Shown: piece by piece, positions 1 through 64,000 of the stretch
How positions within the stretch are numbered: position 1 is the first letter of the stretch
Layout of the letters: each line of letters begins with the position of its first letter
Source: Spongiibacter nanhainus
GTDB taxonomy: Bacteria; Pseudomonadota; Gammaproteobacteria; Pseudomonadales; Spongiibacteraceae
Direction: 5' to 3'
DNA: 64,000 bases
Assembly: GCF_016132545.1 (NCBI RefSeq)
Contig: NZ_CP066167.1
Coordinates: forward strand, 124,001 to 188,000
Position numbers and translations under genes: made by a program
Notes under the pieces: generated by a model
What the model saw: only the letters and a program-made list of their open reading frames with translations
What the model was told of the DNA's origin: nothing
Databases searched by the model: none

Positions 1-746
1 AATTTTTCCTTCATGCCATCGTCGGAGAGGTAGGTGACATGGCCGATCATCCGCGCCAGTGACAGGCCCTGGCGGGGCAGGGTGCCGTGCTCCAAAAAGC
101 GCCCGCCGTGGAAGTCAGGGTCCGAAGTGATGGCGGCCCGGGCGATTTCATTAAAGGCGATATTCTGGGCCGATAATTTCATCGCCGAGGCGATGACCAC
201 GCAGTGGCGCAGCTCATCCGGGTGTTCCAGGGCCCAGCGCATGGCCTGCATGCCGCCTAAGCTGCCGCCGACAATCGCCGCCCACTGGCTGATACCAAAG
301 TGCAGCATCATTAGCCGCTGGCTTTCCACCCAGTCCCGGCAGCGCAGGGTTGGGAAATCCGGCCCCCAGGGTTTGCCGGTTTCGGGATTGATGGAAGCCG
401 GGCCGGTGGAGCCGTGGCAGCCACCGATATTATTGATGCTCAACACAAAAAAGTGATTGGTGTCGATGGGTTTGCCGGGGCCGATACAGTTGTCCCACCA
501 GCCCGGCTTGCGGTCGTCTTCGCTGTGATAGCCGGCGGCGTGGTGATGGCCGCTGAGGGCGTGGCAAATCAGAATGGCGTTGGACTTGTCGGCGTTCAGC
601 GTGCCGTAAGTCTCGTAGACAATATCGTGCTCTGGCAGGGCCCGCCCGCAGGACAGCATCAGTGGCTGGTCGAAGTGCACGGTCTGTGGGGAGACTATAC
701 CCACGCTGCCGGCAGTGGTGTGTTTATCGGACTGTGTGTCGCTCAT
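1..746 (-). CDS. metX: Homoserine O-acyltransferase MetX, 3' end outside window
   Basis: Transfers an acyl group from acyl-CoA to homoserine, the committed step of methionine synthesis in the cytoplasm. The 248 visible residues form the N-terminal part of an alpha/beta-hydrolase fold. They include the family signatures [13 protein letters not shown] near residue 60 and GGCHGSTGP near residue 110, and the nucleophile elbow GGSLGGM with the predicted catalytic Ser near residue 162. The Asp and His of the triad lie beyond the window edge. The ATG at 744-746 is the natural start ([11 protein letters not shown]). The gene follows yggU with only about 23 bases between them, so it probably ends the yggS-proC-yggT-yggU operon. 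Whether it uses acetyl- or succinyl-CoA cannot be decided from this part. Confidence 0.93.
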
Positions 747-769
747 CCGCTGTGTGTAAATTCCTTGCC

Positions 770-1081
770 TTATTGGGCCGTAGCCGGGCCGGCGGCGTCG
801 AGCTGCAGGGCCGCCGGAAGTTTTACAGGTGCTCGGATTGTAAGGGTTTTTTGCCGGCTTTGCGCGCCGCTGGTGATTTCCACCGCCTGCTTTTTTACTC
901 CGCAGGCCTTGGCCAGAAATTGTTGTAGCTGCTTATTGGCCCGGCCTTCGGTGGCCGCGGCGGCGATACGAATTTTGAGCCGCTCGCCGTGGAGACCGGC
1001 AAACTCCTCACGGCTGGCGCCGGGTTGGATGTAGCAGAACAGTTTTAAATCCTCGCCCTGCCAGCGGTAGTGCTTATTCAT
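770..1081 (-). CDS. yggU: DUF167/YggU family protein
   Basis: A small cytoplasmic protein of 103 residues from the DUF167 (UPF0235, YggU) family. Its biochemical role is not established. The family core is visible as [18 protein letters not shown] followed by FLAKACGV and a [10 protein letters not shown] stretch, matching the usual pattern of LKIR, an EG-ANK motif and SG-x-x-S-R-x-K. Length is typical. It lies between yggT and metX on the same strand, as is common in gammaproteobacteria, and is probably co-transcribed with proC and yggT. The C-terminal tail, rich in Pro and Ala, is not conserved in the family as far as I know. Confidence 0.9.
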
Positions 1082-1116
1082 ATGCGGCTGTGGAATCGCT
1101 TACAGTCCTATTACCA

Positions 1117-1185
1117 AGTGCCTAACGCCCAATAACACCAGTGCCTAACGCCCAATAACACCAGTGCCTACAGCCCCATAACCAA
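1117..1185. repeat. Short tandem repeat at the 3' end of yggT
   Basis: Two exact copies of a 23-base unit beginning AGTGCCTAACGCCCAATAAC lie at 1117-1139 and 1140-1162. A third, degenerate copy runs on from 1163 and contains the yggT stop codon at 1168-1170. The perfect copies look like duplications of the end of yggT that have become the yggT-yggU spacer. No coding role is visible. Confidence 0.75.
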
Positions 1186-1755
1186 GGCCGGGTGCAGCCC
1201 CATTGAGGCGCCCACATGGCGCAATAGCACTTCCAGTACATTGATAGAAAGAAACACCAGAATTGGCGACAGGTCCAGTCCACCCAGCGGCGGGATCAGT
1301 TTGCGAAACGGCGCCATCACCGGCTCGGTGATTTGATGCAGCAAGGCGGCAGCGGGGTGGTGGGTGCCCTGGGCCACCCAGCTCAAAATAATGTGGGCGA
1401 TGATGGCAAAGAAGTAGAAGCTCAGTATCGCGCCACACAGTCCCAATATCGCCCAGACCAGCAGTTGAGCGGGGTTGGGGATGCCACCGGCGTAGATTTT
1501 ATAGAGCACGGCAATGCCGATGGCCTGGACCAGGACTGCCAGCAGCAGCGACGAGGTATCCACCCGGCCCACGGGTGGCAGCACTTTGCGCAGTGGCAGC
1601 ACCAGCGGGTTGGTGATTTTGACAATGGTTTGGCTGATGGGGTTGTAGTAATCCGCCCGCACCAGCTGCAGTAATACCCGCAGCAAAAAGACAAAAATTG
1701 CCAGGCTGATCAGGGTGTTGACGACAAGAACAGTGATCTCGTTTACGGCGCCCAT
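1168..1755 (-). CDS. yggT: YggT family integral membrane protein
   Basis: Inner-membrane protein of 195 residues made of two tandem YGGT domains. Each has a hydrophobic helix followed by the family loop: PLVLPLRKVLPPVGRVD in the first half and PVMAPFRKLIPPLGGLD in the second. The two-fold internal repeat and length match the gammaproteobacterial family. Members have been linked to osmotic tolerance and, in other bacteria, to cell division or photosystem assembly; the function here is unknown. The start ATG (1753-1755) is 5 bases from the proC stop, so the two are almost certainly co-transcribed. The stop sits inside a short tandem repeat. Confidence 0.92.
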   Translation of the reverse strand: MGAVNEITVLVVNTLISLAIFVFLLRVLLQLVRADYYNPISQTIVKITNPLVLPLRKVLPPVGRVDTSSLLLAVLVQAIGIAVLYKIYAGGIPNPAQLLVWAILGLCGAILSFYFFAIIAHIILSWVAQGTHHPAAALLHQITEPVMAPFRKLIPPLGGLDLSPILVFLSINVLEVLLRHVGASMGLHPALVMGL

Positions 1756-1760
1756 TGCGC

Positions 1761-2588
1761 TTACTCTCCTTCCAATTCTTTAGCCAGTTCGTCGGCCCGG
1801 TCCCGGGCTCCGGTGAGGGCCTGTTCGACCAGTTGCCGCAGGCCGCCTTGTTCAAATAGACCGATGGCGCGCTCGGTGGTGCCATTGGGGGAGGTGACCC
1901 GGCGGCGCAGCTCGGCCACATCCACGTCTCCTTCCAGTGCCATGCGGGCGGCGCCCAGGGCGGTTTGCAGTGTCAGTTGGCGCGCGGTATCGGCATCCAG
2001 GCCCAGTTTCTCGCCACTGGCCTGCATGGCTTCCATCATTAAAAAGAAGTAGGCGGGGCCGCTGCCGGAGACGGCGGTGACCGCGTCCAACTGCACCTCT
2101 TTTTCCACCCAGACTGCCAGGCCCACTGCCTCTAGAATGGCGCCGGCCTGCTGACGTTGGGTGTCGCTGACTGCCGCATTGGCGAACAGGCCGGTGGCGC
2201 CGCTTTGCAGCAGTGCCGGGGTGTTGGGCATGCAACGGACGATGGCCAGGTTATCACCCAGCCAGTCGTTCATGGCGCCGGTGGTCACTCCGGCGGCAAT
2301 GGAGATTAGCAAAGGGCGGCGCTCTCGCAGCGGCGTTGCCAGAGATTCCAGCACGCTGCGCATGACCTGGGGTTTGACCGCCAGCACCACGATATCCGAT
2401 TGGCTGATCACAGCGTCGTTGTCGGCACCGACCTGAATATCCCCCAGCGCCTGGAGTTTATCCCGGGATTTGGCATTGGGCTCGCCGACCCGAATGTGGT
2501 TGCCGGGCACGCCACTGGCCAGCAGGCCGCCGATAATGCTGGCTGCCATATTGCCGCCGCCGATAAATCCGATTGTTGCCGATATCAC
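1761..2588 (-). CDS. proC: Pyrroline-5-carboxylate reductase
   Basis: Last step of proline synthesis: NAD(P)H-dependent reduction of 1-pyrroline-5-carboxylate to proline in the cytoplasm. The 275 residues begin with the Rossmann fingerprint GFIGGGNMAASIIGG, followed by VLAVKPQVM. The C-terminal dimerisation domain carries SGSGPAYFF and VTSPNGTTERAI, the P5C reductase signature. Length is normal. The start is GTG at 2586-2588, preceded on the minus strand by AAGGAG at a good distance. It lies between yggS and yggT in the conserved yggS-proC-yggT order. Confidence 0.96.
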   Translation of the reverse strand: MISATIGFIGGGNMAASIIGGLLASGVPGNHIRVGEPNAKSRDKLQALGDIQVGADNDAVISQSDIVVLAVKPQVMRSVLESLATPLRERRPLLISIAAGVTTGAMNDWLGDNLAIVRCMPNTPALLQSGATGLFANAAVSDTQRQQAGAILEAVGLAVWVEKEVQLDAVTAVSGSGPAYFFLMMEAMQASGEKLGLDADTARQLTLQTALGAARMALEGDVDVAELRRRVTSPNGTTERAIGLFEQGGLRQLVEQALTGARDRADELAKELEGE

Positions 2589-2652
2589 GCCAAAAGGCTC
2601 CTTGATTGTGCTGTGGTACTGGGATCAGGTTGGGATTAAGTTGGGCAGTATA

Positions 2653-3360
2653 TCAGGCTCGCGGCCCAAAAATGGCGGTGCCGACTCTGACGATGGTGGC
2701 CCCCTCAGCGATGGCCGCCGACATATCCCCCGACATCCCCATCGAGAGTGTGTCCAGGGGAGCCTCCGGCCAGCGCGCTTGCAGTTGCTCAAGTAACTGT
2801 CGCAGCGCCGCAAAGCTGGCCCGCTGCTCTGCCTCGGCTTTGCCGGCGGCGGGAATGGCCATCAGCCCGCGCAGTTGCAGGTGGGGCAGCGGCATTATCG
2901 CCTCAGCCAGCGCCAGGGTATCCTCCGGGAGTGCGCCGGATTTGCTATCTTCCCGGTCGATATTCACCTGCAGGCAAATATTCAGAGCTGGGCTGCCGGA
3001 GGGTCGTTGCTCGCTGAGGCGGCGGGCGATTTTTTCCCGGTCGACGCTGTGTACCCAGTCGAAGTGTTCGGCGATGGGGCGGGTCTTGTTGGATTGAATG
3101 GGGCCGATAAAGTGCCAGCAGGGCGTGGGCAGGTTGTCGCGATCGGCGGTCAGCTCCGCCACGGCTTGCTGTTTGTCTAGCGCCTCCTGCAGGTAGTTTT
3201 CACCCAGGTGCCGGGCGCCGGCCTCCAGAGCGGCGCAGACCTCCTCGGCGTCACGGGTTTTGGTCACGGCCATCAATGTCACGTCGCGCCCCCCGGCGTG
3301 GTCGTGGATGCTGGATTGGATGCGGTGAATGTTTTCCGCTATATGGTGGAGATCGCGCAT
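2653..3360 (-). CDS. yggS: PLP homeostasis protein YggS (PLPBP/COG0325)
   Basis: A 235-residue pyridoxal-phosphate-binding protein with an alanine-racemase-like TIM barrel. The family maintains PLP and amino-acid homeostasis and has no proven catalytic activity. The PLP lysine is in MAVTKTR near residue 34. HFIGPIQSNKTR and the C-terminal LSMGMSGDMSAAI/VRVGTAIFG phosphate-binding region are intact. It is the first gene of the minus-strand housekeeping operon and diverges from pilT; the 68-base spacer must carry both promoters. Confidence 0.96.
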   Translation of the reverse strand: MRDLHHIAENIHRIQSSIHDHAGGRDVTLMAVTKTRDAEEVCAALEAGARHLGENYLQEALDKQQAVAELTADRDNLPTPCWHFIGPIQSNKTRPIAEHFDWVHSVDREKIARRLSEQRPSGSPALNICLQVNIDREDSKSGALPEDTLALAEAIMPLPHLQLRGLMAIPAAGKAEAEQRASFAALRQLLEQLQARWPEAPLDTLSMGMSGDMSAAIAEGATIVRVGTAIFGPRA

Positions 3361-3428
3361 TGTTTGATTATGCCTGATATCGTATAAACGGTGTCACTAG
3401 CGCCGATTGGTAAAGCCAAAGGAATAAC

Positions 3429-4463
3429 ATGGACATCACCGAACTGCTGGCCTTCAGTGTTAAACAGAACGCCTCGGATTTGCACCTCTCCGCCGGGTTG
3501 CCGCCAATGATCCGGGTGGATGGCGACGTGCGCCGTATCAACCTGCCGCCGCTGGAGCACAAAGAGGTTCACTCGCTGATCTACGAGATCATGAACGATC
3601 GCCAGCGTCGGGATTACGAGGAGTTCCTGGAAACCGATTTCTCCTTCGAGGTGCCCGGTGTGGCCCGTTTTCGGGTCAATGCCTTCAACCACAACCGCGG
3701 CGCGGGTGGGGTATTCCGGACCATCCCCTCCCGGGTGCTTACCCTGGAAGATTTGGGCATGGGCAAGGTTTTCAAGGATGTATCGATGATGCCCCGGGGG
3801 CTAGTGTTGGTCACCGGCCCCACTGGCTCGGGTAAGTCCACCACTCTGGCGGCCATGGTCGACTTTATCAATGACAACAAATTTGACCACATCCTCACCA
3901 TTGAGGACCCCATCGAATTTGTGCACGAGTCCAAAAAGTGTCTGGTCAACCAGCGGGAAGTGCATCGGGATACCCACGGCTTTAACGAGGCGCTGCGCTC
4001 GGCACTGCGGGAAGACCCCGACATTATCCTGGTGGGCGAGCTGCGGGACCTGGAAACCATCCGCCTGGCACTGACGGCGGCGGAAACCGGTCACTTGGTG
4101 TTTGGCACTTTGCACACCACCTCTGCGGCCAAAACCATTGACCGGGTGGTGGATGTCTTCCCCGGTGAAGAGAAAGCCATGGTGCGCTCAATGTTGTCGG
4201 AGTCGCTGCAGGCGGTTATCTCCCAGACCCTGCTGAAAAAGCCCGAGGGTGGCCGGGTGGCTGCCCACGAAATCATGATCGGTACGCCGGCGATACGGAA
4301 CTTGATCCGGGAAGATAAAATCGCACAGATGTACTCGTCGATTCAGTCTGGTGCCAATGTAGGTATGCAGACAATGGACCAGTGTCTGAAGGACCTGATG
4401 GCCCGGCGCCAAATTACCCGCGAGGGTGCCAAATCCAAAGCCCGTTTCCCGGAAAATTTTTAA
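3429..4463 (+). CDS. pilT: Type IV pilus retraction ATPase PilT
   Basis: Hexameric cytoplasmic ATPase that depolymerises type IV pili and powers twitching motility. The 344 residues contain an N-terminal PAS-like domain and a RecA-like core. Walker A GPTGSGKST is near residue 130, the Asp box TIEDPIEFVHE near 160, Walker B DIILVGELRD near 200 and the His box TGHLVFGTLHT near 225. AIRNLIRE follows, the region where PilT proteins carry their AIRNLIRE motif. A ribosome site AAAGGA precedes the ATG. pilU follows 42 bases downstream, the standard arrangement. Confidence 0.97.
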   Translation: MDITELLAFSVKQNASDLHLSAGLPPMIRVDGDVRRINLPPLEHKEVHSLIYEIMNDRQRRDYEEFLETDFSFEVPGVARFRVNAFNHNRGAGGVFRTIPSRVLTLEDLGMGKVFKDVSMMPRGLVLVTGPTGSGKSTTLAAMVDFINDNKFDHILTIEDPIEFVHESKKCLVNQREVHRDTHGFNEALRSALREDPDIILVGELRDLETIRLALTAAETGHLVFGTLHTTSAAKTIDRVVDVFPGEEKAMVRSMLSESLQAVISQTLLKKPEGGRVAAHEIMIGTPAIRNLIREDKIAQMYSSIQSGANVGMQTMDQCLKDLMARRQITREGAKSKARFPENF

Positions 4464-4505
4464 ATGCTGTCCCGGCACTGGCAAAGCAATAAATAGGAGA
4501 TTCCC

Positions 4506-5669
4506 TTGGAAATTGAAAAGCTGCTCAGAATCGTGCAGGAGAAAGGGGCCTCCGACCTGTTTATCTCTGCCGGCGTGCCACCTTCCATCAAAGTTCACGG
4601 CCAGGTACTGCCCATCAGCAGTAACGCGCTGAGTCCCGAGCAGGCCCGTGAGGTGGTGATGGGGGCAATGAACGACACTCAGCGCAAGGAGTTTGTGCAG
4701 CATAAAGAGTGTAACTTTGCTATCAGTGCCCGGGGGATTGGTCGTTTTCGGGTGAGCGCGTTTTACCAGCGCAACCTGGTGGGCATGGTGCTGCGGCGCA
4801 TCGAAACCCGGATCCCCACCACCGAAGAGCTCGGGCTACCCGAGATTATTAAAGAGCTGTCCATGCTCAAGCGCGGCCTAGTGATCTTTGTCGGTGCCAC
4901 GGGTACCGGTAAATCCACGTCGCTGGCGGCGATGATTGGCCACCGCAATGAGAATTCCAAGGGACACATTATCAGTGTGGAAGACCCCATTGAATTTGTG
5001 CATCAACACCGGGGCTGCATTATTACCCAGCGGGAAGTGGGGATTGATACCGAATCCTTTGAAGTCGCGCTGAAGAATATGCTGCGTCAGGCGCCCGATG
5101 TGATCATGATTGGGGAGGTGCGGACCCGGGAAACCATGGAGCACGCCATCACCTTTGCCGAAACCGGCCACCTGTGTCTGTGTACCCTACACGCCAACAA
5201 CGCCAACCAGGCGCTGGATCGGATACTGCACTTCTTCCCCCCGGATCGCCACAGCCAATTGTGGATGGACCTGTCCTTGAACCTGCGCGGCATGGTGGCT
5301 CAACAATTGATTCCCACCAAAGATGGCAGCGGCCGACGCGCCTGTGTTGAGGTGTTACTGAATACGCCGCTGGCTGCCGATTTGATTCGTAAAGGCGACG
5401 TCGCCTCACTGAAGGATTTGATGCGCCAGTCCAACGAGCACGGTATGCAGACCTTTGACCAGGCTTTGTACGAGTTGTATTCCACTGGCGAAATTACCTA
5501 TCAAGACGCCATTGCCCACGCCGATTCGGCCAATGACCTGCGGCTGCTTATCAAATTGGGGGCAGACCACAACAGTGATCGCATGAATAAGGCGGCCAAA
5601 TCGCTAAGCATTGAAGATACGCCCGGAACCACGCCGCGGCATGACAGCGGCGTGGTTCGGCGCCGTTAA
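4506..5669 (+). CDS. pilU: PilT-like accessory retraction ATPase PilU
   Basis: Accessory ATPase that assists PilT in pilus retraction under load. The 387 residues share the PilT plan: Walker A GATGTGKST, Asp box SVEDPIEFVHQH, Walker B DVIMIGEVRTRE and His box TGHLCLCTLHANNANQ. The CTLHANNANQALDR form is typical of PilU rather than PilT. Translation starts at TTG (4506) with AGGAG a few bases upstream; no in-frame ATG fits the conserved N-terminus MEIEKLLRIVQEKGASDLF. The last codons contain an 11-bp inverted repeat (about 5629-5659) with no T-run, so I do not call it a terminator. Confidence 0.96.
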   Translation: MEIEKLLRIVQEKGASDLFISAGVPPSIKVHGQVLPISSNALSPEQAREVVMGAMNDTQRKEFVQHKECNFAISARGIGRFRVSAFYQRNLVGMVLRRIETRIPTTEELGLPEIIKELSMLKRGLVIFVGATGTGKSTSLAAMIGHRNENSKGHIISVEDPIEFVHQHRGCIITQREVGIDTESFEVALKNMLRQAPDVIMIGEVRTRETMEHAITFAETGHLCLCTLHANNANQALDRILHFFPPDRHSQLWMDLSLNLRGMVAQQLIPTKDGSGRRACVEVLLNTPLAADLIRKGDVASLKDLMRQSNEHGMQTFDQALYELYSTGEITYQDAIAHADSANDLRLLIKLGADHNSDRMNKAAKSLSIEDTPGTTPRHDSGVVRRR

Positions 5670-5734
5670 CCGGCAAAGGGCGTAAGTCAGATTCCTGTCA
5701 TTTTTGACGGCTAAGATGGTGGCACTGTCTCAAG

Positions 5735-6538
5735 GTGTTACCGTCTGCGATGATCAGCGTACTTGCCAATGTCGACCACTCCCATGTAGTCCACCAGCCC
5801 TACCCCCACTTGGTGATACCCAATGCCCTGCCTGATGCAGAGTATCGCGAGCTGGAGGCCAGCTTTCCCAGCTCGGCGCAGTTCAAACAGATCCTAAAGC
5901 ACGCCTGCGCCCAAACCGACGACAACAAGTCATTGAAGCGGGGCTTGCGCCACCTTAGACGCAGTAATCGGCGAGTTAACCTATCTGCCCGTTGGCTCGT
6001 GGATGCGCCGGGAGTGGCAGAGAGTTGGCGACAGTTTATCGATTTTCACAGTTCGGACGCCTTTTATCACCAGCTCTGCAGCGTTTTCGCCGAGGCGTTG
6101 GCGGCCTATTACCCTTCACTTTTGGCAAAGCCGTTGCCTGCGGCACGGCGCGGGTATTTGCAGGGTGAAGGCATCAGTTTGGATGCGCTCACCGCCATCA
6201 ATACGCCCGCCCGGCGCCGCAGTGAAATAACGGGCCCCCACACTGACCACCCCAGTAAACTGTTTATCGGCCTGTACTACTTTCAGATACCTGGCGATAT
6301 CGGTGGCGGCGATCTGGTCTTGTATCGCCGTCGTGAGCCGGTGAACGAAAAAAATCTGAAATGGCCCAAACCCGACACCGTCGAGGCAGTGAGAACGGTC
6401 AGCTATGCTCCCAATACCTTGGTGATGCTGCTGAATAGCCCCGAGTCGGTACACGGTGTCACGCTGCGGGATAAGTCTCCCCATGCCCGCCGCTTCGTAA
6501 ACTTTGTCGCCGAGTATAAGCAGGCGAAAGCGTGGTGA
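5735..6538 (+). CDS. 2-oxoglutarate/Fe(II)-dependent oxygenase superfamily protein
   Basis: Probable non-haem iron dioxygenase of 267 residues. The iron-binding facial triad is visible as GPHTDHPS (His-x-Asp) in the C-terminal half, with the distal His in SPESVHGVTL. An Arg in PHARRFVNF suits binding of the 2-oxoglutarate carboxylate. The central strand LFIGLYYF and the GGDLVLYRRR segment fit a prolyl-4-hydroxylase-like jelly roll. The substrate is unknown. The start is uncertain: GTG at 5735 gives the longest form, and the ATG at 5750 (MISVLANV) is equally possible. It stands alone between pilU and an interrupted DJ-1/PfpI gene. Confidence 0.75.
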   Translation: MLPSAMISVLANVDHSHVVHQPYPHLVIPNALPDAEYRELEASFPSSAQFKQILKHACAQTDDNKSLKRGLRHLRRSNRRVNLSARWLVDAPGVAESWRQFIDFHSSDAFYHQLCSVFAEALAAYYPSLLAKPLPAARRGYLQGEGISLDALTAINTPARRRSEITGPHTDHPSKLFIGLYYFQIPGDIGGGDLVLYRRREPVNEKNLKWPKPDTVEAVRTVSYAPNTLVMLLNSPESVHGVTLRDKSPHARRFVNFVAEYKQAKAW

Positions 6539-6625
6539 TGCTCTGTTGCTTCCCCGATTGAGGGTATATGATCGAGCGAGGCAGAAAACGCTAAGGGTCA
6601 GAGAGCGTGATGAGCAGGAGGCGCA

Positions 6626-6652
6626 ATGAACATCGGGATTTTTATCTACCCC
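6626..6652 (+). pseudogene. 5' fragment of an IS3-interrupted DJ-1/PfpI gene
   Basis: Nine codons, MNIGIFIYP, follow a strong ribosome site (GCAGGAGGCGCA before the ATG at 6626-6628). They run straight into the left end of the IS3-family element. The sequence on the far side of the element continues as YPDAEVLDFSGPFEVF. Joined, the two parts give MNIGIFIYPDAEVLDF, the expected first strand and loop of a DJ-1/PfpI protein. This fragment therefore holds the original promoter side, ribosome site and start codon of the gene now annotated at 8298-8894. Confidence 0.85.
6645..6651 (+). repeat. Target-site duplication, left copy (IS3)
   Basis: TCTACCC here recurs at 8329-8335 across the element. 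The true duplication is probably TCTA or slightly longer, because the C run could belong to either the gene or the IS. Confidence 0.7.
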
Positions 6653-6723
6653 CTCTGTCAGGATAGAAGTCGTGTCCATTTTTCAACCTAAAACTCAACG
6701 AGGGGGCGGTCAGTGAGACCGAA

Positions 6724-7221
6724 GTGGCACGATATAGCGAAGAGTTCAAAGAACAGGCGGTCAGGCGATTGATGCCGCCCAATGCACAGTCCGTAGCGCA
6801 GGTCAGTCGGGAGGTCGGCGTCTCTGATGCCACCCTGTACAATTGGCGCAACCAATACCGAGATCGAGGTAACGCTGTGCCTGCAGACCCATCCAATCCA
6901 GAGAGCTGGAGCGGCAAGAACAAGCTCGCCGTCGTCATTGAGACGGCAGCACTGAATGAGGAAGAGCTGTCCGCATATTGCCGTGAGAAAGGCCTGTATG
7001 TAGAGCAGGTGCAGCGCTGGCGGGAAGCGGCGGAATCCGGTGCCGACGTGGAGCGGCCGCTGACGGCTGCCGAGCGCCGGGAATGGCAGAAAGAGCGGAA
7101 GAAGAGCCGCAAGCTGGAGAAAGAGCTCAACCGCAAGGACAAAGCGCTTTCTGAGGCGGCAGCGTTACTGGTGCTCCAAAAAAAAGCCCGGGAGATCTGG
7201 GGGGACAGCGAGGACGACTGA
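6724..7221 (+). CDS. IS3-family OrfA (helix-turn-helix transposase subunit)
   Basis: First reading frame of the element, 165 residues. It has an N-terminal helix-turn-helix (AQVSREVGVSDATLYNWRNQ) and a C-terminal coiled region rich in Lys and Glu that resembles the leucine-zipper part of IS3 OrfA proteins. It is longer than a typical OrfA of about 100 residues because it contains a second HTH-like stretch around LSAYCREKGLYVEQVQRW. It ends at 7221 in a frame one base ahead of orfB. An A8 run at 7178-7185 allows -1 slippage into orfB. Confidence 0.88.
   Translation: MARYSEEFKEQAVRRLMPPNAQSVAQVSREVGVSDATLYNWRNQYRDRGNAVPADPSNPESWSGKNKLAVVIETAALNEEELSAYCREKGLYVEQVQRWREAAESGADVERPLTAAERREWQKERKKSRKLEKELNRKDKALSEAAALLVLQKKAREIWGDSEDD
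7178..7185 (+). other. Probable programmed -1 frameshift site (A8)
   Basis: A run of eight A residues near the end of orfA. From the run onward the -1 frame is open through to orfB, with no stop codon between 7179 and 7254. Slippage here would make the OrfAB fusion transposase, as is well known for IS3-family elements. Confidence 0.75.
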
Positions 7222-7253
7222 TTGCCGAATCGGATCGGCAACGGGCGATTGAG

Positions 7254-8294
7254 TTGATTGACAAGGCGGTTGTAGCGGGTGCCCGCTGCTTCCGAGCCTG
7301 CGAGATATTGGAGATTGATGTGCGAACACTGCAGCGATGGAAACGGGCTCTCAAACTGGCCGTGCCTGGCGATCAGCGCAAGGCGGCGGCGCAAAGCCGT
7401 ACGCCCGCCAATGCGCTGACACCGACGGAGCGCGCCGAGATCGTGCACGTGTCGAACCTGCCGGAGTACAGCAGCCTGCCGCCCTCGCAGATTGTGCCGC
7501 GCCTGGCGGATACGGGCCGGTATATCGCCTCGGAATCGAGCTTTTACCGGGTGTTGCGTGATGCCGGCCAAGTCAATCGCCGGGGTGCGGCGGAACCACC
7601 GCGCACGGTGGCGAAGCCCAAAGGCTTTTGCGCTACAGCGCCCAATCAGACCTGGAGCTGGGACATCACCTTCCTCGCCAGCAGTGTCCGGGGGCAGTTC
7701 TACCGCCTGTACATGATCGAGGACATCTTCAGTCGCAAGATCGTCGGCTGGGAAGTCCACACGGAAGAGTCGGCGGACCATGCCAGCGTCCTGATCAGCA
7801 AAGCCTGTCTGGCTGAAGGCGTTCGCCGCGGTCAGCTGGTATTGCACGCTGATAACGGGAGTCCTATGAAAGGTGCAACCATGCTGGCCACCCTGCAGCG
7901 CCTCGGTATTGTCCCCTCGTTCAGCCGACCGTCGGTGAGCGACGACAACCCGTACTCCGAAAGCCTGTTCCGTACGCTCAAGTACACGCCAGCCTACCCT
8001 CGCAAGCCGTTCGAGAGTATTGAAGCGGCGCGCGCCTGGGTCTATGGGTTCGTTGCCTGGTACAACAATGAGCATCGTCACAGCTCGATTAAATATGTGA
8101 CGCCGGCGCAGCGTCATGCCGGGCTCGACGAAGAATTATTGCGACAGCGCAAAGCCCTTTACGAAGCCGCAAAAGCCGAGCACCCGCACCGGTGGTCCGG
8201 CCCGACGCGAAACTGGGAAAGAGCCGACGAAGTCTGGCTGAATCCCCCGAAAGAATTGTGCGCTGAAAAACCGTCATTGGCTAAGGCTGCATAA
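7254..8294 (+). CDS. IS3-family OrfB (DDE transposase catalytic part)
   Basis: Catalytic region of the transposase, up to 346 residues from the first in-frame start codon. In the cell it is probably made mainly as an OrfAB fusion by frameshifting at 7178-7185. An HTH (RTLQRWKR) is followed by the rve-type integrase core. The acidic triad is visible as WDITF, LHADNGSP and YSESLFRTLK, with 35 residues between the second Asp and the Glu, the DD(35)E spacing of the IS3 family. WYNNEHRHSSIKYVTP near the C-terminus is also typical. A long open frame on the opposite strand (6642-8117) is a shadow. Confidence 0.93.
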   Translation: MIDKAVVAGARCFRACEILEIDVRTLQRWKRALKLAVPGDQRKAAAQSRTPANALTPTERAEIVHVSNLPEYSSLPPSQIVPRLADTGRYIASESSFYRVLRDAGQVNRRGAAEPPRTVAKPKGFCATAPNQTWSWDITFLASSVRGQFYRLYMIEDIFSRKIVGWEVHTEESADHASVLISKACLAEGVRRGQLVLHADNGSPMKGATMLATLQRLGIVPSFSRPSVSDDNPYSESLFRTLKYTPAYPRKPFESIEAARAWVYGFVAWYNNEHRHSSIKYVTPAQRHAGLDEELLRQRKALYEAAKAEHPHRWSGPTRNWERADEVWLNPPKELCAEKPSLAKAA

Positions 8295-8297
8295 TCA

Positions 8298-8894
8298 GTG
8301 AACGCGACATCTTTGTTGACAAACACCGTCTACCCTGACGCTGAGGTTCTCGATTTTTCCGGACCGTTTGAAGTGTTTTCCACCGCTTCGCGAATGTGTG
8401 ATGACGGTCAGCCGTTTTCAGTATTTTTGCTTGCTGAAGTCAAAACGCTGATTGCGGCGCGGGCTGGCTTTCAAGTACAGCCGCACTTTTCAATTTATGG
8501 TCACCCGCCACTGGATGTGCTTATTATCTCTGGTGGTGTACATACCCATGAAATGGAAAACGCCGAGGTCATGGCTTGGATTCAGCGCCAAGCGGAGAGC
8601 GTAATTCTCACCGCCACGGTGTGTACCGGTATCTTTTTGCTGGCCAAAGCCCTTCCCTCGTTGGCCTGTAAAGTAAGCACTCATTGGGAAGACATTGCTT
8701 CGCTCAGAGAGATGTTTACTGATCTTGATGTGGTGGAGGGCGTTCGTTGGGTAGATGCAGGCAAGGTGGTCAGTTCTGGTGGTATATCCGCCGGCATCGA
8801 CATGAGCCTGTACCTGGTGAGTAAACTGCACAGCATGAGCCTGGCGGAGAAAACCGCCCGTCAAATGGAATTTGACTGGACACGCAAGCTTTGA
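8298..8894 (+). CDS. DJ-1/PfpI family protein, 5' end replaced by IS3 terminus
   Basis: Class I glutamine-amidotransferase-like fold. The nucleophile elbow ATVCTGIFLLAKA (Cys) and KVSTHWEDI are intact, as in PfpI-like and AraC-associated family members. The native N-terminus lies at 6626-6651; the IS3 element removes codons 1-9. The present open frame starts at a GTG (8298) inside the IS end, giving MNATSLLTNTVYPDAEV. It is in frame with the rest, so a nearly full-length protein could be made if that GTG is used. The ribosome site before it is weak (AAGG about 11 bases upstream), and the first beta strand of the fold is replaced by unrelated residues. It may be a pseudogene or a rescued chimera. 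Confidence 0.75.
   Translation: MNATSLLTNTVYPDAEVLDFSGPFEVFSTASRMCDDGQPFSVFLLAEVKTLIAARAGFQVQPHFSIYGHPPLDVLIISGGVHTHEMENAEVMAWIQRQAESVILTATVCTGIFLLAKALPSLACKVSTHWEDIASLREMFTDLDVVEGVRWVDAGKVVSSGGISAGIDMSLYLVSKLHSMSLAEKTARQMEFDWTRKL
8329..8335 (+). repeat. Target-site duplication, right copy (IS3)
   Basis: TCTACCC, matching 6645-6651 on the other side of the element, sits in the codons for Val/Ile-Tyr-Pro of the interrupted DJ-1/PfpI gene. Confidence 0.7.
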
Positions 8895-8954
8895 AAATGG
8901 ATGAACTATCTGGTGTCGCGATAGGCATTGTGCTCCGCGCTGTGACAGATAAAG

Positions 8955-8980
8955 TGCAATGCCGCACTCAGTGCGTTGCA
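8955..8980. terminator. Hairpin between convergent genes, possible terminator
   Basis: TGCAA (8955-8959) pairs with TTGCA (8976-8980) and CGCA (8963-8966) with TGCG (8972-8975), around the stop codon of the ELM1-like gene and between two convergent genes. There is no T-run on either side, so a terminator role is only possible. Confidence 0.3.
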
Positions 8981-10032
8981 AGCAACGTTAGCGATCGTTC
9001 CCGCTGGTCTGACGTGGCGCTAAATTCTGGCAGTGCTAATTTATCCGCTATCTGTTGGTAGATATCATCCAGTTGTGCCCGATAGCTGCGCCTAGGGGCA
9101 AAAGGTCTGGGTTGATACATCGTTACTGAATCCACAGACTCTCGGGCGATCAGTCCGCTCTCTTCAAGGTGACTCAACATCGCTGTGTGAACCCGTTTGG
9201 TGCTTGTCTCGCTGGGTCTCAGGCTCACCACCGGCTTCGACATTGCCACGGCTTCGGATAGCATGCTCATGCTGTCTTCGGTGCAAAATAGTCGATAGCC
9301 GGCGCCGAGATAGGCGTCCAGTGAATCGGTACTGGATACGCCGTACCAAATCGCTGCCTCGCAAATCTGAGGTGTGGCGTAGCGCCGCAGAATTTCCACG
9401 CCCTTGGCATGGGTTCGACGCGAGGTGCTCACTAACCAGCGAATGCCGTGACGGTTGCTAAGGCTGTGCATGGCTTGCCCCAATTTCTGCCAATCATCTT
9501 CACTATAGTGATAGCCGCTGCCGTCACCGCCCACCAACAGTGTCCACAGTGGTGCTTTGGCGCTATGTACCAGCAGTTCGCCCGCGCGTTGACAGAAGCC
9601 TGGGTCGGTCTTTGCCAGTGCCACACCGGTGGCGACCGAATTGGCCGCTGCCGTACCCCTAGCGGTGGCGTGAACCGAGATCAAGGACGGTGACAAACCA
9701 TAAGTATTGCCAATAGCTATGTTGGCGGCGCCCCAGTATTGGCTGAGCGCGATATTGAGGGCGACGACGTTGCCGCCAAAGGAAATGACGATGTCTGTCT
9801 GGTCGGGTAGTGCATCCTCGACGTGATAGCTCGAAAGCACGGTTTTGAAGGCTAGGTAGGGCGTGAGGCCAGCAAGCTTGCGCAGTGGCTTGTTGAGTAG
9901 TTTTAGCCGCGGTTTGGCGCTGCAGGTGTGTACCGAAACATCACCGAGAAACCGTGACGCAATGAGCTGAGCAAAGCCGTAGGACTGAGACAGGTGACCG
10001 AGTTTGCCATCGTATAAAACGAGAATACGCAT
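8968..10032 (-). CDS. ELM1/DUF1022 family glycosyltransferase-fold protein
   Basis: About 354 residues of the PF06258 family (named after plant mitochondrial fission ELM1; bacterial members are uncharacterised and have a GT-B-like fold). The N-terminus MRILVLYDGKLGHLSQSYGFAQ is the family hallmark: a first beta strand and a GH-x-x-Q loop. Other family features are VISFGGNVV, LLVGGDGSGYHYSEDDW and LFCTEDSMSMLSEAVAMSKPVV, the last resembling a nucleotide-sugar binding region. I prefer the ATG at 10030-10032, which has AGAGG five bases upstream, over one ten codons earlier. The next gene, a sulfotransferase, is divergent. A role in cell-surface glycan synthesis is possible but not shown. Confidence 0.8.
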   Translation of the reverse strand: MRILVLYDGKLGHLSQSYGFAQLIASRFLGDVSVHTCSAKPRLKLLNKPLRKLAGLTPYLAFKTVLSSYHVEDALPDQTDIVISFGGNVVALNIALSQYWGAANIAIGNTYGLSPSLISVHATARGTAAANSVATGVALAKTDPGFCQRAGELLVHSAKAPLWTLLVGGDGSGYHYSEDDWQKLGQAMHSLSNRHGIRWLVSTSRRTHAKGVEILRRYATPQICEAAIWYGVSSTDSLDAYLGAGYRLFCTEDSMSMLSEAVAMSKPVVSLRPSETSTKRVHTAMLSHLEESGLIARESVDSVTMYQPRPFAPRRSYRAQLDDIYQQIADKLALPEFSATSDQRERSLTLLATH

Positions 10033-10168
10033 ACCGACCTCTGGAGAGAAAAGTGCGGACAATGCTTGCCCGAGCAGAAGGGCCAGTTAAACCCAGGTAT
10101 CGGTCGCTGCGGTGAAAGCGCGGTGAACTATTCGTGAACGCTGGTGGTGAGGGTGACAATACGGTTAC

Positions 10169-10870
10169 GTGAATGAAATATTGCGTGAGTATGGTGTTGC
10201 TAATCACAGTAGTTGGGGGCACAAGCCCCCGCCCCACTCGATGGCTACGGCAACAGGATTAGCAGCGGTGAAGCAACGAAAAGTATTTTGTCTCGGTTTT
10301 CATAAGACGGGTACCACCAGCCTGGGCGTCGCACTTGATATGCTTGGCTATCGGGTGTCCGGCGCTTTTGGGGTCAATGACCCGGATATTGCTGAGCACG
10401 TTGTGGAACAGGCGCTGAAAAGGGCGACTGACTTCGACGCCTTCCAGGATAATCCTTGGCCGATTCTTTACCGCGAGTTAGACGCGGCCTTTCCCGGCAG
10501 TAAATTCATTTTGTTGTTGCGGGATGCAGATGCCTGGATTCAAAGTCAGGTCAAGCACTTTGGCCAACGCGAGACGCCGATGCGGCGCTGGATTTACGGC
10601 GACGAACACGGCTGCCCGGCAGGCAATGAAGCGGTGTATCTGCGCTGTTACCAGACACATAATCAGTCAGTATTGACGTATTTTTCCCAGCGCCCCGACG
10701 ATCTGTTAGTGCTGAATTTGGCGGAGGGTGAAGGTTGGCAAGCGCTCTGTGCATTTCTCGATGAGCCGGTTCCGGCCGCACCTTTTCCCCATGCCAATAC
10801 CGCCAGTAAACGCAAGAAGCGCAATTTACTAGCCAGTCTCAAGCGAGCTCTGACGCTAAGGTCGGTGTGA
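10169..10870 (+). CDS. Sulfotransferase family protein
   Basis: Predicted PAPS-dependent sulfotransferase of up to 233 residues. The 5'-phosphosulfate loop is seen in FCLGFHKTGTTSLGVAL and the 3'-phosphate strand in FPGSKFILLLRDADAWIQSQ. These match the Sulfotransfer_4 type, which is short and acts on unknown acceptors. The start is uncertain: ATG at 10169 gives a 24-residue leader without homology signals, and ATG at 10241 (MATATGLAAVKQRKVF) is closer to the conserved core; neither has a strong ribosome site. The last 32 bases overlap the 3' end of the convergent sulfotransferase gene. Confidence 0.8.
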   Translation: MNEILREYGVANHSSWGHKPPPHSMATATGLAAVKQRKVFCLGFHKTGTTSLGVALDMLGYRVSGAFGVNDPDIAEHVVEQALKRATDFDAFQDNPWPILYRELDAAFPGSKFILLLRDADAWIQSQVKHFGQRETPMRRWIYGDEHGCPAGNEAVYLRCYQTHNQSVLTYFSQRPDDLLVLNLAEGEGWQALCAFLDEPVPAAPFPHANTASKRKKRNLLASLKRALTLRSV

Positions 10871-11597
10871 CGGCAGCATGTTGGCAAATATCCAGCTTCA
10901 TCAGGCGCTTATAACGCTGTAGTGCAAGCGATGGTACCTGCTTGAGATAGTTTGGTTTGTTGCCACCTCTGCTTTTGTCGGCCTCAAAACCTTGCCGCGG
11001 ATAGCGCACATTTCGCTGTGGCCCCTCCAACATTTGCGGTGAAAAGGGGATATCCAAGCTGTTACACAATGTCTGCAATACCGCTTCCGGCTGCGCCACC
11101 AAGCCCTCAAAGGAAACCAATACAGGCTGGGCAAGGTTGGGGTTTGAGTGAGCTTCCTCTATCAATTGCTCAACTATCTCCATATAGCGACACCAGCGAT
11201 ACACTGCAATACCGGTAGTGCGGTGTTCACGGGTTTTAATAGAGTGAATCACCGCGTTGGGGTCCCGCAAAACACACACTGGCTGCAGCGGGGCGCGCTG
11301 CATATAGTGAACCAGACTCAATTCACTGCGCGGTATCAGGTTATAGAATTTGCGCTTGCGCAGAAAGCCATTTAAACCGGCGAGTCGCAGCGACCAGTGC
11401 CAGTGTTTTTTCCACTCCAGATGATTGGGGACGCACAGTTTGTTGCCGCGAATCTTACCGCCGGTCACTCTAAATACCGCGCCGGTGAATTCCTCGTCCA
11501 GCATGGCGATCTCCGGGTGAGCGCCAAGGGAGGCGGTCAGTAAAGTGGTGCCGCCTCGGGCGGTGCCCATGACCAAAAGCGTCGAGTTGCTGTCCAT
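10839..11597 (-). CDS. Sulfotransferase family protein
   Basis: Second predicted sulfotransferase, 252 residues, not closely similar to its convergent neighbour. The phosphosulfate loop is LVMGTARGGTTLLTASLGAHP at residues 8-28, and the 3'-phosphate binding part is PVCVLRDPNAVIHSIKTR near 107-124. The acceptor is unknown. In bacteria such enzymes sulfate polysaccharides, lipids or small molecules. The ATG at 11595-11597 is followed directly by the core fold, so the start is credible. Its 3' end overlaps the neighbouring sulfotransferase by 32 bases in antisense. Confidence 0.85.
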   Translation of the reverse strand: MDSNSTLLVMGTARGGTTLLTASLGAHPEIAMLDEEFTGAVFRVTGGKIRGNKLCVPNHLEWKKHWHWSLRLAGLNGFLRKRKFYNLIPRSELSLVHYMQRAPLQPVCVLRDPNAVIHSIKTREHRTTGIAVYRWCRYMEIVEQLIEEAHSNPNLAQPVLVSFEGLVAQPEAVLQTLCNSLDIPFSPQMLEGPQRNVRYPRQGFEADKSRGGNKPNYLKQVPSLALQRYKRLMKLDICQHAAVTPTLASELA

Positions 11598-11654
11598 GGT
11601 GCCAGTTACTATTGGGGTTTGTGACCATGGAACGACATTAATATGACAGAGGTG

Positions 11655-12248
11655 TTAGAGCCTCGCTTCGCCAAATAAAAAATGAACGATCTCGTCAGTG
11701 TGATTTTCCAGGCCGGCAAAGTCGTGATTGCCGCCTTGCTCAACAATGCGGGGGCTGTCCCGGTAGTATTCCTTTGCGACAGCCGGATCGACGATCTCGT
11801 CGCCCAGCTGCTGCATCAGCAAAAATCGCCAGGGTTCGGGCAGGGCCTCCAGATAGATGCTCACTAGGTAGTCGATATCTGTCTCATCGATCTCAAAATC
11901 CCGGCCGGTGTGTGGGTTGTGAACGGGGCCATAGAATTCACACATGATTTCGTAGCCGCGCACTACAGGGTTTACCAATACCGCTTTCAGTTGATGGCGT
12001 ACCGCCAGGCAGGTCGCAAAGTAAGCACCCATAGAGTGACCGATTAGGCCGATAGTTTTGTATTGATCAGCGTGTTGGGTAATGAGTGATTCAACGACAG
12101 CAACGGCGTCCTTGGGGCGGTCGGGGAGCGCCGGAGAGACAAAGTCCACCGAGGGGAAGCGATGCCGGATGGCATCTCCCAAAGCCAGCACCTTCGGGGA
12201 TTGATGCGAGGAGAGAAAGCCGTGGATGTTGATCAGCAGATGCCCCAC
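11655..12248 (-). CDS. YqiA/UPF0227-type alpha/beta hydrolase (esterase)
   Basis: Small alpha/beta hydrolase of 197 residues. The oxyanion region is INIHGFLSSHQSPK, the nucleophile elbow GLIGHSMGAYFA (Ser near residue 71), and the acid and base are probably in DEIVDPAVA and GGNHDFAG. The size and the IHGF-SS-K opening match the YqiA/YcfP group, whose members hydrolyse short acyl esters in vitro. Translation starts at GTG (12246-12248), seven bases after the stop of the upstream GFA gene, so the two form an operon. Confidence 0.85.
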   Translation of the reverse strand: MGHLLINIHGFLSSHQSPKVLALGDAIRHRFPSVDFVSPALPDRPKDAVAVVESLITQHADQYKTIGLIGHSMGAYFATCLAVRHQLKAVLVNPVVRGYEIMCEFYGPVHNPHTGRDFEIDETDIDYLVSIYLEALPEPWRFLLMQQLGDEIVDPAVAKEYYRDSPRIVEQGGNHDFAGLENHTDEIVHFLFGEARL

Positions 12249-12254
12249 GCTGCG

Positions 12255-12695
12255 CTACAACTCCGGTTGGCCGTCGCAAACTTCCACGCCTTCGGGTAAC
12301 TGGTACCAATCCTGTTTTTCCCTTACCCAGATATGCAGATCGGGTTGCAGTACCCGAGTGTCGTCCAGGCTCGCCGCCTTAAGCTTAATCAGGCCCGGCT
12401 TGTCCGGATTAAAATGGTAGATCCGGTTACCGCAGGTAGGGCAGAATTTGGCGTAGTTTTTATTGCCGTTCTCGGCCAGTCGCTGCCATTCCTGGAGTTC
12501 GCCCTGAAACACCACTGCATCGTCTTCCACTAGGGCAGTAATACTGAAAGCACTGGTAGAGAGTTTCTGGCATTCCTTACAGTGGCAGGCCAACACTTTG
12601 ACGGGGGCTTTCAGGAGCTGATAGTGCACGTTGCCGCACTGGCAGCTGCCATGTAGTGGGTAGCTCACTAACGCCGTGTCGGTACTTGCAGTCAT
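12255..12695 (-). CDS. GFA family (glutathione-dependent formaldehyde-activating enzyme-like) protein
   Basis: Zinc-binding protein of 146 residues with the CENP-V/GFA fold. The cysteine set is complete: GSCQCG, CHCKECQK and FCPTCGNR. Despite the family name most members have unknown function, and formaldehyde activation is not proven for this clade. AGGAGG lies just upstream of the ATG at 12693-12695. The esterase gene follows six bases after the stop. The pairing of a GFA protein with a small esterase could suggest detoxification of a reactive carbonyl, but that is inference only. Confidence 0.88.
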   Translation of the reverse strand: MTASTDTALVSYPLHGSCQCGNVHYQLLKAPVKVLACHCKECQKLSTSAFSITALVEDDAVVFQGELQEWQRLAENGNKNYAKFCPTCGNRIYHFNPDKPGLIKLKAASLDDTRVLQPDLHIWVREKQDWYQLPEGVEVCDGQPEL

Positions 12696-12836
12696 GTTGT
12701 GGCCTCCTGAGGGCGGTTATTGTCTTGCCTTACTTCGGATCCTGAAACACTATAACAACGGAGCGGATTGGAGTGATAACGGAATCTAGCCATGTCTGCG
12801 AATTGAATTGTGACCAAACAGGGAGGAAGAAGGACA

Positions 12837-13322
12837 ATGCGTAAATCAATGACCAGAACGGCGACAGCGCTTATAGCCAGTGGCTTGGTGATCACCGCCT
12901 GCTCATCGTCGGAGAACGGTCCCCAGCCCAAGTCGGACCGTATTGAAATTATGTATATCGCTAGCCAGACAGACCAGGGCGTCTGTCGGCCCGAGGCGCG
13001 TATCACGGTGGATAAGAAAAGCACTGGGCTGTATAAGATACATGGCGAAACCCGCTACGAAGATGTGCGCTCCAATGAGTCCACCAACATCCCGCTGCAG
13101 TTTACCTTCCCCGGCTATGATCCCGATACCGGCATTGCTGAGAGTCGATCCAGTGTGGGGCTGAATACCGATACTCCCTGTGAGCACCTGCGTATTCGCG
13201 CCAGCATCGAATATTGTCTTTACGACGACAATCGGAGCGAGGAACAGGCCTGCCAGATCCCTGTAAACCTGATTGGTGAAGGCTTCGCCGAACTTGTTGT
13301 GACTGACGACTACCCGGGTTAG
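12837..13322 (+). CDS. Predicted lipoprotein of unknown function
   Basis: 161 residues beginning MRKSMTRTATALIASGLV with a lipobox VITAC, so probably a lipid-anchored periplasmic or outer-membrane protein. The mature part has no domain I recognise. It contains five further Cys residues that may form disulfides, and it is rich in charged residues. The ATG at 12837 has GGAGGAAGAAGGA upstream and fits the signal peptide, so I reject the longer reading from 12810. It is followed by an inverted repeat and a glyoxalase-fold gene. Confidence 0.75.
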   Translation: MRKSMTRTATALIASGLVITACSSSENGPQPKSDRIEIMYIASQTDQGVCRPEARITVDKKSTGLYKIHGETRYEDVRSNESTNIPLQFTFPGYDPDTGIAESRSSVGLNTDTPCEHLRIRASIEYCLYDDNRSEEQACQIPVNLIGEGFAELVVTDDYPG

Positions 13323-13340
13323 CTATACCTGGTCGCTCTG

Positions 13341-13367
13341 GGGAATGACGGGGCTGCCGTCATTCCC
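13341..13367. repeat. Inverted repeat after lipoprotein gene
   Basis: GGGAATGACGG (13341-13351) and CCGTCATTCCC (13357-13367) form a perfect 11-bp stem with a 5-base loop, 18 bases after a stop codon. There is no T-run. It could be a REP-like element or a Rho-type or processing hairpin. Its right-arm flank CATTCCCGCC recurs once just downstream. Confidence 0.7.
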
Positions 13368-13410
13368 GCCTCGTATTCATTCCCGCCTTGTCAATAAAAC
13401 AGGAATCGCC

Positions 13411-13818
13411 ATGAAGCCCCGTATCAGCATGATTACCCTGGGCGTCCGGGATCTTCCCAGGGCTATTGCCTTCTATGAGCGGGGCTTGGGGTTTCCCCGT
13501 TTGCAGTCGCCACCCTCGGTCGCCTTTTTCAACTTAAACGGCACATGGCTTGGTTTGTTCGGCTGGGAAGACCTGGCCGGCGATGCCGGAGTGTCCGCAG
13601 AGGGCGATGGCTTCCGGGGTGTTAGCCTCGCTCACAATGTGGCCTCCGAGGCCGAAGTGCATACCGTAATGGAGCAGGCGGAAGCGGCCGGAGCCACCAT
13701 TTGTAAGGCGCCAGAGAAGGTCTTTTGGGGAGGCTACAGCGGCTATTTTGCCGATCCTGATGGACATCTCTGGGAAGTGGCCCACAACCCCTTTATGTGG
13801 GTGGGCCCGGAGGACTAA
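13411..13818 (+). CDS. VOC family (glyoxalase/bleomycin-resistance fold) protein
   Basis: 135 residues with paired beta-alpha-beta-beta-beta modules of the vicinal oxygen chelate superfamily. The N-terminal module starts ISMITLGVRDLPRAIAFYERGLGF and the C-terminal part ends GYSGYFADPDGHLWEVAHNP, which carries the usual metal-ligand Glu. The specific reaction is unknown. The ATG at 13411 begins the conserved module; the longer frame upstream reads through the inverted repeat and is unlikely to be translated. Confidence 0.85.
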   Translation: MKPRISMITLGVRDLPRAIAFYERGLGFPRLQSPPSVAFFNLNGTWLGLFGWEDLAGDAGVSAEGDGFRGVSLAHNVASEAEVHTVMEQAEAAGATICKAPEKVFWGGYSGYFADPDGHLWEVAHNPFMWVGPED

Positions 13819-13855
13819 ACTCGACCCCCAGGTTGAGAAACGAGGGGCAAATGCA

Positions 13856-14485
13856 ATGACGAAAACCTTGGTGATAGGTGCCGGCGGACAAATTGGCCGC
13901 ATACTTGTGCAGCAATTGGCTGATCAACAGCAGCCCGTGGTCGCGATGCTTCGGGATCCCCAACGAGTAAGTTTTCCAGCATCCGTAGAGGTCGTTGTGG
14001 CAGACCTGGAAGGCGATTTTAGCCACGCTTTTAGGGGCTGCTCGCGGATAGTGTTCACCGCTGGCTCCGGGGCCAAGACCGGCCCGGATAAAACCCTGTT
14101 GGTGGACCTGTGGGGCGCCAAGCGCGCTATTGATTTAGCGCGGGAGCAAGGTGTTGAGCAGTTCGTGATGGTCAGCGCCCGCACTGCCGGTGACCCCGAC
14201 AAAGGCCCCGAGGCAATTAAACCCTATCTGGTGGCCAAGTACTTTGCCGATGAGTACTTGATCGGTTCTGGCGTGCCCTACACCGTGTTGCGCCCGGGAC
14301 GCCTTACCGACGAGCCGGCCACCGGCCGCGTGACAACCCAACGCCCCGACGATGCCGTCGAACAAGTGATTAGTCGCGCCGATACGGCGGACGTCATTGT
14401 ACAATGTCTAGGCGATGAAAGGGCTTTGGGGGAAGTGGTAGAACTGTATCAGAGTGATCGCGACGATAAAGGCGTTTTTCTTTAG
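13856..14485 (+). CDS. NAD(P)-binding atypical SDR (NmrA/YwnB-like)
   Basis: 209 residues with an N-terminal Rossmann motif LVIGAGGQIGRILVQQL. Further conserved stretches are RIVFTAGSGAKTG, FVMVSARTAGDP and a YLVAKYFADEYL segment in place of the classical YxxxK region. VPYTVLRPGRLTDEPATGRV is typical of the SDR_a5 NAD(P)H-binding group. The reaction is unknown. The ATG at 13856 lies after GAGGGGCAAATGCA. It is 37 bases from the glyoxalase-fold gene and may be co-transcribed with it. The gene converges with the large lipoprotein gene on the other strand. Confidence 0.85.
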   Translation: MTKTLVIGAGGQIGRILVQQLADQQQPVVAMLRDPQRVSFPASVEVVVADLEGDFSHAFRGCSRIVFTAGSGAKTGPDKTLLVDLWGAKRAIDLAREQGVEQFVMVSARTAGDPDKGPEAIKPYLVAKYFADEYLIGSGVPYTVLRPGRLTDEPATGRVTTQRPDDAVEQVISRADTADVIVQCLGDERALGEVVELYQSDRDDKGVFL

Positions 14486-14533
14486 GCAACAATCACTCTA
14501 TTGTTATGAAAGCAATATACAGATAACCCCTTC

Positions 14534-17500
14534 CTACCTGAGGAAATATACTCCTGCACTAGTCGACAACGTCGCTTTTAAATCGCTGTCCTTGCCCAAA
14601 GGAAAAGCCATAAAGCCATCTTCTTTAAGATTTCCCAAAAAACGCTGCGACTCCCAGAGTATCTCAGGTGACCTGATTCCGAATTCTACTAGCTTTACGT
14701 GGCGTAATCGCCTTGCGCCAGAGAGAGATTGTTCTCTAGTGACGGCTACGATTATATTCTGTTTCGATACATCTACAGGGAAATTTGGAATGCTGGTGAT
14801 GCACTCACTAATCTCAAGCGATTGTTGAAGTGTGAGGTCGCCCCTAAAAACATAAACATCGCTAAGTTTCTCGCCTGCCTTACATCCATAGGCATCTCGC
14901 TCTGCTACAATGATTTCCCGGCTTCCGTCGCCGTCGATGTCCTGAATGCCGAAAGTATAACCGCCGTTGGGGTTTTCAAGAGCATACTGCCGATCAAGCT
15001 CTAGGGTTATACCATTAAATCTAAACAGTGAGATCTCCTCATACTGGTCGGTAGCAGCTACGCGATTACGAATGGCGACAATTTCGTCTTTGCCGTCGCC
15101 GTCTAGATCGACAACTTGTAGTGGAAATTCGCCATCTCTATAAGAAGAGTCAATATCTTCCCAGTGCAGCTCATCTTCTGTAATAGAAAACCACTGTATC
15201 TCGCCGTCTTCATCGCCGAAAGCAACTGTATTTACCAGGCCATCTCCGTCTATATCGCCCTTCGTGTAAGAAAAAAAGTTGCTGGTGATGGCAAAAGTTG
15301 TGGTACCGATTATTGTCTCGGAATAGCTATCCATAAGGCGGTGCGTTTTGCCTGACCCCCCCAGGCCAAAATAGCTAGAGACTATCTGGTCACCATCGTA
15401 TAGTTCGGTCATATGAGCTAGATCGAATTGCGCTTCACTGAAAGCCCGATAGCTGGCTATTTTCCCGTTGGAGAGTATTTCGACCTTTCCCATCCCGGGG
15501 AACTGGTCGGTTGCATAGCAACCAAGGCGTTGGCTCGACCTTGGAAATATTTGGCTTTGGCAGAGCGATCTGGGTGACGTACGTTGCAGGTTTCGATGTC
15601 CTTTATCGAGCTGAAATATTACGCTAGCTTTTGGATCATAGTCTAATAAAACGCCATTCGGTAGCCCGCCGTAGTACGCTAAGTAATTACCTTCGGCGGA
15701 TTCGGGGTAGCTGCCCTGGAGTTGTAGTTCTTCATTTATCCAGTCAAAAATATAGAGAGTTTTATCGATCTCGTCTCGAAGTAAGACTTCGTATGCGTTA
15801 TCGTCATCGACGTTTAGTAGCTGGATGTCGGACCGATAATAGTCCACATTGATTGTAAGTTCAGATTGATATTGAAGTATTCCCGTTTGGGGGTCATATA
15901 GGCTAATTATCTCGGTATTGCCAGTATCGGGTTGTGTAATGACGACCAATTCAGGGCGATCATTTCCATCGATGTCAGCGATAAATTGGGCATTGAAAGG
16001 AAGCTCCTTCTCCGGATTTCCATAGTCGATGAATTTGGTCTGCTTGATATGGTCATAGACTACCCAAGCTTCCGGTTCAGGATCATTGTCAATGTTTGCT
16101 AAGAGAAGCCTGTCGCCGTGAGTGCTACTATCAAAGCTCAGATAGCTACCATCTAAATTGAAAAGATAAAGGTTTTTTCCAAAATCAGGTGACTTTGGGG
16201 CGGAGACAGCAATGCTTTTTGCCCCTTCTGCTATAGGGTGTAATTGATAGCGAACACGGTCTGGGTTTGCAGAGCTTGTATCGCGCCAAGGAACGACGAA
16301 TTCTGAAATTATCTGATAGCCCTCGCCTGATAGCACAAAAATGCGATCATCGTAGGCAAGCAAGATTTCATCTATTCCGTCACCGTTAAGGTCTTGTTGA
16401 CCGACATCCACTAATTCATAGTTGGGGCTATAGGAAGCAGGTGACGAGTAGATAGTCGAGATTTGGTCATTTTTGACTTCGATTACCTTAAATGACTCTT
16501 CATTGGCGCAGACTAAATTAGGAAAGCCGTTACCATTTGTATCGGCAAAGTGTCTAAAGCCGTCTCTAAGGCATAGCGCGGTTCCAGATACCAGTGTCTT
16601 TTGTACTTCGGTGTTGTGATATTGAAACTCAAATACATGATCTGATTGCCGGCCATTATCTGCCCTGGCAACCACTTTGAAACGAGTATCTCCTTCATCA
16701 AGGAACGGTATGGGCTCCCCTGTAATATGGCCACTTTGGTCGATGCTTATACCATTTGGGGCTGCAATAAGAGAGTACTGGTATGGCCCATCCTGAGATA
16801 AGTTGCTTACTTCTAGCGAGACGTCGAGTGATTGACCTTCGGCGAGGGTGATGGTTTGTGGTGTAGATAACTCTGCAGCCAATGGTTGGACGTCTACTGT
16901 AAAGTACTCTGTGTTACTTCCGGTCCAGTCAGTGACCGTCAAGCTAACAACATGCTCGCCTTGGCAGGAAAATACGAATGTAGCTGTCTCTCGATCATCG
17001 CCCTCTATAGTGGTGTTGCAATCTTTCGGTGCTTCGCTGGACTGCCATTTATATGTAAATACATCGTAGTTGCTGTCTTGCGACTGCGATCCGGAAAAAT
17101 CAACGCTATCTAGTCGATCCGGCGAAGTATTTCCACTAATATGAGGTTCGGGAGATGAGTGCGTTTGGTGCTCTACATTTTTAAGAGCATTAATAGGAAT
17201 TGGCTGGTTAAACCTTTGTGGCAAATCACTTTCTTCATTGAATAATGTCAGTTGGTAGGTTTGTAGCTCTTTGCTTGGGATGGTGCCGTCTGGATCGAAT
17301 GTGGTCTCCCCTTCAAGCCGACTTGCATTTGCGCCTACAAATTCAATCTTTTCACTGTCTTGGTCGTAACTAACCGTTACCCATCCTGTGTTTTTGTCGT
17401 GTAGTTTTGCGCTTAGTGAAAGTCTATTCGCAGTAATTTCACTCCATGCATAGGAATTTCCAGTAAGGTTATCTGTAAATCTAAGCTCACTATTTCCGCC

Positions 17501-18025
17501 GATGGTATATTCGTGAGGATCCAACGATGAATAAAGAACGCCATCATAAACAATCTCATTGTTTTCAGTAGCTATGTAGAAGCCGTTGAAGCGGAGCTCT
17601 GCTGAAAAACTGCCGCTGTCTACGTTGCCAGATGAAGTGTAGTTTACCTCTCCATCAACATGGTAGCCGCGGTTTATACAATTATAAAAGCGCGCGCGGA
17701 GGGACTTTTTTGTTTCTCGGATTTCGTATGTACCCTCAGGGCAGAGAATCTCGTCAGCAAGAATCGAGTCATGATCTGCTAAAGGAGGTAAAAAAAACCC
17801 AAGGACGTCGCCTCTAAATGCATTGACCGCATCGACCAGCTGCTGATTGGCATAAAGGTAGCGCAATGCATTAGAGCGTCGAATTTCTGCCTGTTCAGCG
17901 TTAAAACTTTCAATTTCACTCGCTGCATCTTGTTGATTTTTATTGGCGCTAGATCCTCCTCCGCCCCCACAGCCAAAAAGGTATATAGATATTAGGCACA
18001 AAATATAAAGCTTGTAAGCGCTCAA
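14534..18025 (-). CDS. Giant FG-GAP/VCBS-repeat lipoprotein, 5' end displaced by IS66
   Basis: A 1,163-residue surface or periplasmic protein. A hydrophobic leader with lipobox LFGC is followed by a Gly run. Around residues 270-375 is a PKD-like domain, then a cadherin-like putative-Ig segment (TITLAEGQSLDVSLEV). The C-terminal two thirds hold scattered FG-GAP/VCBS calcium motifs such as DLNGDGIDEILLAYDD, DIDGNDRPELVVI, DIDGDGLVNTVAF, DLDGDGKDEIVAI and DIDGDGSREIIVAE, consistent with a beta-propeller. Function is unknown. The IS66 element begins 11 bases inside the current open frame: the first four codons (TTG AGC GCT TAC) come from the IS end. Before insertion the protein began at 20694 or 20703. 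The DNA is more AT-rich than its neighbours. It has a paralogue at 20809-24444. Confidence 0.8.
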   Translation of the reverse strand: MSAYKLYILCLISIYLFGCGGGGGSSANKNQQDAASEIESFNAEQAEIRRSNALRYLYANQQLVDAVNAFRGDVLGFFLPPLADHDSILADEILCPEGTYEIRETKKSLRARFYNCINRGYHVDGEVNYTSSGNVDSGSFSAELRFNGFYIATENNEIVYDGVLYSSLDPHEYTIGGNSELRFTDNLTGNSYAWSEITANRLSLSAKLHDKNTGWVTVSYDQDSEKIEFVGANASRLEGETTFDPDGTIPSKELQTYQLTLFNEESDLPQRFNQPIPINALKNVEHQTHSSPEPHISGNTSPDRLDSVDFSGSQSQDSNYDVFTYKWQSSEAPKDCNTTIEGDDRETATFVFSCQGEHVVSLTVTDWTGSNTEYFTVDVQPLAAELSTPQTITLAEGQSLDVSLEVSNLSQDGPYQYSLIAAPNGISIDQSGHITGEPIPFLDEGDTRFKVVARADNGRQSDHVFEFQYHNTEVQKTLVSGTALCLRDGFRHFADTNGNGFPNLVCANEESFKVIEVKNDQISTIYSSPASYSPNYELVDVGQQDLNGDGIDEILLAYDDRIFVLSGEGYQIISEFVVPWRDTSSANPDRVRYQLHPIAEGAKSIAVSAPKSPDFGKNLYLFNLDGSYLSFDSSTHGDRLLLANIDNDPEPEAWVVYDHIKQTKFIDYGNPEKELPFNAQFIADIDGNDRPELVVITQPDTGNTEIISLYDPQTGILQYQSELTINVDYYRSDIQLLNVDDDNAYEVLLRDEIDKTLYIFDWINEELQLQGSYPESAEGNYLAYYGGLPNGVLLDYDPKASVIFQLDKGHRNLQRTSPRSLCQSQIFPRSSQRLGCYATDQFPGMGKVEILSNGKIASYRAFSEAQFDLAHMTELYDGDQIVSSYFGLGGSGKTHRLMDSYSETIIGTTTFAITSNFFSYTKGDIDGDGLVNTVAFGDEDGEIQWFSITEDELHWEDIDSSYRDGEFPLQVVDLDGDGKDEIVAIRNRVAATDQYEEISLFRFNGITLELDRQYALENPNGGYTFGIQDIDGDGSREIIVAERDAYGCKAGEKLSDVYVFRGDLTLQQSLEISECITSIPNFPVDVSKQNIIVAVTREQSLSGARRLRHVKLVEFGIRSPEILWESQRFLGNLKEDGFMAFPLGKDSDLKATLSTSAGVYFLR
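18006..18013 (+). repeat. IS66 target-site duplication, left copy
   Basis: TAAAGCTT, identical to 20675-20682 on the other side of the element. An 8-bp duplication is the normal size for IS66. Confidence 0.95.
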
Positions 18026-18092
18026 TAAACCCCATCTAAATTTTCTGCCGCGACTTGGCTACGCTCCGGATTTTCCTGACCTGGAGCATCCT

Positions 18093-18392
18093 ATGAGCAC
18101 TGAACCTACCTCATCCAAAGAGCAATTCTGGCAAGCGCACTTCATCGCCTGGGAAGCCAGCGGCCTGTCTCAGATCGAGTATTGCAAACAGCATGACCTC
18201 AAGCCGTCGAACTTCGCCTACTGGCGCACACGGGCTAATAAAAAGCGCCGGAAGTTCATGCCACTGTCGCCCCCGGTGACAAGCGATCGCTTGGTGCTCG
18301 GTTTACCCCATGGCATACGCCTCGAGTTGCCCGCTCACGCACTGGCCGAATTGCTGCCAACCGTGCTCCGGGCGTTGCGGGAGTCAGCGTGA
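18093..18392 (+). CDS. tnpA: IS66 TnpA (Orf1, HTH protein)
   Basis: 99 residues required for IS66 transposition. A helix-turn-helix of the IS66 accessory type is seen in FIAWEASGLSQIEYCKQHDL followed by KPSNFAYWRTR. The C-terminal LGLPHGIRLELP is common in this group. The stop codon TGA overlaps the tnpB start (GTGATG), indicating translational coupling. The ATG at 18093 sits in GGAGCATCCT ATG, with GGAG as ribosome site. Confidence 0.92.
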   Translation: MSTEPTSSKEQFWQAHFIAWEASGLSQIEYCKQHDLKPSNFAYWRTRANKKRRKFMPLSPPVTSDRLVLGLPHGIRLELPAHALAELLPTVLRALRESA

Positions 18393-18748
18393 TGCTTCGC
18401 CCGTCGCCGAGCGTTCAGGTCTATTTGTACCTGGAGCCCGTAGACATGCGCAAGTCCATTGATGGGCTGGCCCTGCTCGTTGAGAGTGAACTGGCGCTCT
18501 CCCCGATGTCAGAAGCGCTGTTCGTCTTCTGCAATCGGGGACGAGACAAGATCAAAATGCTGTACTGGGAGCGCAATGGCTTTGTGCTCTGGTACAAGCG
18601 CCTTGAGAAGCAGCGTTTCCGCTGGCCACGGGAATCAGCCTTCTTGTATGAGCAGCGCGATGGCCGCGATTTGAATTATCTGCTCGACGGCTTTGATATC
18701 TGGGCCCAGCGGCCCCATCAAACCCTGCATTTTGACTCGGTATCCTGA
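18392..18748 (+). CDS. tnpB: IS66 TnpB (Orf2)
   Basis: About 118 residues of the IS66 Orf2 family (PF05717), needed for transposition with unknown mechanism. The family signature is clear: YLYLEPVDMRKSIDGLALLV, VFCNRGRDKIKMLYWERNGF and WYKRLEKQRFRWPR. I use the ATG at 18392, which overlaps the tnpA stop; a GTG one codon earlier is also possible. Confidence 0.94.
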   Translation: MLRPSPSVQVYLYLEPVDMRKSIDGLALLVESELALSPMSEALFVFCNRGRDKIKMLYWERNGFVLWYKRLEKQRFRWPRESAFLYEQRDGRDLNYLLDGFDIWAQRPHQTLHFDSVS

Positions 18749-18773
18749 GCTCCCTCCAGTATAATAGGGCGCT

Positions 18774-20324
18774 ATGACAGCGCCTTCTCCACAGTCCCTG
18801 CCTGACGATATCGATGCACTGAAGACTCTGCTTCTGAAGAAGGAGCAGCGCATCCACCTGCTTGAAGAACAGATTCGCTTGTTCAAGCAAAAGCGCTTTG
18901 GGTCGAGCAGTGAGAAGAGCGACCAGCAGGCTGAGTTATTTAACGAGGCCGAGTTGATCGACATGATGGAGTCGGCGTCGGAAGCCGAAGCGCTTGAGTC
19001 GGCAGCGCCAGCTCAGCGAGAAGCGGCTCCCCGTAAAGCCAAGCCCGGCCGCAAGCCGCTTCCGGCAGACCTGCCCCGCATTCGCATTGAACATGACCTG
19101 CCCGACGCCGACAAAGTCTGCACCTGTGGTTGTGTGCGTGACTGTATTGGCGAAGACACCAGCGAACAGCTGGACATCATTCCGGCCAAGGTTCAGGTAC
19201 TGGTGAACGTTCGTAAAAAGTATGCCTGCAAACAGTGCGAAGGCAACGTCAGTACTGCACCACTGCCGCCGCAGCCGATTCCCAAGAGCAAGGCCAGCCC
19301 GGGCTTGCTGGCCCACATCGCTGTTGCCAAATACCAGGATGCACTGCCGCTGTACCGGCAGGAGGGTATTCTCGGGCGCAGCGATATCGATCTCCCCCGC
19401 CATACCTTAGCGCTGTGGATGGTCAAGGCGGGCCAGTTGGCACAGCCGCTGATCAATCTGTTGCAGGATCACTTGTTAAGCTATCCGGTACTGCGGTGCG
19501 ATGAAACCACCGTGCAGGTGTTGAAGGAGCCGGGTAAGGAGGCTCAGAGCCACTCCTATATGTGGGTGCGGGTCGGCGGGCCGCCCACGCAAACCACTAA
19601 ACTTTACCATTATGCTGACAGTCGCCGGGGAGAGGTGGCCCAGCAGCTGTTGATGGGCTACCAGGGCTATGTGCAGACCGATGACTATGCGGGGTACAAC
19701 GGGGCCTGCGCCCAAGCGGGTATTACCCAGCTGGGCTGTTGGGCACATGCCCGCCGCAAGTTTGTGGAAGCGCAGAAGGCCGTCGGCAAGCAGAAGAAGG
19801 CAGGTAAGGTCGATATGGCGGTGAGCATGATCGCCAAGCTCTACGCGATCGAGAAGCGGGCAGAGACCCTGTCGCCGGAAGCGCGCTACACCCTGCGTCA
19901 GCAGGAGAGCGTTCCCCAGCTCCAAGCCATCCGCGTCTGGCTGGACAAAACCCTGCATACTACTCTGCCCAAAGGATTACTGGGCAAGGCTCTGAGCTAT
20001 CTGGAGAAGAACTGGAGCAAACTGACCGTCTACACGCAGGACGGTCGGCTCGGCATAGACAATAATCCGGCAGAGAACGCGATCCGCCCCTTCGTGGTGG
20101 GGCGCAAGAACTGGCTGTTCAGCGCCTCGACCTCGGGCGCCACCGCCAGTGCGAACCTGTACAGTCTGATTGAAACGGCCAAGGCGAATGGCCTGGAACC
20201 CTTTGCTTACCTGAAGCGGGTGTTTACTGAATTGCCCCGAGCACAAGGCCTTGAAGACATCGAAGCGTTACTGCCATGGCAGATGCCTACAAAGGCTCCC
20301 GAGGTAGTGAAGGTGGCCTCATGA
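18774..20324 (+). CDS. tnpC: IS66 transposase TnpC (Orf3)
   Basis: 516-residue DDE transposase. A leucine-zipper region (LLLKKEQRIHLLEEQI) and SSSEKSDQQAELF start the protein. A zinc-binding part follows, with CTCGCVRDC and a later CKQC. The catalytic triad is visible as RCDETTVQV, QTDDYAGYNG and NNPAENAIRPF, the last followed by VGRKNWLFSASTSGA and the IS66_C tail. Full length and intact. It overlaps the next small gene by four bases (ATGA). Confidence 0.96.
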   Translation: MTAPSPQSLPDDIDALKTLLLKKEQRIHLLEEQIRLFKQKRFGSSSEKSDQQAELFNEAELIDMMESASEAEALESAAPAQREAAPRKAKPGRKPLPADLPRIRIEHDLPDADKVCTCGCVRDCIGEDTSEQLDIIPAKVQVLVNVRKKYACKQCEGNVSTAPLPPQPIPKSKASPGLLAHIAVAKYQDALPLYRQEGILGRSDIDLPRHTLALWMVKAGQLAQPLINLLQDHLLSYPVLRCDETTVQVLKEPGKEAQSHSYMWVRVGGPPTQTTKLYHYADSRRGEVAQQLLMGYQGYVQTDDYAGYNGACAQAGITQLGCWAHARRKFVEAQKAVGKQKKAGKVDMAVSMIAKLYAIEKRAETLSPEARYTLRQQESVPQLQAIRVWLDKTLHTTLPKGLLGKALSYLEKNWSKLTVYTQDGRLGIDNNPAENAIRPFVVGRKNWLFSASTSGATASANLYSLIETAKANGLEPFAYLKRVFTELPRAQGLEDIEALLPWQMPTKAPEVVKVAS

Positions 20325-20644
20325 AACGGGTGATGAAAATCGACATCGATCATCTCGATGCCGACGAACTGATGGCGTTGAACCAGCGTATTGTTGAGCG
20401 CCTGAAGATGCTGGAATCGATGCACGCACACCAGTCGATGATGCAGTTCCACCCCGGCGCTCGGGTCAGCTTCAGCTCCCCGCAGGGCGACCGGGTCCTC
20501 GCGACCATTATGAAATTCAATCGCAAGACGGTAACCGTGGTGACGGACAGCGGGCAGCGCTGGAATGTCTCACCGCACCTGCTCTCGGCGGTCAAGGATG
20601 CCACGCCGTCGTCCGTGATCGATGGGCGATTAGAAAACGACTGA
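20321..20644 (+). CDS. Small IS66-associated protein of unknown role
   Basis: 107 residues starting at ATG 20321, which overlaps the tnpC stop, so translation is probably coupled. The middle (FHPGARVSFSSPQGDRVLATIMKFNRKTVTVV) looks like a small beta-barrel with a KOW- or SH3-like turn. The N-terminus is helical. It ends 30 bases before the right inverted repeat. It is not one of the three canonical IS66 genes; passenger or accessory genes at this place are known in some IS66 elements. Function unknown. Confidence 0.75.
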   Translation: MKRVMKIDIDHLDADELMALNQRIVERLKMLESMHAHQSMMQFHPGARVSFSSPQGDRVLATIMKFNRKTVTVVTDSGQRWNVSPHLLSAVKDATPSSVIDGRLEND

Positions 20645-20674
20645 ACGCAACGGTGGGGTTTGTTGAGCGCTTAC

Positions 20675-20682
20675 TAAAGCTT
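20675..20682 (+). repeat. IS66 target-site duplication, right copy
   Basis: TAAAGCTT directly after the right inverted repeat, identical to 18006-18013. In the interrupted gene these bases encode part of Lys-Leu-Tyr. Confidence 0.95.
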
Positions 20683-20703
20683 TAGTAATTTCACTAAAAA
20701 CAT
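20675..20703 (-). pseudogene. 5' fragment of the IS66-interrupted lipoprotein gene
   Basis: Read on the minus strand from 20703 this gives ATG TTT TTA GTG AAA TTA CTA AAG CTT, then meets the IS66 end. Joined to 18005 downward it continues in frame as TATATTTTGTGC, so the native protein began MFLVKLLKLYILC, or more likely MKLLKLYILC from the GTG at 20694 with AGGG nine bases upstream. The fragment keeps the ribosome site and first codons that the 3' part has lost. Confidence 0.85.
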
Positions 20704-20808
20704 CCCTGTGATGTATTGGTCAAGGCCTCAAGAGGTCTAGCAAGAGCTTCTTTGAGGTCTTTCTAGTTTCATGAAGCAGGTAATTAAATGGAGTAGCAAT
20801 GAGAACTG

Positions 20809-23800
20809 TTATTGCTCTATCAAGAAAACCTCTCGTGCAGTAGAAAACAATATTCGTCGCTTTTCGGGTATGGAGTGCTCAAAGAAATGGCGTGGGTTGA
20901 GTTGGCTGGTGAGGGGGAGGCTTTCCCAAATGACAGAGCCAGTAAATGGATCAATTTCTGCCAATACAGAACTTTCTATATCTAAGGAGTAGCGATCGAC
21001 ATATCGCGCTAGGGACGCGATAAGTCGCTCTTTGCCATTATGATCCGTGTAGGTGGCTACTTCAGTAACCTGACCGGGTATATAACTATCAGAAACTCGC
21101 TGCAATCCATTGTCGCCATCGTTAAATATAATTAAAGGCGTTTTATTTGCTGAGTTTTTCCGCCCAAGGCAAATTATTTCCTTGCTGTTGTCCGCATCAA
21201 CATTGATTTCTATAACACGCTGACAGTTTACATCTTGGCTTTCAATAAGAGTACTTGAGTAATCTGATATACCCCATTTTTCGAGTTGATTGTCATTTCT
21301 GGCGAGAAGTAGAACGTCCTTGCTTGAATCACTGCTGTCGCTCACAATAAAGTCATTAAGTGAGCTGGAAAAAGGAATTGTTATCTCTACTCCTCCTGAA
21401 AGTGCATCTATGAACTCGACTTCTTGGTTTGTTGCGTTCAATAATTTCGGAGAGTTGTCGTTTTGTAAATAAATCAACCTCAGATAACTGTAGAACGGGC
21501 TACTATTGCGGTCCAGCAGGCTAAAAAATGTATCTTCTACAAGCAGGTTGTAGGAGAAGAGGTAATTTCTTCCAACCGCTGCTAGTTCTGAAATGCCATC
21601 ACCATTGAAGTCCGCCAGTAAAGCATCCCTTATATGCTCGTTGGGCACAGGAAAATTATTTATTGTTTCAAAGTTGTCCGTATTAGTTAGTGTAAAGAGC
21701 TCGCTGGGGTCGTCTGATGTACTAAAGACCATGGGCAGCGTTTGATTGTTTGGAAGGTTCGCGAATCCGGCCGCATAAAGCTCATGGTTGTTTTTTGCCT
21801 CCCAGCTTAATGCTGCCATAGGGGGTGCCTCGTATACTACCAGCGAAGAATTGTTGGCGTGGCGATGTAGCCGCCCCCAATGCAATTCTGCCACGCCATC
21901 ATTGTCAGAATCCCCAATGGCGAAATTTCTGGTTGAAATTATGTGTTCGTAAGGTAACCGCCAAACCTCTTCAACATAACTATTTTTAATGTGATAGGCG
22001 ACAAACGAGCTGTCGCAGTCATCTGTTACAAACACGTGATCATCCGTTCTGGGATGAAACCTATCGCAGGTTCGGGAGGGTGCATTTTCCATGTCGATGG
22101 CTGTCTTGGTGACTACTGAATAGGCCTGCATCACTGTCCCACTGCCAGTGAGGATATCGTCGGCGCCATCACCATTCACATCTGCTAGTGTAAATCGGCG
22201 GTCACCAAAGTTTTGTCCAAAATACCATTCGATATCCCCGGTGATGGCATTGATTACGTAGCCGTTAGACGTGACCAGTTCAATGTCACTGTCCGCATCT
22301 GTGTTTCCGTATCTAATAATTGGAGTTATGTTTGAAGCAATAAGCCCTGTTCTAAGCAGTTTTGATTGGCCGTCGTTGCCTTCTTTTACATAAAGATCGT
22401 ATGTAGCCCCATCTTCTGATGATGAGAGATAGTAAATTTCCACCTCTCCGTCGTCGTCAGCATCGATAATTGTGAGGTCGGTGATATTCTCTTGTGACTG
22501 TATGATATGTTTTGCCGGTCGATCGAAGTGCTCGATAAGGTATACATCATGAAAATTAGCGGCATAGATTTCTTCGATGCCATCATTGTCTACGTCGATG
22601 GGTATCAGCTGCCTTATTCTGCCTGGGTAGGAGAATCCATAGGGGTAACTGAGGGCCATTTTAGGTTGTGCCCCGCGGTTTTCTACGACTGAAATAGTAC
22701 CGAGGCGGTTCAAATACAAAATCTCCTTGTCGCTGTCACCCACGAAATTACCAATAAAGAGTGCACTTCCTGAGGTCGGGCCAGTGATTGGCCCCCGGAC
22801 GAGCGGAGGGGCGGTGTCTGGTGAAACAACCTTAACCTCAACACGTTTAATGTCGTCGGTTTCCCCGGATGTCGATTTAAACCCGAAATGTACTAGGGAT
22901 TGCTCGAATAACATCTTGCCCGGCGTCCAGGTGACCTTCCCCGTGCTATCTATTTTGGCCCCGCTGGGGCCATAAAGCAGTGTCGGGGCAATATCTTGGT
23001 TCTCGTCCGGGTCAACCTCTAATGCTTTAAAGGATAGCTGCTCACCTGATATGACCTGGTCGGGAGCATCATTTATTACTAGTGTGGAAGGAGCGTTGGA
23101 AATAAGTAGCTCTACGGGTTCTGAGAGGCTGACGGTGTAAGGGTCTGAGACACGGCTGTAAGCTGCGACAATATCCCCTTTTTTTGCGATACCTGGGGGC
23201 AGTGTTGTTGAATTTTGGTTTGGCACCGGATTGCCATTCACTTCCCAGACAATATCGGCATTCAACGCGCTTGGCGGAGTATCGTCGTCAGTGAAGCTGC
23301 CGAGCTCTACCTCTATGGCCTCGGTTGTATCAACCTCCGTTGTCAAAAAGGCCGGTGGAGAGACTGTCGGAGGGTAATTCAGTTCATCTATTCGTATCGG
23401 CTTTAGGGACTTGCGATCTTCCCTTAAGAAGGTGTCTAAAAATTGTACATAGATACCGTGTTCGTGTTGTTGGTCCCCATCCTGATCTATCAGTATTTTG
23501 ATGAGGCGATCATCATAGTATTCGATGCTACCCGACGATCCGTGGCTGCCAAAAAATTCGATTTTTCCCGGTTGATGGTCATAGTCCGGGTTTGTATTCT
23601 CTGAAGTTACAACGTCAAAGTAACCAGGTTTGCCGAGATAGACTCGCCCTTTTAATGCCGTATTGGTGTTTGCGGTAACTACTTTATAGTTCAGATCAAA
23701 ATACAGGCTGCCACTGCCTGAGCTGCCTTGCATTACCCCTACACCGTGATATTCAAGGTAGTCTTCTGCGCCTACCAATTCGAGATATCCCGACACAACC

Positions 23801-24444
23801 AGATCGACATAGCGCTCATTGCTTGCTGTTATTCTAGTGAATACGCTCGTGGCCTTTTTGTTTTCAAAATTTTCAATGTGGAGAAGACCTTTACCATTAA
23901 ATGCAGTAGGTATTTGTTGCCAGTCTTTTCCAAGCAGCGGGGTGCAGTCATTCAGAAGCAAATTTAAAGAGCCCGAGCCTAGGCTATCTAGTGACCCGTT
24001 AAATTCGACGCTGCCACCATAGCCACACGGTAAGACAATTTGGATGGCTTGCGAGTTTTCATTATCGTCAGAGAGTTCGACTTCTGAAAAGAATTGGTCG
24101 AGCTCGATGGTCAGATTGGGCAGGAACAGTCGGTTGCGAAGTAACTCGGCTTGAGAAACAAAATGCACTTCTTCGATGGTCGCTTCAGCGGGTAGCAGGG
24201 ACCCTGTATAAGCCCTCTCTAATCTTTCCTCTACGGAGGCTTTCACCGATTCGGCATCGAATAAACCTAATTGCGCCAAGTCCAGTTCGGGTGCTCTAGT
24301 GCTGGAGCCTCCACCGCCGGAACCACCGCCTCCGCAGGCGACTAAAATTGCAGCACAAATGCATACTGATAGTCGCGGTGTAAGGCCGAGAAGCACGCGT
24401 TTAAATGGGCGAATATTATCGACGGACACTGTATTTCCTTCCAT
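20809..24444 (-). CDS. Giant FG-GAP/VCBS-repeat lipoprotein (paralogue 2)
   Basis: Up to 1,211 residues. A basic, hydrophobic leader ends in lipobox LVAC followed by a Gly/Ser run, so the mature protein is lipid-anchored outside the inner membrane. Residues about 370-460 hold Ig-like material, and a cadherin-like stretch (DQVISGEQLSFKALEVDPDE) follows. The C-terminal half has FG-GAP/VCBS calcium motifs: DVDNDGIEEIYAANF, DADDDGEVEIYYL, DVNGDGADDILTGS, DSDNDGVAELHWG and DFNGDGISELAAVG. Organisation matches the gene at 14534-18025, so these are tandem paralogues, probably once an operon with this gene first. The ATG at 24444 has no clear ribosome site; the GTG at 24429, with GAAGGA six bases upstream, is a strong alternative. 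Function unknown. Confidence 0.8.
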   Translation of the reverse strand: MEGNTVSVDNIRPFKRVLLGLTPRLSVCICAAILVACGGGGSGGGGSSTRAPELDLAQLGLFDAESVKASVEERLERAYTGSLLPAEATIEEVHFVSQAELLRNRLFLPNLTIELDQFFSEVELSDDNENSQAIQIVLPCGYGGSVEFNGSLDSLGSGSLNLLLNDCTPLLGKDWQQIPTAFNGKGLLHIENFENKKATSVFTRITASNERYVDLVVSGYLELVGAEDYLEYHGVGVMQGSSGSGSLYFDLNYKVVTANTNTALKGRVYLGKPGYFDVVTSENTNPDYDHQPGKIEFFGSHGSSGSIEYYDDRLIKILIDQDGDQQHEHGIYVQFLDTFLREDRKSLKPIRIDELNYPPTVSPPAFLTTEVDTTEAIEVELGSFTDDDTPPSALNADIVWEVNGNPVPNQNSTTLPPGIAKKGDIVAAYSRVSDPYTVSLSEPVELLISNAPSTLVINDAPDQVISGEQLSFKALEVDPDENQDIAPTLLYGPSGAKIDSTGKVTWTPGKMLFEQSLVHFGFKSTSGETDDIKRVEVKVVSPDTAPPLVRGPITGPTSGSALFIGNFVGDSDKEILYLNRLGTISVVENRGAQPKMALSYPYGFSYPGRIRQLIPIDVDNDGIEEIYAANFHDVYLIEHFDRPAKHIIQSQENITDLTIIDADDDGEVEIYYLSSSEDGATYDLYVKEGNDGQSKLLRTGLIASNITPIIRYGNTDADSDIELVTSNGYVINAITGDIEWYFGQNFGDRRFTLADVNGDGADDILTGSGTVMQAYSVVTKTAIDMENAPSRTCDRFHPRTDDHVFVTDDCDSSFVAYHIKNSYVEEVWRLPYEHIISTRNFAIGDSDNDGVAELHWGRLHRHANNSSLVVYEAPPMAALSWEAKNNHELYAAGFANLPNNQTLPMVFSTSDDPSELFTLTNTDNFETINNFPVPNEHIRDALLADFNGDGISELAAVGRNYLFSYNLLVEDTFFSLLDRNSSPFYSYLRLIYLQNDNSPKLLNATNQEVEFIDALSGGVEITIPFSSSLNDFIVSDSSDSSKDVLLLARNDNQLEKWGISDYSSTLIESQDVNCQRVIEINVDADNSKEIICLGRKNSANKTPLIIFNDGDNGLQRVSDSYIPGQVTEVATYTDHNGKERLIASLARYVDRYSLDIESSVLAEIDPFTGSVIWESLPLTSQLNPRHFFEHSIPEKRRILFSTAREVFLIEQ

Positions 24445-24740
24445 GGTTATCTTTCTCTTTGCGCTTTGAAGCGCGCATTCTAATGTAGACGAGGTACTAT
24501 TGGAGCGTCGAGAGCGGAGCCTGACTGGGATGAATTTATGGCCTGTGGTTCGATACTAGGGGAGTGTTACCAAGACGTGTGGACCTTAAAACCGACTCCC
24601 TGTTTGTTATCGAATCTTTTACCACTACGATCATAGACCTACGTCTATATAAATCAACTGTTTGGCGGGGGCTTGATGCTAAAATGCAAACTCGTTCTCG
24701 ACTAAAGCAGCCTGAGATCATCGTCAGTTCAGGTTGCTTC
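24445..24740. other. Intergenic region between lipoprotein and AraC genes
   Basis: Nearly 300 bases without a credible gene. It must contain the promoter of the minus-strand lipoprotein gene near its left end. I see no clear hairpin, repeat or operator. Confidence 0.5.
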
Positions 24741-25634
24741 TTAGCGCAACCCCCCTCGCCAAGCCCGTGGCGAGCGCCCGCAATGGCGTTTAAAGGCAGC
24801 AGAGAAGGCGGCGCTCGTTTGGTAGCCCAGTTCCCTGGCTATTTCCCCTATCGGCCTTTCGTTTGTTGCTAGCAACGTGCGGGCCCGGGCCATCAGCACT
24901 TTGTGGGCATAGGCGCTGGGGCTGTCGCCCACCGTGCTGCGAAAAGCCCGCATAAAATGAAAGCGACTGAGACCGCATAGCGCGGCCAGTTCATCCACGC
25001 CGGGGGCGGCACCCGGCTGGTTCATGCGGCTCAGTACCCGGCGCAGGTGACGGGGTGCCAGCCCGCCGCGATGGGATAGCTCCCGGTGACGGGCGTCGGC
25101 AAGGTAGCGAGACAGGTCGACGGCGATGGCGGTCACCAGTGCCTCGATCAATACTTCACTGTCGGCGGCGCGGTCGCTGACCTCATCGGCCAGTCGCATC
25201 ATGGTGTCTTCGATCCGGGGCGCGTGAATATTAAAGCAGGCCTCCAATTGCGCTTCGTTCAGGTCGGCGGGGTCGATACCCCTGGCCCGGAGGCGCTCGG
25301 CTGAAAAACGACAGCGAATGGTGTGGTAGTGGCCACCGGACACCTGTACTTCAAAGGGAATGCCTGCTGGTCTGAAGTTGAGGGTGCCAAACTGGCAGAA
25401 GCGGGGCGTTTGAAAGTGGGGGACCCGGCCGACAGCTTCCTCCAACAGTGGCGACAGGCCCAATGAAATGACCGATGCCGACTCGGTAACGGTGAGGGTT
25501 TCCGCCTGCAGGTCGGGAAAGGCGCACAGCTCCACCGTCGCGCTGGGCACAATGGCGCTGTGGCGAACTATATTTGCATCCTGCTGAGCTTGCAGCAGGC
25601 TGATTGGTTTTGCGGTGGCCTGGGTCATCAGCAC
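24741..25634 (-). CDS. AraC-family transcriptional regulator
   Basis: 297 residues: an N-terminal ligand-sensing domain and a C-terminal double HTH of the HTH_18 type (VDELAALCGLSRFHFMRAFR and IGEIARELGYQTSAAFSAAFKRHCGRSP). It is divergent from the operon starting at 25778 with 143 bases between the starts, the usual layout for a local activator or repressor. The N-terminal domain resembles those of regulators of alkanal/aromatic catabolism only in general shape. ATG 25634 or 25628 could be the start. The likely ligand is the substrate or an intermediate of the mutase pathway. Confidence 0.88.
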   Translation of the reverse strand: MLMTQATAKPISLLQAQQDANIVRHSAIVPSATVELCAFPDLQAETLTVTESASVISLGLSPLLEEAVGRVPHFQTPRFCQFGTLNFRPAGIPFEVQVSGGHYHTIRCRFSAERLRARGIDPADLNEAQLEACFNIHAPRIEDTMMRLADEVSDRAADSEVLIEALVTAIAVDLSRYLADARHRELSHRGGLAPRHLRRVLSRMNQPGAAPGVDELAALCGLSRFHFMRAFRSTVGDSPSAYAHKVLMARARTLLATNERPIGEIARELGYQTSAAFSAAFKRHCGRSPRAWRGGLR

Positions 25635-25777
25635 AGCCTAGCAGGTATTGTCGTAAAAATGCGATTACTATCGAGTTAGTGCGCTTATTGATTGCGCCCA
25701 CCCTCCAGGCCCTTGCGGCGCTTCCTGCTGCTGACTTAAAACCGTCTCAACAATAATGATAACGATGAGGTGGAGCG

Positions 25778-26773
25778 ATGCCTGAGGCGACACGTCAGGT
25801 AGAGGCGGCCGAGCAGATTACCGCCCAGTCAGTACTGTCCGACTATGAGATAGCGGGAAAAACCGTCATCGTAACCGGGGCCACGTCCGGCGTCGGCCGG
25901 GCCATTGCCGAAGCCCTGGCGGGTGCCGGCGCCGATGTGACCTTGGCAGTCAGGGATGTCCTTGCCGGACAGCGGGTGATGGCCGAGTTGGTGGCGGTAT
26001 ATCCCCGCAGCCGTATTCGGGTCGAATCTATCGATCTGCTGGATTTGCATTCAGTGAGGGCATTCGCTGAACGTTGGGGGCAGCAAGCCCTGGATCTGTT
26101 GTTTAATAACGCTGGGCTTATGGCGCCGCCATTGAGCTATACCGACCTGGGCTTTGAGAGTCAGTTGTCGGTAAACTGCCTGGCGCCAATGCTGCTCTCT
26201 CGCCTGCTGTTGCCCAATATGCGGCTGGCACCGTCTCCCCGTATTGTGACCGTCTCGTCCGGGGCTCACCACTTGGCGCGACTGCGCCTGGATGACCTTC
26301 ACTATCGCCGTCGAGACTACGACAAGTTTGAAGCCTATGGGCACTCTAAGTTGTGCGCGAATTTGATGGCGGTCGCCTTTAGTCAACAGTATGCGCCGAT
26401 CACTATGAACTTGGTCACTCCCGGCGCGGTGGCCAGCAACCTGGCTCGTCACACCACGCTAGAAGATGCCATTAAGCTGGGGTGGGTCAGAGAGGATGGC
26501 TCCCTGGCGGTGGGAGAAATGCGCAGCCCGGAAGTGGGGGCTGCCTCTCCGGTATGGGCCGCCGTGACACCAGAGCTGGAGGGCCGCGGCGGCGTCTATA
26601 TCGAAGACTTGGCAGTGGCGCCCGTCTTCGACTCGCCGCGGGAAGACTGCTGGGGTGTCACCGCCGAATCCCTGGACCCAGACTTGGCGGGAGCACTGTG
26701 GAATCGGCTGTTGGCCCACATAGCGCCCTTTGAAGAGTCGGCCGACAACGCGCCCAGTGAGGTGAAATTGTGA
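25778..26773 (+). CDS. Short-chain dehydrogenase (retinol-dehydrogenase-like)
   Basis: 331-residue SDR. The cofactor motif IVTGATSGVGRAIAEAL is at about residue 31, LFNNAGLM near 108, the serine strand VTVSSGAHH near 160 and the catalytic YGHSKLCANL (Tyr-x-x-x-Lys) near 187. The extended length and the PLSYTDLGFESQLSVNCLAPMLLS region recall WWOX/retinol-dehydrogenase-type SDRs that act on hydrophobic alcohols or ketones. AGGTGGAGCG precedes the ATG. The stop overlaps the start of the mutase gene, so it heads the operon and probably supplies or removes a keto/hydroxy group near the mutase step. Confidence 0.88.
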   Translation: MPEATRQVEAAEQITAQSVLSDYEIAGKTVIVTGATSGVGRAIAEALAGAGADVTLAVRDVLAGQRVMAELVAVYPRSRIRVESIDLLDLHSVRAFAERWGQQALDLLFNNAGLMAPPLSYTDLGFESQLSVNCLAPMLLSRLLLPNMRLAPSPRIVTVSSGAHHLARLRLDDLHYRRRDYDKFEAYGHSKLCANLMAVAFSQQYAPITMNLVTPGAVASNLARHTTLEDAIKLGWVREDGSLAVGEMRSPEVGAASPVWAAVTPELEGRGGVYIEDLAVAPVFDSPREDCWGVTAESLDPDLAGALWNRLLAHIAPFEESADNAPSEVKL

Positions 26774-28458
26774 GCCGATTGTTTAACGACCACCTCGAGC
26801 GTTGGGAGCAAGAAACCCGGGCGCCTTTTGTGGCGGCCAATCCCGAGCGGCGGGATCACTTTACCACCCAGGCACTGCGTTGGCCGATCAATCCGCTTTA
26901 CACCCCCGCGGATTTGGAGGAAGTCGGTTTTGACTACCTCAAGGATCTGGGCTTCCCCGGCGAGTATCCCTATACCCGCGGCACCAAAGCCAATGGCCAT
27001 CGCTCCAATTTTTGGACCATGACCCAGGTCACCGGTTTTGGTAAGGGCGAGGATTGGGCCAAGCGCGCCAGGTACATGTTGGATCAGGGGCTGACAGGCC
27101 TAATTCTGGAGTACGACCTGGCCACCACCAATGGCTACGACAGCGACGACCCGATTGTAGAGGGTGAGGTGGGTCGCGCCGGCATGGCCCTGGACAGTCT
27201 GGAAGATTTGGAGAAAGCCTTCGACTTTCCCTTCGATAAGCTCGACTACCTGATGAGCGTCTGCAACGCCCCTCAGCCAGTCAACCTGGCAATGATCATC
27301 GCGGCGCTGGAAAAGAAAGGTGTAGACCCCAGTGACTTTGTGTTGCATATCGTCAACGGGATTTTGATTGAGTACACCTGTGTGGGTCGTTATATCTACC
27401 CGCCGGAGCATGGCCTTCGCCTTGCCACCGACTGTATTGAATACATTATTCGCCATCACCCCAACTGGGCGCCAATTTCTATCATTTCTGCTCAGCTGCA
27501 ACCCGCCAAAGCCAATCCCGTGCAGGAAATCGCCTTTAGCTTTGCCATCGCCTGCGCGTATATCGATGCCACCTTGGAGCGGGGCTTTGATATCGACACT
27601 GTGGCGCCCTATTTCCACTTTGTGATTAATGTGGATATGGACTTCTTTGAGGGCATTTGTAAGTTGCGGGCCTACCGCAAGTGCTGGGCAAGACTGATGA
27701 AGGAGCGTTACGGTGCCACCCGGGCCGAGGCGCTGCAGATACGCATGATGACCTCACCCACCACCATTGCGTTGACCTTGCAGCAACCACTAAACAATAT
27801 CGGTAGGTTGGCGATTATGGCCACGGCCTGTGCGCTGGGTGGCGCCGGCGACAATATGACCACTCCCCTTCACGATGAGGCCCACGCTTTGCCCGCCGAG
27901 GAAGCGATACGGGTCGGCGCCGCTCTGCAGCATATCGTCGCCCACGAGACCGGCGTAGCGGAAACCGTCGATCCCCTTGCCGGCTCCTACTATGTAGAGA
28001 CACTGACTCGGCAAATCGAAGACGCTGCCTTTGAGGAAATGGAAAAAATCTTCGATATGGGTGGCGCCCTAAGCGCTATTGAGCAGGGCTATTTTCAAGG
28101 TGCCTTGGGGCGGGAGCAATACCAGCGCAACAAGGAGCTTGAGGAGGGCCGCCGCAAATGGGTGGGCGTGAATCACCTCACACTGGAAGAGGCGCGCCGG
28201 GAGATCGACATCTTTCGCCAGGATGAGTCCATGGAGGAAGAGCAGGTTGCCAAGGTACGGGCTTTGCGGGAGCGACGTGATCAAGCTGCGGTGGATCGTG
28301 CACTAAGCGCCGTGCGTCAGGCCGCACAGCGGGGCGACAACATGGTGCCGCCCTGTCTGGAGGCGGTAAAAGCCTATGCCACCCATGGTGAAATCTGCCA
28401 CGCAATGCGGGATATCTTTGGGGAGTACTATGCCGATAGCCAACTGGGAGGATTGTAA
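26770..28458 (+). CDS. Adenosylcobalamin-dependent acyl-CoA mutase, large subunit (divergent)
   Basis: 562 residues of the methylmalonyl-CoA mutase large-subunit family (TIM barrel), without a fused B12 domain; the next gene supplies that. Length equals that I recall for 2-hydroxyisobutyryl-CoA mutase large subunits. Family landmarks: YPYTRG (67-71), GYDSDDP (122-128), GRYIYPPEHGLR (206-217), DPLAGSYYVE and a C-terminal GVNHL. By hand alignment to P. freudenreichii MCM, three usual active-site residues are changed: Tyr89 is His77, Arg207 is Val205 and His244 is Gln242. Glu114 sits where, as I recall, the hydroxyacyl mutase has Asp117. The substrate is therefore probably not methylmalonyl-CoA. 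It starts at GTG 26770, overlapping the SDR stop. Confidence 0.88.
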   Translation: MSRLFNDHLERWEQETRAPFVAANPERRDHFTTQALRWPINPLYTPADLEEVGFDYLKDLGFPGEYPYTRGTKANGHRSNFWTMTQVTGFGKGEDWAKRARYMLDQGLTGLILEYDLATTNGYDSDDPIVEGEVGRAGMALDSLEDLEKAFDFPFDKLDYLMSVCNAPQPVNLAMIIAALEKKGVDPSDFVLHIVNGILIEYTCVGRYIYPPEHGLRLATDCIEYIIRHHPNWAPISIISAQLQPAKANPVQEIAFSFAIACAYIDATLERGFDIDTVAPYFHFVINVDMDFFEGICKLRAYRKCWARLMKERYGATRAEALQIRMMTSPTTIALTLQQPLNNIGRLAIMATACALGGAGDNMTTPLHDEAHALPAEEAIRVGAALQHIVAHETGVAETVDPLAGSYYVETLTRQIEDAAFEEMEKIFDMGGALSAIEQGYFQGALGREQYQRNKELEEGRRKWVGVNHLTLEEARREIDIFRQDESMEEEQVAKVRALRERRDQAAVDRALSAVRQAAQRGDNMVPPCLEAVKAYATHGEICHAMRDIFGEYYADSQLGGL

Positions 28459-28459
28459 G

Positions 28460-28906
28460 GTGACTGCACCTTTGTTTTCCCGTCAGAAGCGTCCTCTGCG
28501 TGTGTTGTTGGCCAAGCTGGGGATGGATACCCATACCGTGGGGGTCACTGTCATTGCGCATGCCTTGCGAGAGGCCGGTATGGAGGTGATCTTCACTGGC
28601 CTTAAACAAACACCAGAAAGCGTTGTGGCCGCCGCGATTCAGGAAGATGTGGATGTGGTGGGGATATCCACCCTGTCCGCTGGCCATACCCGCAGCCTGC
28701 CGAAATTAGCGCGCTTGTTAAAAGAGGCTGGAGCTGGCGACAAGCTATTACTTGCCGGCGGAGTCATACCCCAGGAAGACCAGCCCGCCCTGGAGGCCGC
28801 CGGAGTGGATCAAATCTTTACCATGGGTGCAGATACCCGGGACATCGTGGCTTATCTCGAGAATTGGTGGGCTGAAGCCAATGAGGCGGGCAGGGCGGAT
28901 GAGTAG
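28460..28906 (+). CDS. B12-binding small subunit of acyl-CoA mutase
   Basis: 148 residues of the cobalamin-binding Rossmann-like fold. The base-off/His-on motif D-x-H-x-x-G is present as DTHTVG at residues 23-28, followed by the VVGISTLSAGHT loop and LLAGGVIP, which bind the nucleotide tail. It pairs with the large subunit one gene upstream, as in isobutyryl- and 2-hydroxyisobutyryl-CoA mutases. The GTG start at 28460 has GGAGG seven bases upstream and lies one base past the mutase stop. The longer frame from 28376 overlaps the mutase gene and is not used. Confidence 0.93.
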   Translation: MTAPLFSRQKRPLRVLLAKLGMDTHTVGVTVIAHALREAGMEVIFTGLKQTPESVVAAAIQEDVDVVGISTLSAGHTRSLPKLARLLKEAGAGDKLLLAGGVIPQEDQPALEAAGVDQIFTMGADTRDIVAYLENWWAEANEAGRADE

Positions 28907-29903
28907 TGCGGCTAAGGAATCAGCGGATTTTGTCGAGCGGCTTATGGCTGGTGATCTGGCTGCCGGGGCGCGGGTTATCCGCTGGCTGGATGATGGCGAC
29001 CCCCGGGGGCCGTCGGCGCTGTCTCAGCTATCGCCCCACACTGGTCGGGCCCACGTGGTGGGTATTACGGGACCTCCGGGTGCCGGTAAATCCACGCTAA
29101 CGAATAGCCTTATTAGTGAATTGCGCTGCCGGGGCTACCGGGTTGGGGTCTTGGCAATTGATCCTTCCAGCCCCTTTACCGGTGGTGCCATTCTAGGGGA
29201 TCGGGTGCGGATGTCCCAGCATACCCTTGATCCGGATGTGTTTATTCGCTCTATCGGCACCCGGGGTCAAGCCGGTGGGTTGTCCCGCTCTACCCATGAT
29301 GCCTGCCAGGTGCTGGATGCCATGGGCTATCAGGTGATTCTGGTTGAGACGGTGGGCGTCGGTCAGGACGAAATTGATGTGGTGGCCCTGGCTCACACCA
29401 CGCTGATAGTTGGTGTTCCGGGCTTGGGAGATGAAGTACAGGCGGTCAAAGCCGGGCTGATGGAAGCCGGGGATATCTTTGTGATCAATAAAGCTGACCG
29501 GGATGGCTTTGATGCGGTATGGCGCCAGTTTGAATTGATGTTGCACCTGCGGGAGGAAGCGCGCCTTCGCTCGGGTGACGCAGACGATACATCGCTCTCC
29601 CCTTGGGTGCCGCCACTGTTGTCGGCGGTGGCCAGCCTCAATCAGGGCGCGGCGGGTATCGTCGACGCGCTGCAATCCCACCGACGGTTTTTGCAAGACA
29701 GTGGTGACTTTGCCCGCCGCACCCGGCAGCGTTTGCGAGCACAGTTCTATACCCTGCTTCAGGAAGCCGTGTTGAACGAGGTGGACTCGCTTTTTGGTAA
29801 AGAGGATATGCAGCGGTTGGAAAAAGGCGCGTGGGACCCTTACACCGCCGCCCAGCAAGCACTGCAGAACTGGCGAAAACACACTGGAGCGGCGTCATTG
29901 TGA
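28899..29903 (+). CDS. MeaB/ArgK-type G-protein chaperone of the mutase
   Basis: 334-residue P-loop GTPase that loads and protects adenosylcobalamin in acyl-CoA mutases. Walker A is GITGPPGAGKST near residue 55; AIDPSSPFTGGAILGDRVRM, VETVGVGQDEIDV (Walker B region) and VINKADRD (N-K-x-D) follow. All match the MeaB family. ATG 28899 overlaps the preceding stop by eight bases, showing tight coupling. A dedicated chaperone next to both subunits indicates a self-contained mutase system distinct from the organism's central methylmalonyl-CoA mutase, if it has one. Confidence 0.95.
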   Translation: MSSAAKESADFVERLMAGDLAAGARVIRWLDDGDPRGPSALSQLSPHTGRAHVVGITGPPGAGKSTLTNSLISELRCRGYRVGVLAIDPSSPFTGGAILGDRVRMSQHTLDPDVFIRSIGTRGQAGGLSRSTHDACQVLDAMGYQVILVETVGVGQDEIDVVALAHTTLIVGVPGLGDEVQAVKAGLMEAGDIFVINKADRDGFDAVWRQFELMLHLREEARLRSGDADDTSLSPWVPPLLSAVASLNQGAAGIVDALQSHRRFLQDSGDFARRTRQRLRAQFYTLLQEAVLNEVDSLFGKEDMQRLEKGAWDPYTAAQQALQNWRKHTGAASL

Positions 29904-30508
29904 TGAAGTCTATTTGTACACTGACCCGTCGAGCGGACTTCAGTCGGCGACAATTCCAAGATTACTACGAAAACCAGCACAGTCTCCTGGCGATACAGCA
30001 CTTCCCCTTTGTGGGCTATGTGCGTAATCACGTGGTGGGCGGCGGGGACATTGGCTTTGACACCATCTCCGAGTTTTGGGCTGTGGATGTAGACAAACTG
30101 GCCAGCCTGATGAAGGGCCCAGTGGGCAAGTTACTGCAGGAGGATGAGCGCCGCTTTATGGATCAGTCCTTGATTGCACCGGGCTATGCCCGGGAAACGG
30201 TAATTAGCGACGGCCAGGGACCCAGTCGGCGCTTTGCGCTGTTGTTGAACTGGGAGGGCGAGGATTTTGACGTCGTGAATTGGGCCAGGGCCAATGTGGC
30301 AAATCAGCCGGCGGTATCGGTCGACCAAGTCGATGCCTGGCAGCAGCCCGCTTTTCCTGCCAAGGCTGTGGTCTGGACCCCGGTTTCTGATCTGCTGTGC
30401 AATGTTCCAGACAGTGTACAGGCCGATCTTATCGAGGTAGAGCGGGTAGAGACACCGCCGGCCCAGTTGCTGGGTAATACTGATGACAGCGAGCGGCTGC
30501 CGATATGA
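29903..30508 (+). CDS. EthD-domain protein
   Basis: 201 residues with an N-terminal EthD-type ferredoxin-like alpha+beta barrel: CTLTRRADFSRRQFQDYYENQHSLLA carries the conserved R-x-x-(F/L) and HSLLA features, and VGYVRNHVVGG the next strand. EthD proteins are found in ether, polyketide and steroid-type catabolic loci. Their biochemical role is mostly unknown, but some are cyclases, dehydratases or lyases. The C-terminal half may hold a second, degenerate copy (RRFALLLNWEGEDFDVVNWARA). It overlaps MeaB by one base (TGATG) and the next SDR by four (ATGA), so it belongs to the mutase operon. Confidence 0.75.
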   Translation: MKSICTLTRRADFSRRQFQDYYENQHSLLAIQHFPFVGYVRNHVVGGGDIGFDTISEFWAVDVDKLASLMKGPVGKLLQEDERRFMDQSLIAPGYARETVISDGQGPSRRFALLLNWEGEDFDVVNWARANVANQPAVSVDQVDAWQQPAFPAKAVVWTPVSDLLCNVPDSVQADLIEVERVETPPAQLLGNTDDSERLPI

Positions 30509-31296
30509 TGGAATTGTCGGGGCGAATGGCTGTAATCACCGGTGCGGCCAGTGGTATTGGCCGGGCGCTCACCGAGCAGGCCCTGGTCGAGGGAATGACA
30601 CTGGCTTTGATCGACCAGAATCGAGAGCAACTGGATTTGCTGGTTAGTTCTATGCCGGCCCACGCTGAAGTGATCAGTGCCTGTCTGGATGTGCGGGACA
30701 GGCAGGCACTTGAAGCCTTCGCCATGCAGTGTAAATCGGCATCCATTGCGCTGTTGTTTGCCAATGCCGGAGTAATGCGTGCAGGGCCATCATGGGAGTT
30801 GGGCCAGGAAGACTGGTCCCAGGTCTTTGACGTTAATGTGGTGGGGGCGATGAACACGGTCAGCGCGTTTATGCCCCACTTGTTGGATCAGCAAGCGGCA
30901 TCACGAGTCGTGTTTACCGGCTCGATATCAGCGTTTACCGCCAGCCCCAATATCGCCTGCTATTCCGCAAGTAAACATGCATTGTGGGGCATTGCCGAGG
31001 CCATGGAACTGGAGCTAAAAGAGCGAGCTGCGCCGGTGGCGGTGTCCTTTATTGCGCCATCCGGTGTAAAGACGCCTCTGGCGTCAGAGCCACTGGAAGG
31101 TCCTGCAGGCGCCAGTCAACAATCCATTCACGACTTGCTGGATCGCTTTGGCGTGCCCGCTGAATCGGTGGCACAGGCGACCTTTGAAGGCATTGCCCAG
31201 GAAAAATTTTGGATATTGCCCCACCCGGAGTTCAAGCCTGGGTTACAGGCTCGGGTGGCGCGAGTGGTGGAGGAGTTGCCGCCATCGACGAGCTAG
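30505..31296 (+). CDS. Short-chain dehydrogenase/reductase
   Basis: Classical SDR of 263 residues: cofactor loop VITGAASGIGRALTEQAL, FANAGVM, serine strand VFTGSISAFTASPN and catalytic YSASKHAL (Tyr-x-x-x-Lys). Last gene of the overlapping mutase operon. With the first SDR of the operon it gives two alcohol/ketone oxidoreductases flanking the mutase genes, as expected for preparing or finishing a carbon-skeleton rearrangement. Either of two adjacent ATG codons at 30505/30508 may be used. Confidence 0.9.
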   Translation: MMELSGRMAVITGAASGIGRALTEQALVEGMTLALIDQNREQLDLLVSSMPAHAEVISACLDVRDRQALEAFAMQCKSASIALLFANAGVMRAGPSWELGQEDWSQVFDVNVVGAMNTVSAFMPHLLDQQAASRVVFTGSISAFTASPNIACYSASKHALWGIAEAMELELKERAAPVAVSFIAPSGVKTPLASEPLEGPAGASQQSIHDLLDRFGVPAESVAQATFEGIAQEKFWILPHPEFKPGLQARVARVVEELPPSTS

Positions 31297-31456
31297 GCCA
31301 TCCAAATAGGGTAGGCCAGGCGCGACGAAGGTCTGCTATCAAGTGGTCGGTGACCGCGCGACGACCCAGCATTGGGAGAGCGTCACTAGTAATAATAATA
31401 AAAAGTCTGCACCTATCGAAAATAAAAAAAGGTGCCGCTATCTGGAGGGTGAAGAA

Positions 31457-34063
31457 GTGAAATCCGTCTTTCCATCGGTCTGTCTATCCGTCGTAATGTG
31501 CGCCAGCCAGCCCCTGTATGGGCAAGCTGAAACAGAAGCGTCGGCAAGTAAAAAAAGCCGTTACGGCACCTTGGAGGAGGTGCTGGTTACGGCCCGAAAG
31601 CGGACTGAGAATATTCAGGAGACTCCTGTCGCGATCACCGCTCTGGGGGGCGAAGCACTTCGGGCCCAGGGCATCGTCTCCGCTCAGGAACTCAGTAAAT
31701 CGGTGCCCAGCCTGCAGATCAACGACAGTACCGCGCCGCAGATATTTATTCGGGGTATCGGCCAGCGCTCTGGCTTGGCCCGTTTTGATCCCTCGGTTAG
31801 CGTCTATCTAGACGGCATTTTTATTCCCCGGCCCGATGGGCAACTGCTGGACACCATCGATATTGCCAATGTTCAGGTATTGCGGGGACCCCAGGGCACC
31901 CTGTTTGGCAAGAACAACACCGGTGGGGCGCTGGTATTCAAGCTGGTTAAGCCCGGTACAGAAGATGCCGATTATGTCGAAGGCGCGGTGGGCGAATACG
32001 CTGATCAGCGCTTTCGCGCTGGATTCAACGTGCCCATCAGCGACGACCTGGACGGTCGCATAGCGCTTGCCGCCCACCGTCGCGACGGCTACTTGCGGGA
32101 TCAATCCGGTGGCGAAAACCAGTCTATTGACCGGGTGTCGGCGATCTTTCAAACCGACTGGCGGATTAACGATCGTATCAATATGGAGTCGCTGGCCTAT
32201 CTGGCGCGGATCCGGGAGCACTATCCTTCATACCACTGCAAGCTGATCAATGAGGAAGCGCTGTTTGTCAATGGACTGGGAATCTTGTGGGCCGGTGACA
32301 CTGACCCCTCCAACCCTCGCGCATATCAGGACAATTGTAATGCCAACCGCCGGGGCAACCTGCGGGACTTGGTTACCAATCAGGGCGACAGCCAGCAGCA
32401 GAACAAAGACCAGGATGTGATGATGCTGGCCTCTACTCTAAACTGGGAGATCAACGAGGACACTAGTTTAAAGGCCATTTTGGGCTACCGCGATGCCACC
32501 AAAATGGGGCCGCAAACCCAATCTGACGATGGCGGACCCCGCCCCTATTTCCGCGCCCTCGTCTTGGGTGACAACGAACAGGAATCACTGACTGGCGAAC
32601 TGCAATTAAATGGCAGCCTGTTTAACGGCGATGTGGAGTACACGGCAGGTATCTTTCTCCAGCGGGAATTCAAAAGCGAACGATTTGTTACCGCCAATCA
32701 GCTGATCGGTGCTGAGGCCCTGCCTTTTATCGCTCTCGCCGCAGGTCAGTCCGGCGCTGATATCAGTGCTCTCGATCCGGTGTTGGATCTCCTGTCTGTA
32801 CCAGGTGGAACCCTGCCGGTAGTTGCCGGCGCACTGCCCATATCCACTGTCCAGGATTTTGAAATAGACGGCGAGACCTACGCCATATTCTCCCAGGCTA
32901 CCTGGCACCTCACCGATAACCTGGAGTTCACCTTTGGTGGCCGCTACACCGAAGAGAAGCGGGAATCCGATCTGTTTACCCGAACCGCCGATAGCGAAGC
33001 GATCTCTACCTTGATCAGCTCCACTAACCCACGCTTTCTGCCGGTGTTGCCGTCGATGGCGGCCTTCGGCTACCTGGGCAGTTGGTCTGAAGACCCCATA
33101 CAAATCGCCAACGACATTCTGGCCGAGGCCTTCCCCGGCGATATCGGTGCGCCCTTAAATCCCGCCACTAAGGATGAGCTGGAAAGCACTTTCAGGGAGT
33201 TTACACCCATGGCCTCGCTGGCCTGGATTGTCCCGGAGCGCTGGCTATTCGACGCCTTTGTGGATACCGCAATGGTGTATGGCACCTGGAGTAACGGATT
33301 TAAATCCGGATTTCAGGAACCCTTTGGTCAGGACGGTTTGATCGAGGTGGCGCCGGAGACCCTGGAGAATTTCGAGCTGGGCTTTAAGATCGACGCGCTC
33401 AATAAGTCGCTGCGACTCAATGTCGCGCTGTACTCCATGACCTTTGAGAACATGCAGTTAATTACTGTCAGTGTCGATTCAGCCAATACACTGGTGGTGA
33501 GCTCACAAAACGCCGGGGAGGCCACCATCGACGGTGGCGAGTTGGAGCTGCAATGGCTGCCCAGCGAAAACCTGATGCTCAGTTTGAACTACAGTAACAA
33601 TAACTATGAGTTCGTTGAATTTGACGACTTCGATTTGAAAGCGCTGGCCTTGACGGGTCAGCAAGTGCCCATTGACCGCAGCGACGAAGAGTTTGCCGTC
33701 TCCCCTGAGGAGACCGCGTCGCTGGGTATTCAATACACCTTTTACAGTGACGACATTGGCGTTATCACGCCACGTCTGGATATCAGCTATAAGTCTGAGG
33801 TGTATATGGGGTTGGATGACGATGCCTGGGAGGTGGCCAAACGAGACCCGGATCTTGTCTATGCCGATGCCTATACACTTATCGATGCCCGAGTCAGCTG
33901 GTTTCAACCAAACAACAATCTGACGCTGAGCGCCTACGTTAAAAACCTAACTGATAAACGCTATGACGTGGGCGCGGTGGCAACAGGAAGCTCTATCGGC
34001 ACCAATGTGCAGGTATTGGGCGAACCACGGATGATTGGCATAGAAGCGCGTAAAACATTCTAA
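31457..34063 (+). CDS. TonB-dependent outer-membrane receptor
   Basis: 868 residues. A signal peptide (MKSVFPSVCLSVVMCASQPLYGQA) is followed by the plug domain beginning LEEVLVTARKRTENIQETP, with VLRGPQGTLFGKNNTGGAL at its end. A 22-strand barrel then ends in an aromatic residue (EARKTF). The start is GTG 31457 with GGAGGGTGAAGA upstream; the 38-codon longer reading lacks a signal peptide. This is the sphingomonad/gammaproteobacterial receptor type often found in loci for hydrophobic substrates. It lies 160 bases after the mutase operon and just before a P450, so it may import the substrate of that pathway. The spacer holds a GCACCT/AGGTGC inverted repeat. Confidence 0.93.
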   Translation: MKSVFPSVCLSVVMCASQPLYGQAETEASASKKSRYGTLEEVLVTARKRTENIQETPVAITALGGEALRAQGIVSAQELSKSVPSLQINDSTAPQIFIRGIGQRSGLARFDPSVSVYLDGIFIPRPDGQLLDTIDIANVQVLRGPQGTLFGKNNTGGALVFKLVKPGTEDADYVEGAVGEYADQRFRAGFNVPISDDLDGRIALAAHRRDGYLRDQSGGENQSIDRVSAIFQTDWRINDRINMESLAYLARIREHYPSYHCKLINEEALFVNGLGILWAGDTDPSNPRAYQDNCNANRRGNLRDLVTNQGDSQQQNKDQDVMMLASTLNWEINEDTSLKAILGYRDATKMGPQTQSDDGGPRPYFRALVLGDNEQESLTGELQLNGSLFNGDVEYTAGIFLQREFKSERFVTANQLIGAEALPFIALAAGQSGADISALDPVLDLLSVPGGTLPVVAGALPISTVQDFEIDGETYAIFSQATWHLTDNLEFTFGGRYTEEKRESDLFTRTADSEAISTLISSTNPRFLPVLPSMAAFGYLGSWSEDPIQIANDILAEAFPGDIGAPLNPATKDELESTFREFTPMASLAWIVPERWLFDAFVDTAMVYGTWSNGFKSGFQEPFGQDGLIEVAPETLENFELGFKIDALNKSLRLNVALYSMTFENMQLITVSVDSANTLVVSSQNAGEATIDGGELELQWLPSENLMLSLNYSNNNYEFVEFDDFDLKALALTGQQVPIDRSDEEFAVSPEETASLGIQYTFYSDDIGVITPRLDISYKSEVYMGLDDDAWEVAKRDPDLVYADAYTLIDARVSWFQPNNNLTLSAYVKNLTDKRYDVGAVATGSSIGTNVQVLGEPRMIGIEARKTF

Positions 34064-34108
34064 TTTTCTCTTACTTGACCACCGGTGAACAGCACCGAGG
34101 GAGACACC

Positions 34109-35467
34109 ATGACGACATTGGCCAAAACCGATTATCGCGCAGAAAAAGATAACCAAAATCTGGAACACATCCCCGGCAAATACGGCTTGCCGGTGGTGGG
34201 GCAAGTGCTCAGTTTGGTGAAAGACCTCTACGGCACCATCGATAAGCAGTACCAAACCTACGGCAAGGTCAGCCGCTTTCAGTTGGGTGCCAAGGGCCTG
34301 CTGTTGATCGGTCCAGAGCTGTACAAGCAGATCATGCTGGATTCCGATAAAAACTTCTCCGCTGAGATGGGTTACATGGGTTCGCTGGGTCGTTTTTATA
34401 AGGGCGCCCTGTTGCTTCGGGACCACGACGAACATCGCTTTCAGCGGCGTATCATGCAGTCAGCTTTTAAGAACGATGCCATGAAGGGCTATATCGGTAC
34501 TATGGGGCCAATGATTGCTGAGGCCATAACGGATTGGGATAGTCGGGAAGACTTTCATTTCTTTCCTGAGATAAAGCAGTTATTGCTGGATGTGTCGGCA
34601 AAGATATTTGTCGGGCTCGATAGTGACGATGAGCGCGCCGCAAAGCTCAATCAAGCCTTCCTGGATATCGCCAATGGCCTAATGGGGATATTCCCCATCG
34701 AGATTCCCTTTACCAAGTATCGCAAAGGAAAGGTGGGGGAGCGCTATCTTAGAGCTTTCTTTGGCGGCTTGATTGATGAGCGTCGAAGGGGGGATGGCAA
34801 CGATACCTTTAGTTACTTTACCCGGGAGTTGACCGAGGACGGCAGCTATTTTTCCGATGACGACATCATCGCCCATATTAGCTTTTTGCTGTTCGCGGCC
34901 CACGACACCACCACCAGTGCCCTGACACATTTGCTTTATTACTTGGCCCAAGACCCTGTGACCCAACAACGACTGCGGGATGAGGCCCTGGCCATCGACA
35001 AGCCCTTTTTAGATTACGACGACTTGGAAAAAATGCCGCTGACGGAAGTGGCGCTCAAGGAAGCGCTACGCCTTCACCCTTCAGTCATGATGATGCAACG
35101 TCGTACCATTCGTGACTGTGAGTTGGGGGGGTACCATGTGCCCGCCAACACCATTGTATGGATGGCACCCCAGCATGTGCATCGTATGGACGAGTACTGG
35201 GACGATCCATGTAAGTTTGATCTGGATCGTTGGCTACCTCCTCGCAACGAGCACAAGCGGCACACCTTCAGCTTTGTGGGCTTTGGCGGCGGCGCCCACA
35301 AGTGTATTGGGATGCACTTTGCATTAATGCAGGCAAAGAACTTCTTACACCAGTTTTTGCGACAGTACGAATTCCGCATGGCGGATGGCTTCAGTAGCGA
35401 AATGCAAACTGTGCCGCTGCCTAAGCCGAAGGACGATTTGCCGATCGTGCTGACACGTATAGGTTAA
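34109..35467 (+). CDS. Cytochrome P450
   Basis: 452-residue soluble P450 monooxygenase. The oxygen-binding I helix is FLLFAAHDTTTSAL, the E-x-x-R pair is in KEALRLHP, and the haem-thiolate loop is FVGFGGGAHKCIGMHFA with Cys as ligand. The sequence resembles the CYP120/CYP26/CYP51-like branch that oxidises terpenoids, retinoids or sterols more than the CYP101/CYP153 soluble bacterial group; the family assignment needs a tree. No ferredoxin or reductase gene is beside it. ATG 34109 follows GAGGGAGACACC. It is 45 bases from the TonB receptor gene, probably co-transcribed. Confidence 0.93.
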   Translation: MTTLAKTDYRAEKDNQNLEHIPGKYGLPVVGQVLSLVKDLYGTIDKQYQTYGKVSRFQLGAKGLLLIGPELYKQIMLDSDKNFSAEMGYMGSLGRFYKGALLLRDHDEHRFQRRIMQSAFKNDAMKGYIGTMGPMIAEAITDWDSREDFHFFPEIKQLLLDVSAKIFVGLDSDDERAAKLNQAFLDIANGLMGIFPIEIPFTKYRKGKVGERYLRAFFGGLIDERRRGDGNDTFSYFTRELTEDGSYFSDDDIIAHISFLLFAAHDTTTSALTHLLYYLAQDPVTQQRLRDEALAIDKPFLDYDDLEKMPLTEVALKEALRLHPSVMMMQRRTIRDCELGGYHVPANTIVWMAPQHVHRMDEYWDDPCKFDLDRWLPPRNEHKRHTFSFVGFGGGAHKCIGMHFALMQAKNFLHQFLRQYEFRMADGFSSEMQTVPLPKPKDDLPIVLTRIG

Positions 35468-35475
35468 TGTGTCGG

Positions 35476-35623
35476 CTAACAGGCTGTTGATTTCCTATCT
35501 GCGTTGCCACTGCGGCGTTGAACACAGGCTCAAATCGGTCATTTATGGTGTACAAACTCCGTCATTTCGCCAGTTTTCGCCTTGCATTGGCTGCGTCGAA
35601 AACGGAAATCAACAACCTGCTAG
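35476..35623. repeat. MITE-like element with 20-bp inverted ends
   Basis: The sequence starts CTAACAGGCTGTTGATTTCC (35476-35495). It ends, in reverse complement, CTAGCAGGTTGTTGATTTCC (35623 back to 35604), matching at 18 of 20 positions. The 148-bp unit has no coding potential. The right end supplies the TAG stop codon of the minus-strand AraC-type gene at 35620. It looks like a small non-autonomous mobile repeat or a large bidirectional terminator between the convergent P450 and AraC-type genes. Confidence 0.65.
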
Positions 35624-36618
35624 TTGCTTACGTTTGCCCGCCTTTTACGCTGCAGGTATTGAGCGGGCGTTGTACCTAAAATATCGCGAAATAGTTTTGT
35701 GAAGCTACCCGGGTCTTCATACCCTACGTGCACCATTACTTCAGTGGCATTGAGGTCTGTGGTTTCAAGCAGTGAGGCGGCGGTTTCGACACGTATCCGC
35801 TGAAGGTAACGGCGCGGTGTCAGGCCGAGGGTGTCTTTAAAATGTCTGATAAGGGTGCGAGTGCTGACACCCAGTTGCTCTGCCACCTCCCCCAGAGACA
35901 GGGCCTGGTCAAAGCTGTTGTGGATAAGGGATTGAGCTTTGGCGACCAGGGTATTGTCGTGGTCCTGATAGCGTTGCAGGGAAATACCCGGTAGGTGGCG
36001 GTTATCGTTGCGGTCAATCAACAAGGTCCTAGCACATTGATCGGCAACCACCGGGCCCATATAGTGCTCGATAAGTTGGAGCGCGATAAGGGTGTCGGCG
36101 TTGGCAGAGCCACCAGTGATTAGCTGATCTGATCCTCGCTCCACCAGGTTTCTTCTTTTCACCCGTATCGACGGATAGCGTCGCCGAAAGGCTTCAAGTA
36201 GCCACCAACTGGTAGTGGCCGGCAAGGCGTCAAGTAGTCCTGTTTCGCCCAGAATAAAGCTGCCGGTGCAGTGTGCCGTGAGAATGGCGCCGCGTTGATG
36301 CTGGTTTTGTAACCACGCTATTTCCTTCCCCAGACCTGTCAATTGTTTGGATATGGCTTGTCGGCTTTCGTAATTGACGGTGGGTATGACGATCAGGCTT
36401 TCCGGAGCGACATCCTCCAGCGGACCGTCGGGAAGAATGCGCAGTCCCGATGTGGTGGTGACAGCAGTCCCTGATCGGGACACCGTTTTTAACTGAAAAT
36501 AGCTGTCCTTGCCCGTGGTTCGGCTCCAAAGCTTATTGGCCAATGTGTAAAGGTCTTGTTGAACAAACAGGCTTTTGCCATGGCAAGCCTCGATTGCCAG
36601 TGTATAGACGGTTTTCAT
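35620..36618 (-). CDS. GlxA-type AraC regulator with DJ-1/PfpI domain
   Basis: 332 residues: an N-terminal DJ-1/PfpI-like (class I GATase fold) domain with ILTAHCTGSFILGETGLLD, and a C-terminal AraC double HTH (LGEVAEQLGVSTRTLIRHFK and ATEVMVHVGYEDPGSFTKLFRDILGTTPAQYL). This architecture is that of GlxA/FtrA-like activators. It is divergent from the nitronate monooxygenase-like gene across 160 bases and convergent with the P450, so it may control the former. The stop codon is provided by the adjacent inverted-repeat element, so the natural C-terminus might have been different. Confidence 0.9.
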   Translation of the reverse strand: MKTVYTLAIEACHGKSLFVQQDLYTLANKLWSRTTGKDSYFQLKTVSRSGTAVTTTSGLRILPDGPLEDVAPESLIVIPTVNYESRQAISKQLTGLGKEIAWLQNQHQRGAILTAHCTGSFILGETGLLDALPATTSWWLLEAFRRRYPSIRVKRRNLVERGSDQLITGGSANADTLIALQLIEHYMGPVVADQCARTLLIDRNDNRHLPGISLQRYQDHDNTLVAKAQSLIHNSFDQALSLGEVAEQLGVSTRTLIRHFKDTLGLTPRRYLQRIRVETAASLLETTDLNATEVMVHVGYEDPGSFTKLFRDILGTTPAQYLQRKRRANVSN

Positions 36619-36778
36619 TGTTTTATCTTCTATCCTTTGGCGTTGCCATTGGGTGGCAGCGTGTCACTCCTGCCCTGTTCGTTGTCACTTTTGCCCCTGT
36701 CCCGGTAGTCCCGCGATTTCTACACTGACATCCATCCAAATTCAGTAAATCCGAACAATCTTGATGGAGAGCGTCAGT

Positions 36779-37777
36779 ATGTCTTTACCCCCTCTACTGC
36801 AATCGTCCTTGCGAATTCCTGCCGTCGCCGCACCGATGTTTCTGGCGTCTGGACCGGAATTGGTGATCGAAACCTGCAAGTCGGGAGTGGTGGGATCCTT
36901 TCCCGCACTTAATCAACGCAGCAGTGCAGGCTTTGAGCAATGGCTGCAGCAGATCACCTCCGCGCTTCGGGACTATGAAAAGGATACGGGTAAGACCCCG
37001 GCGCCTTTTGCGGTGAACTTGATATCCCACAAGAGTAACGATCGTCTTGAAGCCGATCTGGCCCTGTGTGAAAAATACAAAGTTCCACTGATTATTACTT
37101 CTTTGGGCGCGGTAAAGTCCCTTATCGATAAGGTCCACAACTATGGTGGCCTGGTATTTCACGATGTCACCACTCTCCGTCACGCCCGCAAGGCAGCCGA
37201 CGCTGGCGTCGATGGCCTGATAGCCGTCAGTGCCGGTGCCGGCGGCCATGCCGGCACCCTTAACCCCTTTGCCTTGGTGTCAGAGATCAGGGAGTTTTTT
37301 GACAAGACCCTATTGCTGTCCGGTGCTATCTCCCGGGGTTCAGATATTGTTGCCGCTCGCGCCATGGGCGCTGACCTCGCGTATCTGGGGACCCGTTTTA
37401 TATGTACCAAAGAATGCCTGGCTGTGGATGACTACAAACAAATGATCATCGACAGCGATGCCAAAGATATTCTCTACACGCCCAATATCTCAGGTGTGTA
37501 TGCCAACTTCTTGATTCCCAGCGTACGTCGTGCCGGCTTAGACCCCGCTAACCTGACGCCGCCCGATCACATCGATTTTGGCACCGAGTTCAGCGTCGAC
37601 GCCGACAAGCAGGATGACTCTCCCCAGGTGGGCGAGAAAACCAAGGGTGCCTGGCTCAATATATGGTCCGCCGGCCAGGGTGTGGCCAACAGTAAAGCGG
37701 TACAGCCGGTTGCGGAGCTGGTAGCGGATTTGGAGCGAGAGTACCGACAAACGCTGAGCGGGCTGTGTTCTACTTGA
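36779..37777 (+). CDS. Nitronate monooxygenase / FMN-dependent 2-nitropropane dioxygenase family
   Basis: 332-residue FMN-binding TIM-barrel enzyme. Signature segments are PAVAAPMFLASGPELVIETCKSGVVGSFPALNQR, VSAGAGGHAGTLNPFALV and SGAISRGSDIVAARAMGADLAYLGTRF, the phosphate-binding region. The family includes nitronate monooxygenases but also enoyl reductases and NAD(P)H:quinone reductases, so the exact reaction is open. ATG 36779 with GGAGAG seven bases upstream is preferred over the ATG at 36761. It stands alone, divergent from the GlxA-type regulator and convergent with the acyl-CoA dehydrogenase. Confidence 0.88.
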   Translation: MSLPPLLQSSLRIPAVAAPMFLASGPELVIETCKSGVVGSFPALNQRSSAGFEQWLQQITSALRDYEKDTGKTPAPFAVNLISHKSNDRLEADLALCEKYKVPLIITSLGAVKSLIDKVHNYGGLVFHDVTTLRHARKAADAGVDGLIAVSAGAGGHAGTLNPFALVSEIREFFDKTLLLSGAISRGSDIVAARAMGADLAYLGTRFICTKECLAVDDYKQMIIDSDAKDILYTPNISGVYANFLIPSVRRAGLDPANLTPPDHIDFGTEFSVDADKQDDSPQVGEKTKGAWLNIWSAGQGVANSKAVQPVAELVADLEREYRQTLSGLCST

Positions 37778-37859
37778 GCGTATTGATCACGCGCTCCAGT
37801 GCAGATAGTTAACCTGACGCGGCAGGGGGCAGCGTTGCCCCTGCTTGTGTCGGCTGGTG

Positions 37860-39617
37860 TTAATGGTCCGACCATACGATGTTGTATTCGTGACGCTTTG
37901 CGTCTTTCAGTAACGCGTGGTGATAGTCCGCTCTGGGTAACACCCGGTCGAAATAATAGCGCACGCAGGCAGCGATGGACGTCGACTCCTCCTCACCGAT
38001 GTGATGCCAGTGTTGCAATAGGAAATATCCATAAACGATATAGCCGGACATCATCATGTAGTCATTGGCGGCGGTTTCAAGTAAGGGCCTGTTCTCCTGG
38101 CTGTGCTGAACTAGTAAGTCGCTTACGGTTAACCAGTTCGATACTTGGCGTTCCAATAACGCCAGCATTTCTTTAGTCCCCTCGGAGCACTTCGACTCCG
38201 TGTTGCGGCACCAATCGAGGATTAACTGGCAGAAGGCTTGTAGGGTGTCATAGTCCGGGCCCGATACCTTGCGCTGTAATAAATCCAAAGACTGGATCGC
38301 AGAGGTCCCCTCATAGATTCGGGTAATCCGCACATCCCGCAAGCGTTGTTCTAGCTCGTAGTCAGCGGTATAGCCGTGGCCGCCAAATATCTGAATGCCG
38401 TGGTCGATGGCTTCGAAGGCAATTTCACTACCAAAGCCCTTGGCTACAGGGGTGAGCAGGCTTAATCTAACTGCGCCCAATTGCTGCTGATCGGGGTTGC
38501 CGTAGTCCACCAGGTCGGCCTGCATGGCTAACCAGGTGAGTAAGCCTCGGGCGGCGGTGGAAATAGCCTGTTGAAACAACAGCATGTGCTGGATGTTGGG
38601 ATGGTGGACAATCGTCGTTGCCGAGGTGGATGCGGATGCGGCGGGCTTGCCGGCGACCCGTTCCTGTGCATAGTGCAAGGAGGCCTGAAAGGCGGCTTGA
38701 GTTTGTGCCTGGGCCTGCTGTGCGACGCTGAGACGGGATTTGTTGATAAACACGAACATGGCTCGCAGTCCGCGGTGGGGCTTGCCGATCAACCAGCCCT
38801 TGGCAGCATTAAAGGACAGGGCGCAAGTAGCGCTGCCTTTGAGTCCCATCTTGCTTTCTACCGATAGGCAGTCGATAGCGTTATCCCTCATCCCACCATT
38901 GTCGTCCTCCAGCTGTGCTGGCACTAGAAACAATGATATCCCCGCCGTGCCGGGAGGGGCGTCGGGTAGACGCGCTAAAACCAAATGGACAATGTTGTCG
39001 GACAGGTCGTGTTTGCCGGAGGAGATAAATATTTTGTTGCCGCTAATAGCGTAGCTGCCGTCGTCCCGGGGCTCGGCCTTGGCGTTGAGTAGATTTAGAT
39101 CTGAGCCACACTGGGGCTCGGTCAAGCACATGGTGGCCAGCCATTCGCCACTGATCAATTTGGGCAGGTAGCTTTCTTGCAGATGGTCGTTGCCAAAGTG
39201 TTGCAAAACTTTGATGGCGCCATCGTTCAGGGTGGAATACATACACCAGGCCTGGTTGGCACCCTGCAAAAACTCCGAGACGATAAATTTCAGAGAGAAG
39301 GGCGCCTGGATGCCGCCGTGCTGTTGCTGCTGCGCCAACCTTGGCCAACCCGCTTCAACAAAGGTACGGTAAGACTCTTTGAAGCCTTCCGGGGTTTTCA
39401 CCTGACCATCGATGAGCTGTGCTGGCGACTTATCTCCCACTTTGTTTAGAGGAGCGAGTTCCGCATCGGCAAATTTCGCCACTTCAGCGACTATAGTGGC
39501 AACATCCTCCGGAGCAATATCGAACTCTATGCCCAGGCTTTGATAGTGGGCGCGGTAGTCCAATACATTGTTGAGTAGGCTTTCGACCTCGTCGACGGGG
39601 GCGTGATACTGGGTCAT
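37860..39617 (-). CDS. Acyl-CoA dehydrogenase (DmdC-like, long C-terminal form)
   Basis: 585-residue FAD enzyme with the three-domain acyl-CoA dehydrogenase core plus a C-terminal AcylCoA_DH_C extension, as in DmdC and AcdB-like members. MCLTEPQCGSDLNLLNAKA and the following GNKIFISSGKHD form the substrate/FAD entrance, and IYEGTSAIQSLDLLQRK contains the likely catalytic Glu. FGGHGYTADYELEQRLRDVRI is well preserved. Last gene of the seven-gene minus-strand operon, 32 bases after the aldehyde dehydrogenase. It would introduce the alpha-beta double bond into the acyl-CoA made by the upstream enzymes. Confidence 0.92.
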   Translation of the reverse strand: MTQYHAPVDEVESLLNNVLDYRAHYQSLGIEFDIAPEDVATIVAEVAKFADAELAPLNKVGDKSPAQLIDGQVKTPEGFKESYRTFVEAGWPRLAQQQQHGGIQAPFSLKFIVSEFLQGANQAWCMYSTLNDGAIKVLQHFGNDHLQESYLPKLISGEWLATMCLTEPQCGSDLNLLNAKAEPRDDGSYAISGNKIFISSGKHDLSDNIVHLVLARLPDAPPGTAGISLFLVPAQLEDDNGGMRDNAIDCLSVESKMGLKGSATCALSFNAAKGWLIGKPHRGLRAMFVFINKSRLSVAQQAQAQTQAAFQASLHYAQERVAGKPAASASTSATTIVHHPNIQHMLLFQQAISTAARGLLTWLAMQADLVDYGNPDQQQLGAVRLSLLTPVAKGFGSEIAFEAIDHGIQIFGGHGYTADYELEQRLRDVRITRIYEGTSAIQSLDLLQRKVSGPDYDTLQAFCQLILDWCRNTESKCSEGTKEMLALLERQVSNWLTVSDLLVQHSQENRPLLETAANDYMMMSGYIVYGYFLLQHWHHIGEEESTSIAACVRYYFDRVLPRADYHHALLKDAKRHEYNIVWSDH

Positions 39618-39649
39618 TGATTTACCAATAGCTGAAGTGTGGAAAGAGG

Positions 39650-41062
39650 CTAGCGACGGATGTGCGTCAGTTGTTTTTCCATGAGCCGGCGCTGCCGGGC
39701 AAAGGGCGGGTGGATCATCCGGCTGATATCCAAGGGTGACTGCCGGTACACCGAACGTGCGTGACTGAAGGTTTTAAACCCCTCGATACCGTGATAGCGG
39801 CCCATGCCACTGGCGCCCACACCGCCAAAGGGCAGGTCTTCCTGCAGGTAGTGCATCAGCACGTCGTTCACCACCATGCCGCCCGAGATCACCTTGTCCC
39901 GCAATTGCGCTATTTCACTTTGACTACTGCCAAAGTAATAGAGCGCCAGTGGCCGCTCACCCTGGTAAATGTAACGGCCTACCTCGTCAAAGCTGCTGTA
40001 GCTGACGATGGGTAACAAGGGGCCAAAAATTTCCTCCTCATGCACTCTGGCTGGGTGGGGTGCGCCGGTGAGCGCATAAGGAGGAAAAAAACGCGATTCG
40101 GGGTTTGCCGACGCCTCACTCAGGGCGTGCACCACCGCGCCTTTGGCTTCAGCATCACTGAGTAAATCGCTAAGTCGCTGAAAGTGACGGCGATTGATGA
40201 TGTGAGTGTAGTCGGGGTTGTCGGCAATATTTGGGTACATGCCGGCAAGTGCGGCGCGCATCTCGGCAATCAAGGTCGGCTGTAATGACTCGGGAATCAA
40301 CACGTAGTCGGGGGCGATACAGATTTGCCCGGCATTCATGGTTTTGCCAAAAAGGATTCGGCGGGCGGCGGTTTTGATATCCGCTGTGGTGGAGATTACC
40401 ACCGGCGATTTACCACCCAGCTCCAGAGTCACCGGCACCAGGTTATTGGCTGCCGACATCATGACCTTGCGCCCCACCGCTGTTGAGCCGGTAAACAGCA
40501 CATGATCAAAAGGCAGGCTGGAGAATTGCGCGGCAGTGTCGGCGCCACCGGTTACCACCGCCAACTCGGCGGGATTAAAGTATTCCGGTACTCGCTCGGC
40601 CATAACGGCGGAGGTGGCTTCGCTTAACTCCGATGGCTTTATCATGCAGCGATTGCCAGCAGCGAAGATGCTGGATACCGGGCCAAAGGTAAGATTAACC
40701 GGAAAATTCCACGGAGAGATATTACCCACCACCCCCAAGGGTAGATAATGAATACTGGATTTGCCGCCGGTGATGTTGAAGGGGAATGTCGACTTGCGGC
40801 GCTCTGCCTTCATCCACTGACGCAGGTGCTTGAGTATATATTTGGCCAGGGTGACGGTGGGTATAAACTCCACCGTCAGATTCATATCCGCGCTGCGGCC
40901 GCAGAAGTCGTGATTAAGGGCCTCGTTAAACTGTTGGCGATGATCCAGCAGCATGGCCACCATGCGCCGTATCCGGTCGCGTCGCTGGCGGTAACTGGGG
41001 TAAGGGTCGGCCAAATGGGCCTGTTGTTGCTGCCGGAAAACGTCCTCCATTCCCTGGTGCAT
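39650..41062 (-). CDS. Aldehyde dehydrogenase (coniferyl-aldehyde-dehydrogenase type)
   Basis: 470-residue NAD(P)-dependent aldehyde dehydrogenase. VTLELGGKSPVVI holds the general base Glu and MNAGQICIAPDYVL the catalytic Cys; ISPWNFPVNLTFGP and FTGSTAVGRKVM form the cofactor site. The C-terminus with a hydrophobic stretch and GGVGASGMGRYHG fits the CALDH/fatty-aldehyde group. The ATG at 41062 is one base past the alcohol dehydrogenase stop, so translation is coupled. In the operon it would oxidise the aldehyde from the alcohol dehydrogenase to the acid that is then activated to CoA. Confidence 0.93.
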   Translation of the reverse strand: MHQGMEDVFRQQQQAHLADPYPSYRQRRDRIRRMVAMLLDHRQQFNEALNHDFCGRSADMNLTVEFIPTVTLAKYILKHLRQWMKAERRKSTFPFNITGGKSSIHYLPLGVVGNISPWNFPVNLTFGPVSSIFAAGNRCMIKPSELSEATSAVMAERVPEYFNPAELAVVTGGADTAAQFSSLPFDHVLFTGSTAVGRKVMMSAANNLVPVTLELGGKSPVVISTTADIKTAARRILFGKTMNAGQICIAPDYVLIPESLQPTLIAEMRAALAGMYPNIADNPDYTHIINRRHFQRLSDLLSDAEAKGAVVHALSEASANPESRFFPPYALTGAPHPARVHEEEIFGPLLPIVSYSSFDEVGRYIYQGERPLALYYFGSSQSEIAQLRDKVISGGMVVNDVLMHYLQEDLPFGGVGASGMGRYHGIEGFKTFSHARSVYRQSPLDISRMIHPPFARQRRLMEKQLTHIRR

Positions 41063-41063
41063 A

Positions 41064-42167
41064 TTACTCGCCCTGTTCCGCCGACATCATCAGCACGGGT
41101 TTAACCACTTTGCCGCTATGGGTATCGTCGATTGCTTGATTGATGAACTCAAAGGGATAGGTGCGAATAATTTTATCGACTGGTAACTTGCCTGCGTGGT
41201 AGTAAGCAATCAGCTCCGGTATAAACTGGCCCGGAACGGCGTCTCCTTCAATGACACCGCGAACATGCTTGCCACTGGCCATCAGCGCATTCATGTCGAG
41301 GTTGAGCGTATCTCCAGGCTTAGCGATACCCGCGCAGACCAGAGTGCCGCGGGCTTTTAGAGCATTAAACAGTTCAATGGCGACGCTATGAATGCCGGTG
41401 GTATCAAAGGCATAGTCCACGCCGCCGCTCTCCAGCAACTCCTCTGCCATCCCGGGTTTGGACAGCACTGTACGGGTGGCGCCGAGTTCCTTGGCAAGCT
41501 CGAGGCGCTCTGCCACGACATCGATAGCAACGATACTTTCACAGCCCGCGATCCTGGCGGCCATCACTGCTGACAGCCCCACGGTACCGCAGCCGGCAAT
41601 CGCAATACTGGAACCGGGTTGGGCATTGAGAGCGATGAGAACGGTGCCGGCGCCAGTCTGTACACCGCAGGCCAGCGGCGCGGCTATTTCTGCGGGAAAG
41701 TCAGCGCTAAGCTTAACCGCGTTGCGGCTGGACACCACGGCGTGGCTGGCCATGGAGGATTGGGCAAAGAAATGCCCTGTTACCGGCGCGCCCTGATAGC
41801 TAAGGGATTGGCGCCCGTCGGGTCTGTTGCCAGTCATGTACACCATGCCGAAATCGCAATAGCCGGGCGCATCGTTCTGACAGTTGCGACACTGCCCACA
41901 GGAGCCGAAACTGACGACAACCCGGTCGCCGGGCGCGTAGTCAGTCACGCCGGGGCCAAGCTCTAAAATTGTCCCGACGCCTTCGTGACCCAATACCGCC
42001 GGTAAAGAAACTGGCATTGCCTGTTGTTTGGCGGCAATGTCGGTATGGCAGATACCGCAAGCTTCTACTCGGAGAAGCAATTCGCCTTCGCCCGGCGCGG
42101 CGAGCTCACACTCGCTGATTCGAAATGGCGTGTCCGGGGCTTCGGCAATGGCTGCATTGATCTTCAC
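41064..42167 (-). CDS. Zinc-dependent alcohol dehydrogenase (aryl/benzyl-alcohol type)
   Basis: 367-residue medium-chain dehydrogenase. The catalytic zinc ligands are in ACGICHTDIAA and LGHEGVG; the structural zinc has four Cys in SCGQCRNCQNDAPGYC. The NAD site is IAGCGTVGLSAVMAARIAG. The sequence resembles XylB-like benzyl-alcohol dehydrogenases and related Zn-ADHs that act on bulky primary alcohols. It lies 25 bases after the acyl-CoA synthetase gene and directly before the aldehyde dehydrogenase in the same operon. Probable role: oxidation of the primary alcohol formed by the desaturase-fold hydroxylase. Confidence 0.93.
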   Translation of the reverse strand: MKINAAIAEAPDTPFRISECELAAPGEGELLLRVEACGICHTDIAAKQQAMPVSLPAVLGHEGVGTILELGPGVTDYAPGDRVVVSFGSCGQCRNCQNDAPGYCDFGMVYMTGNRPDGRQSLSYQGAPVTGHFFAQSSMASHAVVSSRNAVKLSADFPAEIAAPLACGVQTGAGTVLIALNAQPGSSIAIAGCGTVGLSAVMAARIAGCESIVAIDVVAERLELAKELGATRTVLSKPGMAEELLESGGVDYAFDTTGIHSVAIELFNALKARGTLVCAGIAKPGDTLNLDMNALMASGKHVRGVIEGDAVPGQFIPELIAYYHAGKLPVDKIIRTYPFEFINQAIDDTHSGKVVKPVLMMSAEQGE

Positions 42168-42192
42168 GGTTTGTGCTCCATCGTTATTGTGT

Positions 42193-43713
42193 TCAGTACT
42201 CTCTCAGAGTGCGCTTAAGTATCTTTCCAGAAGCATTGCGGGGCAGGACGTCAATAAACTGGTAGTGCTTGGGGACCTTAAAACCAGCCAGCTTTTCTCT
42301 GGCAAAGCGGCTTAGTTCTTCCTCACTGGGTGGCTCGCTGGATACCACAAAGGCCTTTGGCACCTCGCCCCATTTGTCGTCTTCAATACCGATAACCGCC
42401 ACATCGACAACGCCGGGATGGGCCATCAATACCGCTTCCACTTCAGCAGGGTAGATATTCTCGCCACCGGAGATCACCACATCCTTTAGTCGGTCTTTAA
42501 GAAAAAGGTAGCCGTTGTCGTCCTGGTAGCCGACGTCCCCGGTGCACAACCAGCCATCGACGACAGTGTCTCTGGTCGCATCGGGCAGGTTGCAGTAACC
42601 CGCCATCACCTGTGGCCCTTTGACCCTGACTTCGCCGATTTCGCCGGGAGAGAGCGTGTTGCCGTCAGCGTCGACAATTTTGATCTCGGTAGCGGCTACG
42701 CTTTTGCCACAGGAGGACAGCAAATCGGTGTTGCCTTCTAGGGCTTGTTGATGGGACTCCGGAGACAACACGGTGATGCCGGTGGTCGCTTCGGTCTGGC
42801 CGTAGCCCTGAGCAAATTTACAGCCGAGTCGCTTGGCACAGGCTTCCAGCAGAGAGGGGGCCATGGGAGATCCGCCGTACAATACCAGCGCTAGCGAATC
42901 GAAGGAGGTGGTCTCTGAGTCCGGGTGCTCAAGGATCATCTTTAACATCACCGGCACAACAATCAGTGCCGATATGTTGTGCTGAGCTATTGCTGCGCAT
43001 ACCGAGGCGGGATGGAACTCCCGGTGGATGATTAGCCCGGCGCCATAAAACAGTGACCACAGCGCGCCGGATAAGCCCACCGCGTGAAAATTAGGTGCCA
43101 CCATCAGTAAGCGGTCGCCGGCTCGGGACGTGCACCCGTGGGCGAGGCTGACTTGAAAATTATTATTGATAAAACCCTGATGAGTGAGCTGGGCACCCTT
43201 GGGTCGGCCGGTGGTGCCGCTGGTGTAGAGCTGCAGAAAGATATCGCCGCCACCCCCGCGTACCTCGATAGGGCTATCGTCGACAGCCTGCGCCATCCAC
43301 AGGTCAAAGGCTGTGGATGTCGGGTAATCAGAGAAGCAAACCCGCTGCTCTTTTGCCAGTTTGCAGCCCTCAAGCAGCGGACCGTACTCGGCGTCGTGGA
43401 ATAGCAGTTTGCACTGCGCATCGTCGACAATGTAGCCGACTTCCGGGGCGGTAAGACGATAATTTATGGGAACACTGACCAGACCGATGCGGCCGCAAGC
43501 AATGATCAGCAGGATCAGGTCGGCGGCGTTTCCGGCGACAAAGCCCACCCGGTCCCCCGGTCGCAAACCCTGCTTGTATAGCCGGCGGCAGAATTCGTCT
43601 ATCCGCTCAACCGCGCCCCGATAACTTAGCTGGCCCTTATCGTCTTCAGCCAGCAGCGCCTCGGGGCGCTGCATTGCCTGATAAAAAATGTAGTCAGATA
43701 CGTTCTGATACAT
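42193..43713 (-). CDS. AMP-forming acyl-CoA synthetase
   Basis: 506-residue ANL-family ligase: P-loop YTSGTTGRPKGAQLTH, YGQTEATTG, the hinge region WLCTGDVGYQDDNGYLFLKDR and C-terminal PRNASGKILKRTLRE with the catalytic Lys. It activates a carboxylic acid with ATP and CoA; the chain type is unknown. I use the ATG at 43713 (MYQNVSDYIFYQAMQR) with AAAGG upstream, 29 bases after the TonB receptor stop. The frame extends 14 codons further upstream without a ribosome site and would overlap the receptor gene. Fourth gene of the operon. Confidence 0.92.
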   Translation of the reverse strand: MYQNVSDYIFYQAMQRPEALLAEDDKGQLSYRGAVERIDEFCRRLYKQGLRPGDRVGFVAGNAADLILLIIACGRIGLVSVPINYRLTAPEVGYIVDDAQCKLLFHDAEYGPLLEGCKLAKEQRVCFSDYPTSTAFDLWMAQAVDDSPIEVRGGGGDIFLQLYTSGTTGRPKGAQLTHQGFINNNFQVSLAHGCTSRAGDRLLMVAPNFHAVGLSGALWSLFYGAGLIIHREFHPASVCAAIAQHNISALIVVPVMLKMILEHPDSETTSFDSLALVLYGGSPMAPSLLEACAKRLGCKFAQGYGQTEATTGITVLSPESHQQALEGNTDLLSSCGKSVAATEIKIVDADGNTLSPGEIGEVRVKGPQVMAGYCNLPDATRDTVVDGWLCTGDVGYQDDNGYLFLKDRLKDVVISGGENIYPAEVEAVLMAHPGVVDVAVIGIEDDKWGEVPKAFVVSSEPPSEEELSRFAREKLAGFKVPKHYQFIDVLPRNASGKILKRTLREY

Positions 43714-43742
43714 GAGACACCTTTGCGATTTTTCCGGTGGCT

Positions 43743-46091
43743 TTAGAAGGTCCACTTTGCGCGAACACCCAATTGCTTAGGCGGTGCCAGTGAGCGACCG
43801 GGGCCGAAATCCAGGTGAACGGCGCTGGCAAAGTAGCGCTCGTCGGTCAGGTTTTCGCCAAACAAGGTGAGCTGAAGTCCCCAGGGGTTGTAGAAGTAGC
43901 TGATCCGGGCGTCGTAGGTTTGATACTGCTCTTGCTCCAGCAGAGACGTATTTTGTGCTGAGAAGAAGTAGCCGGAGTTATAGTAAGTATCGATACCCAG
44001 CTCGATCTCGCCAAGGCGACCCAGTGAAATCGCCTGAAGCAGACTGATAGAGCCAGTGAATTCCGGGGTATTGGTCAAGGTGTTACCGGTAAAGTCACGG
44101 GCCTCGAGAAGGTTTAAGGCGCCGGGCCCGAAGGTCAGGCCTGAATCTTCATCGTAACCGCGGCCATCCTTGTAATCGGTATACTCACCATCCAGATAGC
44201 TGCCTGACGCGATGAGCGCCAGCCCGGGGTTCAATGTCGGCATGGGTTGGAGCTGCATGCTGAGTTCGACGCCTTTAATTTCGCCGTCACCAGCATTAAA
44301 GAAGGTTACCGCGCCGCCGGAGAGTATCGACGTATAGGCAGTGATGATGTTGGTTCGCTCGGTGTAGAACAGTGCGCCCTCAAGCTGCAGCTGCCCGTCC
44401 AACCAGGAACCTTTGAAGCCGAGTTCATAGGCATTATTCTCTTCTTGCTCGACAAAGTTAGGACCTTCGAGAATATTGACGGTGTTGTAGGTTGGGCTGA
44501 GATAGCCTACAGAGTAAGAGCCGTATACTTGAGCGTTGTCGAACTCCCACTGCAGTGATACCCGCGGGCTGGTGCGGCTGGTGTTGGCTTCAGGCACATC
44601 AAACGAGGAAAAGGGAATGTCGCCCTCGTCGTCGCCATCGGCTATTTTCAAATCTACCCGAGAGCCGGACACATCCCGGGACTCCTCATCGTAGCGCACA
44701 CCCAGGGTCAGTTTTAAGCGATCCAAGATATGGTAATTGCCCTCGGCGAAGCCCGAGATGGACTCGGTATTCAATACCCCGTAAGACACGGCGGTGACAT
44801 CGGCGTTGTTGAGATTGGGAACGACACCGGACAGCAGATTGCTAATCGACTCAACAATTGGAGAGACCCCCAGGAAGTCGGTAGCTCCAGTAGTGAATCG
44901 TAAATAGAGTGGATCGTAGCCGCCGGCCGCTTCGAGGTAGTAAGCGCCAACAACCCACGTTAAGCGGTCGCTCATAAAGCTATTGTCATTGGACTCAATG
45001 CGGAATTCGGCCGTGCGCTGCTCGGCATACTGTTCCCCCACATTACCCGCGAAAATCGGTGCAGAGGTGTAGTCCAGGTCACCCCAGCCATAGGGGACGT
45101 CCAGGTTTTGGTCAGACAAAATCAACTTTGCTGTGAAGGTGGGGAGGTCCCAGTTTACATAACCAGACAACATGGTCCGCCGGGTCCGCAATGCAGCGGG
45201 GACATTGTGTTGGGTACGATAATCAAACTTCGGGTCGGGCGTACATATTGCGCAGGCGGTACTGGGCTGTGTGCCTTCTGCGCTCAAACCGCCGGCGTTG
45301 GCCGCTTCCTCATAGGCGCCGCTCAAGGTAATGTCGAGAGTGTCAGTAACGTACCACTTCACTTTACCCCGAAAGGCTTCGATTTTATTGGGCTCAACTG
45401 GCTCGCCTAATTCGTTGGTATAGATAGGCTCTTCATCCCGGTAAAGTCCGGACAGTGTCGCCGCTAAGCCCTCTGCAATGGGAATATTAAGGAAGGCACT
45501 GCCACCGGAGCTGTCGGCGCCAACTAGGTCGTAACGACCGTAGTCAGCTTTAAGCTGGCCTTCAAATACGTCGTCCCGAGGGTCCGGCGTGACTATTCGA
45601 ATTGCGCCGCCCAACGCGTTACGGCCAAATAGCGTTCCCTGCGGGCCTTTCAGTACCTCAACGCGTTCGACGTTGACCAATGCATCGATAGAACCTTGTG
45701 AAGGCAGCGAGTTAATATCATCGACATAAATAGGAACACTGGGATCGGCCGACGGTAGATAGGCGTCGGACCCTACGCCCCTAAGAGATACCGTGTTGAA
45801 GCCAATTGTGCTGCCGAATACCAGCCCTGGCGTGATTTTGTCTAATTGCTGAGCTGTCTCAATGCCTATGGCATCAAGTTTCTCTGCGGAGAACGCTGCG
45901 ATTGAAATCGGTACGTCTTGAACACTCTCAGTCCGTTTGCGGGCCGTGACCACCACTTCCTCGAGCAGGCGGTTCGAGGATCGCTGCTGACTGCCATCTG
46001 ATTGATCGTTATTTGCCGTGCTCTGAGCGAATGCCGGTGCCGATAACATAGCGACCAGGGCACCTAAATAGGCGCGTTTGGATAATGTCAT
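43743..46091 (-). CDS. TonB-dependent outer-membrane receptor
   Basis: 782 residues. The signal peptide MTLSKRAYLGALVAMLSAPAFA is followed by the plug (LEEVVVTARKRTESVQDVPI, later VLKGPQGTLFGRNALGGAI) and a barrel ending in RAKWTF. The start ATG at 46091 has GGAGATACAACA upstream; the 22 extra codons in the open frame are not a signal peptide. It is embedded in the operon between rubredoxin and acyl-CoA synthetase, so it very probably imports the substrate that this operon oxidises. That links uptake and terminal oxidation in one transcript. Confidence 0.94.
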   Translation of the reverse strand: MTLSKRAYLGALVAMLSAPAFAQSTANNDQSDGSQQRSSNRLLEEVVVTARKRTESVQDVPISIAAFSAEKLDAIGIETAQQLDKITPGLVFGSTIGFNTVSLRGVGSDAYLPSADPSVPIYVDDINSLPSQGSIDALVNVERVEVLKGPQGTLFGRNALGGAIRIVTPDPRDDVFEGQLKADYGRYDLVGADSSGGSAFLNIPIAEGLAATLSGLYRDEEPIYTNELGEPVEPNKIEAFRGKVKWYVTDTLDITLSGAYEEAANAGGLSAEGTQPSTACAICTPDPKFDYRTQHNVPAALRTRRTMLSGYVNWDLPTFTAKLILSDQNLDVPYGWGDLDYTSAPIFAGNVGEQYAEQRTAEFRIESNDNSFMSDRLTWVVGAYYLEAAGGYDPLYLRFTTGATDFLGVSPIVESISNLLSGVVPNLNNADVTAVSYGVLNTESISGFAEGNYHILDRLKLTLGVRYDEESRDVSGSRVDLKIADGDDEGDIPFSSFDVPEANTSRTSPRVSLQWEFDNAQVYGSYSVGYLSPTYNTVNILEGPNFVEQEENNAYELGFKGSWLDGQLQLEGALFYTERTNIITAYTSILSGGAVTFFNAGDGEIKGVELSMQLQPMPTLNPGLALIASGSYLDGEYTDYKDGRGYDEDSGLTFGPGALNLLEARDFTGNTLTNTPEFTGSISLLQAISLGRLGEIELGIDTYYNSGYFFSAQNTSLLEQEQYQTYDARISYFYNPWGLQLTLFGENLTDERYFASAVHLDFGPGRSLAPPKQLGVRAKWTF

Positions 46092-46111
46092 TGTTGTATC
46101 TCCAGTGTTTT

Positions 46112-46282
46112 CTATTCGTTTATTATTAGGTCGTAGTCCGATTTTTCGGCACCGCACTCAGGGCATTCCCAATCGTCTGGCAAGTCCTCGAATTTTGTGC
46201 CGGGTGGAATACCCGTCTCAGGGTCGCCAAGCGCCTCATCATAGACGTGCGAACAAAATCGGCATTGGTATTTCTTATACAT
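46112..46282 (-). CDS. Rubredoxin
   Basis: A 56-residue iron-sulfur electron carrier. [20 protein letters not shown] gives the first C-x-x-C (Cys7, Cys10) and [13 protein letters not shown] the second (Cys40, Cys43), with [15 protein letters not shown] between: a canonical rubredoxin. It lies 23 bases after the hydroxylase gene and 20 bases before the TonB receptor, in the same operon. Rubredoxin donates electrons to membrane di-iron hydroxylases such as AlkB, so its presence here suggests that the desaturase-fold protein is a rubredoxin-dependent oxygenase. No rubredoxin reductase is in the window. It is short and easily missed. Confidence 0.96.
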
Positions 46283-46305
46283 AGTGTTGTTCCCGCGAAT
46301 TGTAT

Positions 46306-47208
46306 TTATGCCTGAACAATCTCCCCGGTTTTAATATCTGGGTTGATGTGCATATTTTTCTGAATAGCCAGCTCGTAGCGATCTAGGTCGCCCTCAATGA
46401 GCTTGTAAACTTTGTAGTTGTTATAGAATGGCGTCATCGGAAAAAGGTGATGGATGAGGTGATAGTTCTGATATTGCAAGGCAATATTCAGCAAGCCCTC
46501 CCAGCCTTTTCTGATGGTTGTGGCCCGGGTAAAGTTTTCTTTTTGCGTTACCTCGTGTGGGACGTGTGGCAGCCAAAAGAAAGAAAAACCCATCAACAGA
46601 AACATAATCCTGCTGGGAATCAGCCACAGCAAAACGACCTCCGCGCCATATCCGCTGGCAGCCAATATGCCCAGAAAGACAAGAAACACGGCTAAACGGC
46701 GGAGGGTGGCGTGGAAATATTTTCTGGAGACTTTGGTCTGGTTCTGTAGAGTAAAAAACAAATAGTGAACGTCGATAAAGGCCCAACGGAAAGGCAGACT
46801 CCAGCTGGGGCCATGAAAGAAGCTATCCGGATCGCTGTCTTCGTTGGCAAAGCGGTGGTGAAGAATATGAGCCCAGCGGAATAACCCCAGGTGTACGTAG
46901 GGGATCAGTGGCAACAGTCCCATATAGCCGATAGCATCATTCAGTTTGTTGTCTTTCGCCGCAGAGCGATGAATGGCATCGTGAATAACGCTAAACGAAT
47001 AGTAGCCGACTATGGCATTAATAAGGCAGCCTAACCATAGCGGTAGTGCGCCCGCAAAGCCGGAGGCGTAGACGATTGTGGCTATGGTTAGTAAAACACC
47101 TGCCAAAATTACGGTTGGCCAGGAAATCGACTCAATCGCAATCAAGCGTTTAAGTTCGCGCTCTTTTTCAGGGCCAATATTACTGAGATCTATATGTCTG
47201 CTAAGCAT
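46306..47208 (-). CDS. Membrane di-iron fatty-acid-desaturase-fold hydroxylase
   Basis: 300 residues with several hydrophobic helices and the His clusters of the FA_desaturase family: HDAIHR (about 76-81), HILHHR (about 114-119) and HLIHHLFP (about 254-261), plus an additional HVPHE. AlkB/XylM signatures such as NYxEHYG are absent, so this is not a classical alkane hydroxylase. First gene of the operon that continues with rubredoxin, receptor, CoA ligase, ADH, ALDH and acyl-CoA dehydrogenase, an order that fits O2-dependent hydroxylation of a methyl group. Desaturation is the alternative. A pair of direct repeats upstream (47304-47340) probably regulates it. Confidence 0.88.
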
Positions 47209-47303
47209 CGATAATACCGCTTATTAAAATAGTTAACGGATAACTCACGCAGAGTTGTTAAGTGAGGACTATATTGGCCGGCCCCTCGTCTGGGCAATTT
47301 ATA

Positions 47304-47340
47304 GCTATCATTTTACGACTTAGTGAGCTATCATTTTGCG
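47304..47340 (+). promoter_or_regulatory. Direct-repeat operator, copy A (AraC-type half-sites)
   Basis: GCTATCATTTTACG (47304-47317) and GCTATCATTTTGCG (47327-47340) are repeated with a 23-base period in the spacer between the hydroxylase operon and the divergent AraC gene. The same pair with the same spacing occurs at 49080-49116. Tandem half-sites two turns apart are typical of AraC-family binding. I infer that the regulator at 47407 binds here. Confidence 0.8.
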
Positions 47341-47406
47341 CATGCATACCAGAGCAGAAGTGGGTTTCTTTTACATTAAATGGCAATGAATAACTGGAGC
47401 GTATAG

Positions 47407-48453
47407 GTGGAGTTACTAAAAGAAACGCATACCGGTAACAGGCTTCTCGGCCACCTGTATAACGTGTTGGTCACCGACTACCCGGAAATCAATCCCGGTA
47501 GCTGCGCCTTGGAGTGTAATTTAAAAAGCGTGGCCTGGTGGCGCAATGAATCCCCTACACCCATGCAAGACTTCACTGATCTGTTGCGTTATATCACCCG
47601 CAAACACTCGAACACGATAATTTATAAAGTTTCCCAGCGCGCTCAGCTTACCGACTTGGGGATGATGGGCTACGCTATGATGACCACCACAAACTTATAT
47701 GAGTTTGTGACCGTGGCTTCTCATGCCTTGGATCAATTTGGTTATCCGGTGGAAATTTCCGTGGCCCACGTTGACGACGAGCACGCTTCGATACGCTTTC
47801 AGGGTAAGTTTGAAGAGGGGCAGCACTTCGAGAGTTTTATCGAGTTCTCAATGAGTTTGGCCTGGCGCTGCATTATGGGGATGTTTCCCTCGGGGATGGT
47901 GAAGAGCCCTGTGCGAGTCAATTTTGGTTTTGCCGAGGGTGAATCTCCGGTTGCCGAAGCTAAAAAGTTTTATGGCAAGGCTATTTTTTACGATCAGAGC
48001 GTCAGCGAAATAGTTGTTAATCGCAGTACGTTAGAGACTCGCTTGCCCGCCGCGAGTTTGGATGACTATAGAGAGTGCTCTCTTCAGAGCAGCCATATAT
48101 TGAAAAACCTGGGCAGCAAGTCGACCTATAAATACCGTGTCGAGCAGGCGCTAATAGAAGCGCCCAATGTCTGTAAGTACTCTTTTTCGCATACCGCTAA
48201 GTACCTGAACATGACAACCCGGCAATTGCGTAGCAGGTTAGAGGGCGAAAGCACTCATTTTCGTGAAATATCACTGAATTTGCGAATGCGCCTCGCCAAC
48301 GAGTATCTGCTGTCTACGACACTGCCAGTACAGAAAATAGCCTATATGCTTTGCTATACCGAGCCGAATAGCTTTATTCGGGCCTATACCCGCTATTACG
48401 GCTTCTCGCCCAATAAGCATCGCATGCAGGCCCGAGCGCTTGATTCTTATTAA
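47407..48453 (+). CDS. AraC-family regulator with Arabinose_bd-type sensor domain
   Basis: 348 residues: a long N-terminal sensor domain of the OruR/ArgR-like 'Arabinose_bd' group and a C-terminal HTH (YSFSHTAKYLNMTTRQLRSRL, then LPVQKIAYMLCYTEPNSFIRAYTRYYGFSPNKHR). The start is GTG 47407 with GGAG about eight bases upstream. It diverges from the hydroxylase operon, separated by 198 bases that contain the paired CTATCATTTT sites. Probable local activator of that operon and, through the second site pair, of the small exported protein gene at 48624-49010. Confidence 0.9.
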   Translation: MELLKETHTGNRLLGHLYNVLVTDYPEINPGSCALECNLKSVAWWRNESPTPMQDFTDLLRYITRKHSNTIIYKVSQRAQLTDLGMMGYAMMTTTNLYEFVTVASHALDQFGYPVEISVAHVDDEHASIRFQGKFEEGQHFESFIEFSMSLAWRCIMGMFPSGMVKSPVRVNFGFAEGESPVAEAKKFYGKAIFYDQSVSEIVVNRSTLETRLPAASLDDYRECSLQSSHILKNLGSKSTYKYRVEQALIEAPNVCKYSFSHTAKYLNMTTRQLRSRLEGESTHFREISLNLRMRLANEYLLSTTLPVQKIAYMLCYTEPNSFIRAYTRYYGFSPNKHRMQARALDSY

Positions 48454-48459
48454 CCTGAT

Positions 48460-48491
48460 AATCAAATAGCTGAATCCAATACTATTTGATT
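48460..48491 (+). terminator. Hairpin after AraC gene, possible terminator
   Basis: AATCAAATAG (48460-48469) and CTATTTGATT (48482-48491) form a perfect 10-bp stem with a 12-base loop, seven bases after the AraC stop codon. The stem is AT-rich and there is no long T-run, so termination is plausible but weakly supported. Confidence 0.45.
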
Positions 48492-48513
48492 GTCGCCCAG
48501 GCTCGCAGCCCGC

Positions 48514-48584
48514 AGCGGCACATAACCTACATGGATGTAGGGAACGCAGGTTTCGCAGGAGCAAAAACCTGCCCATGTGCCGCT
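48514..48584. repeat. Cloverleaf-like structured element
   Basis: Outer arms AGCGGCACAT (48514-48523) and ATGTGCCGCT (48575-48584) are perfectly complementary. They enclose two further perfect hairpins: CCTACAT/ATGTAGG (48526-48532 and 48535-48541) and GCAGGTTT/AAACCTGC (48546-48553 and 48565-48572). The 71-base unit can fold as a three-way junction on either strand. It lies between convergent genes. It is probably a dispersed non-coding repeat or mobile palindromic element rather than a gene; no second copy is in the window. Confidence 0.7.
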
Positions 48585-48623
48585 TATTAATTCGGCCAAA
48601 AGCTTGCCGAGTTAATCGTTCTG

Positions 48624-49010
48624 TTAAAAGGGCATCGCAGGCGCGCCATTGCCGTCCAGCAATGCGCCGATAAAGCTGGCATCGAGTTGATCAATCACCA
48701 TCACCAACGGCTGCTGCAAGAGGATGAGGCCTTGGTTTTCGGCCAGATTGAAGCCGCCGAGGGCGTCGGTGCTGAACAGGGTCGTGGTCAGGGTGTTCGC
48801 CACTGCGGCGTTACCCAGTAAGGGGTCTGTGAGAGGGCTGGCCAAGGCCAGTATATTGCCGGCAGTGGGGAGTTGCGACAGGGCAGCTCCGGCCAAGGTA
48901 TTGACCAGATCGCGGGGGATCAATGCAGTGACCGACTCCAGCATTTGGGCCTGTGTCAGACTTGGTAGAAGTGTTAGTGCTATTACTGCTAAGGCATTTT
49001 TGACTTTCAT
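48624..49010 (-). CDS. Small exported protein of unknown function
   Basis: 128 residues with a clean signal peptide (MKVKNALAVIALTLLPSLTQA). The mature part is neutral, rich in Leu, Ala and Thr, without Cys and without a domain I recognise. Stretches such as TAGNILALASPLTDPLLGNAAVANTLTT look amphipathic or weakly hydrophobic. Its promoter region has the same paired operator as the hydroxylase operon, with a -10-like TACAAT (minus strand, 49065-49060) placed so that the proximal half-site overlaps the -35 position. It may be a periplasmic or surface partner in uptake of the hydrophobic substrate; this is inference. Confidence 0.75.
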   Translation of the reverse strand: MKVKNALAVIALTLLPSLTQAQMLESVTALIPRDLVNTLAGAALSQLPTAGNILALASPLTDPLLGNAAVANTLTTTLFSTDALGGFNLAENQGLILLQQPLVMVIDQLDASFIGALLDGNGAPAMPF

Positions 49011-49059
49011 GTTGTTATCCTGCGTTAAACGAAAGTAGTGCCGCAGGCTAGAAGATCAG

Positions 49060-49116
49060 ATTGTAGGGAGCAATCGGTAGCTATCATTTTACGCATACTC
49101 TAACTATCATTTTGCG
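49060..49116 (-). promoter_or_regulatory. Direct-repeat operator, copy B, with candidate -10 box
   Basis: GCTATCATTTTACG (49080-49093) and ACTATCATTTTGCG (49103-49116) repeat with a 23-base period, the same sequence, order and spacing as at 47304-47340. On the minus strand a TACAAT box at 49065-49060 follows at the distance expected if the proximal site overlaps -35, an arrangement used by AraC-type activators. It lies 70 bases upstream of the small exported protein gene. Confidence 0.75.
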
Positions 49117-49148
49117 CAAAGAGATGTTGCCGATGGCTCCGGCGCAAT

Positions 49149-50435
49149 TCAGAGCGACGATGTCTCTGCGAGCTGAAGGTCCATTTTTAGGTAATGAGAT
49201 GCATAATAAAAACCGAATGCAGCCACCAACATCGCGCTTGGAACGATAGATGTCAGCGCAACGCCCAATGAGGCGTCGCCAAGGGTAGGATAAAGGAAAT
49301 CGCTCAAGAGGCCGACACTCCAGGGGCCGAGACCGAGACCAATGATATTAAGAATAAAGAACAGGATCGCCGAAGCGGTAGCCCGCATATTCTGACCAAC
49401 CAGTCCATGGGTGACGGCGATCACATTTCCTAAATAGGCGTTCAGAAAAGTGCCTGGCAAAATCAACAGGCTCAAGGCTAGATACGGACTGTCTACTGAG
49501 AAGGCCAGGCCCGAAAGCGGTGCACTGATAAGCAGAAAGATTAAAGGAAGCCAGACGTACCAACGAGCGTCTGTTTTACCAAAACGGTCCGAGAGATAGC
49601 CACCGCTGAGCACGCCAATAGCACCGGCTACGCCGAGAATCAGTGCCAGCCAGGTGCCCAATTCCCCGGTTTCCATGCCGTGGCTGCGAATCATAAAGGA
49701 CGCAGTCCAGTTAGCGATGGCGTAGCCGGCAAAGGCGTTCAGCGCCGCTGCCGCCGCCATAAAGCGAAATGACTTGCGACTCCACAGTACGGCTAATACT
49801 GTGCGCAGTGGCTCGCCTTTGGTTTTGTCGGCAGGGGTACGCTGTCGGGGCGGCTCTGCAACCGTAAAGCGAACGACAACGGCCAGTAAAATTCCGGGTA
49901 TGCCCACCACAATAAAGGCGAGTCGCCAGCCAAAAAATTCGTTCAACCAGCCCCCTAACAGAAAGCCAAAAAGAATGCCGATATTGACGCCAGTGGAGTA
50001 AAAGCCCATCGCGGTGGCCCGCTTTTGTGGTGGGAAGTAGTCAGAAATAATTGAGTGGGAAGGCGGGCTGCCACCTGCTTCTCCAACCCCCACGCCAATG
50101 CGGGCCAATAACAACTGTATATAATTCTGGGCCAAACCACTGATGCTGGTCATAAAGCTCCAGGTAAATACCGCCAAGGCGACGATATTCCGACGATTTG
50201 ACCAGTCAGCCCAGCGAGCGATGGGGATGCCTGCCGTCACGTAAAAGGCGGCGAAGGCAAAACCGGTAAGCAAACCCAGATGCGCGTCTTTTAGGCCCAG
50301 GTCGGCCTTGATCGACTCCTGCAATATGGCCAATAACTGCCGATCTATAAAATTAAAGCTATAGACTAGAGTCAGAATGACCAGGGTGTAATAGGCGGAG
50401 GTATTACTTTGTAGCGTAGGGCTTTTGTTCATCAT
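49149..50435 (-). CDS. MFS transporter (spinster-like)
   Basis: 428-residue inner-membrane transporter with about twelve helices. The cytoplasmic motif PIARWADWSNRRN follows helix 2, and RIGVGVGEAGGSPPSHSIISDYFPPQKRATAMG is characteristic of the spinster-type MFS group often found in sphingomonad and marine catabolic loci. The substrate is unknown but may be the oxidised product or substrate of the neighbouring pathways. ATG 50435 or 50432. It follows a TonB receptor gene on the same strand, separated by 240 bases with a probable terminator, so it likely has its own promoter. Confidence 0.9.
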   Translation of the reverse strand: MMNKSPTLQSNTSAYYTLVILTLVYSFNFIDRQLLAILQESIKADLGLKDAHLGLLTGFAFAAFYVTAGIPIARWADWSNRRNIVALAVFTWSFMTSISGLAQNYIQLLLARIGVGVGEAGGSPPSHSIISDYFPPQKRATAMGFYSTGVNIGILFGFLLGGWLNEFFGWRLAFIVVGIPGILLAVVVRFTVAEPPRQRTPADKTKGEPLRTVLAVLWSRKSFRFMAAAAALNAFAGYAIANWTASFMIRSHGMETGELGTWLALILGVAGAIGVLSGGYLSDRFGKTDARWYVWLPLIFLLISAPLSGLAFSVDSPYLALSLLILPGTFLNAYLGNVIAVTHGLVGQNMRATASAILFFILNIIGLGLGPWSVGLLSDFLYPTLGDASLGVALTSIVPSAMLVAAFGFYYASHYLKMDLQLAETSSL

Positions 50436-50615
50436 TATTATGCTCGCCGGCTCTTAAGGCCACGATTCTGAGATAATCGTAGCCATGGTGTTTTGTAGTT
50501 TAGACGCTATTGCCTTCAGGTAGGAGTATCCCTGTGGATTTTTCACCGTCGCGAACAGCGCCGTCACCAAGCGGGCGAGTGAGGTGATGCAATGAAATAA
50601 AAGGAAATGAAAGGA

Positions 50616-50647
50616 AAGGCGCCGACCCTCGCTGAGGACGACGCCTT
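50616..50647 (-). terminator. Probable Rho-independent terminator of the TonB receptor gene
   Basis: On the minus strand AAGGCG...CGCCTT (50647-50642 with 50621-50616) plus inner CG and GAGG/CCTC pairs form an imperfect hairpin starting 29 bases after the receptor stop codon. It is followed on that strand by a T-rich stretch (TCCTTTCATTTCCTTTTATT). Confidence 0.5.
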
Positions 50648-50675
50648 ATATGTCGGGCTGTTGTGCAGAGGTTCA

Positions 50676-53111
50676 CTAGAAACGCAGCGTTAGCTCTGCG
50701 CCCCAGGTGCGGGGTTTACCCCCCATGTAGTTGTCGTGACCGAAGCCGGCTTGCAGGTTGATGCCGTAGACGTCGTATTCCTCGTCCAGGATATTTTTGA
50801 CCCACAGTGCGATGCTGTAACTCTCATCGTTGGCAAACCAGCTCAGACGACCGTTGTAGAGCCAGTAGGCGTCCTGGCGAATTTCGCCGTAGCCGTTGTC
50901 GTCGTTATAGGCACTGAACCACTGATCGTCCTGGAAGTTGGCGTTGAGGTTGAGGGTAAGAAAGCCGCGGTCGGTCAGTAACAAGTCGTAGTCGACTGAG
51001 ACACTGGTATTGAGCTTTGGCGCTGAAATAAGCTCGTTACCGGACAGATCGACCCGGTCATCCCGATCGGCGATAGTTTCAGTGTTGGCCAAATCCAGCT
51101 CGGTGTATTCTGTTTCCAAATAACCCAAGCCAACTTGCAGTGTTAGGCGCTCCGTGACTCTTGCCCAAAGCTCCGCTTCGAGCCCGGCAATCTGTGAGCC
51201 GCCAGCATTCTCCAGAAAGTTGGAAAAACCCACTACGTTGATAAATTGCTGGTCCGTGTAATCGTAGAAAAACGCCGCGGCGTTTAAGCGCATTCGTCGA
51301 TCAAACAAATCCGCTTTAAAGCCGGTTTCCCATGCGTCGATATATTCGGGAGAGGCGTAGGCGGTGTCCAGAGGGCGAACTTCGTAGTACACGCCGCCAT
51401 TGTAGCTGCCAGCGCGGTAGCCGCGGCTGTAGCTGGCATAGAGCATCCACTCTTCGCTAAGGCGGTAGTCGATGCCGACTTTGCCGGTCCATTCTCCCTC
51501 GCTGGCATTGAGCTCAGGAGCGGAGTCCCGTGTATAGGGGCCGTGGGTGTAGCCGGCGTTGGCGAGATTAAGCAACTCCTGAGGATTCTCTAACAATTCC
51601 AGTAGGGAGTTGGGGGACAGCGGCAGAGTGATATAGGCGTCGTCCACGCCGGTGTTGTTACCGGGCACATAGCTGCCGCGCGGATCACCGTCGTAACTGA
51701 GTCGGGAGATATTCAGGTAGCTAAGCGTGGCGTCGTCCCGGGTGTAGCGCAGACCGATATCCATGCCCAGTCGGGCACTGAAATCCAGGCGCATCTGACT
51801 GTAAATCGCGGCGCTGTCTTTCTCGGTCTTTAAGCGCTGATCGAGTATGCCGTAATCCAGCAGGTAGGGATAAATCGGCACGGTGTCGGGCTTGGCAAAG
51901 CCGACGCGGATGTCGGGGTTGTCTTCAAACACCGTGTACTGATTGTGCATGGCCAGGTTCTCAACACCGTAGTACACGCCGGCGATGATATTGAACATAC
52001 CGCTAAAGTTACTGGCGATACGCAGGTCCTGGCTGTAGCCGACGGTGTCGGAGCGCCAGTGAATTTCCAGCATACTGTTGGGGCTGGCGTCGGTGTCGAC
52101 GTCCTGATCGTAGTCGGCATCGTAGTAGGCGCTGACCGAGGTCAGGGTAAAATTGTCGGCGCTGTACTGGGCGGTAAAGGTTGCCAGATCGGTGTTGGTG
52201 ATCAGTGCGCCGACGTTGTTGGCCTCGGTTTCGTGGAAGTCCAGATTGCGAGCACCTCTGGAGTAGCCGTCGTAGTCGATAAAGCCGTTGGAGTCTCCTT
52301 CCAGCCCCGTGCCGCGCAGGTCGGTGCGGGCCTCGTTGCGGGCCACGCTGGATAGGGCGTCATTGCCGGATGATGTGTAGCGCAGGGTCATATCCCAGCG
52401 GTCGTCGGGCTGCCAGCGCAGGGCAAAGCGGCCGCCTTGAAAGTCGGTTTGCGCGCCGTTGGTTTTCTGGCCCTTGATATCCACATAGCCGTCGTCGCGC
52501 TTTAGGCTGCCGGAAATACGGACCGCGAGGCTGTCGCGAATCAGCTCCCGTTCTGCCGCGCCCTCCAATACCGTTGCACCGTAGCTGCCAATGCCCAGCT
52601 TAAGGTTGCTGTTATCGCCCTGAAATTCCGGTTGCCGGGTGATGATATTGATGGCACCGCCAGTGGTGTTTTTGCCATATAGCGTGCCCTGAGGGCCGCG
52701 AAGGACCTCTAGCCGCTCCACATCAAAGAAGTTGGCGCCGTGGCTGTACACTGGTGCCAGGTAGGCCTCGTCGACATACACCCCAATCGGGCTGGCCTGG
52801 TTGGAGCTGTAGTCCGACATCGATACACCGCGAATGGAGAATATCGGTTGGATATCCCCATAGGGGCTGCTGACCTGCATGTTGGGCACTTGTGCCGATA
52901 CATCGCTGGCGTTGTTAAGACCGAACTTATCCACCTGGTCGCCGCTGAGGCCGGTAATAGCGACGGGGACATCCTGGGTGCTTTGGGCGCGGCGCTGGGC
53001 CGTGACCACGACCTCCTCCAGCATAGGCGCTGCGGCGGCTGGCAGCGCACTGATCAGACAACACAGCAGACTGATGCCCTGGGTGGTGCGGGTGCGTGAT
53101 CGGTGCTTCAT
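50676..53111 (-). CDS. TonB-dependent outer-membrane receptor
   Basis: 811 residues. The leader (GISLLCCLISALPAAAA) is followed by the plug LEEVVVTAQRRAQSTQDVPVA and VLRGPQGTLYGKNTTGGAINI; the barrel ends WGAELTLRF. The VAQRR/QDVPVAITGLSG plug type is the same as in the other receptors of this window, but the sequences are clearly diverged, so they are not recent duplicates. It lies downstream of the TetR/hydroxylase/DUF2804 operon on the same strand with a 147-base gap, and may be expressed separately. The ligand is unknown, probably a hydrophobic compound oxidised by the adjacent sterol-desaturase-type enzyme. Confidence 0.94.
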   Translation of the reverse strand: MKHRSRTRTTQGISLLCCLISALPAAAAPMLEEVVVTAQRRAQSTQDVPVAITGLSGDQVDKFGLNNASDVSAQVPNMQVSSPYGDIQPIFSIRGVSMSDYSSNQASPIGVYVDEAYLAPVYSHGANFFDVERLEVLRGPQGTLYGKNTTGGAINIITRQPEFQGDNSNLKLGIGSYGATVLEGAAERELIRDSLAVRISGSLKRDDGYVDIKGQKTNGAQTDFQGGRFALRWQPDDRWDMTLRYTSSGNDALSSVARNEARTDLRGTGLEGDSNGFIDYDGYSRGARNLDFHETEANNVGALITNTDLATFTAQYSADNFTLTSVSAYYDADYDQDVDTDASPNSMLEIHWRSDTVGYSQDLRIASNFSGMFNIIAGVYYGVENLAMHNQYTVFEDNPDIRVGFAKPDTVPIYPYLLDYGILDQRLKTEKDSAAIYSQMRLDFSARLGMDIGLRYTRDDATLSYLNISRLSYDGDPRGSYVPGNNTGVDDAYITLPLSPNSLLELLENPQELLNLANAGYTHGPYTRDSAPELNASEGEWTGKVGIDYRLSEEWMLYASYSRGYRAGSYNGGVYYEVRPLDTAYASPEYIDAWETGFKADLFDRRMRLNAAAFFYDYTDQQFINVVGFSNFLENAGGSQIAGLEAELWARVTERLTLQVGLGYLETEYTELDLANTETIADRDDRVDLSGNELISAPKLNTSVSVDYDLLLTDRGFLTLNLNANFQDDQWFSAYNDDNGYGEIRQDAYWLYNGRLSWFANDESYSIALWVKNILDEEYDVYGINLQAGFGHDNYMGGKPRTWGAELTLRF

Positions 53112-53258
53112 AACAAACTCACTATTGTTGTTTTTGGTTTTATATCTATCTAAGGCAGTGCAGTGATAAGGCTAGCAACTTACAAGGCCTGGCGAATTGG
53201 CCGAGAGGTACCGGCACGATGACCATTGCGGTCAGTCTATTATCTGCTGAGTGCGTCA

Positions 53259-54278
53259 TTACCAGCGTGCGTAATGATCCTCCGTCAGCCCCCAGTGGTC
53301 GCTAAGGGACAGAACCTCCCCCTGCAGCGTTAAGGTACCGCTGAAGCGGCCAAAGAACTGCCGGAAGTTGGAGGCAATCAGTCCGGCGTTGATTTTTTCC
53401 TGACGTTTACCAGCCGGCACAAAATCCAGATCGATGGCGCCATCCCGGCTGCGGACACGCCAGGGCGCGGTGTGATCTTGGCGATCAAACTGAAAATCCA
53501 CCAGGTCGATATCGGTACGGCGGCCATCCAGCCAGGCGCTGTTCTCGCTATAGCCGGTCTCGTTAACCCCGGCAGCCAGATTCAGCCCAAGCCGTCGGCC
53601 GTCCTCGAGCCGTGTACTGAGGCTGGCCCAATTCCAGGCGGTTTCCCGCCGCATGTAGCCGCCGCTCCAATCGATGCTGGCCAGTGTCTGCTGAGGCGAG
53701 AGGGAGTAATTCTTGCCCCGCCAGTGGATAGTGCCTTCGGCAACAGGTAGGGCGGCATTTTTGTGGGTGTAGGTCCAGCCTTGATAGCCACTGCGGGTAC
53801 ACAAACCCAGTGGCGCCTGGCAGTGGCGGTCGTCAAAGCGGGCCTGGATAGTCGGCCCGTCGGCTATGGTTACGATCAGCTGCCGTTGGCCCTGACTGCT
53901 GTGCATTTCTACTCGATTACTGCCACGGCTAAATGTGCTGACGCCGGCCTCCGGGTTCGTAGATATACCTGTGTGGCGGGCCAAAGGTTGCAGAAAACTG
54001 AATTCTTCAAAGGCGCCGGTGCTGGGTTGAAACAGATATACAAAGGCGTTACTCACCAGTTTCAGGTCGGCGATGGCCACTCCCACCAGTAAGTCGCTGT
54101 GGCTAAGGGCGACAAATTGAAATTGATTAAAGGCCCAGTAGCGCCGCCAGCGCGGCAGCCTGCGATCCATTGCCGTTTGCAGGGGGAAGTCGCGAAAGTT
54201 CACCTCGCTAACCCCGTTGGGCTTGGGGCCAAACTGGATCCGGCCCGCCCCATCGACCAAAGGCTGTTGTCTAGCCAT
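53259..54278 (-). CDS. DUF2804 family protein
   Basis: About 339 residues of the DUF2804 family, of unknown function. The RYWAFNQFQFVALSHSDLLVGVAIADL region and the paired GKNYSLSPQQTLASIDWSGGYMRRETAWNWAS and NETGYSENSAWLDGRR stretches look like the lipocalin-like (CrtC/AttH-type) two-barrel fold to which this family has been compared. I take the start at 54278 (MARQQPLVDGAGRI), which overlaps the stop of the hydroxylase gene in the sequence ATGGCTAG; the 22 extra upstream codons would lie inside that gene. The tight overlap shows it works with the hydroxylase, perhaps as a lipid- or terpenoid-handling protein. Confidence 0.82.
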   Translation of the reverse strand: MARQQPLVDGAGRIQFGPKPNGVSEVNFRDFPLQTAMDRRLPRWRRYWAFNQFQFVALSHSDLLVGVAIADLKLVSNAFVYLFQPSTGAFEEFSFLQPLARHTGISTNPEAGVSTFSRGSNRVEMHSSQGQRQLIVTIADGPTIQARFDDRHCQAPLGLCTRSGYQGWTYTHKNAALPVAEGTIHWRGKNYSLSPQQTLASIDWSGGYMRRETAWNWASLSTRLEDGRRLGLNLAAGVNETGYSENSAWLDGRRTDIDLVDFQFDRQDHTAPWRVRSRDGAIDLDFVPAGKRQEKINAGLIASNFRQFFGRFSGTLTLQGEVLSLSDHWGLTEDHYARW

Positions 54279-55533
54279 GAGCGGTATTGGCGCTGCTGCC
54301 TTTGGCTGCGGGCGCGAGAGTGCCGACAAGCGAGATTGCCACAATTGCCAGCGTTAACAGTAAGCCGATTGTCGAGGGGCTCACAAAGCCAAACACTTGT
54401 GGATACATGGCAAACAGGGTTGCCACAATGCCGGCGCGCAGAGCGTCTATCCACAGGGTGGAATGGTTCATCAACTGTTCGGTGTTGGCGGCAATGGTCA
54501 ACAAAATCAGCGCAAAGATGCCCAGCTGTGCAGGTTCGGGAGTCCGCTCCATAAAGATGATCAGGTAGGCAGTGAGGGCCACCACCAGCAGCAGCTGCAC
54601 CCACCCCCAGGCGATCCGCCAGGGCGGGTTGTAGGGCGCGTATTTTTGGCTGTCGTCACGGTAGTCGTACTTCTCGGTGGGCCAGCGCTGGGCGCTGTCA
54701 TCCGGCCGCCAACCCGTGCGGGACAGAAATACCCGCAATTTGTTGGTCCAACCTCGGGTGTAGAGGGCGTCCCGGCACAGGCGTCCCATGTAGCGAAGCT
54801 CTATCATCATTGGGTTATAGCTGCGTACCGGGGTGGTGATGCCATAGGCCGGCGGGTCGCTGTCCAGCTCTTCCTGGAAGGTGCCAAACAGGCGATCCCA
54901 GCAAAAGATCTGACCAAAGTTTTTGTCGATATAGCGGGGATTGATGGCGTGGTGAACCCGGTGCTGGGAAGGGGTGACCAGCACGTATTCCAGCCAGCCC
55001 AGCTTGCCGATATGGCGGGTGTGATACCAAAACTGTAAAAACAAATGTACCGGTGCCACGGTGGCCACGATCTCTACCGGCACACCGAGTAGCAGCAGCG
55101 GCAGTAGCATCACGCCAGTGTAGCTAAACCATTTAAAGGCGTTCTGGCGCAGTGCTACCGGCAGATTAAATTCCTCGCTGGAATGGTGAATCATATGCAT
55201 GGCCCACAGAAAACTGTTGGCGTGGGCCCAGCGGTGAATCCAGTAGCCGCTAAAGTCGGTCCACACAAAAACCAGCAGCCACAGTCCAATCCCTTGATAA
55301 ACCATTGGCGTCGGCTCCACCAGGGTTGCCAACCACTGGTAGCTGATCACCAGCACGCCGATGTTTAGGCCTTGCAGGCACACATAAGTGAGCCCCGAGC
55401 TGATGCTGGAGATGGCATCGGCCTGGTTGTTCCAGGTGTTGTGGCCCTTGATCAGGCCCCAGCTAAATTCGATGGCCATCAGCAGTAAAAAGCTGGGGAT
55501 GGCAAAGAGCAGAGCGTATTGAAAGGTATCCAT
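54271..55533 (-). CDS. Sterol-desaturase-family membrane hydroxylase
   Basis: 420 residues, polytopic. The FA_hydroxylase His clusters are all present: WIHRWAH (His-x-x-x-His), MHMIHHSSEEFN and SQHRVHHAINPRYIDKNFG, followed by WDRLFGTF. The arrangement and the long C-terminal part with four further hydrophobic helices resemble alkylglycerol monooxygenase (TMEM195)-type proteins. Catalyses O2-dependent hydroxylation or desaturation of a lipid-like substrate. It is translationally coupled to the upstream TetR gene (TAATG) and to DUF2804. The electron donor is not visible nearby. Confidence 0.9.
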   Translation of the reverse strand: MDTFQYALLFAIPSFLLLMAIEFSWGLIKGHNTWNNQADAISSISSGLTYVCLQGLNIGVLVISYQWLATLVEPTPMVYQGIGLWLLVFVWTDFSGYWIHRWAHANSFLWAMHMIHHSSEEFNLPVALRQNAFKWFSYTGVMLLPLLLLGVPVEIVATVAPVHLFLQFWYHTRHIGKLGWLEYVLVTPSQHRVHHAINPRYIDKNFGQIFCWDRLFGTFQEELDSDPPAYGITTPVRSYNPMMIELRYMGRLCRDALYTRGWTNKLRVFLSRTGWRPDDSAQRWPTEKYDYRDDSQKYAPYNPPWRIAWGWVQLLLVVALTAYLIIFMERTPEPAQLGIFALILLTIAANTEQLMNHSTLWIDALRAGIVATLFAMYPQVFGFVSPSTIGLLLTLAIVAISLVGTLAPAAKGSSANTAHG

Positions 55534-56183
55534 TAGCGGCTCCCGCTGTGGCTATTGTTATTGTCGGTTTGCTTATTGATGGGTTTGGGTTGTGCTTCGG
55601 TGAGCACCCGAATCGCGGTACAGGCGCTGTCGATACTGGGTTCCTGTCCGCAGGCCAGATCGCTGAACAGGAACGAGGTCTCGATGCGCACCAGCAGGCG
55701 GGCCAGTTCGGCGCTATCCATCACCGGTTGCAAAAAGCCGTCGCCCTGCTCTCTATCCAGCAGTGCCTGGGTAAAGGCCGTGGCGCGCTGAAAGATCACA
55801 TTGGATTCGCTACTGAGAATACGCAGGGCGTATTCCGGGTCTTTTTCGGTCCAGCGCCGCATGGGTTCAAAATCACGCACCGATTGCATGGAGCAGCGAC
55901 ACATATGGCTCATCAGCGCCGGCCCGCGCAGCGTCGTTGCGGCCAGGGCCGCCTGCAATTCTGGCTCGTGAAATGACCAGATCACCTCCCCCAGCAGCGC
56001 ATCCCGGGAGCCGGCCCAGCGGAACACGGTGGCCCGGCCGATACCGAGTTCCGTGGCCAGGGCTCCCAAATCCAACTGGGCGTTCTCCAGCCATTGCTTC
56101 TGGGCCAGGGCCAGTAGTTGACGACGGCCTTCGGCGCCGCGCTGTGGGCGGCTGACGGCTTGGGCGGTAGCGGATGTCGGCAT
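55533..56183 (-). CDS. TetR-family regulator (QsdR-like)
   Basis: 216 residues. The HTH is LDLGALATELGIGRATVFRWAGSRDALLGEVI near residues 38-69; the C-terminal part resembles the TetR_C of QsdR-type regulators. The gene is first in the tetR-hydroxylase-DUF2804 operon (one-base overlap TAATG with the hydroxylase). A perfect 12-bp inverted repeat lies 27 bases upstream of its start codon at 56210-56240, so it is probably an autorepressor of the operon. Confidence 0.9.
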   Translation of the reverse strand: MPTSATAQAVSRPQRGAEGRRQLLALAQKQWLENAQLDLGALATELGIGRATVFRWAGSRDALLGEVIWSFHEPELQAALAATTLRGPALMSHMCRCSMQSVRDFEPMRRWTEKDPEYALRILSSESNVIFQRATAFTQALLDREQGDGFLQPVMDSAELARLLVRIETSFLFSDLACGQEPSIDSACTAIRVLTEAQPKPINKQTDNNNSHSGSR

Positions 56184-56209
56184 AATGAGTATTGCAGTTT
56201 TTGTTCTAA

Positions 56210-56240
56210 TAATGAGTCATTTTACTAGAATGACTCATTA
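56210..56240. promoter_or_regulatory. Palindromic operator upstream of tetR operon
   Basis: TAATGAGTCATT (56210-56221) and AATGACTCATTA (56229-56240) are perfect inverted copies separated by seven bases. Each arm is itself nearly palindromic around TGAGTCA/TGACTCA. A further ATAATGAGTAT lies at the start codon of the TetR gene (around 56182-56192). The position directly upstream of the TetR gene fits autoregulation. Confidence 0.75.
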
Positions 56241-56445
56241 TGTCTAGCCCTTGATGTTCGTGGGCTTACTGGGCTTAGGGGAGGGGGAATAGGAATAGGG
56301 GTGAGCTAGCAGGGGATATACGCTGTTGCGGGAGATAAAAGTTGAGGCCTGTCAGAGCCTTGGCGCCCTTGTCAGCGGGAAATTGAGGTTCAGCTAGTCA
56401 TTCTAGGCGATGGCATTGGCCGGTGGTGGCTTCCCCCGGTCCCGG
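56241..56445. other. Intergenic region between two TetR genes
   Basis: Together with the operator at its left this is a gene-free stretch of about 260 bases. It contains a purine-rich run (GGGGAGGGGGAATAGG near 56280) and no clear hairpin or open frame. Confidence 0.4.
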
Positions 56446-57123
56446 CTACGGCTCGATTTTGAGCAGCTTCAATACGCCGCCACAAGCGAAATCCACGGTT
56501 TCTTCCACTACCTCGTCCACATCCACCTGGTCCAGCAATACCCGGGTTAGCGGGTGGCAGGAGTGATCAAACGGGGCCTGAATCATCGTGTTGATCACGT
56601 ACCCGATGGCGCGGGACAGGGTTGAGCTGTCGGTATTGGGCGAGCAATCCCGAAGAGCATCCCGAAATCGATATCGGTGAGTCATAATAAGAGATTCACT
56701 GGCGCTTAGATTGGCAGTATTGCCAGCGGTCATTAACTGGAGGGCGATAAAAGCGTAGTCGTGTTCCCGGCGGCCAATAACCAGTTCGAGGTGGGGCCTG
56801 ATATAGGCCTCGACGAGTTTGCGCACCCGCTGAACGCCAGGGGGGAGCGCTGCGGCGGCGTCCAGTAAGGCTTCCATGCCCTCCAGCTTTTGCGTTAGGT
56901 ACTCATCGGTGATTGCTGTTAGCAGGCCTTCTTTACTGCCAAAATAGTAGTTCCCCGCTGCGTGATTGGCGCCGGCCTCTTTCATGACCTTTCGCAGCGA
57001 CAGGCCGGCAACGCCATACATTCCAAGTTGCTTAACGGCGGCGGCCAAAATCCGTTTTCTGGTTTCTACCGAGTCCTTGCGTTGTTTGCGTTCTCTTGTC
57101 GTTGAGCGTGCTTCTTGTGGCAT
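56446..57123 (-). CDS. TetR-family regulator
   Basis: 225 residues. The HTH region YGVAGLSLRKVMKEAGANHAAGNYYFGSKEGLL is typical of TetR proteins in which the second helix pair ends YYFGSKE. The C-terminal domain is of the DUF1956/CerR-like kind. It is divergent from the TonB receptor of the Rieske operon with 196 bases between the two starts, and so is the likely local repressor. The spacer contains a near palindrome TACACATGTATA at about 57305-57316, just before the receptor start, as a candidate site. Confidence 0.9.
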   Translation of the reverse strand: MPQEARSTTRERKQRKDSVETRKRILAAAVKQLGMYGVAGLSLRKVMKEAGANHAAGNYYFGSKEGLLTAITDEYLTQKLEGMEALLDAAAALPPGVQRVRKLVEAYIRPHLELVIGRREHDYAFIALQLMTAGNTANLSASESLIMTHRYRFRDALRDCSPNTDSSTLSRAIGYVINTMIQAPFDHSCHPLTRVLLDQVDVDEVVEETVDFACGGVLKLLKIEP

Positions 57124-57319
57124 AGCTGTATTATATAAGTCACCTGTCTCATAAAATTATAACGTGTAAAAGACACCGGGTATAGGGATGTGTTTGCTCA
57201 TGACTGGGTCTACAACCCGGATTAAATCGATTAAACCGACTATTTTTTATAAAAACATTGCAGTGAGATGTATATCGGTGTAGGGTTTCCAAACAATAAA
57301 TAATACACATGTATAAGTT

Positions 57320-59590
57320 ATGGCAAATTCAGTATCGGTCAGGGTAGTGTGCGCGGCGGCATTAATGGGCGAGATGCTCTTGTCCCCCGTCAATGTGTAC
57401 GCGCAAGGCAAAGCAATGCTTGAAGAGGTCGTGGTTACGGCTCGAAAGCGGGAGGAGTCCTTGCAGGATGTGCCTTTATCCGTCACTGCATATTCCGCTG
57501 ATTCACTGGATGCAGCGGGTTACAGCGATGTGGCCAGTGTCGCCAACTCGACCCCCAATATGGAAATGCAGAGTCTAGGTCCGTTGGCAACCTTCACTTA
57601 TATACGGGGCATCGGCACCCGTCGCTTTGACTCAGGGGTCGATCAGTCGGTGGGCACATTTGTCGATGGGCTGTACCGGGGACGTACCTACACCACGAAT
57701 ACCGATCTGTTGATGATCGAGCGTGTAGAAGTACTCAAAGGACCACAGGGCACGCTTTACGGAAAAAATACCATCGGTGGGGCTATATCCCTTACCACTA
57801 AAACGCCGGAGCTGACCCAGTGGCAAGGCCAACTTCGTTATGAGCCAGGATTTTATGAAGATAGCAGCGATACATTCCACAGTCAGTCGCTCTATATCAG
57901 CGGCCCTATTGTCGACGACAAGCTTGCGGTTGCCGCAATCATTGCGGCGCGAGAGAGCGACGGCTACCAGGATGTGCTGGATGAAGAGCCTCCTGGCGGT
58001 AATCTCCGTCGTGATGTGAGGGGCGGTGACGAAGATAGCGAAAGCGGCAAAATTAAAGTGCAATGGCTGCCGACGGATTCTCTTGAGCTAACCCTGTCAG
58101 CCAATAAAAGTGATATTGACAGTACCGGTGATGTGTTTAAAGCCAACGACGGTGGTGATTCGACAAGGCGTCCATTTCTGATCAACCCCCTATTGCCGAA
58201 CCGACCGATCGTAAATGATCCAAGAGTGTCCGTTTCCAATAATCCCGACCAGTTCTCTAGGGTGGCGGTAACAACTTACTACGGTTCCATTAAATGGACT
58301 AATGACTTGGCAACATTGCGATGGATAGGGGGCAGAGAAAAAGCTGAATTCGGTTCTGAGAACGACTATGACGGCACCGGCTACGATATCGCTGTTAATG
58401 ACAATGTTGAAAAAGCCCGCCAGCAATCCCACGAAATTCGCCTGGAAATAAGCAGCGATAAATGGGACCTGTTACTGGGCGCCTACTACAACACTGAAGA
58501 TGTGCGTCGCAAAGAAGCACTTGAAATAGGTCAGGATTCCCTTATTGCGCCTTTAAACCTAGGTCAGCGCTTGGTGGCAGACTTCGATTCTAAGTTCAGC
58601 GTCGAAAGCCGGGCGATTTTTGGCCAATTCAGCTGGCAGCTCAGCGACGACATTGATGTCACTTTGGGCCTAAGAAATAGTGTTGATAGCAAAGAAGCCG
58701 ATGTGACCAGTGTCAATAATTTTGTGCTGCCAAAAATCGCGCTAACGGGTGTTCTCGAAGAATACAGCATCAACTTAGACGACGAATGGGAGTCTACGGA
58801 TACCCTGCTGAGCGTGAGTTGGCAGGCCTTTGAAGACGGGATGGTCTACGCCACCTACTCCACCGGCTACAAGTCGGGTGGGTTTCAGTGGATCGCGATG
58901 ACCGAAGACAATGCCCGTGAAATTATCGAGCCAGAGTATGTAGATAACTATGAAGTCGGTGCGAAATCGACATGGCTGGATCGACGACTGCGAGCCAATT
59001 TGGCTGTTTTTCGAATGGATTATCGCGATCTGCAGGTGCTGACCTATAACTCCGATGGCCTCATCCCAGTGTCGGTGAGTGAAAACGCAGCGGAAAGTCG
59101 CATCAATGGTGTAGAGCTCGACGCTGTGGGCCTGCTGTCATCGCGCTGGATGTTGACGTTTTCCTTTGCCTATCTGGATGCCGTTTACGAAGACTATATC
59201 CAGGAACCTGGTGACCCCAGCACACAGCGCAGCGGTAACCAGATGCCTCGAGCGCCTTCTAGTACGGCGAGTCTAGGGGTGGTGTATACGACCGATGTGG
59301 CCAGTGGCGTACTCAATGCCGGATTGAGAGTCTCTTGGAAGGACAGTTTTTATTGGGAGCCGGATAACAACAACCCAAAACGGGGCCACGAAGAACCTGA
59401 GCTGACTTTGCTGGAAGCTAATATCGGTTACGAAGTGGGTAACGTTTCGCTGAATCTGTGGGGAAAGAACCTTACCAACGAGGTGTATCGCACTTTGATT
59501 GTTGATGCAGGAGTAGACGTTCAGTATTTCGACTTCTTCGCGCCGCCCCGCTCAATTGGCCTGCAGTTGCAGTACAACTGGCAGCCTTAA
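57320..59590 (+). CDS. TonB-dependent outer-membrane receptor
   Basis: 756 residues. A short leader (RVVCAAALMGEMLLSPVNVYAQG) precedes the plug LEEVVVTARKREESLQDVPLS; VLKGPQGTLYGKNTIGGAI follows, and the barrel ends LQLQYNWQP, with a final Pro after the aromatic residue. The ATG at 57320 lacks an obvious ribosome site. First gene of a plus-strand operon with a Rieske oxygenase 36 bases downstream, so it probably imports the oxygenase substrate. Confidence 0.93.
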   Translation: MANSVSVRVVCAAALMGEMLLSPVNVYAQGKAMLEEVVVTARKREESLQDVPLSVTAYSADSLDAAGYSDVASVANSTPNMEMQSLGPLATFTYIRGIGTRRFDSGVDQSVGTFVDGLYRGRTYTTNTDLLMIERVEVLKGPQGTLYGKNTIGGAISLTTKTPELTQWQGQLRYEPGFYEDSSDTFHSQSLYISGPIVDDKLAVAAIIAARESDGYQDVLDEEPPGGNLRRDVRGGDEDSESGKIKVQWLPTDSLELTLSANKSDIDSTGDVFKANDGGDSTRRPFLINPLLPNRPIVNDPRVSVSNNPDQFSRVAVTTYYGSIKWTNDLATLRWIGGREKAEFGSENDYDGTGYDIAVNDNVEKARQQSHEIRLEISSDKWDLLLGAYYNTEDVRRKEALEIGQDSLIAPLNLGQRLVADFDSKFSVESRAIFGQFSWQLSDDIDVTLGLRNSVDSKEADVTSVNNFVLPKIALTGVLEEYSINLDDEWESTDTLLSVSWQAFEDGMVYATYSTGYKSGGFQWIAMTEDNAREIIEPEYVDNYEVGAKSTWLDRRLRANLAVFRMDYRDLQVLTYNSDGLIPVSVSENAAESRINGVELDAVGLLSSRWMLTFSFAYLDAVYEDYIQEPGDPSTQRSGNQMPRAPSSTASLGVVYTTDVASGVLNAGLRVSWKDSFYWEPDNNNPKRGHEEPELTLLEANIGYEVGNVSLNLWGKNLTNEVYRTLIVDAGVDVQYFDFFAPPRSIGLQLQYNWQP

Positions 59591-59626
59591 ATAGTAAATC
59601 CGCTTGCCACTAACAGAGAGAGCAAT

Positions 59627-60706
59627 ATGAATAATCGTACTGAGACGCCGTCAAGCAGATTGGAAAAACCGGTTGCGATGTTTCCAAAGAATCACTGGTA
59701 TGTTGCTGCCAGATCTAAAGAAGTCGGTCGAGAGCTGCTGGCCCGTAAAATCCTTGGTAAAGACCTTGTTTTATATCGTTGCGAGTCGGGCGAGCCTGTT
59801 GCTCTGAGTGGCCTTTGCCCACACCGTCAATTTCCCTTGGGCAAGGGGACTCTGTTTGGTGATGAACTCGAGTGTCGGTATCACGGAATTACTTTTGGCC
59901 CATCGGGCGAGTGCCTGCGTATTCCAACGCAAGAGTCCATTCCTGCATCCTGCAGGTTGACAAACTACCCCTTGGTAGAGAAATGGGAGTGGCTGTGGAT
60001 ATGGGTAGGCGAACCCGAGTTGGCTGATAGTACAGCTATTCCCGATATGAATGATTTGCGACTCGGCGAAGAAGGTTGGCGAGCGATGGATAACGGGACC
60101 TTTCGTTTTGAGTCGAGGATACAGCTATCCATAGATAATCTGATGGATTTGTCCCATGTCTATGCATTGCATTTCCCAGCTGGTCTGATGCGGGATATCC
60201 CGCCGCCAAAAGTACACAGCGAATTGCACAATAACCGTTGGACAGTAACAACTGAAACCCCCGTTCCCGCAGACGAGTTTACCAAAACGCTGTTTCCGGA
60301 TTGTGGTGATGTCGTCTACTCGAAATTTAGTTCAGAGTTTGTTTCTCCCGGTCTGGTCAAGGCCGTTATTAGCACCCACCGGATGAATGCTGATTTCACC
60401 CCCGGTGAAGAGTTGGGAACCTTGATTTTTCCCCATGCCTTAACCCCCGAAACCGCAACATCCACGTTTCTGTTTATGGCGGAAACGCGAAATTTTTCTA
60501 TCCACGATACGAGCATCGAACCCGCGCTGCTAGAGAGCAATATGCGCATTCTCCACGAGGATATGGAGGCGCTGGAATTAATCGAAAGTCACACCTCGGC
60601 TGAGATCGAATACATAACGTCCGTGAGAGCCGATGCTGGCGCGCTGAGGGTTAAGAAAGTGATTGACGAAATGATTGCAGCAGAGAGCGCGGCCAATGCC
60701 GGTTGA
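59627..60706 (+). CDS. Rieske non-haem iron oxygenase (VanA-like)
   Basis: 359-residue terminal oxygenase. The Rieske [2Fe-2S] ligands are CPHRQFP (Cys-x-His) and CRYHG (Cys-x-x-His). The mononuclear iron site is NLMDLSHVYALHF, with the bridging Asp and two His. The layout is that of the vanillate O-demethylase/dicamba monooxygenase class, which O-demethylate or hydroxylate aromatic or alicyclic compounds. A reductase component is needed but is not in the window. AGAGAGAGCAAT precedes the ATG. It lies between its receptor and two MaoC-type genes. Confidence 0.93.
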   Translation: MNNRTETPSSRLEKPVAMFPKNHWYVAARSKEVGRELLARKILGKDLVLYRCESGEPVALSGLCPHRQFPLGKGTLFGDELECRYHGITFGPSGECLRIPTQESIPASCRLTNYPLVEKWEWLWIWVGEPELADSTAIPDMNDLRLGEEGWRAMDNGTFRFESRIQLSIDNLMDLSHVYALHFPAGLMRDIPPPKVHSELHNNRWTVTTETPVPADEFTKTLFPDCGDVVYSKFSSEFVSPGLVKAVISTHRMNADFTPGEELGTLIFPHALTPETATSTFLFMAETRNFSIHDTSIEPALLESNMRILHEDMEALELIESHTSAEIEYITSVRADAGALRVKKVIDEMIAAESAANAG

Positions 60707-60738
60707 GTGCTGGGAAGATCTCAGAAGAGGGCAACAAG

Positions 60739-61188
60739 TTGATTGATCACAAACATATTGGAACTGAATTCGCGGCCTCGACGTTGTTTGTCGATCCATG
60801 GCGGATTCGCTTCTTTGCAAAAGCAATTGGAGAGGAAAACCCGATGTACTTCGATAAGAAGGCAGCGGCTGAGGCTGGTTATGCCGACATTATTGCACCG
60901 CCGACCTTTGCCTTCAGTTTAGAGCTTGAGGAGCCTGCCAGCTTATTTTCCATGGCCCGAGATATTGGTGCAGATCTGCGTTTTGTTCTGCATGGAGAGC
61001 AGTCCTTTCGCTATCACTGCCCTATAGTCGCGGGCGACACATTGACTCGGACTGCAACACTTAGCGATATCGTTGATAAGAAGGGAGGCGCTATGCAAAT
61101 TGTTACTCGCCATGCGCGCATTGTAAATCAGCATCAGCAGTTGGCGGCGGAGCTAAGTGCCCAAGTCATTGTGCGCAATCCAAAATAA
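60739..61188 (+). CDS. MaoC-like dehydratase, FAS1-type N-domain protein
   Basis: About 149 residues with a hot-dog fold of the MaoC_dehydrat_N (PF13452) kind: the segment from IGTEFAASTLFVDPWRIRFFAKAIGEENP through YFDKKAAAEAGYADIIAPPTFAF is characteristic. The usual catalytic Asp/His pair of MaoC hydratases is not in this half, so it likely pairs with the next gene as a heteromeric hydratase. I place the start at TTG 60739 (MIDHKHIG) with AGAGGG upstream; a TTG at 60703 is the alternative. No ATG is available before the conserved region. Confidence 0.8.
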   Translation: MIDHKHIGTEFAASTLFVDPWRIRFFAKAIGEENPMYFDKKAAAEAGYADIIAPPTFAFSLELEEPASLFSMARDIGADLRFVLHGEQSFRYHCPIVAGDTLTRTATLSDIVDKKGGAMQIVTRHARIVNQHQQLAAELSAQVIVRNPK

Positions 61189-61204
61189 AGGAGTGGATAA
61201 AATA

Positions 61205-61627
61205 ATGGCTCATCGAGAGTTAAGAGTAGGCGACCCACTGCCTTCTTTGGCTATAGCGCCGGTTAGCCGCCTTAATCTGGCGCTGTTTGCCGGGGCCTCT
61301 GGAGATCACCATCCCATTCACATCGATCTCGATTACGCGCGTTCTGCGGGATTCGCAGATGTATTTGCGCACGGCATGTTGGGTATGGCTTGGCTGGGTC
61401 GGTGTTTGACCAATTGGCAGCCGCAAGGATACCTCAGAAATTTTACGGTCCGGTTTGGTGGAATTACCCACCTTGGTCACCAGATGACGTGCCGGGGAAA
61501 AATCGTAGAGCTAAGCCACGATAAAAATACGATGTATATCAAACTCGACATCGAGGCTGTCAATCAGTTTGGCGAGGTAAAAATCGCCGGCGAAGCTGAC
61601 TTTGCTTTGCCGTTTGAAGATTCCTAA
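61205..61627 (+). CDS. MaoC-type (R)-specific enoyl-CoA hydratase subunit
   Basis: 140 residues with the hydratase-2 motif FAGASGDHHPIHIDLDYARS, giving the catalytic Asp and His, and FAHGMLGMAWLGR. The hot-dog fold is complete. The ATG at 61205 follows AAAGGAG. With the preceding gene it probably forms a two-subunit enoyl-CoA hydratase, similar in plan to the heteromeric ChsH1/ChsH2 hydratases of steroid side-chain degradation, although no DUF35 part is present. Confidence 0.88.
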   Translation: MAHRELRVGDPLPSLAIAPVSRLNLALFAGASGDHHPIHIDLDYARSAGFADVFAHGMLGMAWLGRCLTNWQPQGYLRNFTVRFGGITHLGHQMTCRGKIVELSHDKNTMYIKLDIEAVNQFGEVKIAGEADFALPFEDS

Positions 61628-61637
61628 GGGGAAGGTA

Positions 61638-62471
61638 ATGACCGCTATATTGGAGAACAGAGTTGCATTGGTAACAGGGGCAGGCCGGGGTATTGGTCGC
61701 GCCATTGCCTTGAAGTATGCCGCTGCAGGTGCACGCTTAGTGATCAACGACCTGGAGCAAGACGTGGCTGAAAGCGTTGCCGAAGAGGTGAGGGAGATCG
61801 GTAGTGAGGCCGCAGTATGCCACGGATCCGTTACTGCCCCGGATTTCGCTGAGCGTTATATCGGCACCGCGGTTAAGGCCTTTAATGGTATCGATATCAT
61901 TGTGAACAATGCGGGATATACCTGGGATAGCGTTATTCAGAAAATGACGGACGAGCAGTGGTACGCGATTTTGGACTGTCATATGACCGCACCCTTTCGA
62001 ATCCTGAGAGCCGCCCAGCCGGTCATCCGGAGTGCTGTTAAAGCTGAGCAGGCAGAAAACCGTCGAACGGTAAGAAAGATAGTCAACATTTCCTCAGCAG
62101 CCGGCATGTTCGGTAATCCCGGCCAGATCAACTACGCCGCTGCCAAAGCTGGGATTATGGGAATGACGATGACACTGGCGAAGGAGTGGGGGCGGTTGAA
62201 TACCTGTGTTAACGCTGTGGCTTTCGGTTTGGTTAGTACTCGCTTGACCACCACAACCGCAGACTCCAACACCACCGTTAATATCGATGGTCGGGATCTT
62301 AAGATCGGTGTTAATCCAGAGCTGATGACAGCAATGGAAAGTGCCATACCCTTGGGCAGGGCGGGAACGCCAGAAGAGGCAGCTGGCGCTGTCTACATGA
62401 TGACTATTCCGGAATCTGATTATGTGAGTGGCCAAACACTACTGTGTTCCGGTGGTCTTACCGGCATATAA
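61638..62471 (+). CDS. SDR 3-hydroxyacyl-CoA dehydrogenase-like
   Basis: 277-residue classical SDR: VALVTGAGRGIGRAIALKYA, INDLE, VNNAGYTWDS, serine strand NISSAAGMFGNPGQI and YAAAKAGI (Tyr-x-x-x-Lys). It is FabG-like but has an insertion of about 30 residues before the last helix (TTTTADSNTTVNIDGRDLKIG). Position between the hydratase and thiolase genes suggests oxidation of the 3-hydroxyacyl-CoA. ATG 61638 follows GGGGAAGGTA. Confidence 0.9.
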   Translation: MTAILENRVALVTGAGRGIGRAIALKYAAAGARLVINDLEQDVAESVAEEVREIGSEAAVCHGSVTAPDFAERYIGTAVKAFNGIDIIVNNAGYTWDSVIQKMTDEQWYAILDCHMTAPFRILRAAQPVIRSAVKAEQAENRRTVRKIVNISSAAGMFGNPGQINYAAAKAGIMGMTMTLAKEWGRLNTCVNAVAFGLVSTRLTTTTADSNTTVNIDGRDLKIGVNPELMTAMESAIPLGRAGTPEEAAGAVYMMTIPESDYVSGQTLLCSGGLTGI

Positions 62472-62488
62472 CTGACTGGGAGCGTGTT

Positions 62489-63670
62489 ATGACCTTAATA
62501 GCGGGTGTGGGCATGGTGCCCTTCAAAAAACCGGGAGCGAGTGCCACTTATATCGAAATGGGTTGTGAGGCAGCCCGGGCAGCTCTGCAGGACGCGTGTG
62601 TATCCTACGACAGTGTTCAGCAAGCGATAGTCGGCTATGTCTACGGAGATTCCACGTCGGGGCAGGCGGCAATGTACAGGGTGGGGATGACAGGCATTCC
62701 CATCGTTAACGTTAATAACAACTGTTCAACAGGATCGTCGGCACTTTTCATCGCCAGGCAACTGATCGAGTCAGGAGTAGCTGATTGCATATTGGTATTG
62801 GGTTTTGAGCAAATGACATCGGGTGCGCTGCAGAGCTATTGGAATGATCGCCCGAACCCTATGGTCAGGTTTGAAGACACGGCAGATAGGCTCTTTCCAG
62901 GCAGCAGGGATGTCCCCAGTGCCATTCGCCTGTTTGGCGGAGCAGGGAAGGCGTACCTGGAAAAATTCGATGCCAATGCGGCGTTATTTGCCAAAGTCCG
63001 GGCCAAGGCCAGCAAGCACGCTAGCATGAATCCCTTGGCTGTGTTCCGTCAAATAATGACAGAAGAAGAAGTCATGATGGCGCCAGAGATATGCCCAGGA
63101 GCGGGACTCACACGTTTAATGGCTTGCCCTCCTACCTGTGGTGCCGCTGCCGCTCTATTAGTGAGTGAAGACTTTGCCCAAAAAAATGGCATAAAGCCGG
63201 CCGTAACAATACGAGCGCAGGCTATGACTACCGATACAGCTAGCACATTCGAGTCAGGCTCAATGATGGACTTGGTGGGTTACAGCATGTCCAGAGCTGC
63301 AGCGCAGCAGGTCTATGAGTCGGCAGGTATCGGTCCGGATGCCGTCGATGTGTGTGAACTCCATGACTGCTTCGCGCCTAACGAAGTATTGGCTTATGAG
63401 GCGCTTGGCTTGTGCGCAGAGGGCGATGCCAGTCGCTTTGTATCTGATGGTGATAATACCTATGGCGGTCGATGTGTCACTAATCCCTCTGGAGGGCTGT
63501 TGTCAAAAGGACACCCGCTGGGAGCAACGGGCTTGGCTCAATGCTATGAGTTAGTCCAGCAACTGCGTGGTAGTGCTGAGCAGCGACAAGTCGCCAACGC
63601 GCGCTTGGCCTTGCAACACAATATCGGCCTGGGTGGTGCGGCGGTAGTGACACTCTACGAACGAGTTTAG
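62489..63670 (+). CDS. SCPx-type 3-ketoacyl-CoA thiolase
   Basis: 393-residue thiolase-superfamily enzyme of the sterol-carrier-protein-x group. The nucleophile Cys is in VNNNCSTGSSALF. ELHDCFAPNEVLAYEALGLC and the active-site loop NPSGGLLSKGHPLGATGLAQ follow, and the protein ends with ALQHNIGLGGAAVVTLY. These match peroxisomal SCPx thiolase, which cleaves 2-methyl-branched or sterol side-chain 3-ketoacyl-CoAs, and the Cys and His are intact. This points to a branched acyl-CoA in the pathway. ATG 62489 has GGGAG upstream. Confidence 0.92.
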   Translation: MTLIAGVGMVPFKKPGASATYIEMGCEAARAALQDACVSYDSVQQAIVGYVYGDSTSGQAAMYRVGMTGIPIVNVNNNCSTGSSALFIARQLIESGVADCILVLGFEQMTSGALQSYWNDRPNPMVRFEDTADRLFPGSRDVPSAIRLFGGAGKAYLEKFDANAALFAKVRAKASKHASMNPLAVFRQIMTEEEVMMAPEICPGAGLTRLMACPPTCGAAAALLVSEDFAQKNGIKPAVTIRAQAMTTDTASTFESGSMMDLVGYSMSRAAAQQVYESAGIGPDAVDVCELHDCFAPNEVLAYEALGLCAEGDASRFVSDGDNTYGGRCVTNPSGGLLSKGHPLGATGLAQCYELVQQLRGSAEQRQVANARLALQHNIGLGGAAVVTLYERV

Positions 63671-63702
63671 GCCCCCTTTCACTACATGATAAGGAGCGCG
63701 TT

Positions 63703-64000
63703 ATGAAATTAGTCACCTATTCCGTGGGCAGTGAAAGGTACCGGCTTGGCGCTCTGCGTCAGGATGGCTCTACGGTATTGGATCTTGCTACGGCTGCCCG
63801 ACAAATGAGCAACAGCCAGCCGGACTGCCTGTGTAGCATGCAGGCGCTGATAGAGTCCGGTGAGCAGGGGCTGGATACTGCCAGAGAGTTACTGCAGTCC
63901 GATAGCGATGCAGTTGTGGATATCGACAAAATCATCCTGCATGCGCCACTGCCAAGGCCGGTTTCGGTACGGGATTGTTTGGGCTTTAGTGGACACTTTA
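63703..64000 (+). CDS. Fumarylacetoacetate hydrolase family protein, N-terminal part
   Basis: The first 99 codons of a gene running off the window. ATG 63703 follows AAGGAGCGCGTT. The sequence MKLVTYSVGSERYRLGALRQ opens the N-terminal domain, and APLPRPVSVRDCLGFSGHF is the entrance to the FAH catalytic domain. The family hydrolyses C-C bonds of beta-diketones or decarboxylates/isomerises ring-cleavage products. It lies 32 bases after the thiolase, in the same operon. Confidence 0.85.
   Translation, partial: MKLVTYSVGSERYRLGALRQDGSTVLDLATAARQMSNSQPDCLCSMQALIESGEQGLDTARELLQSDSDAVVDIDKIILHAPLPRPVSVRDCLGFSGHF

Follow-up and report, generated by a model that had tools for sequence, protein, structure and literature searches.

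Which substrate is rearranged by the B12-dependent mutase encoded at positions 25778-31296 of the window, the 64,000-nucleotide stretch of Spongiibacter nanhainus DNA that was analysed as a whole? The region carries six genes on the same (+) strand, which overlap or nearly abut each other in an intact operon, and an AraC gene is divergently oriented (Table 1). Coordinates and family matches both confirmed this arrangement, as given in the preliminary description.

Table 1. Features of the mutase operon and its flanks in the window.
Feature	Product	Position	Strand	Matches and remarks
AraC	AraC-family regulator	24741..25634	-	PF12833, E=2.4e-19; divergent from the operon
SDR1	Short-chain dehydrogenase	25778..26773	+	PRK06196-like, 266 bits (cut-off 414)
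mutL	MCM-superfamily AdoCbl mutase, large substrate-binding subunit	26770..28458	+	PF01642, E=2.2e-153; GTG start
mutS	B12-binding small subunit	28460..28906	+	PF02310; TIGR00640, 131 bits (cut-off 57); GTG start chosen, in-frame ATG at 28376
meaB	MeaB-type GTPase chaperone	28899..29903	+	PF03308; TIGR00750, 331 bits (cut-off 241)
EthD	EthD-domain protein, ~200 aa	29903..30508	+	PF07110, E=3.4e-10
SDR2	Short-chain dehydrogenase	30505..31296	+	PF00106, E=6e-42
TonB	TonB-dependent receptor	31457..34063	+	PF00593, PF07715; start approximate, scanned as 31460-34063
P450	Cytochrome P450	34085..35467	+	Best solved match CYP120 (2ve3)

The folds and motifs ascribed earlier to the mutase-system proteins were all recovered. 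The 512-bit match of mutL to PF01642 (cut-off 22.1) indicates a substrate-binding barrel homologous to that of methylmalonyl-CoA mutase (MCM). The small subunit carries the B12 motif DTHTVG, the D, H and G of which were kept across 22 rows with at most one exception each, while meaB contains the Walker A motif GPPGAGKST and NKAD. At the level of sequence, the operon was shown to encode a large subunit, a B12 subunit and a GTPase chaperone with intact motifs, and this MeaB-type chaperone is taken to serve the mutL/mutS mutase. For the EthD protein, a search for solved relatives at E values up to 1 returned none.

In two trees, the mutL family formed a deep clade of its own (support 100/100), outside the MCM and HCM clades. 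Three rows, labelled IcmF-like by length and residues, fell elsewhere in one of these trees; ECM, PCM and RCM were not recognisable among the outgroups. As judged from the two trees, the family is shown to branch separately, as a subfamily in its own right, within the methylmalonyl-CoA mutase superfamily. The mutase had been described as of unknown specificity, which agrees with its position outside both the MCM and the HCM clades, and membership in a characterised HCM clade, named beforehand as an outcome that would speak against this view, was not observed, since the HCM clade (100/100 and 100/99) excludes the family. The best solved relative of mutL was an HCM chain, 4r3u_A, with 380 bits versus 288 bits for human MCM, and that of mutS was 4r3u_C. 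Like HCM, the system consists of separate large and small subunits; however, the HCM-like rows share 35-37% identity with mutL and keep Arg82, Arg87, Thr195, Gln197 and His244, which the mutL family as a rule does not. MCM shares with the operon its fold, the AdoCbl motif and a MeaB partner, whereas Tyr89, Arg207, His244 and most CoA residues are replaced in the mutL family. IcmF is alike in superfamily and GTPase partnership but is one fused chain, while mutL, mutS and meaB are separate, and the IcmF-like rows, unlike the mutL family, retain Arg87, Thr195, Gln197 and His244. The sections of open-licence papers covered by our literature search gave no description of the mutL operon, in agreement with the earlier statement that no described pathway with such a gene set is known.

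To follow the active site, we aligned 25 family rows, namely the window, 23 loci at 71-87% mutL identity and one member at 60% (L029). The mutL of the window has Val87, Glu114, Val195, Val205, Ala241 and Gln242; apart from Val195, these residues were invariant in 25/25 rows. Since the new letters are fixed in the window and the 23 loci and kept even in the 60% identical member, they are not due to chance. The MCM triad Tyr89/Arg207/His244 is absent, its columns being occupied by Val87, Val205 and Gln242 throughout. The atypical active site reported earlier stood, as did the mapping of Arg207 to Val205, of His244 to Gln242 and of Asp117 of HCM to Glu114. The assignment of Tyr89 to His77 was rejected: the Tyr89 column holds Val87, and His77 belongs to the Tyr79 column, which in the family contains His (18), Asn (4), Lys (2) or Tyr (1). 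In the columns of Ile90 and Asp117, which we take to be the marks of HCM, Val87 and Glu114 are similar in kind without being identical.

The family has lost most of the residues by which relatives hold CoA. The superfamily conserves 122 columns, of which the family keeps 76, and the CoA/substrate positions were kept in 1/11 cases versus 75/111 for the other conserved columns (Fisher p=2.3e-4, for an 11-position list that follows background knowledge of the superfamily except for Arg87, and that was drawn up after several columns had been seen to differ). Arg87 corresponds to human Arg108, for which contacts with the CoA phosphate and hydroxyls are reported in PMC11530693. Its column contains Thr (17), Ala (6) or Ser (2) in the family and Arg in 31/32 other rows. 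Thr195 and Gln197, both present in 32/32 other rows, are replaced by His (23) or Met (1), with a single Thr, and by Val (24) or Pro (1), respectively. Ser114, Arg283 and Ser285 are altered as well, and the Arg82 column is the second least conserved of 562. The three IcmF-like rows also have a non-Arg residue at the Arg82 position, and Asn in place of Arg283. As aligned here, the mutL family is shown to be without most of the residues by which its known relatives hold CoA.

In addition, the barrel interior was shown to be more hydrophobic than in the 26 relatives compared, as calculated from the aligned sequences. Mean hydropathy at inward positions was 0.06 [-0.10,0.18] in 25 rows versus -1.26 [-1.75,-0.65] in 26 relatives, with inward and outward set by alternation and 3/64 parity choices, including the chosen one, reaching the observed change. 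The outward positions were alike (2.16 in the family versus 2.14 in the relatives). The choice of barrel strands was guided by strand positions in a poor AlphaFold2 model of mutL (mean pLDDT 64, 23 rows).

The gene set is rare yet strongly conserved, and its hosts come from groups with known steroid degraders. Zhongshania aquimaris (L001) was the only one among the 23 loci with the complete set, and likewise the only one with orthologues of SDR2, the TonB receptor (74% identical) and the P450 (78%). Part of the set recurs in other loci: mutS is clustered with mutL in 21 of the 23 loci, meaB in 20 and EthD in 14, a related AraC gene lies upstream in 11, and an SDR1 orthologue immediately precedes mutL in 7. 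The EthD gene is placed between mutL and mutS in L018, L021 and L022. Between the window and Z. aquimaris, conservation is highest for mutL (87% identity, dN 0.09), followed by mutS (83%), meaB (67%) and SDR1, EthD and SDR2 (60-63%); dS was saturated in five of the six genes, mutL included, so no dN/dS is given for mutL. In two genomes a matching B12 subunit and chaperone were retained despite being unlinked to mutL. The genes around the member with 60% identity (L051) displayed no clear pathway.

What surrounds the mutase in these loci? Among 118 neighbour proteins, the 25 commonest of 110 families included 29 SDR (SDR1 included), 6 SnoaL_4, 5 KshA Rieske, 5 sulfotransferase, 2 P450, 3 ECH and 2 acyl-CoA dehydrogenase proteins, while AMP-ligase and thiolase were absent from these 25. 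A ketosteroid-dehydrogenase-like (KstD-like) flavoprotein is encoded in L018 and L022. KshA-type genes were present in 11/11 tested mutase genomes, where KshA and sulfotransferase genes are numerous, and in 4/4 mutase genomes versus 40/141 in an order-wide sample (p=0.008, ignoring host kinship); G063 and G123, two congeners that lack the mutase, have them too. The KshA and KstD folds also act on ring compounds other than steroids. The 9,10-seco steroid degradation sets, with KshA and KstD, resemble the mutase loci in having such genes near the mutase in some cases and in overlapping host groups; Spongiibacteraceae, Halieaceae and Sphingomonadaceae include actual or predicted steroid degraders according to PMC5790920. 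The degradation sets differ in that no mutase of the mutL kind was met: the word 'mutase' occurs 0 times in PMC5790920, and methylmalonyl-CoA mutase was the only one met in PMC7793797. The TonB receptor and P450 next to the operon had been proposed to take part in the catabolic route of the mutase; their orthologues occur in one of the 23 loci, but other TonB receptors are near the mutase in seven further loci besides that of Z. aquimaris.

We tentatively favour the reading that the operon encodes a complete AdoCbl carbon-skeleton mutase acting on a free steroid-like ketone: with the CoA-holding residues mostly lost, its substrate may be a hydrophobic ring compound in free form. MeaB would load AdoCbl onto the mutase, and homolysis would provide the adenosyl radical. 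The barrel space that CoA fills in relatives would instead be taken by a polycyclic, hydrophobic compound in free form, namely a steroid-like ketone or hydroxyketone. Gln242 would take over from His244 in gripping the carbonyl as it migrates, and Glu114 would bind a hydroxyl, the part played by Asp117 in HCM. Hydrogen might then be abstracted from a methyl or methylene adjoining the alpha carbon, whereupon the carbonyl carbon would migrate, in a ketone analogue of the methylmalonyl shift, and substrate or product may be oxidised or reduced by the SDRs encoded alongside. More speculatively, a ring ketone beside a quaternary methyl-bearing carbon could undergo a 1,2-acyl shift, leading to ring expansion, conceivably at 17-keto/C18 in steroids or at 3-keto-4,4-dimethyl in triterpenoids. 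That an MCM-fold AdoCbl mutase expands or opens the ring of a free, non-CoA steroid or triterpenoid ketone at a quaternary carbon is rather unlikely; if true, it would give aerobic bacteria a B12 route into polycyclic skeletons. If a branch of the superfamily has given up the CoA grip but retained its chaperone and B12 subunit, the range of substrates known for radical B12 chemistry would gain a class, namely free compounds, a chemistry not yet described for the MCM enzyme family, and steroid or terpenoid breakdown might include a B12-dependent step.

A close and almost equally likely rival to the free-ketone reading is an acyl-CoA mutase with another mode of CoA binding: a re-built CoA site would accept a bulky hydroxyacyl- or branched acyl-CoA, e.g. 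an ester derived from a steroid side chain or ring, with Glu114 acting like Asp117 of HCM. To our knowledge, every characterised superfamily member uses CoA thioesters, and the nearest solved relative is HCM, which like the family has an acidic residue in the Asp117 column and a small hydrophobic one in the Tyr89 column. Furthermore, another divergent mutase (L071), with Arg87 replaced by Phe and His244 by Asn, has ECH and AMP-ligase genes around it, which shows that a mutase in a CoA-type setting can dispense with both residues. In Haliea (L004 and L006), the mutase is adjoined by genes for ECH and acyl-CoA dehydrogenase, weaker matches to both and an upstream ligase-like gene are found in L011, and in G008 the mutS-meaB pair, which is not linked to mutL there, is next to an ECH-like gene, with an AMP-ligase-like gene close by; in the window itself, a CoA-type operon lies at 37.9-43.8 kb. 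Against this rival, Thr195, Gln197, Ser114, Arg283 and Ser285 have changed along with Arg87 and His244, Arg82 drifts although the family is otherwise 71-87% identical across classes, and AMP-ligase and thiolase are not among the commonest neighbour families. The acyl-CoA substrate proposed in the preliminary description is therefore less supported, the commonest neighbours being free-ring enzymes, although the loci with CoA-type genes speak for it.

The remaining explanations are far less probable. Mutase or eliminase activity on free, hydroxylated non-steroid terpenoids (hopanoids, triterpenoids or diterpenes) would suit the SDR-rich setting, as any polycyclic terpenoid would, the TonB receptors close by and the P450, whose solved matches were in order CYP120 (2ve3), two further P450s and CYP51 sterol demethylases; yet the KshA- and KstD-like neighbours, despite the wider range of these folds, point to steroids and make it improbable. 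A non-catalytic paralogue, comparable to the MCM beta chain in P. shermanii, is more doubtful still. Many catalytic positions are altered, but the active-chain model TIGR00641 scored 481 bits versus 144 bits for the beta-chain model TIGR00642, on which ground an inactive homologue was rejected; the retained partners, the invariance of the new active-site letters and the low dN stand against it as well. The least probable explanation is a canonical HCM, MCM or ICM that looked odd merely through hand alignment: fold and subunit architecture are those of HCM, but the trees, which led us to reject canonical MCM and HCM, and the exchange of His244 for Gln in every family row, with His in 31/32 others, contradict it. 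Moreover, an ordinary MCM with canonical residues and 34% identity to mutL is encoded at another site of the host genome (L024). The label methylmalonyl-CoA mutase, which general family models would suggest, is probably wrong for the mutL family.

Sulfation was considered as part of the mechanism and set aside, because sulfotransferases are common in these genomes anyway and had no fit in it. A sulfotransferase gene is near mutL in 7/23 loci; of the sulfate-activation genes, CysD with CysNC is near it in three loci and CysNC with CysQ in a fourth. Genome-wide, the 11 genomes contain 4 to 30 sulfotransferase matches each.

The operon consists of SDR1, mutL (large mutase subunit), mutS (B12 subunit), meaB (GTPase chaperone), EthD and SDR2, which lie on one strand and overlap or almost abut. 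It is flanked by a divergent AraC gene upstream and by TonB receptor and P450 genes downstream on its own strand. Gene coordinates and library scans, which bore out the families of the operon genes, confirmed the compact six-gene set with divergent AraC gene that had been proposed from inspection of the sequence. Since the genome, a single contig of 4.08 Mb, encodes an ordinary methylmalonyl-CoA mutase (MCM) with an adjoining MeaB gene elsewhere, the operon represents a second, self-contained system. Its G+C content (57.5%) differs from that of the preceding (47.6%) and following DNA (53.3%), but this contrast is weak, as values of 58-60% also occur elsewhere in the window.

Positions of the features discussed
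Feature	Position	Strand	Remark
SDR1-mutL-mutS-meaB-EthD-SDR2 operon	window 25778-31296		
CoA-type operon	window 37.9-43.8 kb	opposite to the mutase operon	
IS66-like transposase ORF and small partner	window 18774-20644		~5 kb upstream of the mutase operon; seen by eye in translations
ORF with weak Sulfotransfer_3 match	window 10839-11597	-	match at genome 135037-135279
Ordinary MCM and MeaB genes	genome, ~2.05 Mb		
L071/L072 mutase operon	G008:C4:172.8-175.8 kb		

A one-pass scan of genome contigs from 84,980 species, which picks up close relatives only, retrieved 23 loci with 71-87% identity from Zhongshania, Haliea, Halioglobus, sphingomonads and several MAGs, the closest to the window operon being L001 of Zhongshania aquimaris. 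The conserved neighbourhood anticipated in the preliminary description held in part: mutL was accompanied by mutS (21/23) and meaB (20/23) in most loci, whereas the full set including the TonB receptor and P450 orthologues was present in L001 only (1/23). EthD was found in 14/23 loci, AraC in 11/23 and SDR1 in 7/23. SDR2, the TonB receptor and the P450 each had an orthologue in 1/23; non-orthologous TonB receptors lay near the mutase in seven further loci. Profile searches of 145 genomes of the order detected close family members in three (the window's, G008 and G113) and one 60% identical member, L029 in genome G095, within the window's own taxonomic family. In G008 and G113 mutL was unlinked, and matching mutS (67-68%) and meaB (61%) genes were paired elsewhere in both genomes; three congeners in which the profile search found no mutL had no B12-subunit match above 43%. 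The mutL-mutS-meaB trio behaves as one unit. In a sample of the phylum, 17 of 398 genomes passed E 1e-115, and the window's genome alone exceeded 440 bits. This patchy distribution suggests horizontal transfer of the mutase set.

The window mutL, the 23 loci and L029 make up the family (25 aligned rows). Maximum-likelihood trees were built from 41 and from 34 rows, and in each the family, with L029, formed one clade with support 100/100 and a branch of 1.24-1.56 changes per column. This clade lay outside those of MCM and 2-hydroxyisobutyryl-CoA mutase (HCM) in both trees and apart from IcmF-like rows in the second, in keeping with the atypical mutase envisaged earlier; the separation covers these three groups, ECM, PCM and RCM not being identifiable among the outgroup rows. 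Long branches may meet in these trees, which makes any sister-clade placement of the family provisional. Judged by its sequences, the family is a genuine subfamily, of which our literature search of open-licence papers found no description.

Alignments with MCM and HCM revealed the replacements Tyr89>Val87, Arg207>Val205, His244>Gln242, Tyr243>Ala241, Gln197>Val195 and HCM Asp117>Glu114. Val87, Glu114, Val205, Ala241 and Gln242 were invariant (25/25 family rows), and Val195 was present in 24/25. The earlier hand alignment had placed Val205, Gln242 and Glu114 correctly; its pairing of Tyr89 with His77 was ten residues off, His77 occupying the Tyr79 column, which varies within the family.

Among 15 positions of P. 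shermanii MCM that we take to contact CoA or substrate, 11 were conserved in 26 outgroup rows, and the family keeps one (Thr85), compared with 75 of the 111 remaining superfamily-conserved columns (Fisher p=2.3e-4, for a list drawn up after several such columns had been seen to differ). Arg87 is the sole CoA position of this list documented from the literature: by counting, it equals human Arg108, for which PMC11530693 describes polar contacts to the CoA phosphate and hydroxyls. Its column held Arg in 31/32 outgroup rows and Thr, Ala or Ser in 25/25 family rows. The Arg82 column, with nine residue types over 24 family rows, was the second least conserved of 562; because it drifts inside a protein of 85% mean column identity within the family, it seems no longer functional there. 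Arg82 was Arg in 26/32 outgroup rows once three IcmF-like rows, which lack it, two further rows and L071, a mutase of G008, were included. Furthermore, on six barrel strands with 23 inward and 18 outward positions assigned by alternation, mean inward hydropathy was 0.06 (-0.10 to 0.18) in the 25 family rows versus -1.26 (-1.75 to -0.65) in 26 others, IcmF-like rows and L071 being left out, while outward values were alike (2.16 versus 2.14); 3/64 parity choices, including the one used, reached the same inward change. The barrel lumen is thus predicted to be greasier in the family and polar in the CoA-using relatives compared.

A ketone or hydroxyketone bound in a hydrophobic barrel, with Gln242 replacing His244 and Glu114 close by, would best fit the active-site evidence. 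The mutL fold would be expected to perform a radical 1,2-shift, for which a ring ketone beside a methyl-bearing quaternary carbon would offer a topology equal to that of methylmalonyl-CoA. We tentatively favour a mutase that acts on a free, steroid-like substrate; an unusual acyl-CoA mutase is almost as likely. In the neighbour survey (118 proteins from 20 loci, hand-picked from 208), the first 25 of 110 families included 29 SDRs (with SDR1), 8 AraC, 6 SnoaL_4, 5 KshA-type Rieske, 5 Sulfotransfer_3 and 2 P450 proteins, and, as CoA-type neighbours, 3 ECH and 2 acyl-CoA dehydrogenases. A KshA-SDR-SDR cassette preceded AraC-mutL in five sphingomonad loci (L005, L008, L009, L010, L023), with a TonB receptor in between in L005 and L010. 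KstD-like flavoproteins occurred in L018 and L022, the latter scoring 527 bits against a ketosteroid dehydrogenase model, under its cut-off of 789. KshA_C proteins were present in 11/11 mutase genomes tested and exceeded the cut-off in 4/4 mutase genomes versus 40/141 in the order sample (p=0.008, a statistic that ignores kinship). Steroid-degrading isolates in Spongiibacteraceae and Halieaceae, and sphingomonad candidates, are described in PMC5790920. The host of one mutase locus, Croceicoccus estronivorus, may use estrone, to judge by its name.

Counting against a free substrate, KshA-type genes also occur in two congeners that lack the mutase, and genes for ECH and acyl-CoA dehydrogenase are present in the Haliea loci; L011 has weaker matches to both and a ligase-like gene upstream. 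In addition, an ECH-like gene adjoins the unlinked mutS-meaB pair of G008, with an AMP-ligase-like gene nearby, and the window holds a separate CoA-type operon. G008 also contains a second odd mutase operon (L071/L072; large subunit, B12 subunit and MeaB), which has a counterpart in G113. In G008 its neighbours encode an AMP-ligase, an ECH and a protein of the metallo-beta-lactamase fold. In L071 His244 is replaced by Asn, Arg87 by Phe and Tyr89 by Leu, position 114 (the HCM Asp117 position) is Glu and position 205 is Val, and Thr195 and Gln197 are kept; L071 sits on a long branch of its own, and a joint clade with the family gave AU p=0.44. Arg87 and His244 may therefore be losable in an apparent CoA pathway, which leaves the case for a free substrate insecure. 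Nor, conversely, should an acyl-CoA substrate be assumed for the family. Five further deep mutase branches (L033, L035, L039, L049, L050) keep Arg87 and His244 and have changed Gln330 and Asn366; Tyr243 is also changed in four of them.

Sulfotransfer_3 genes occurred in 7/23 loci, directly after EthD in L017, and sulfate activation genes (CysD, CysNC, CysQ) lay within ~10 kb of the mutase in L011, L014, L015 and L018. A DUF1214-matching protein family recurred near the mutase in L002, L003, L007, L009, L010 and L023.
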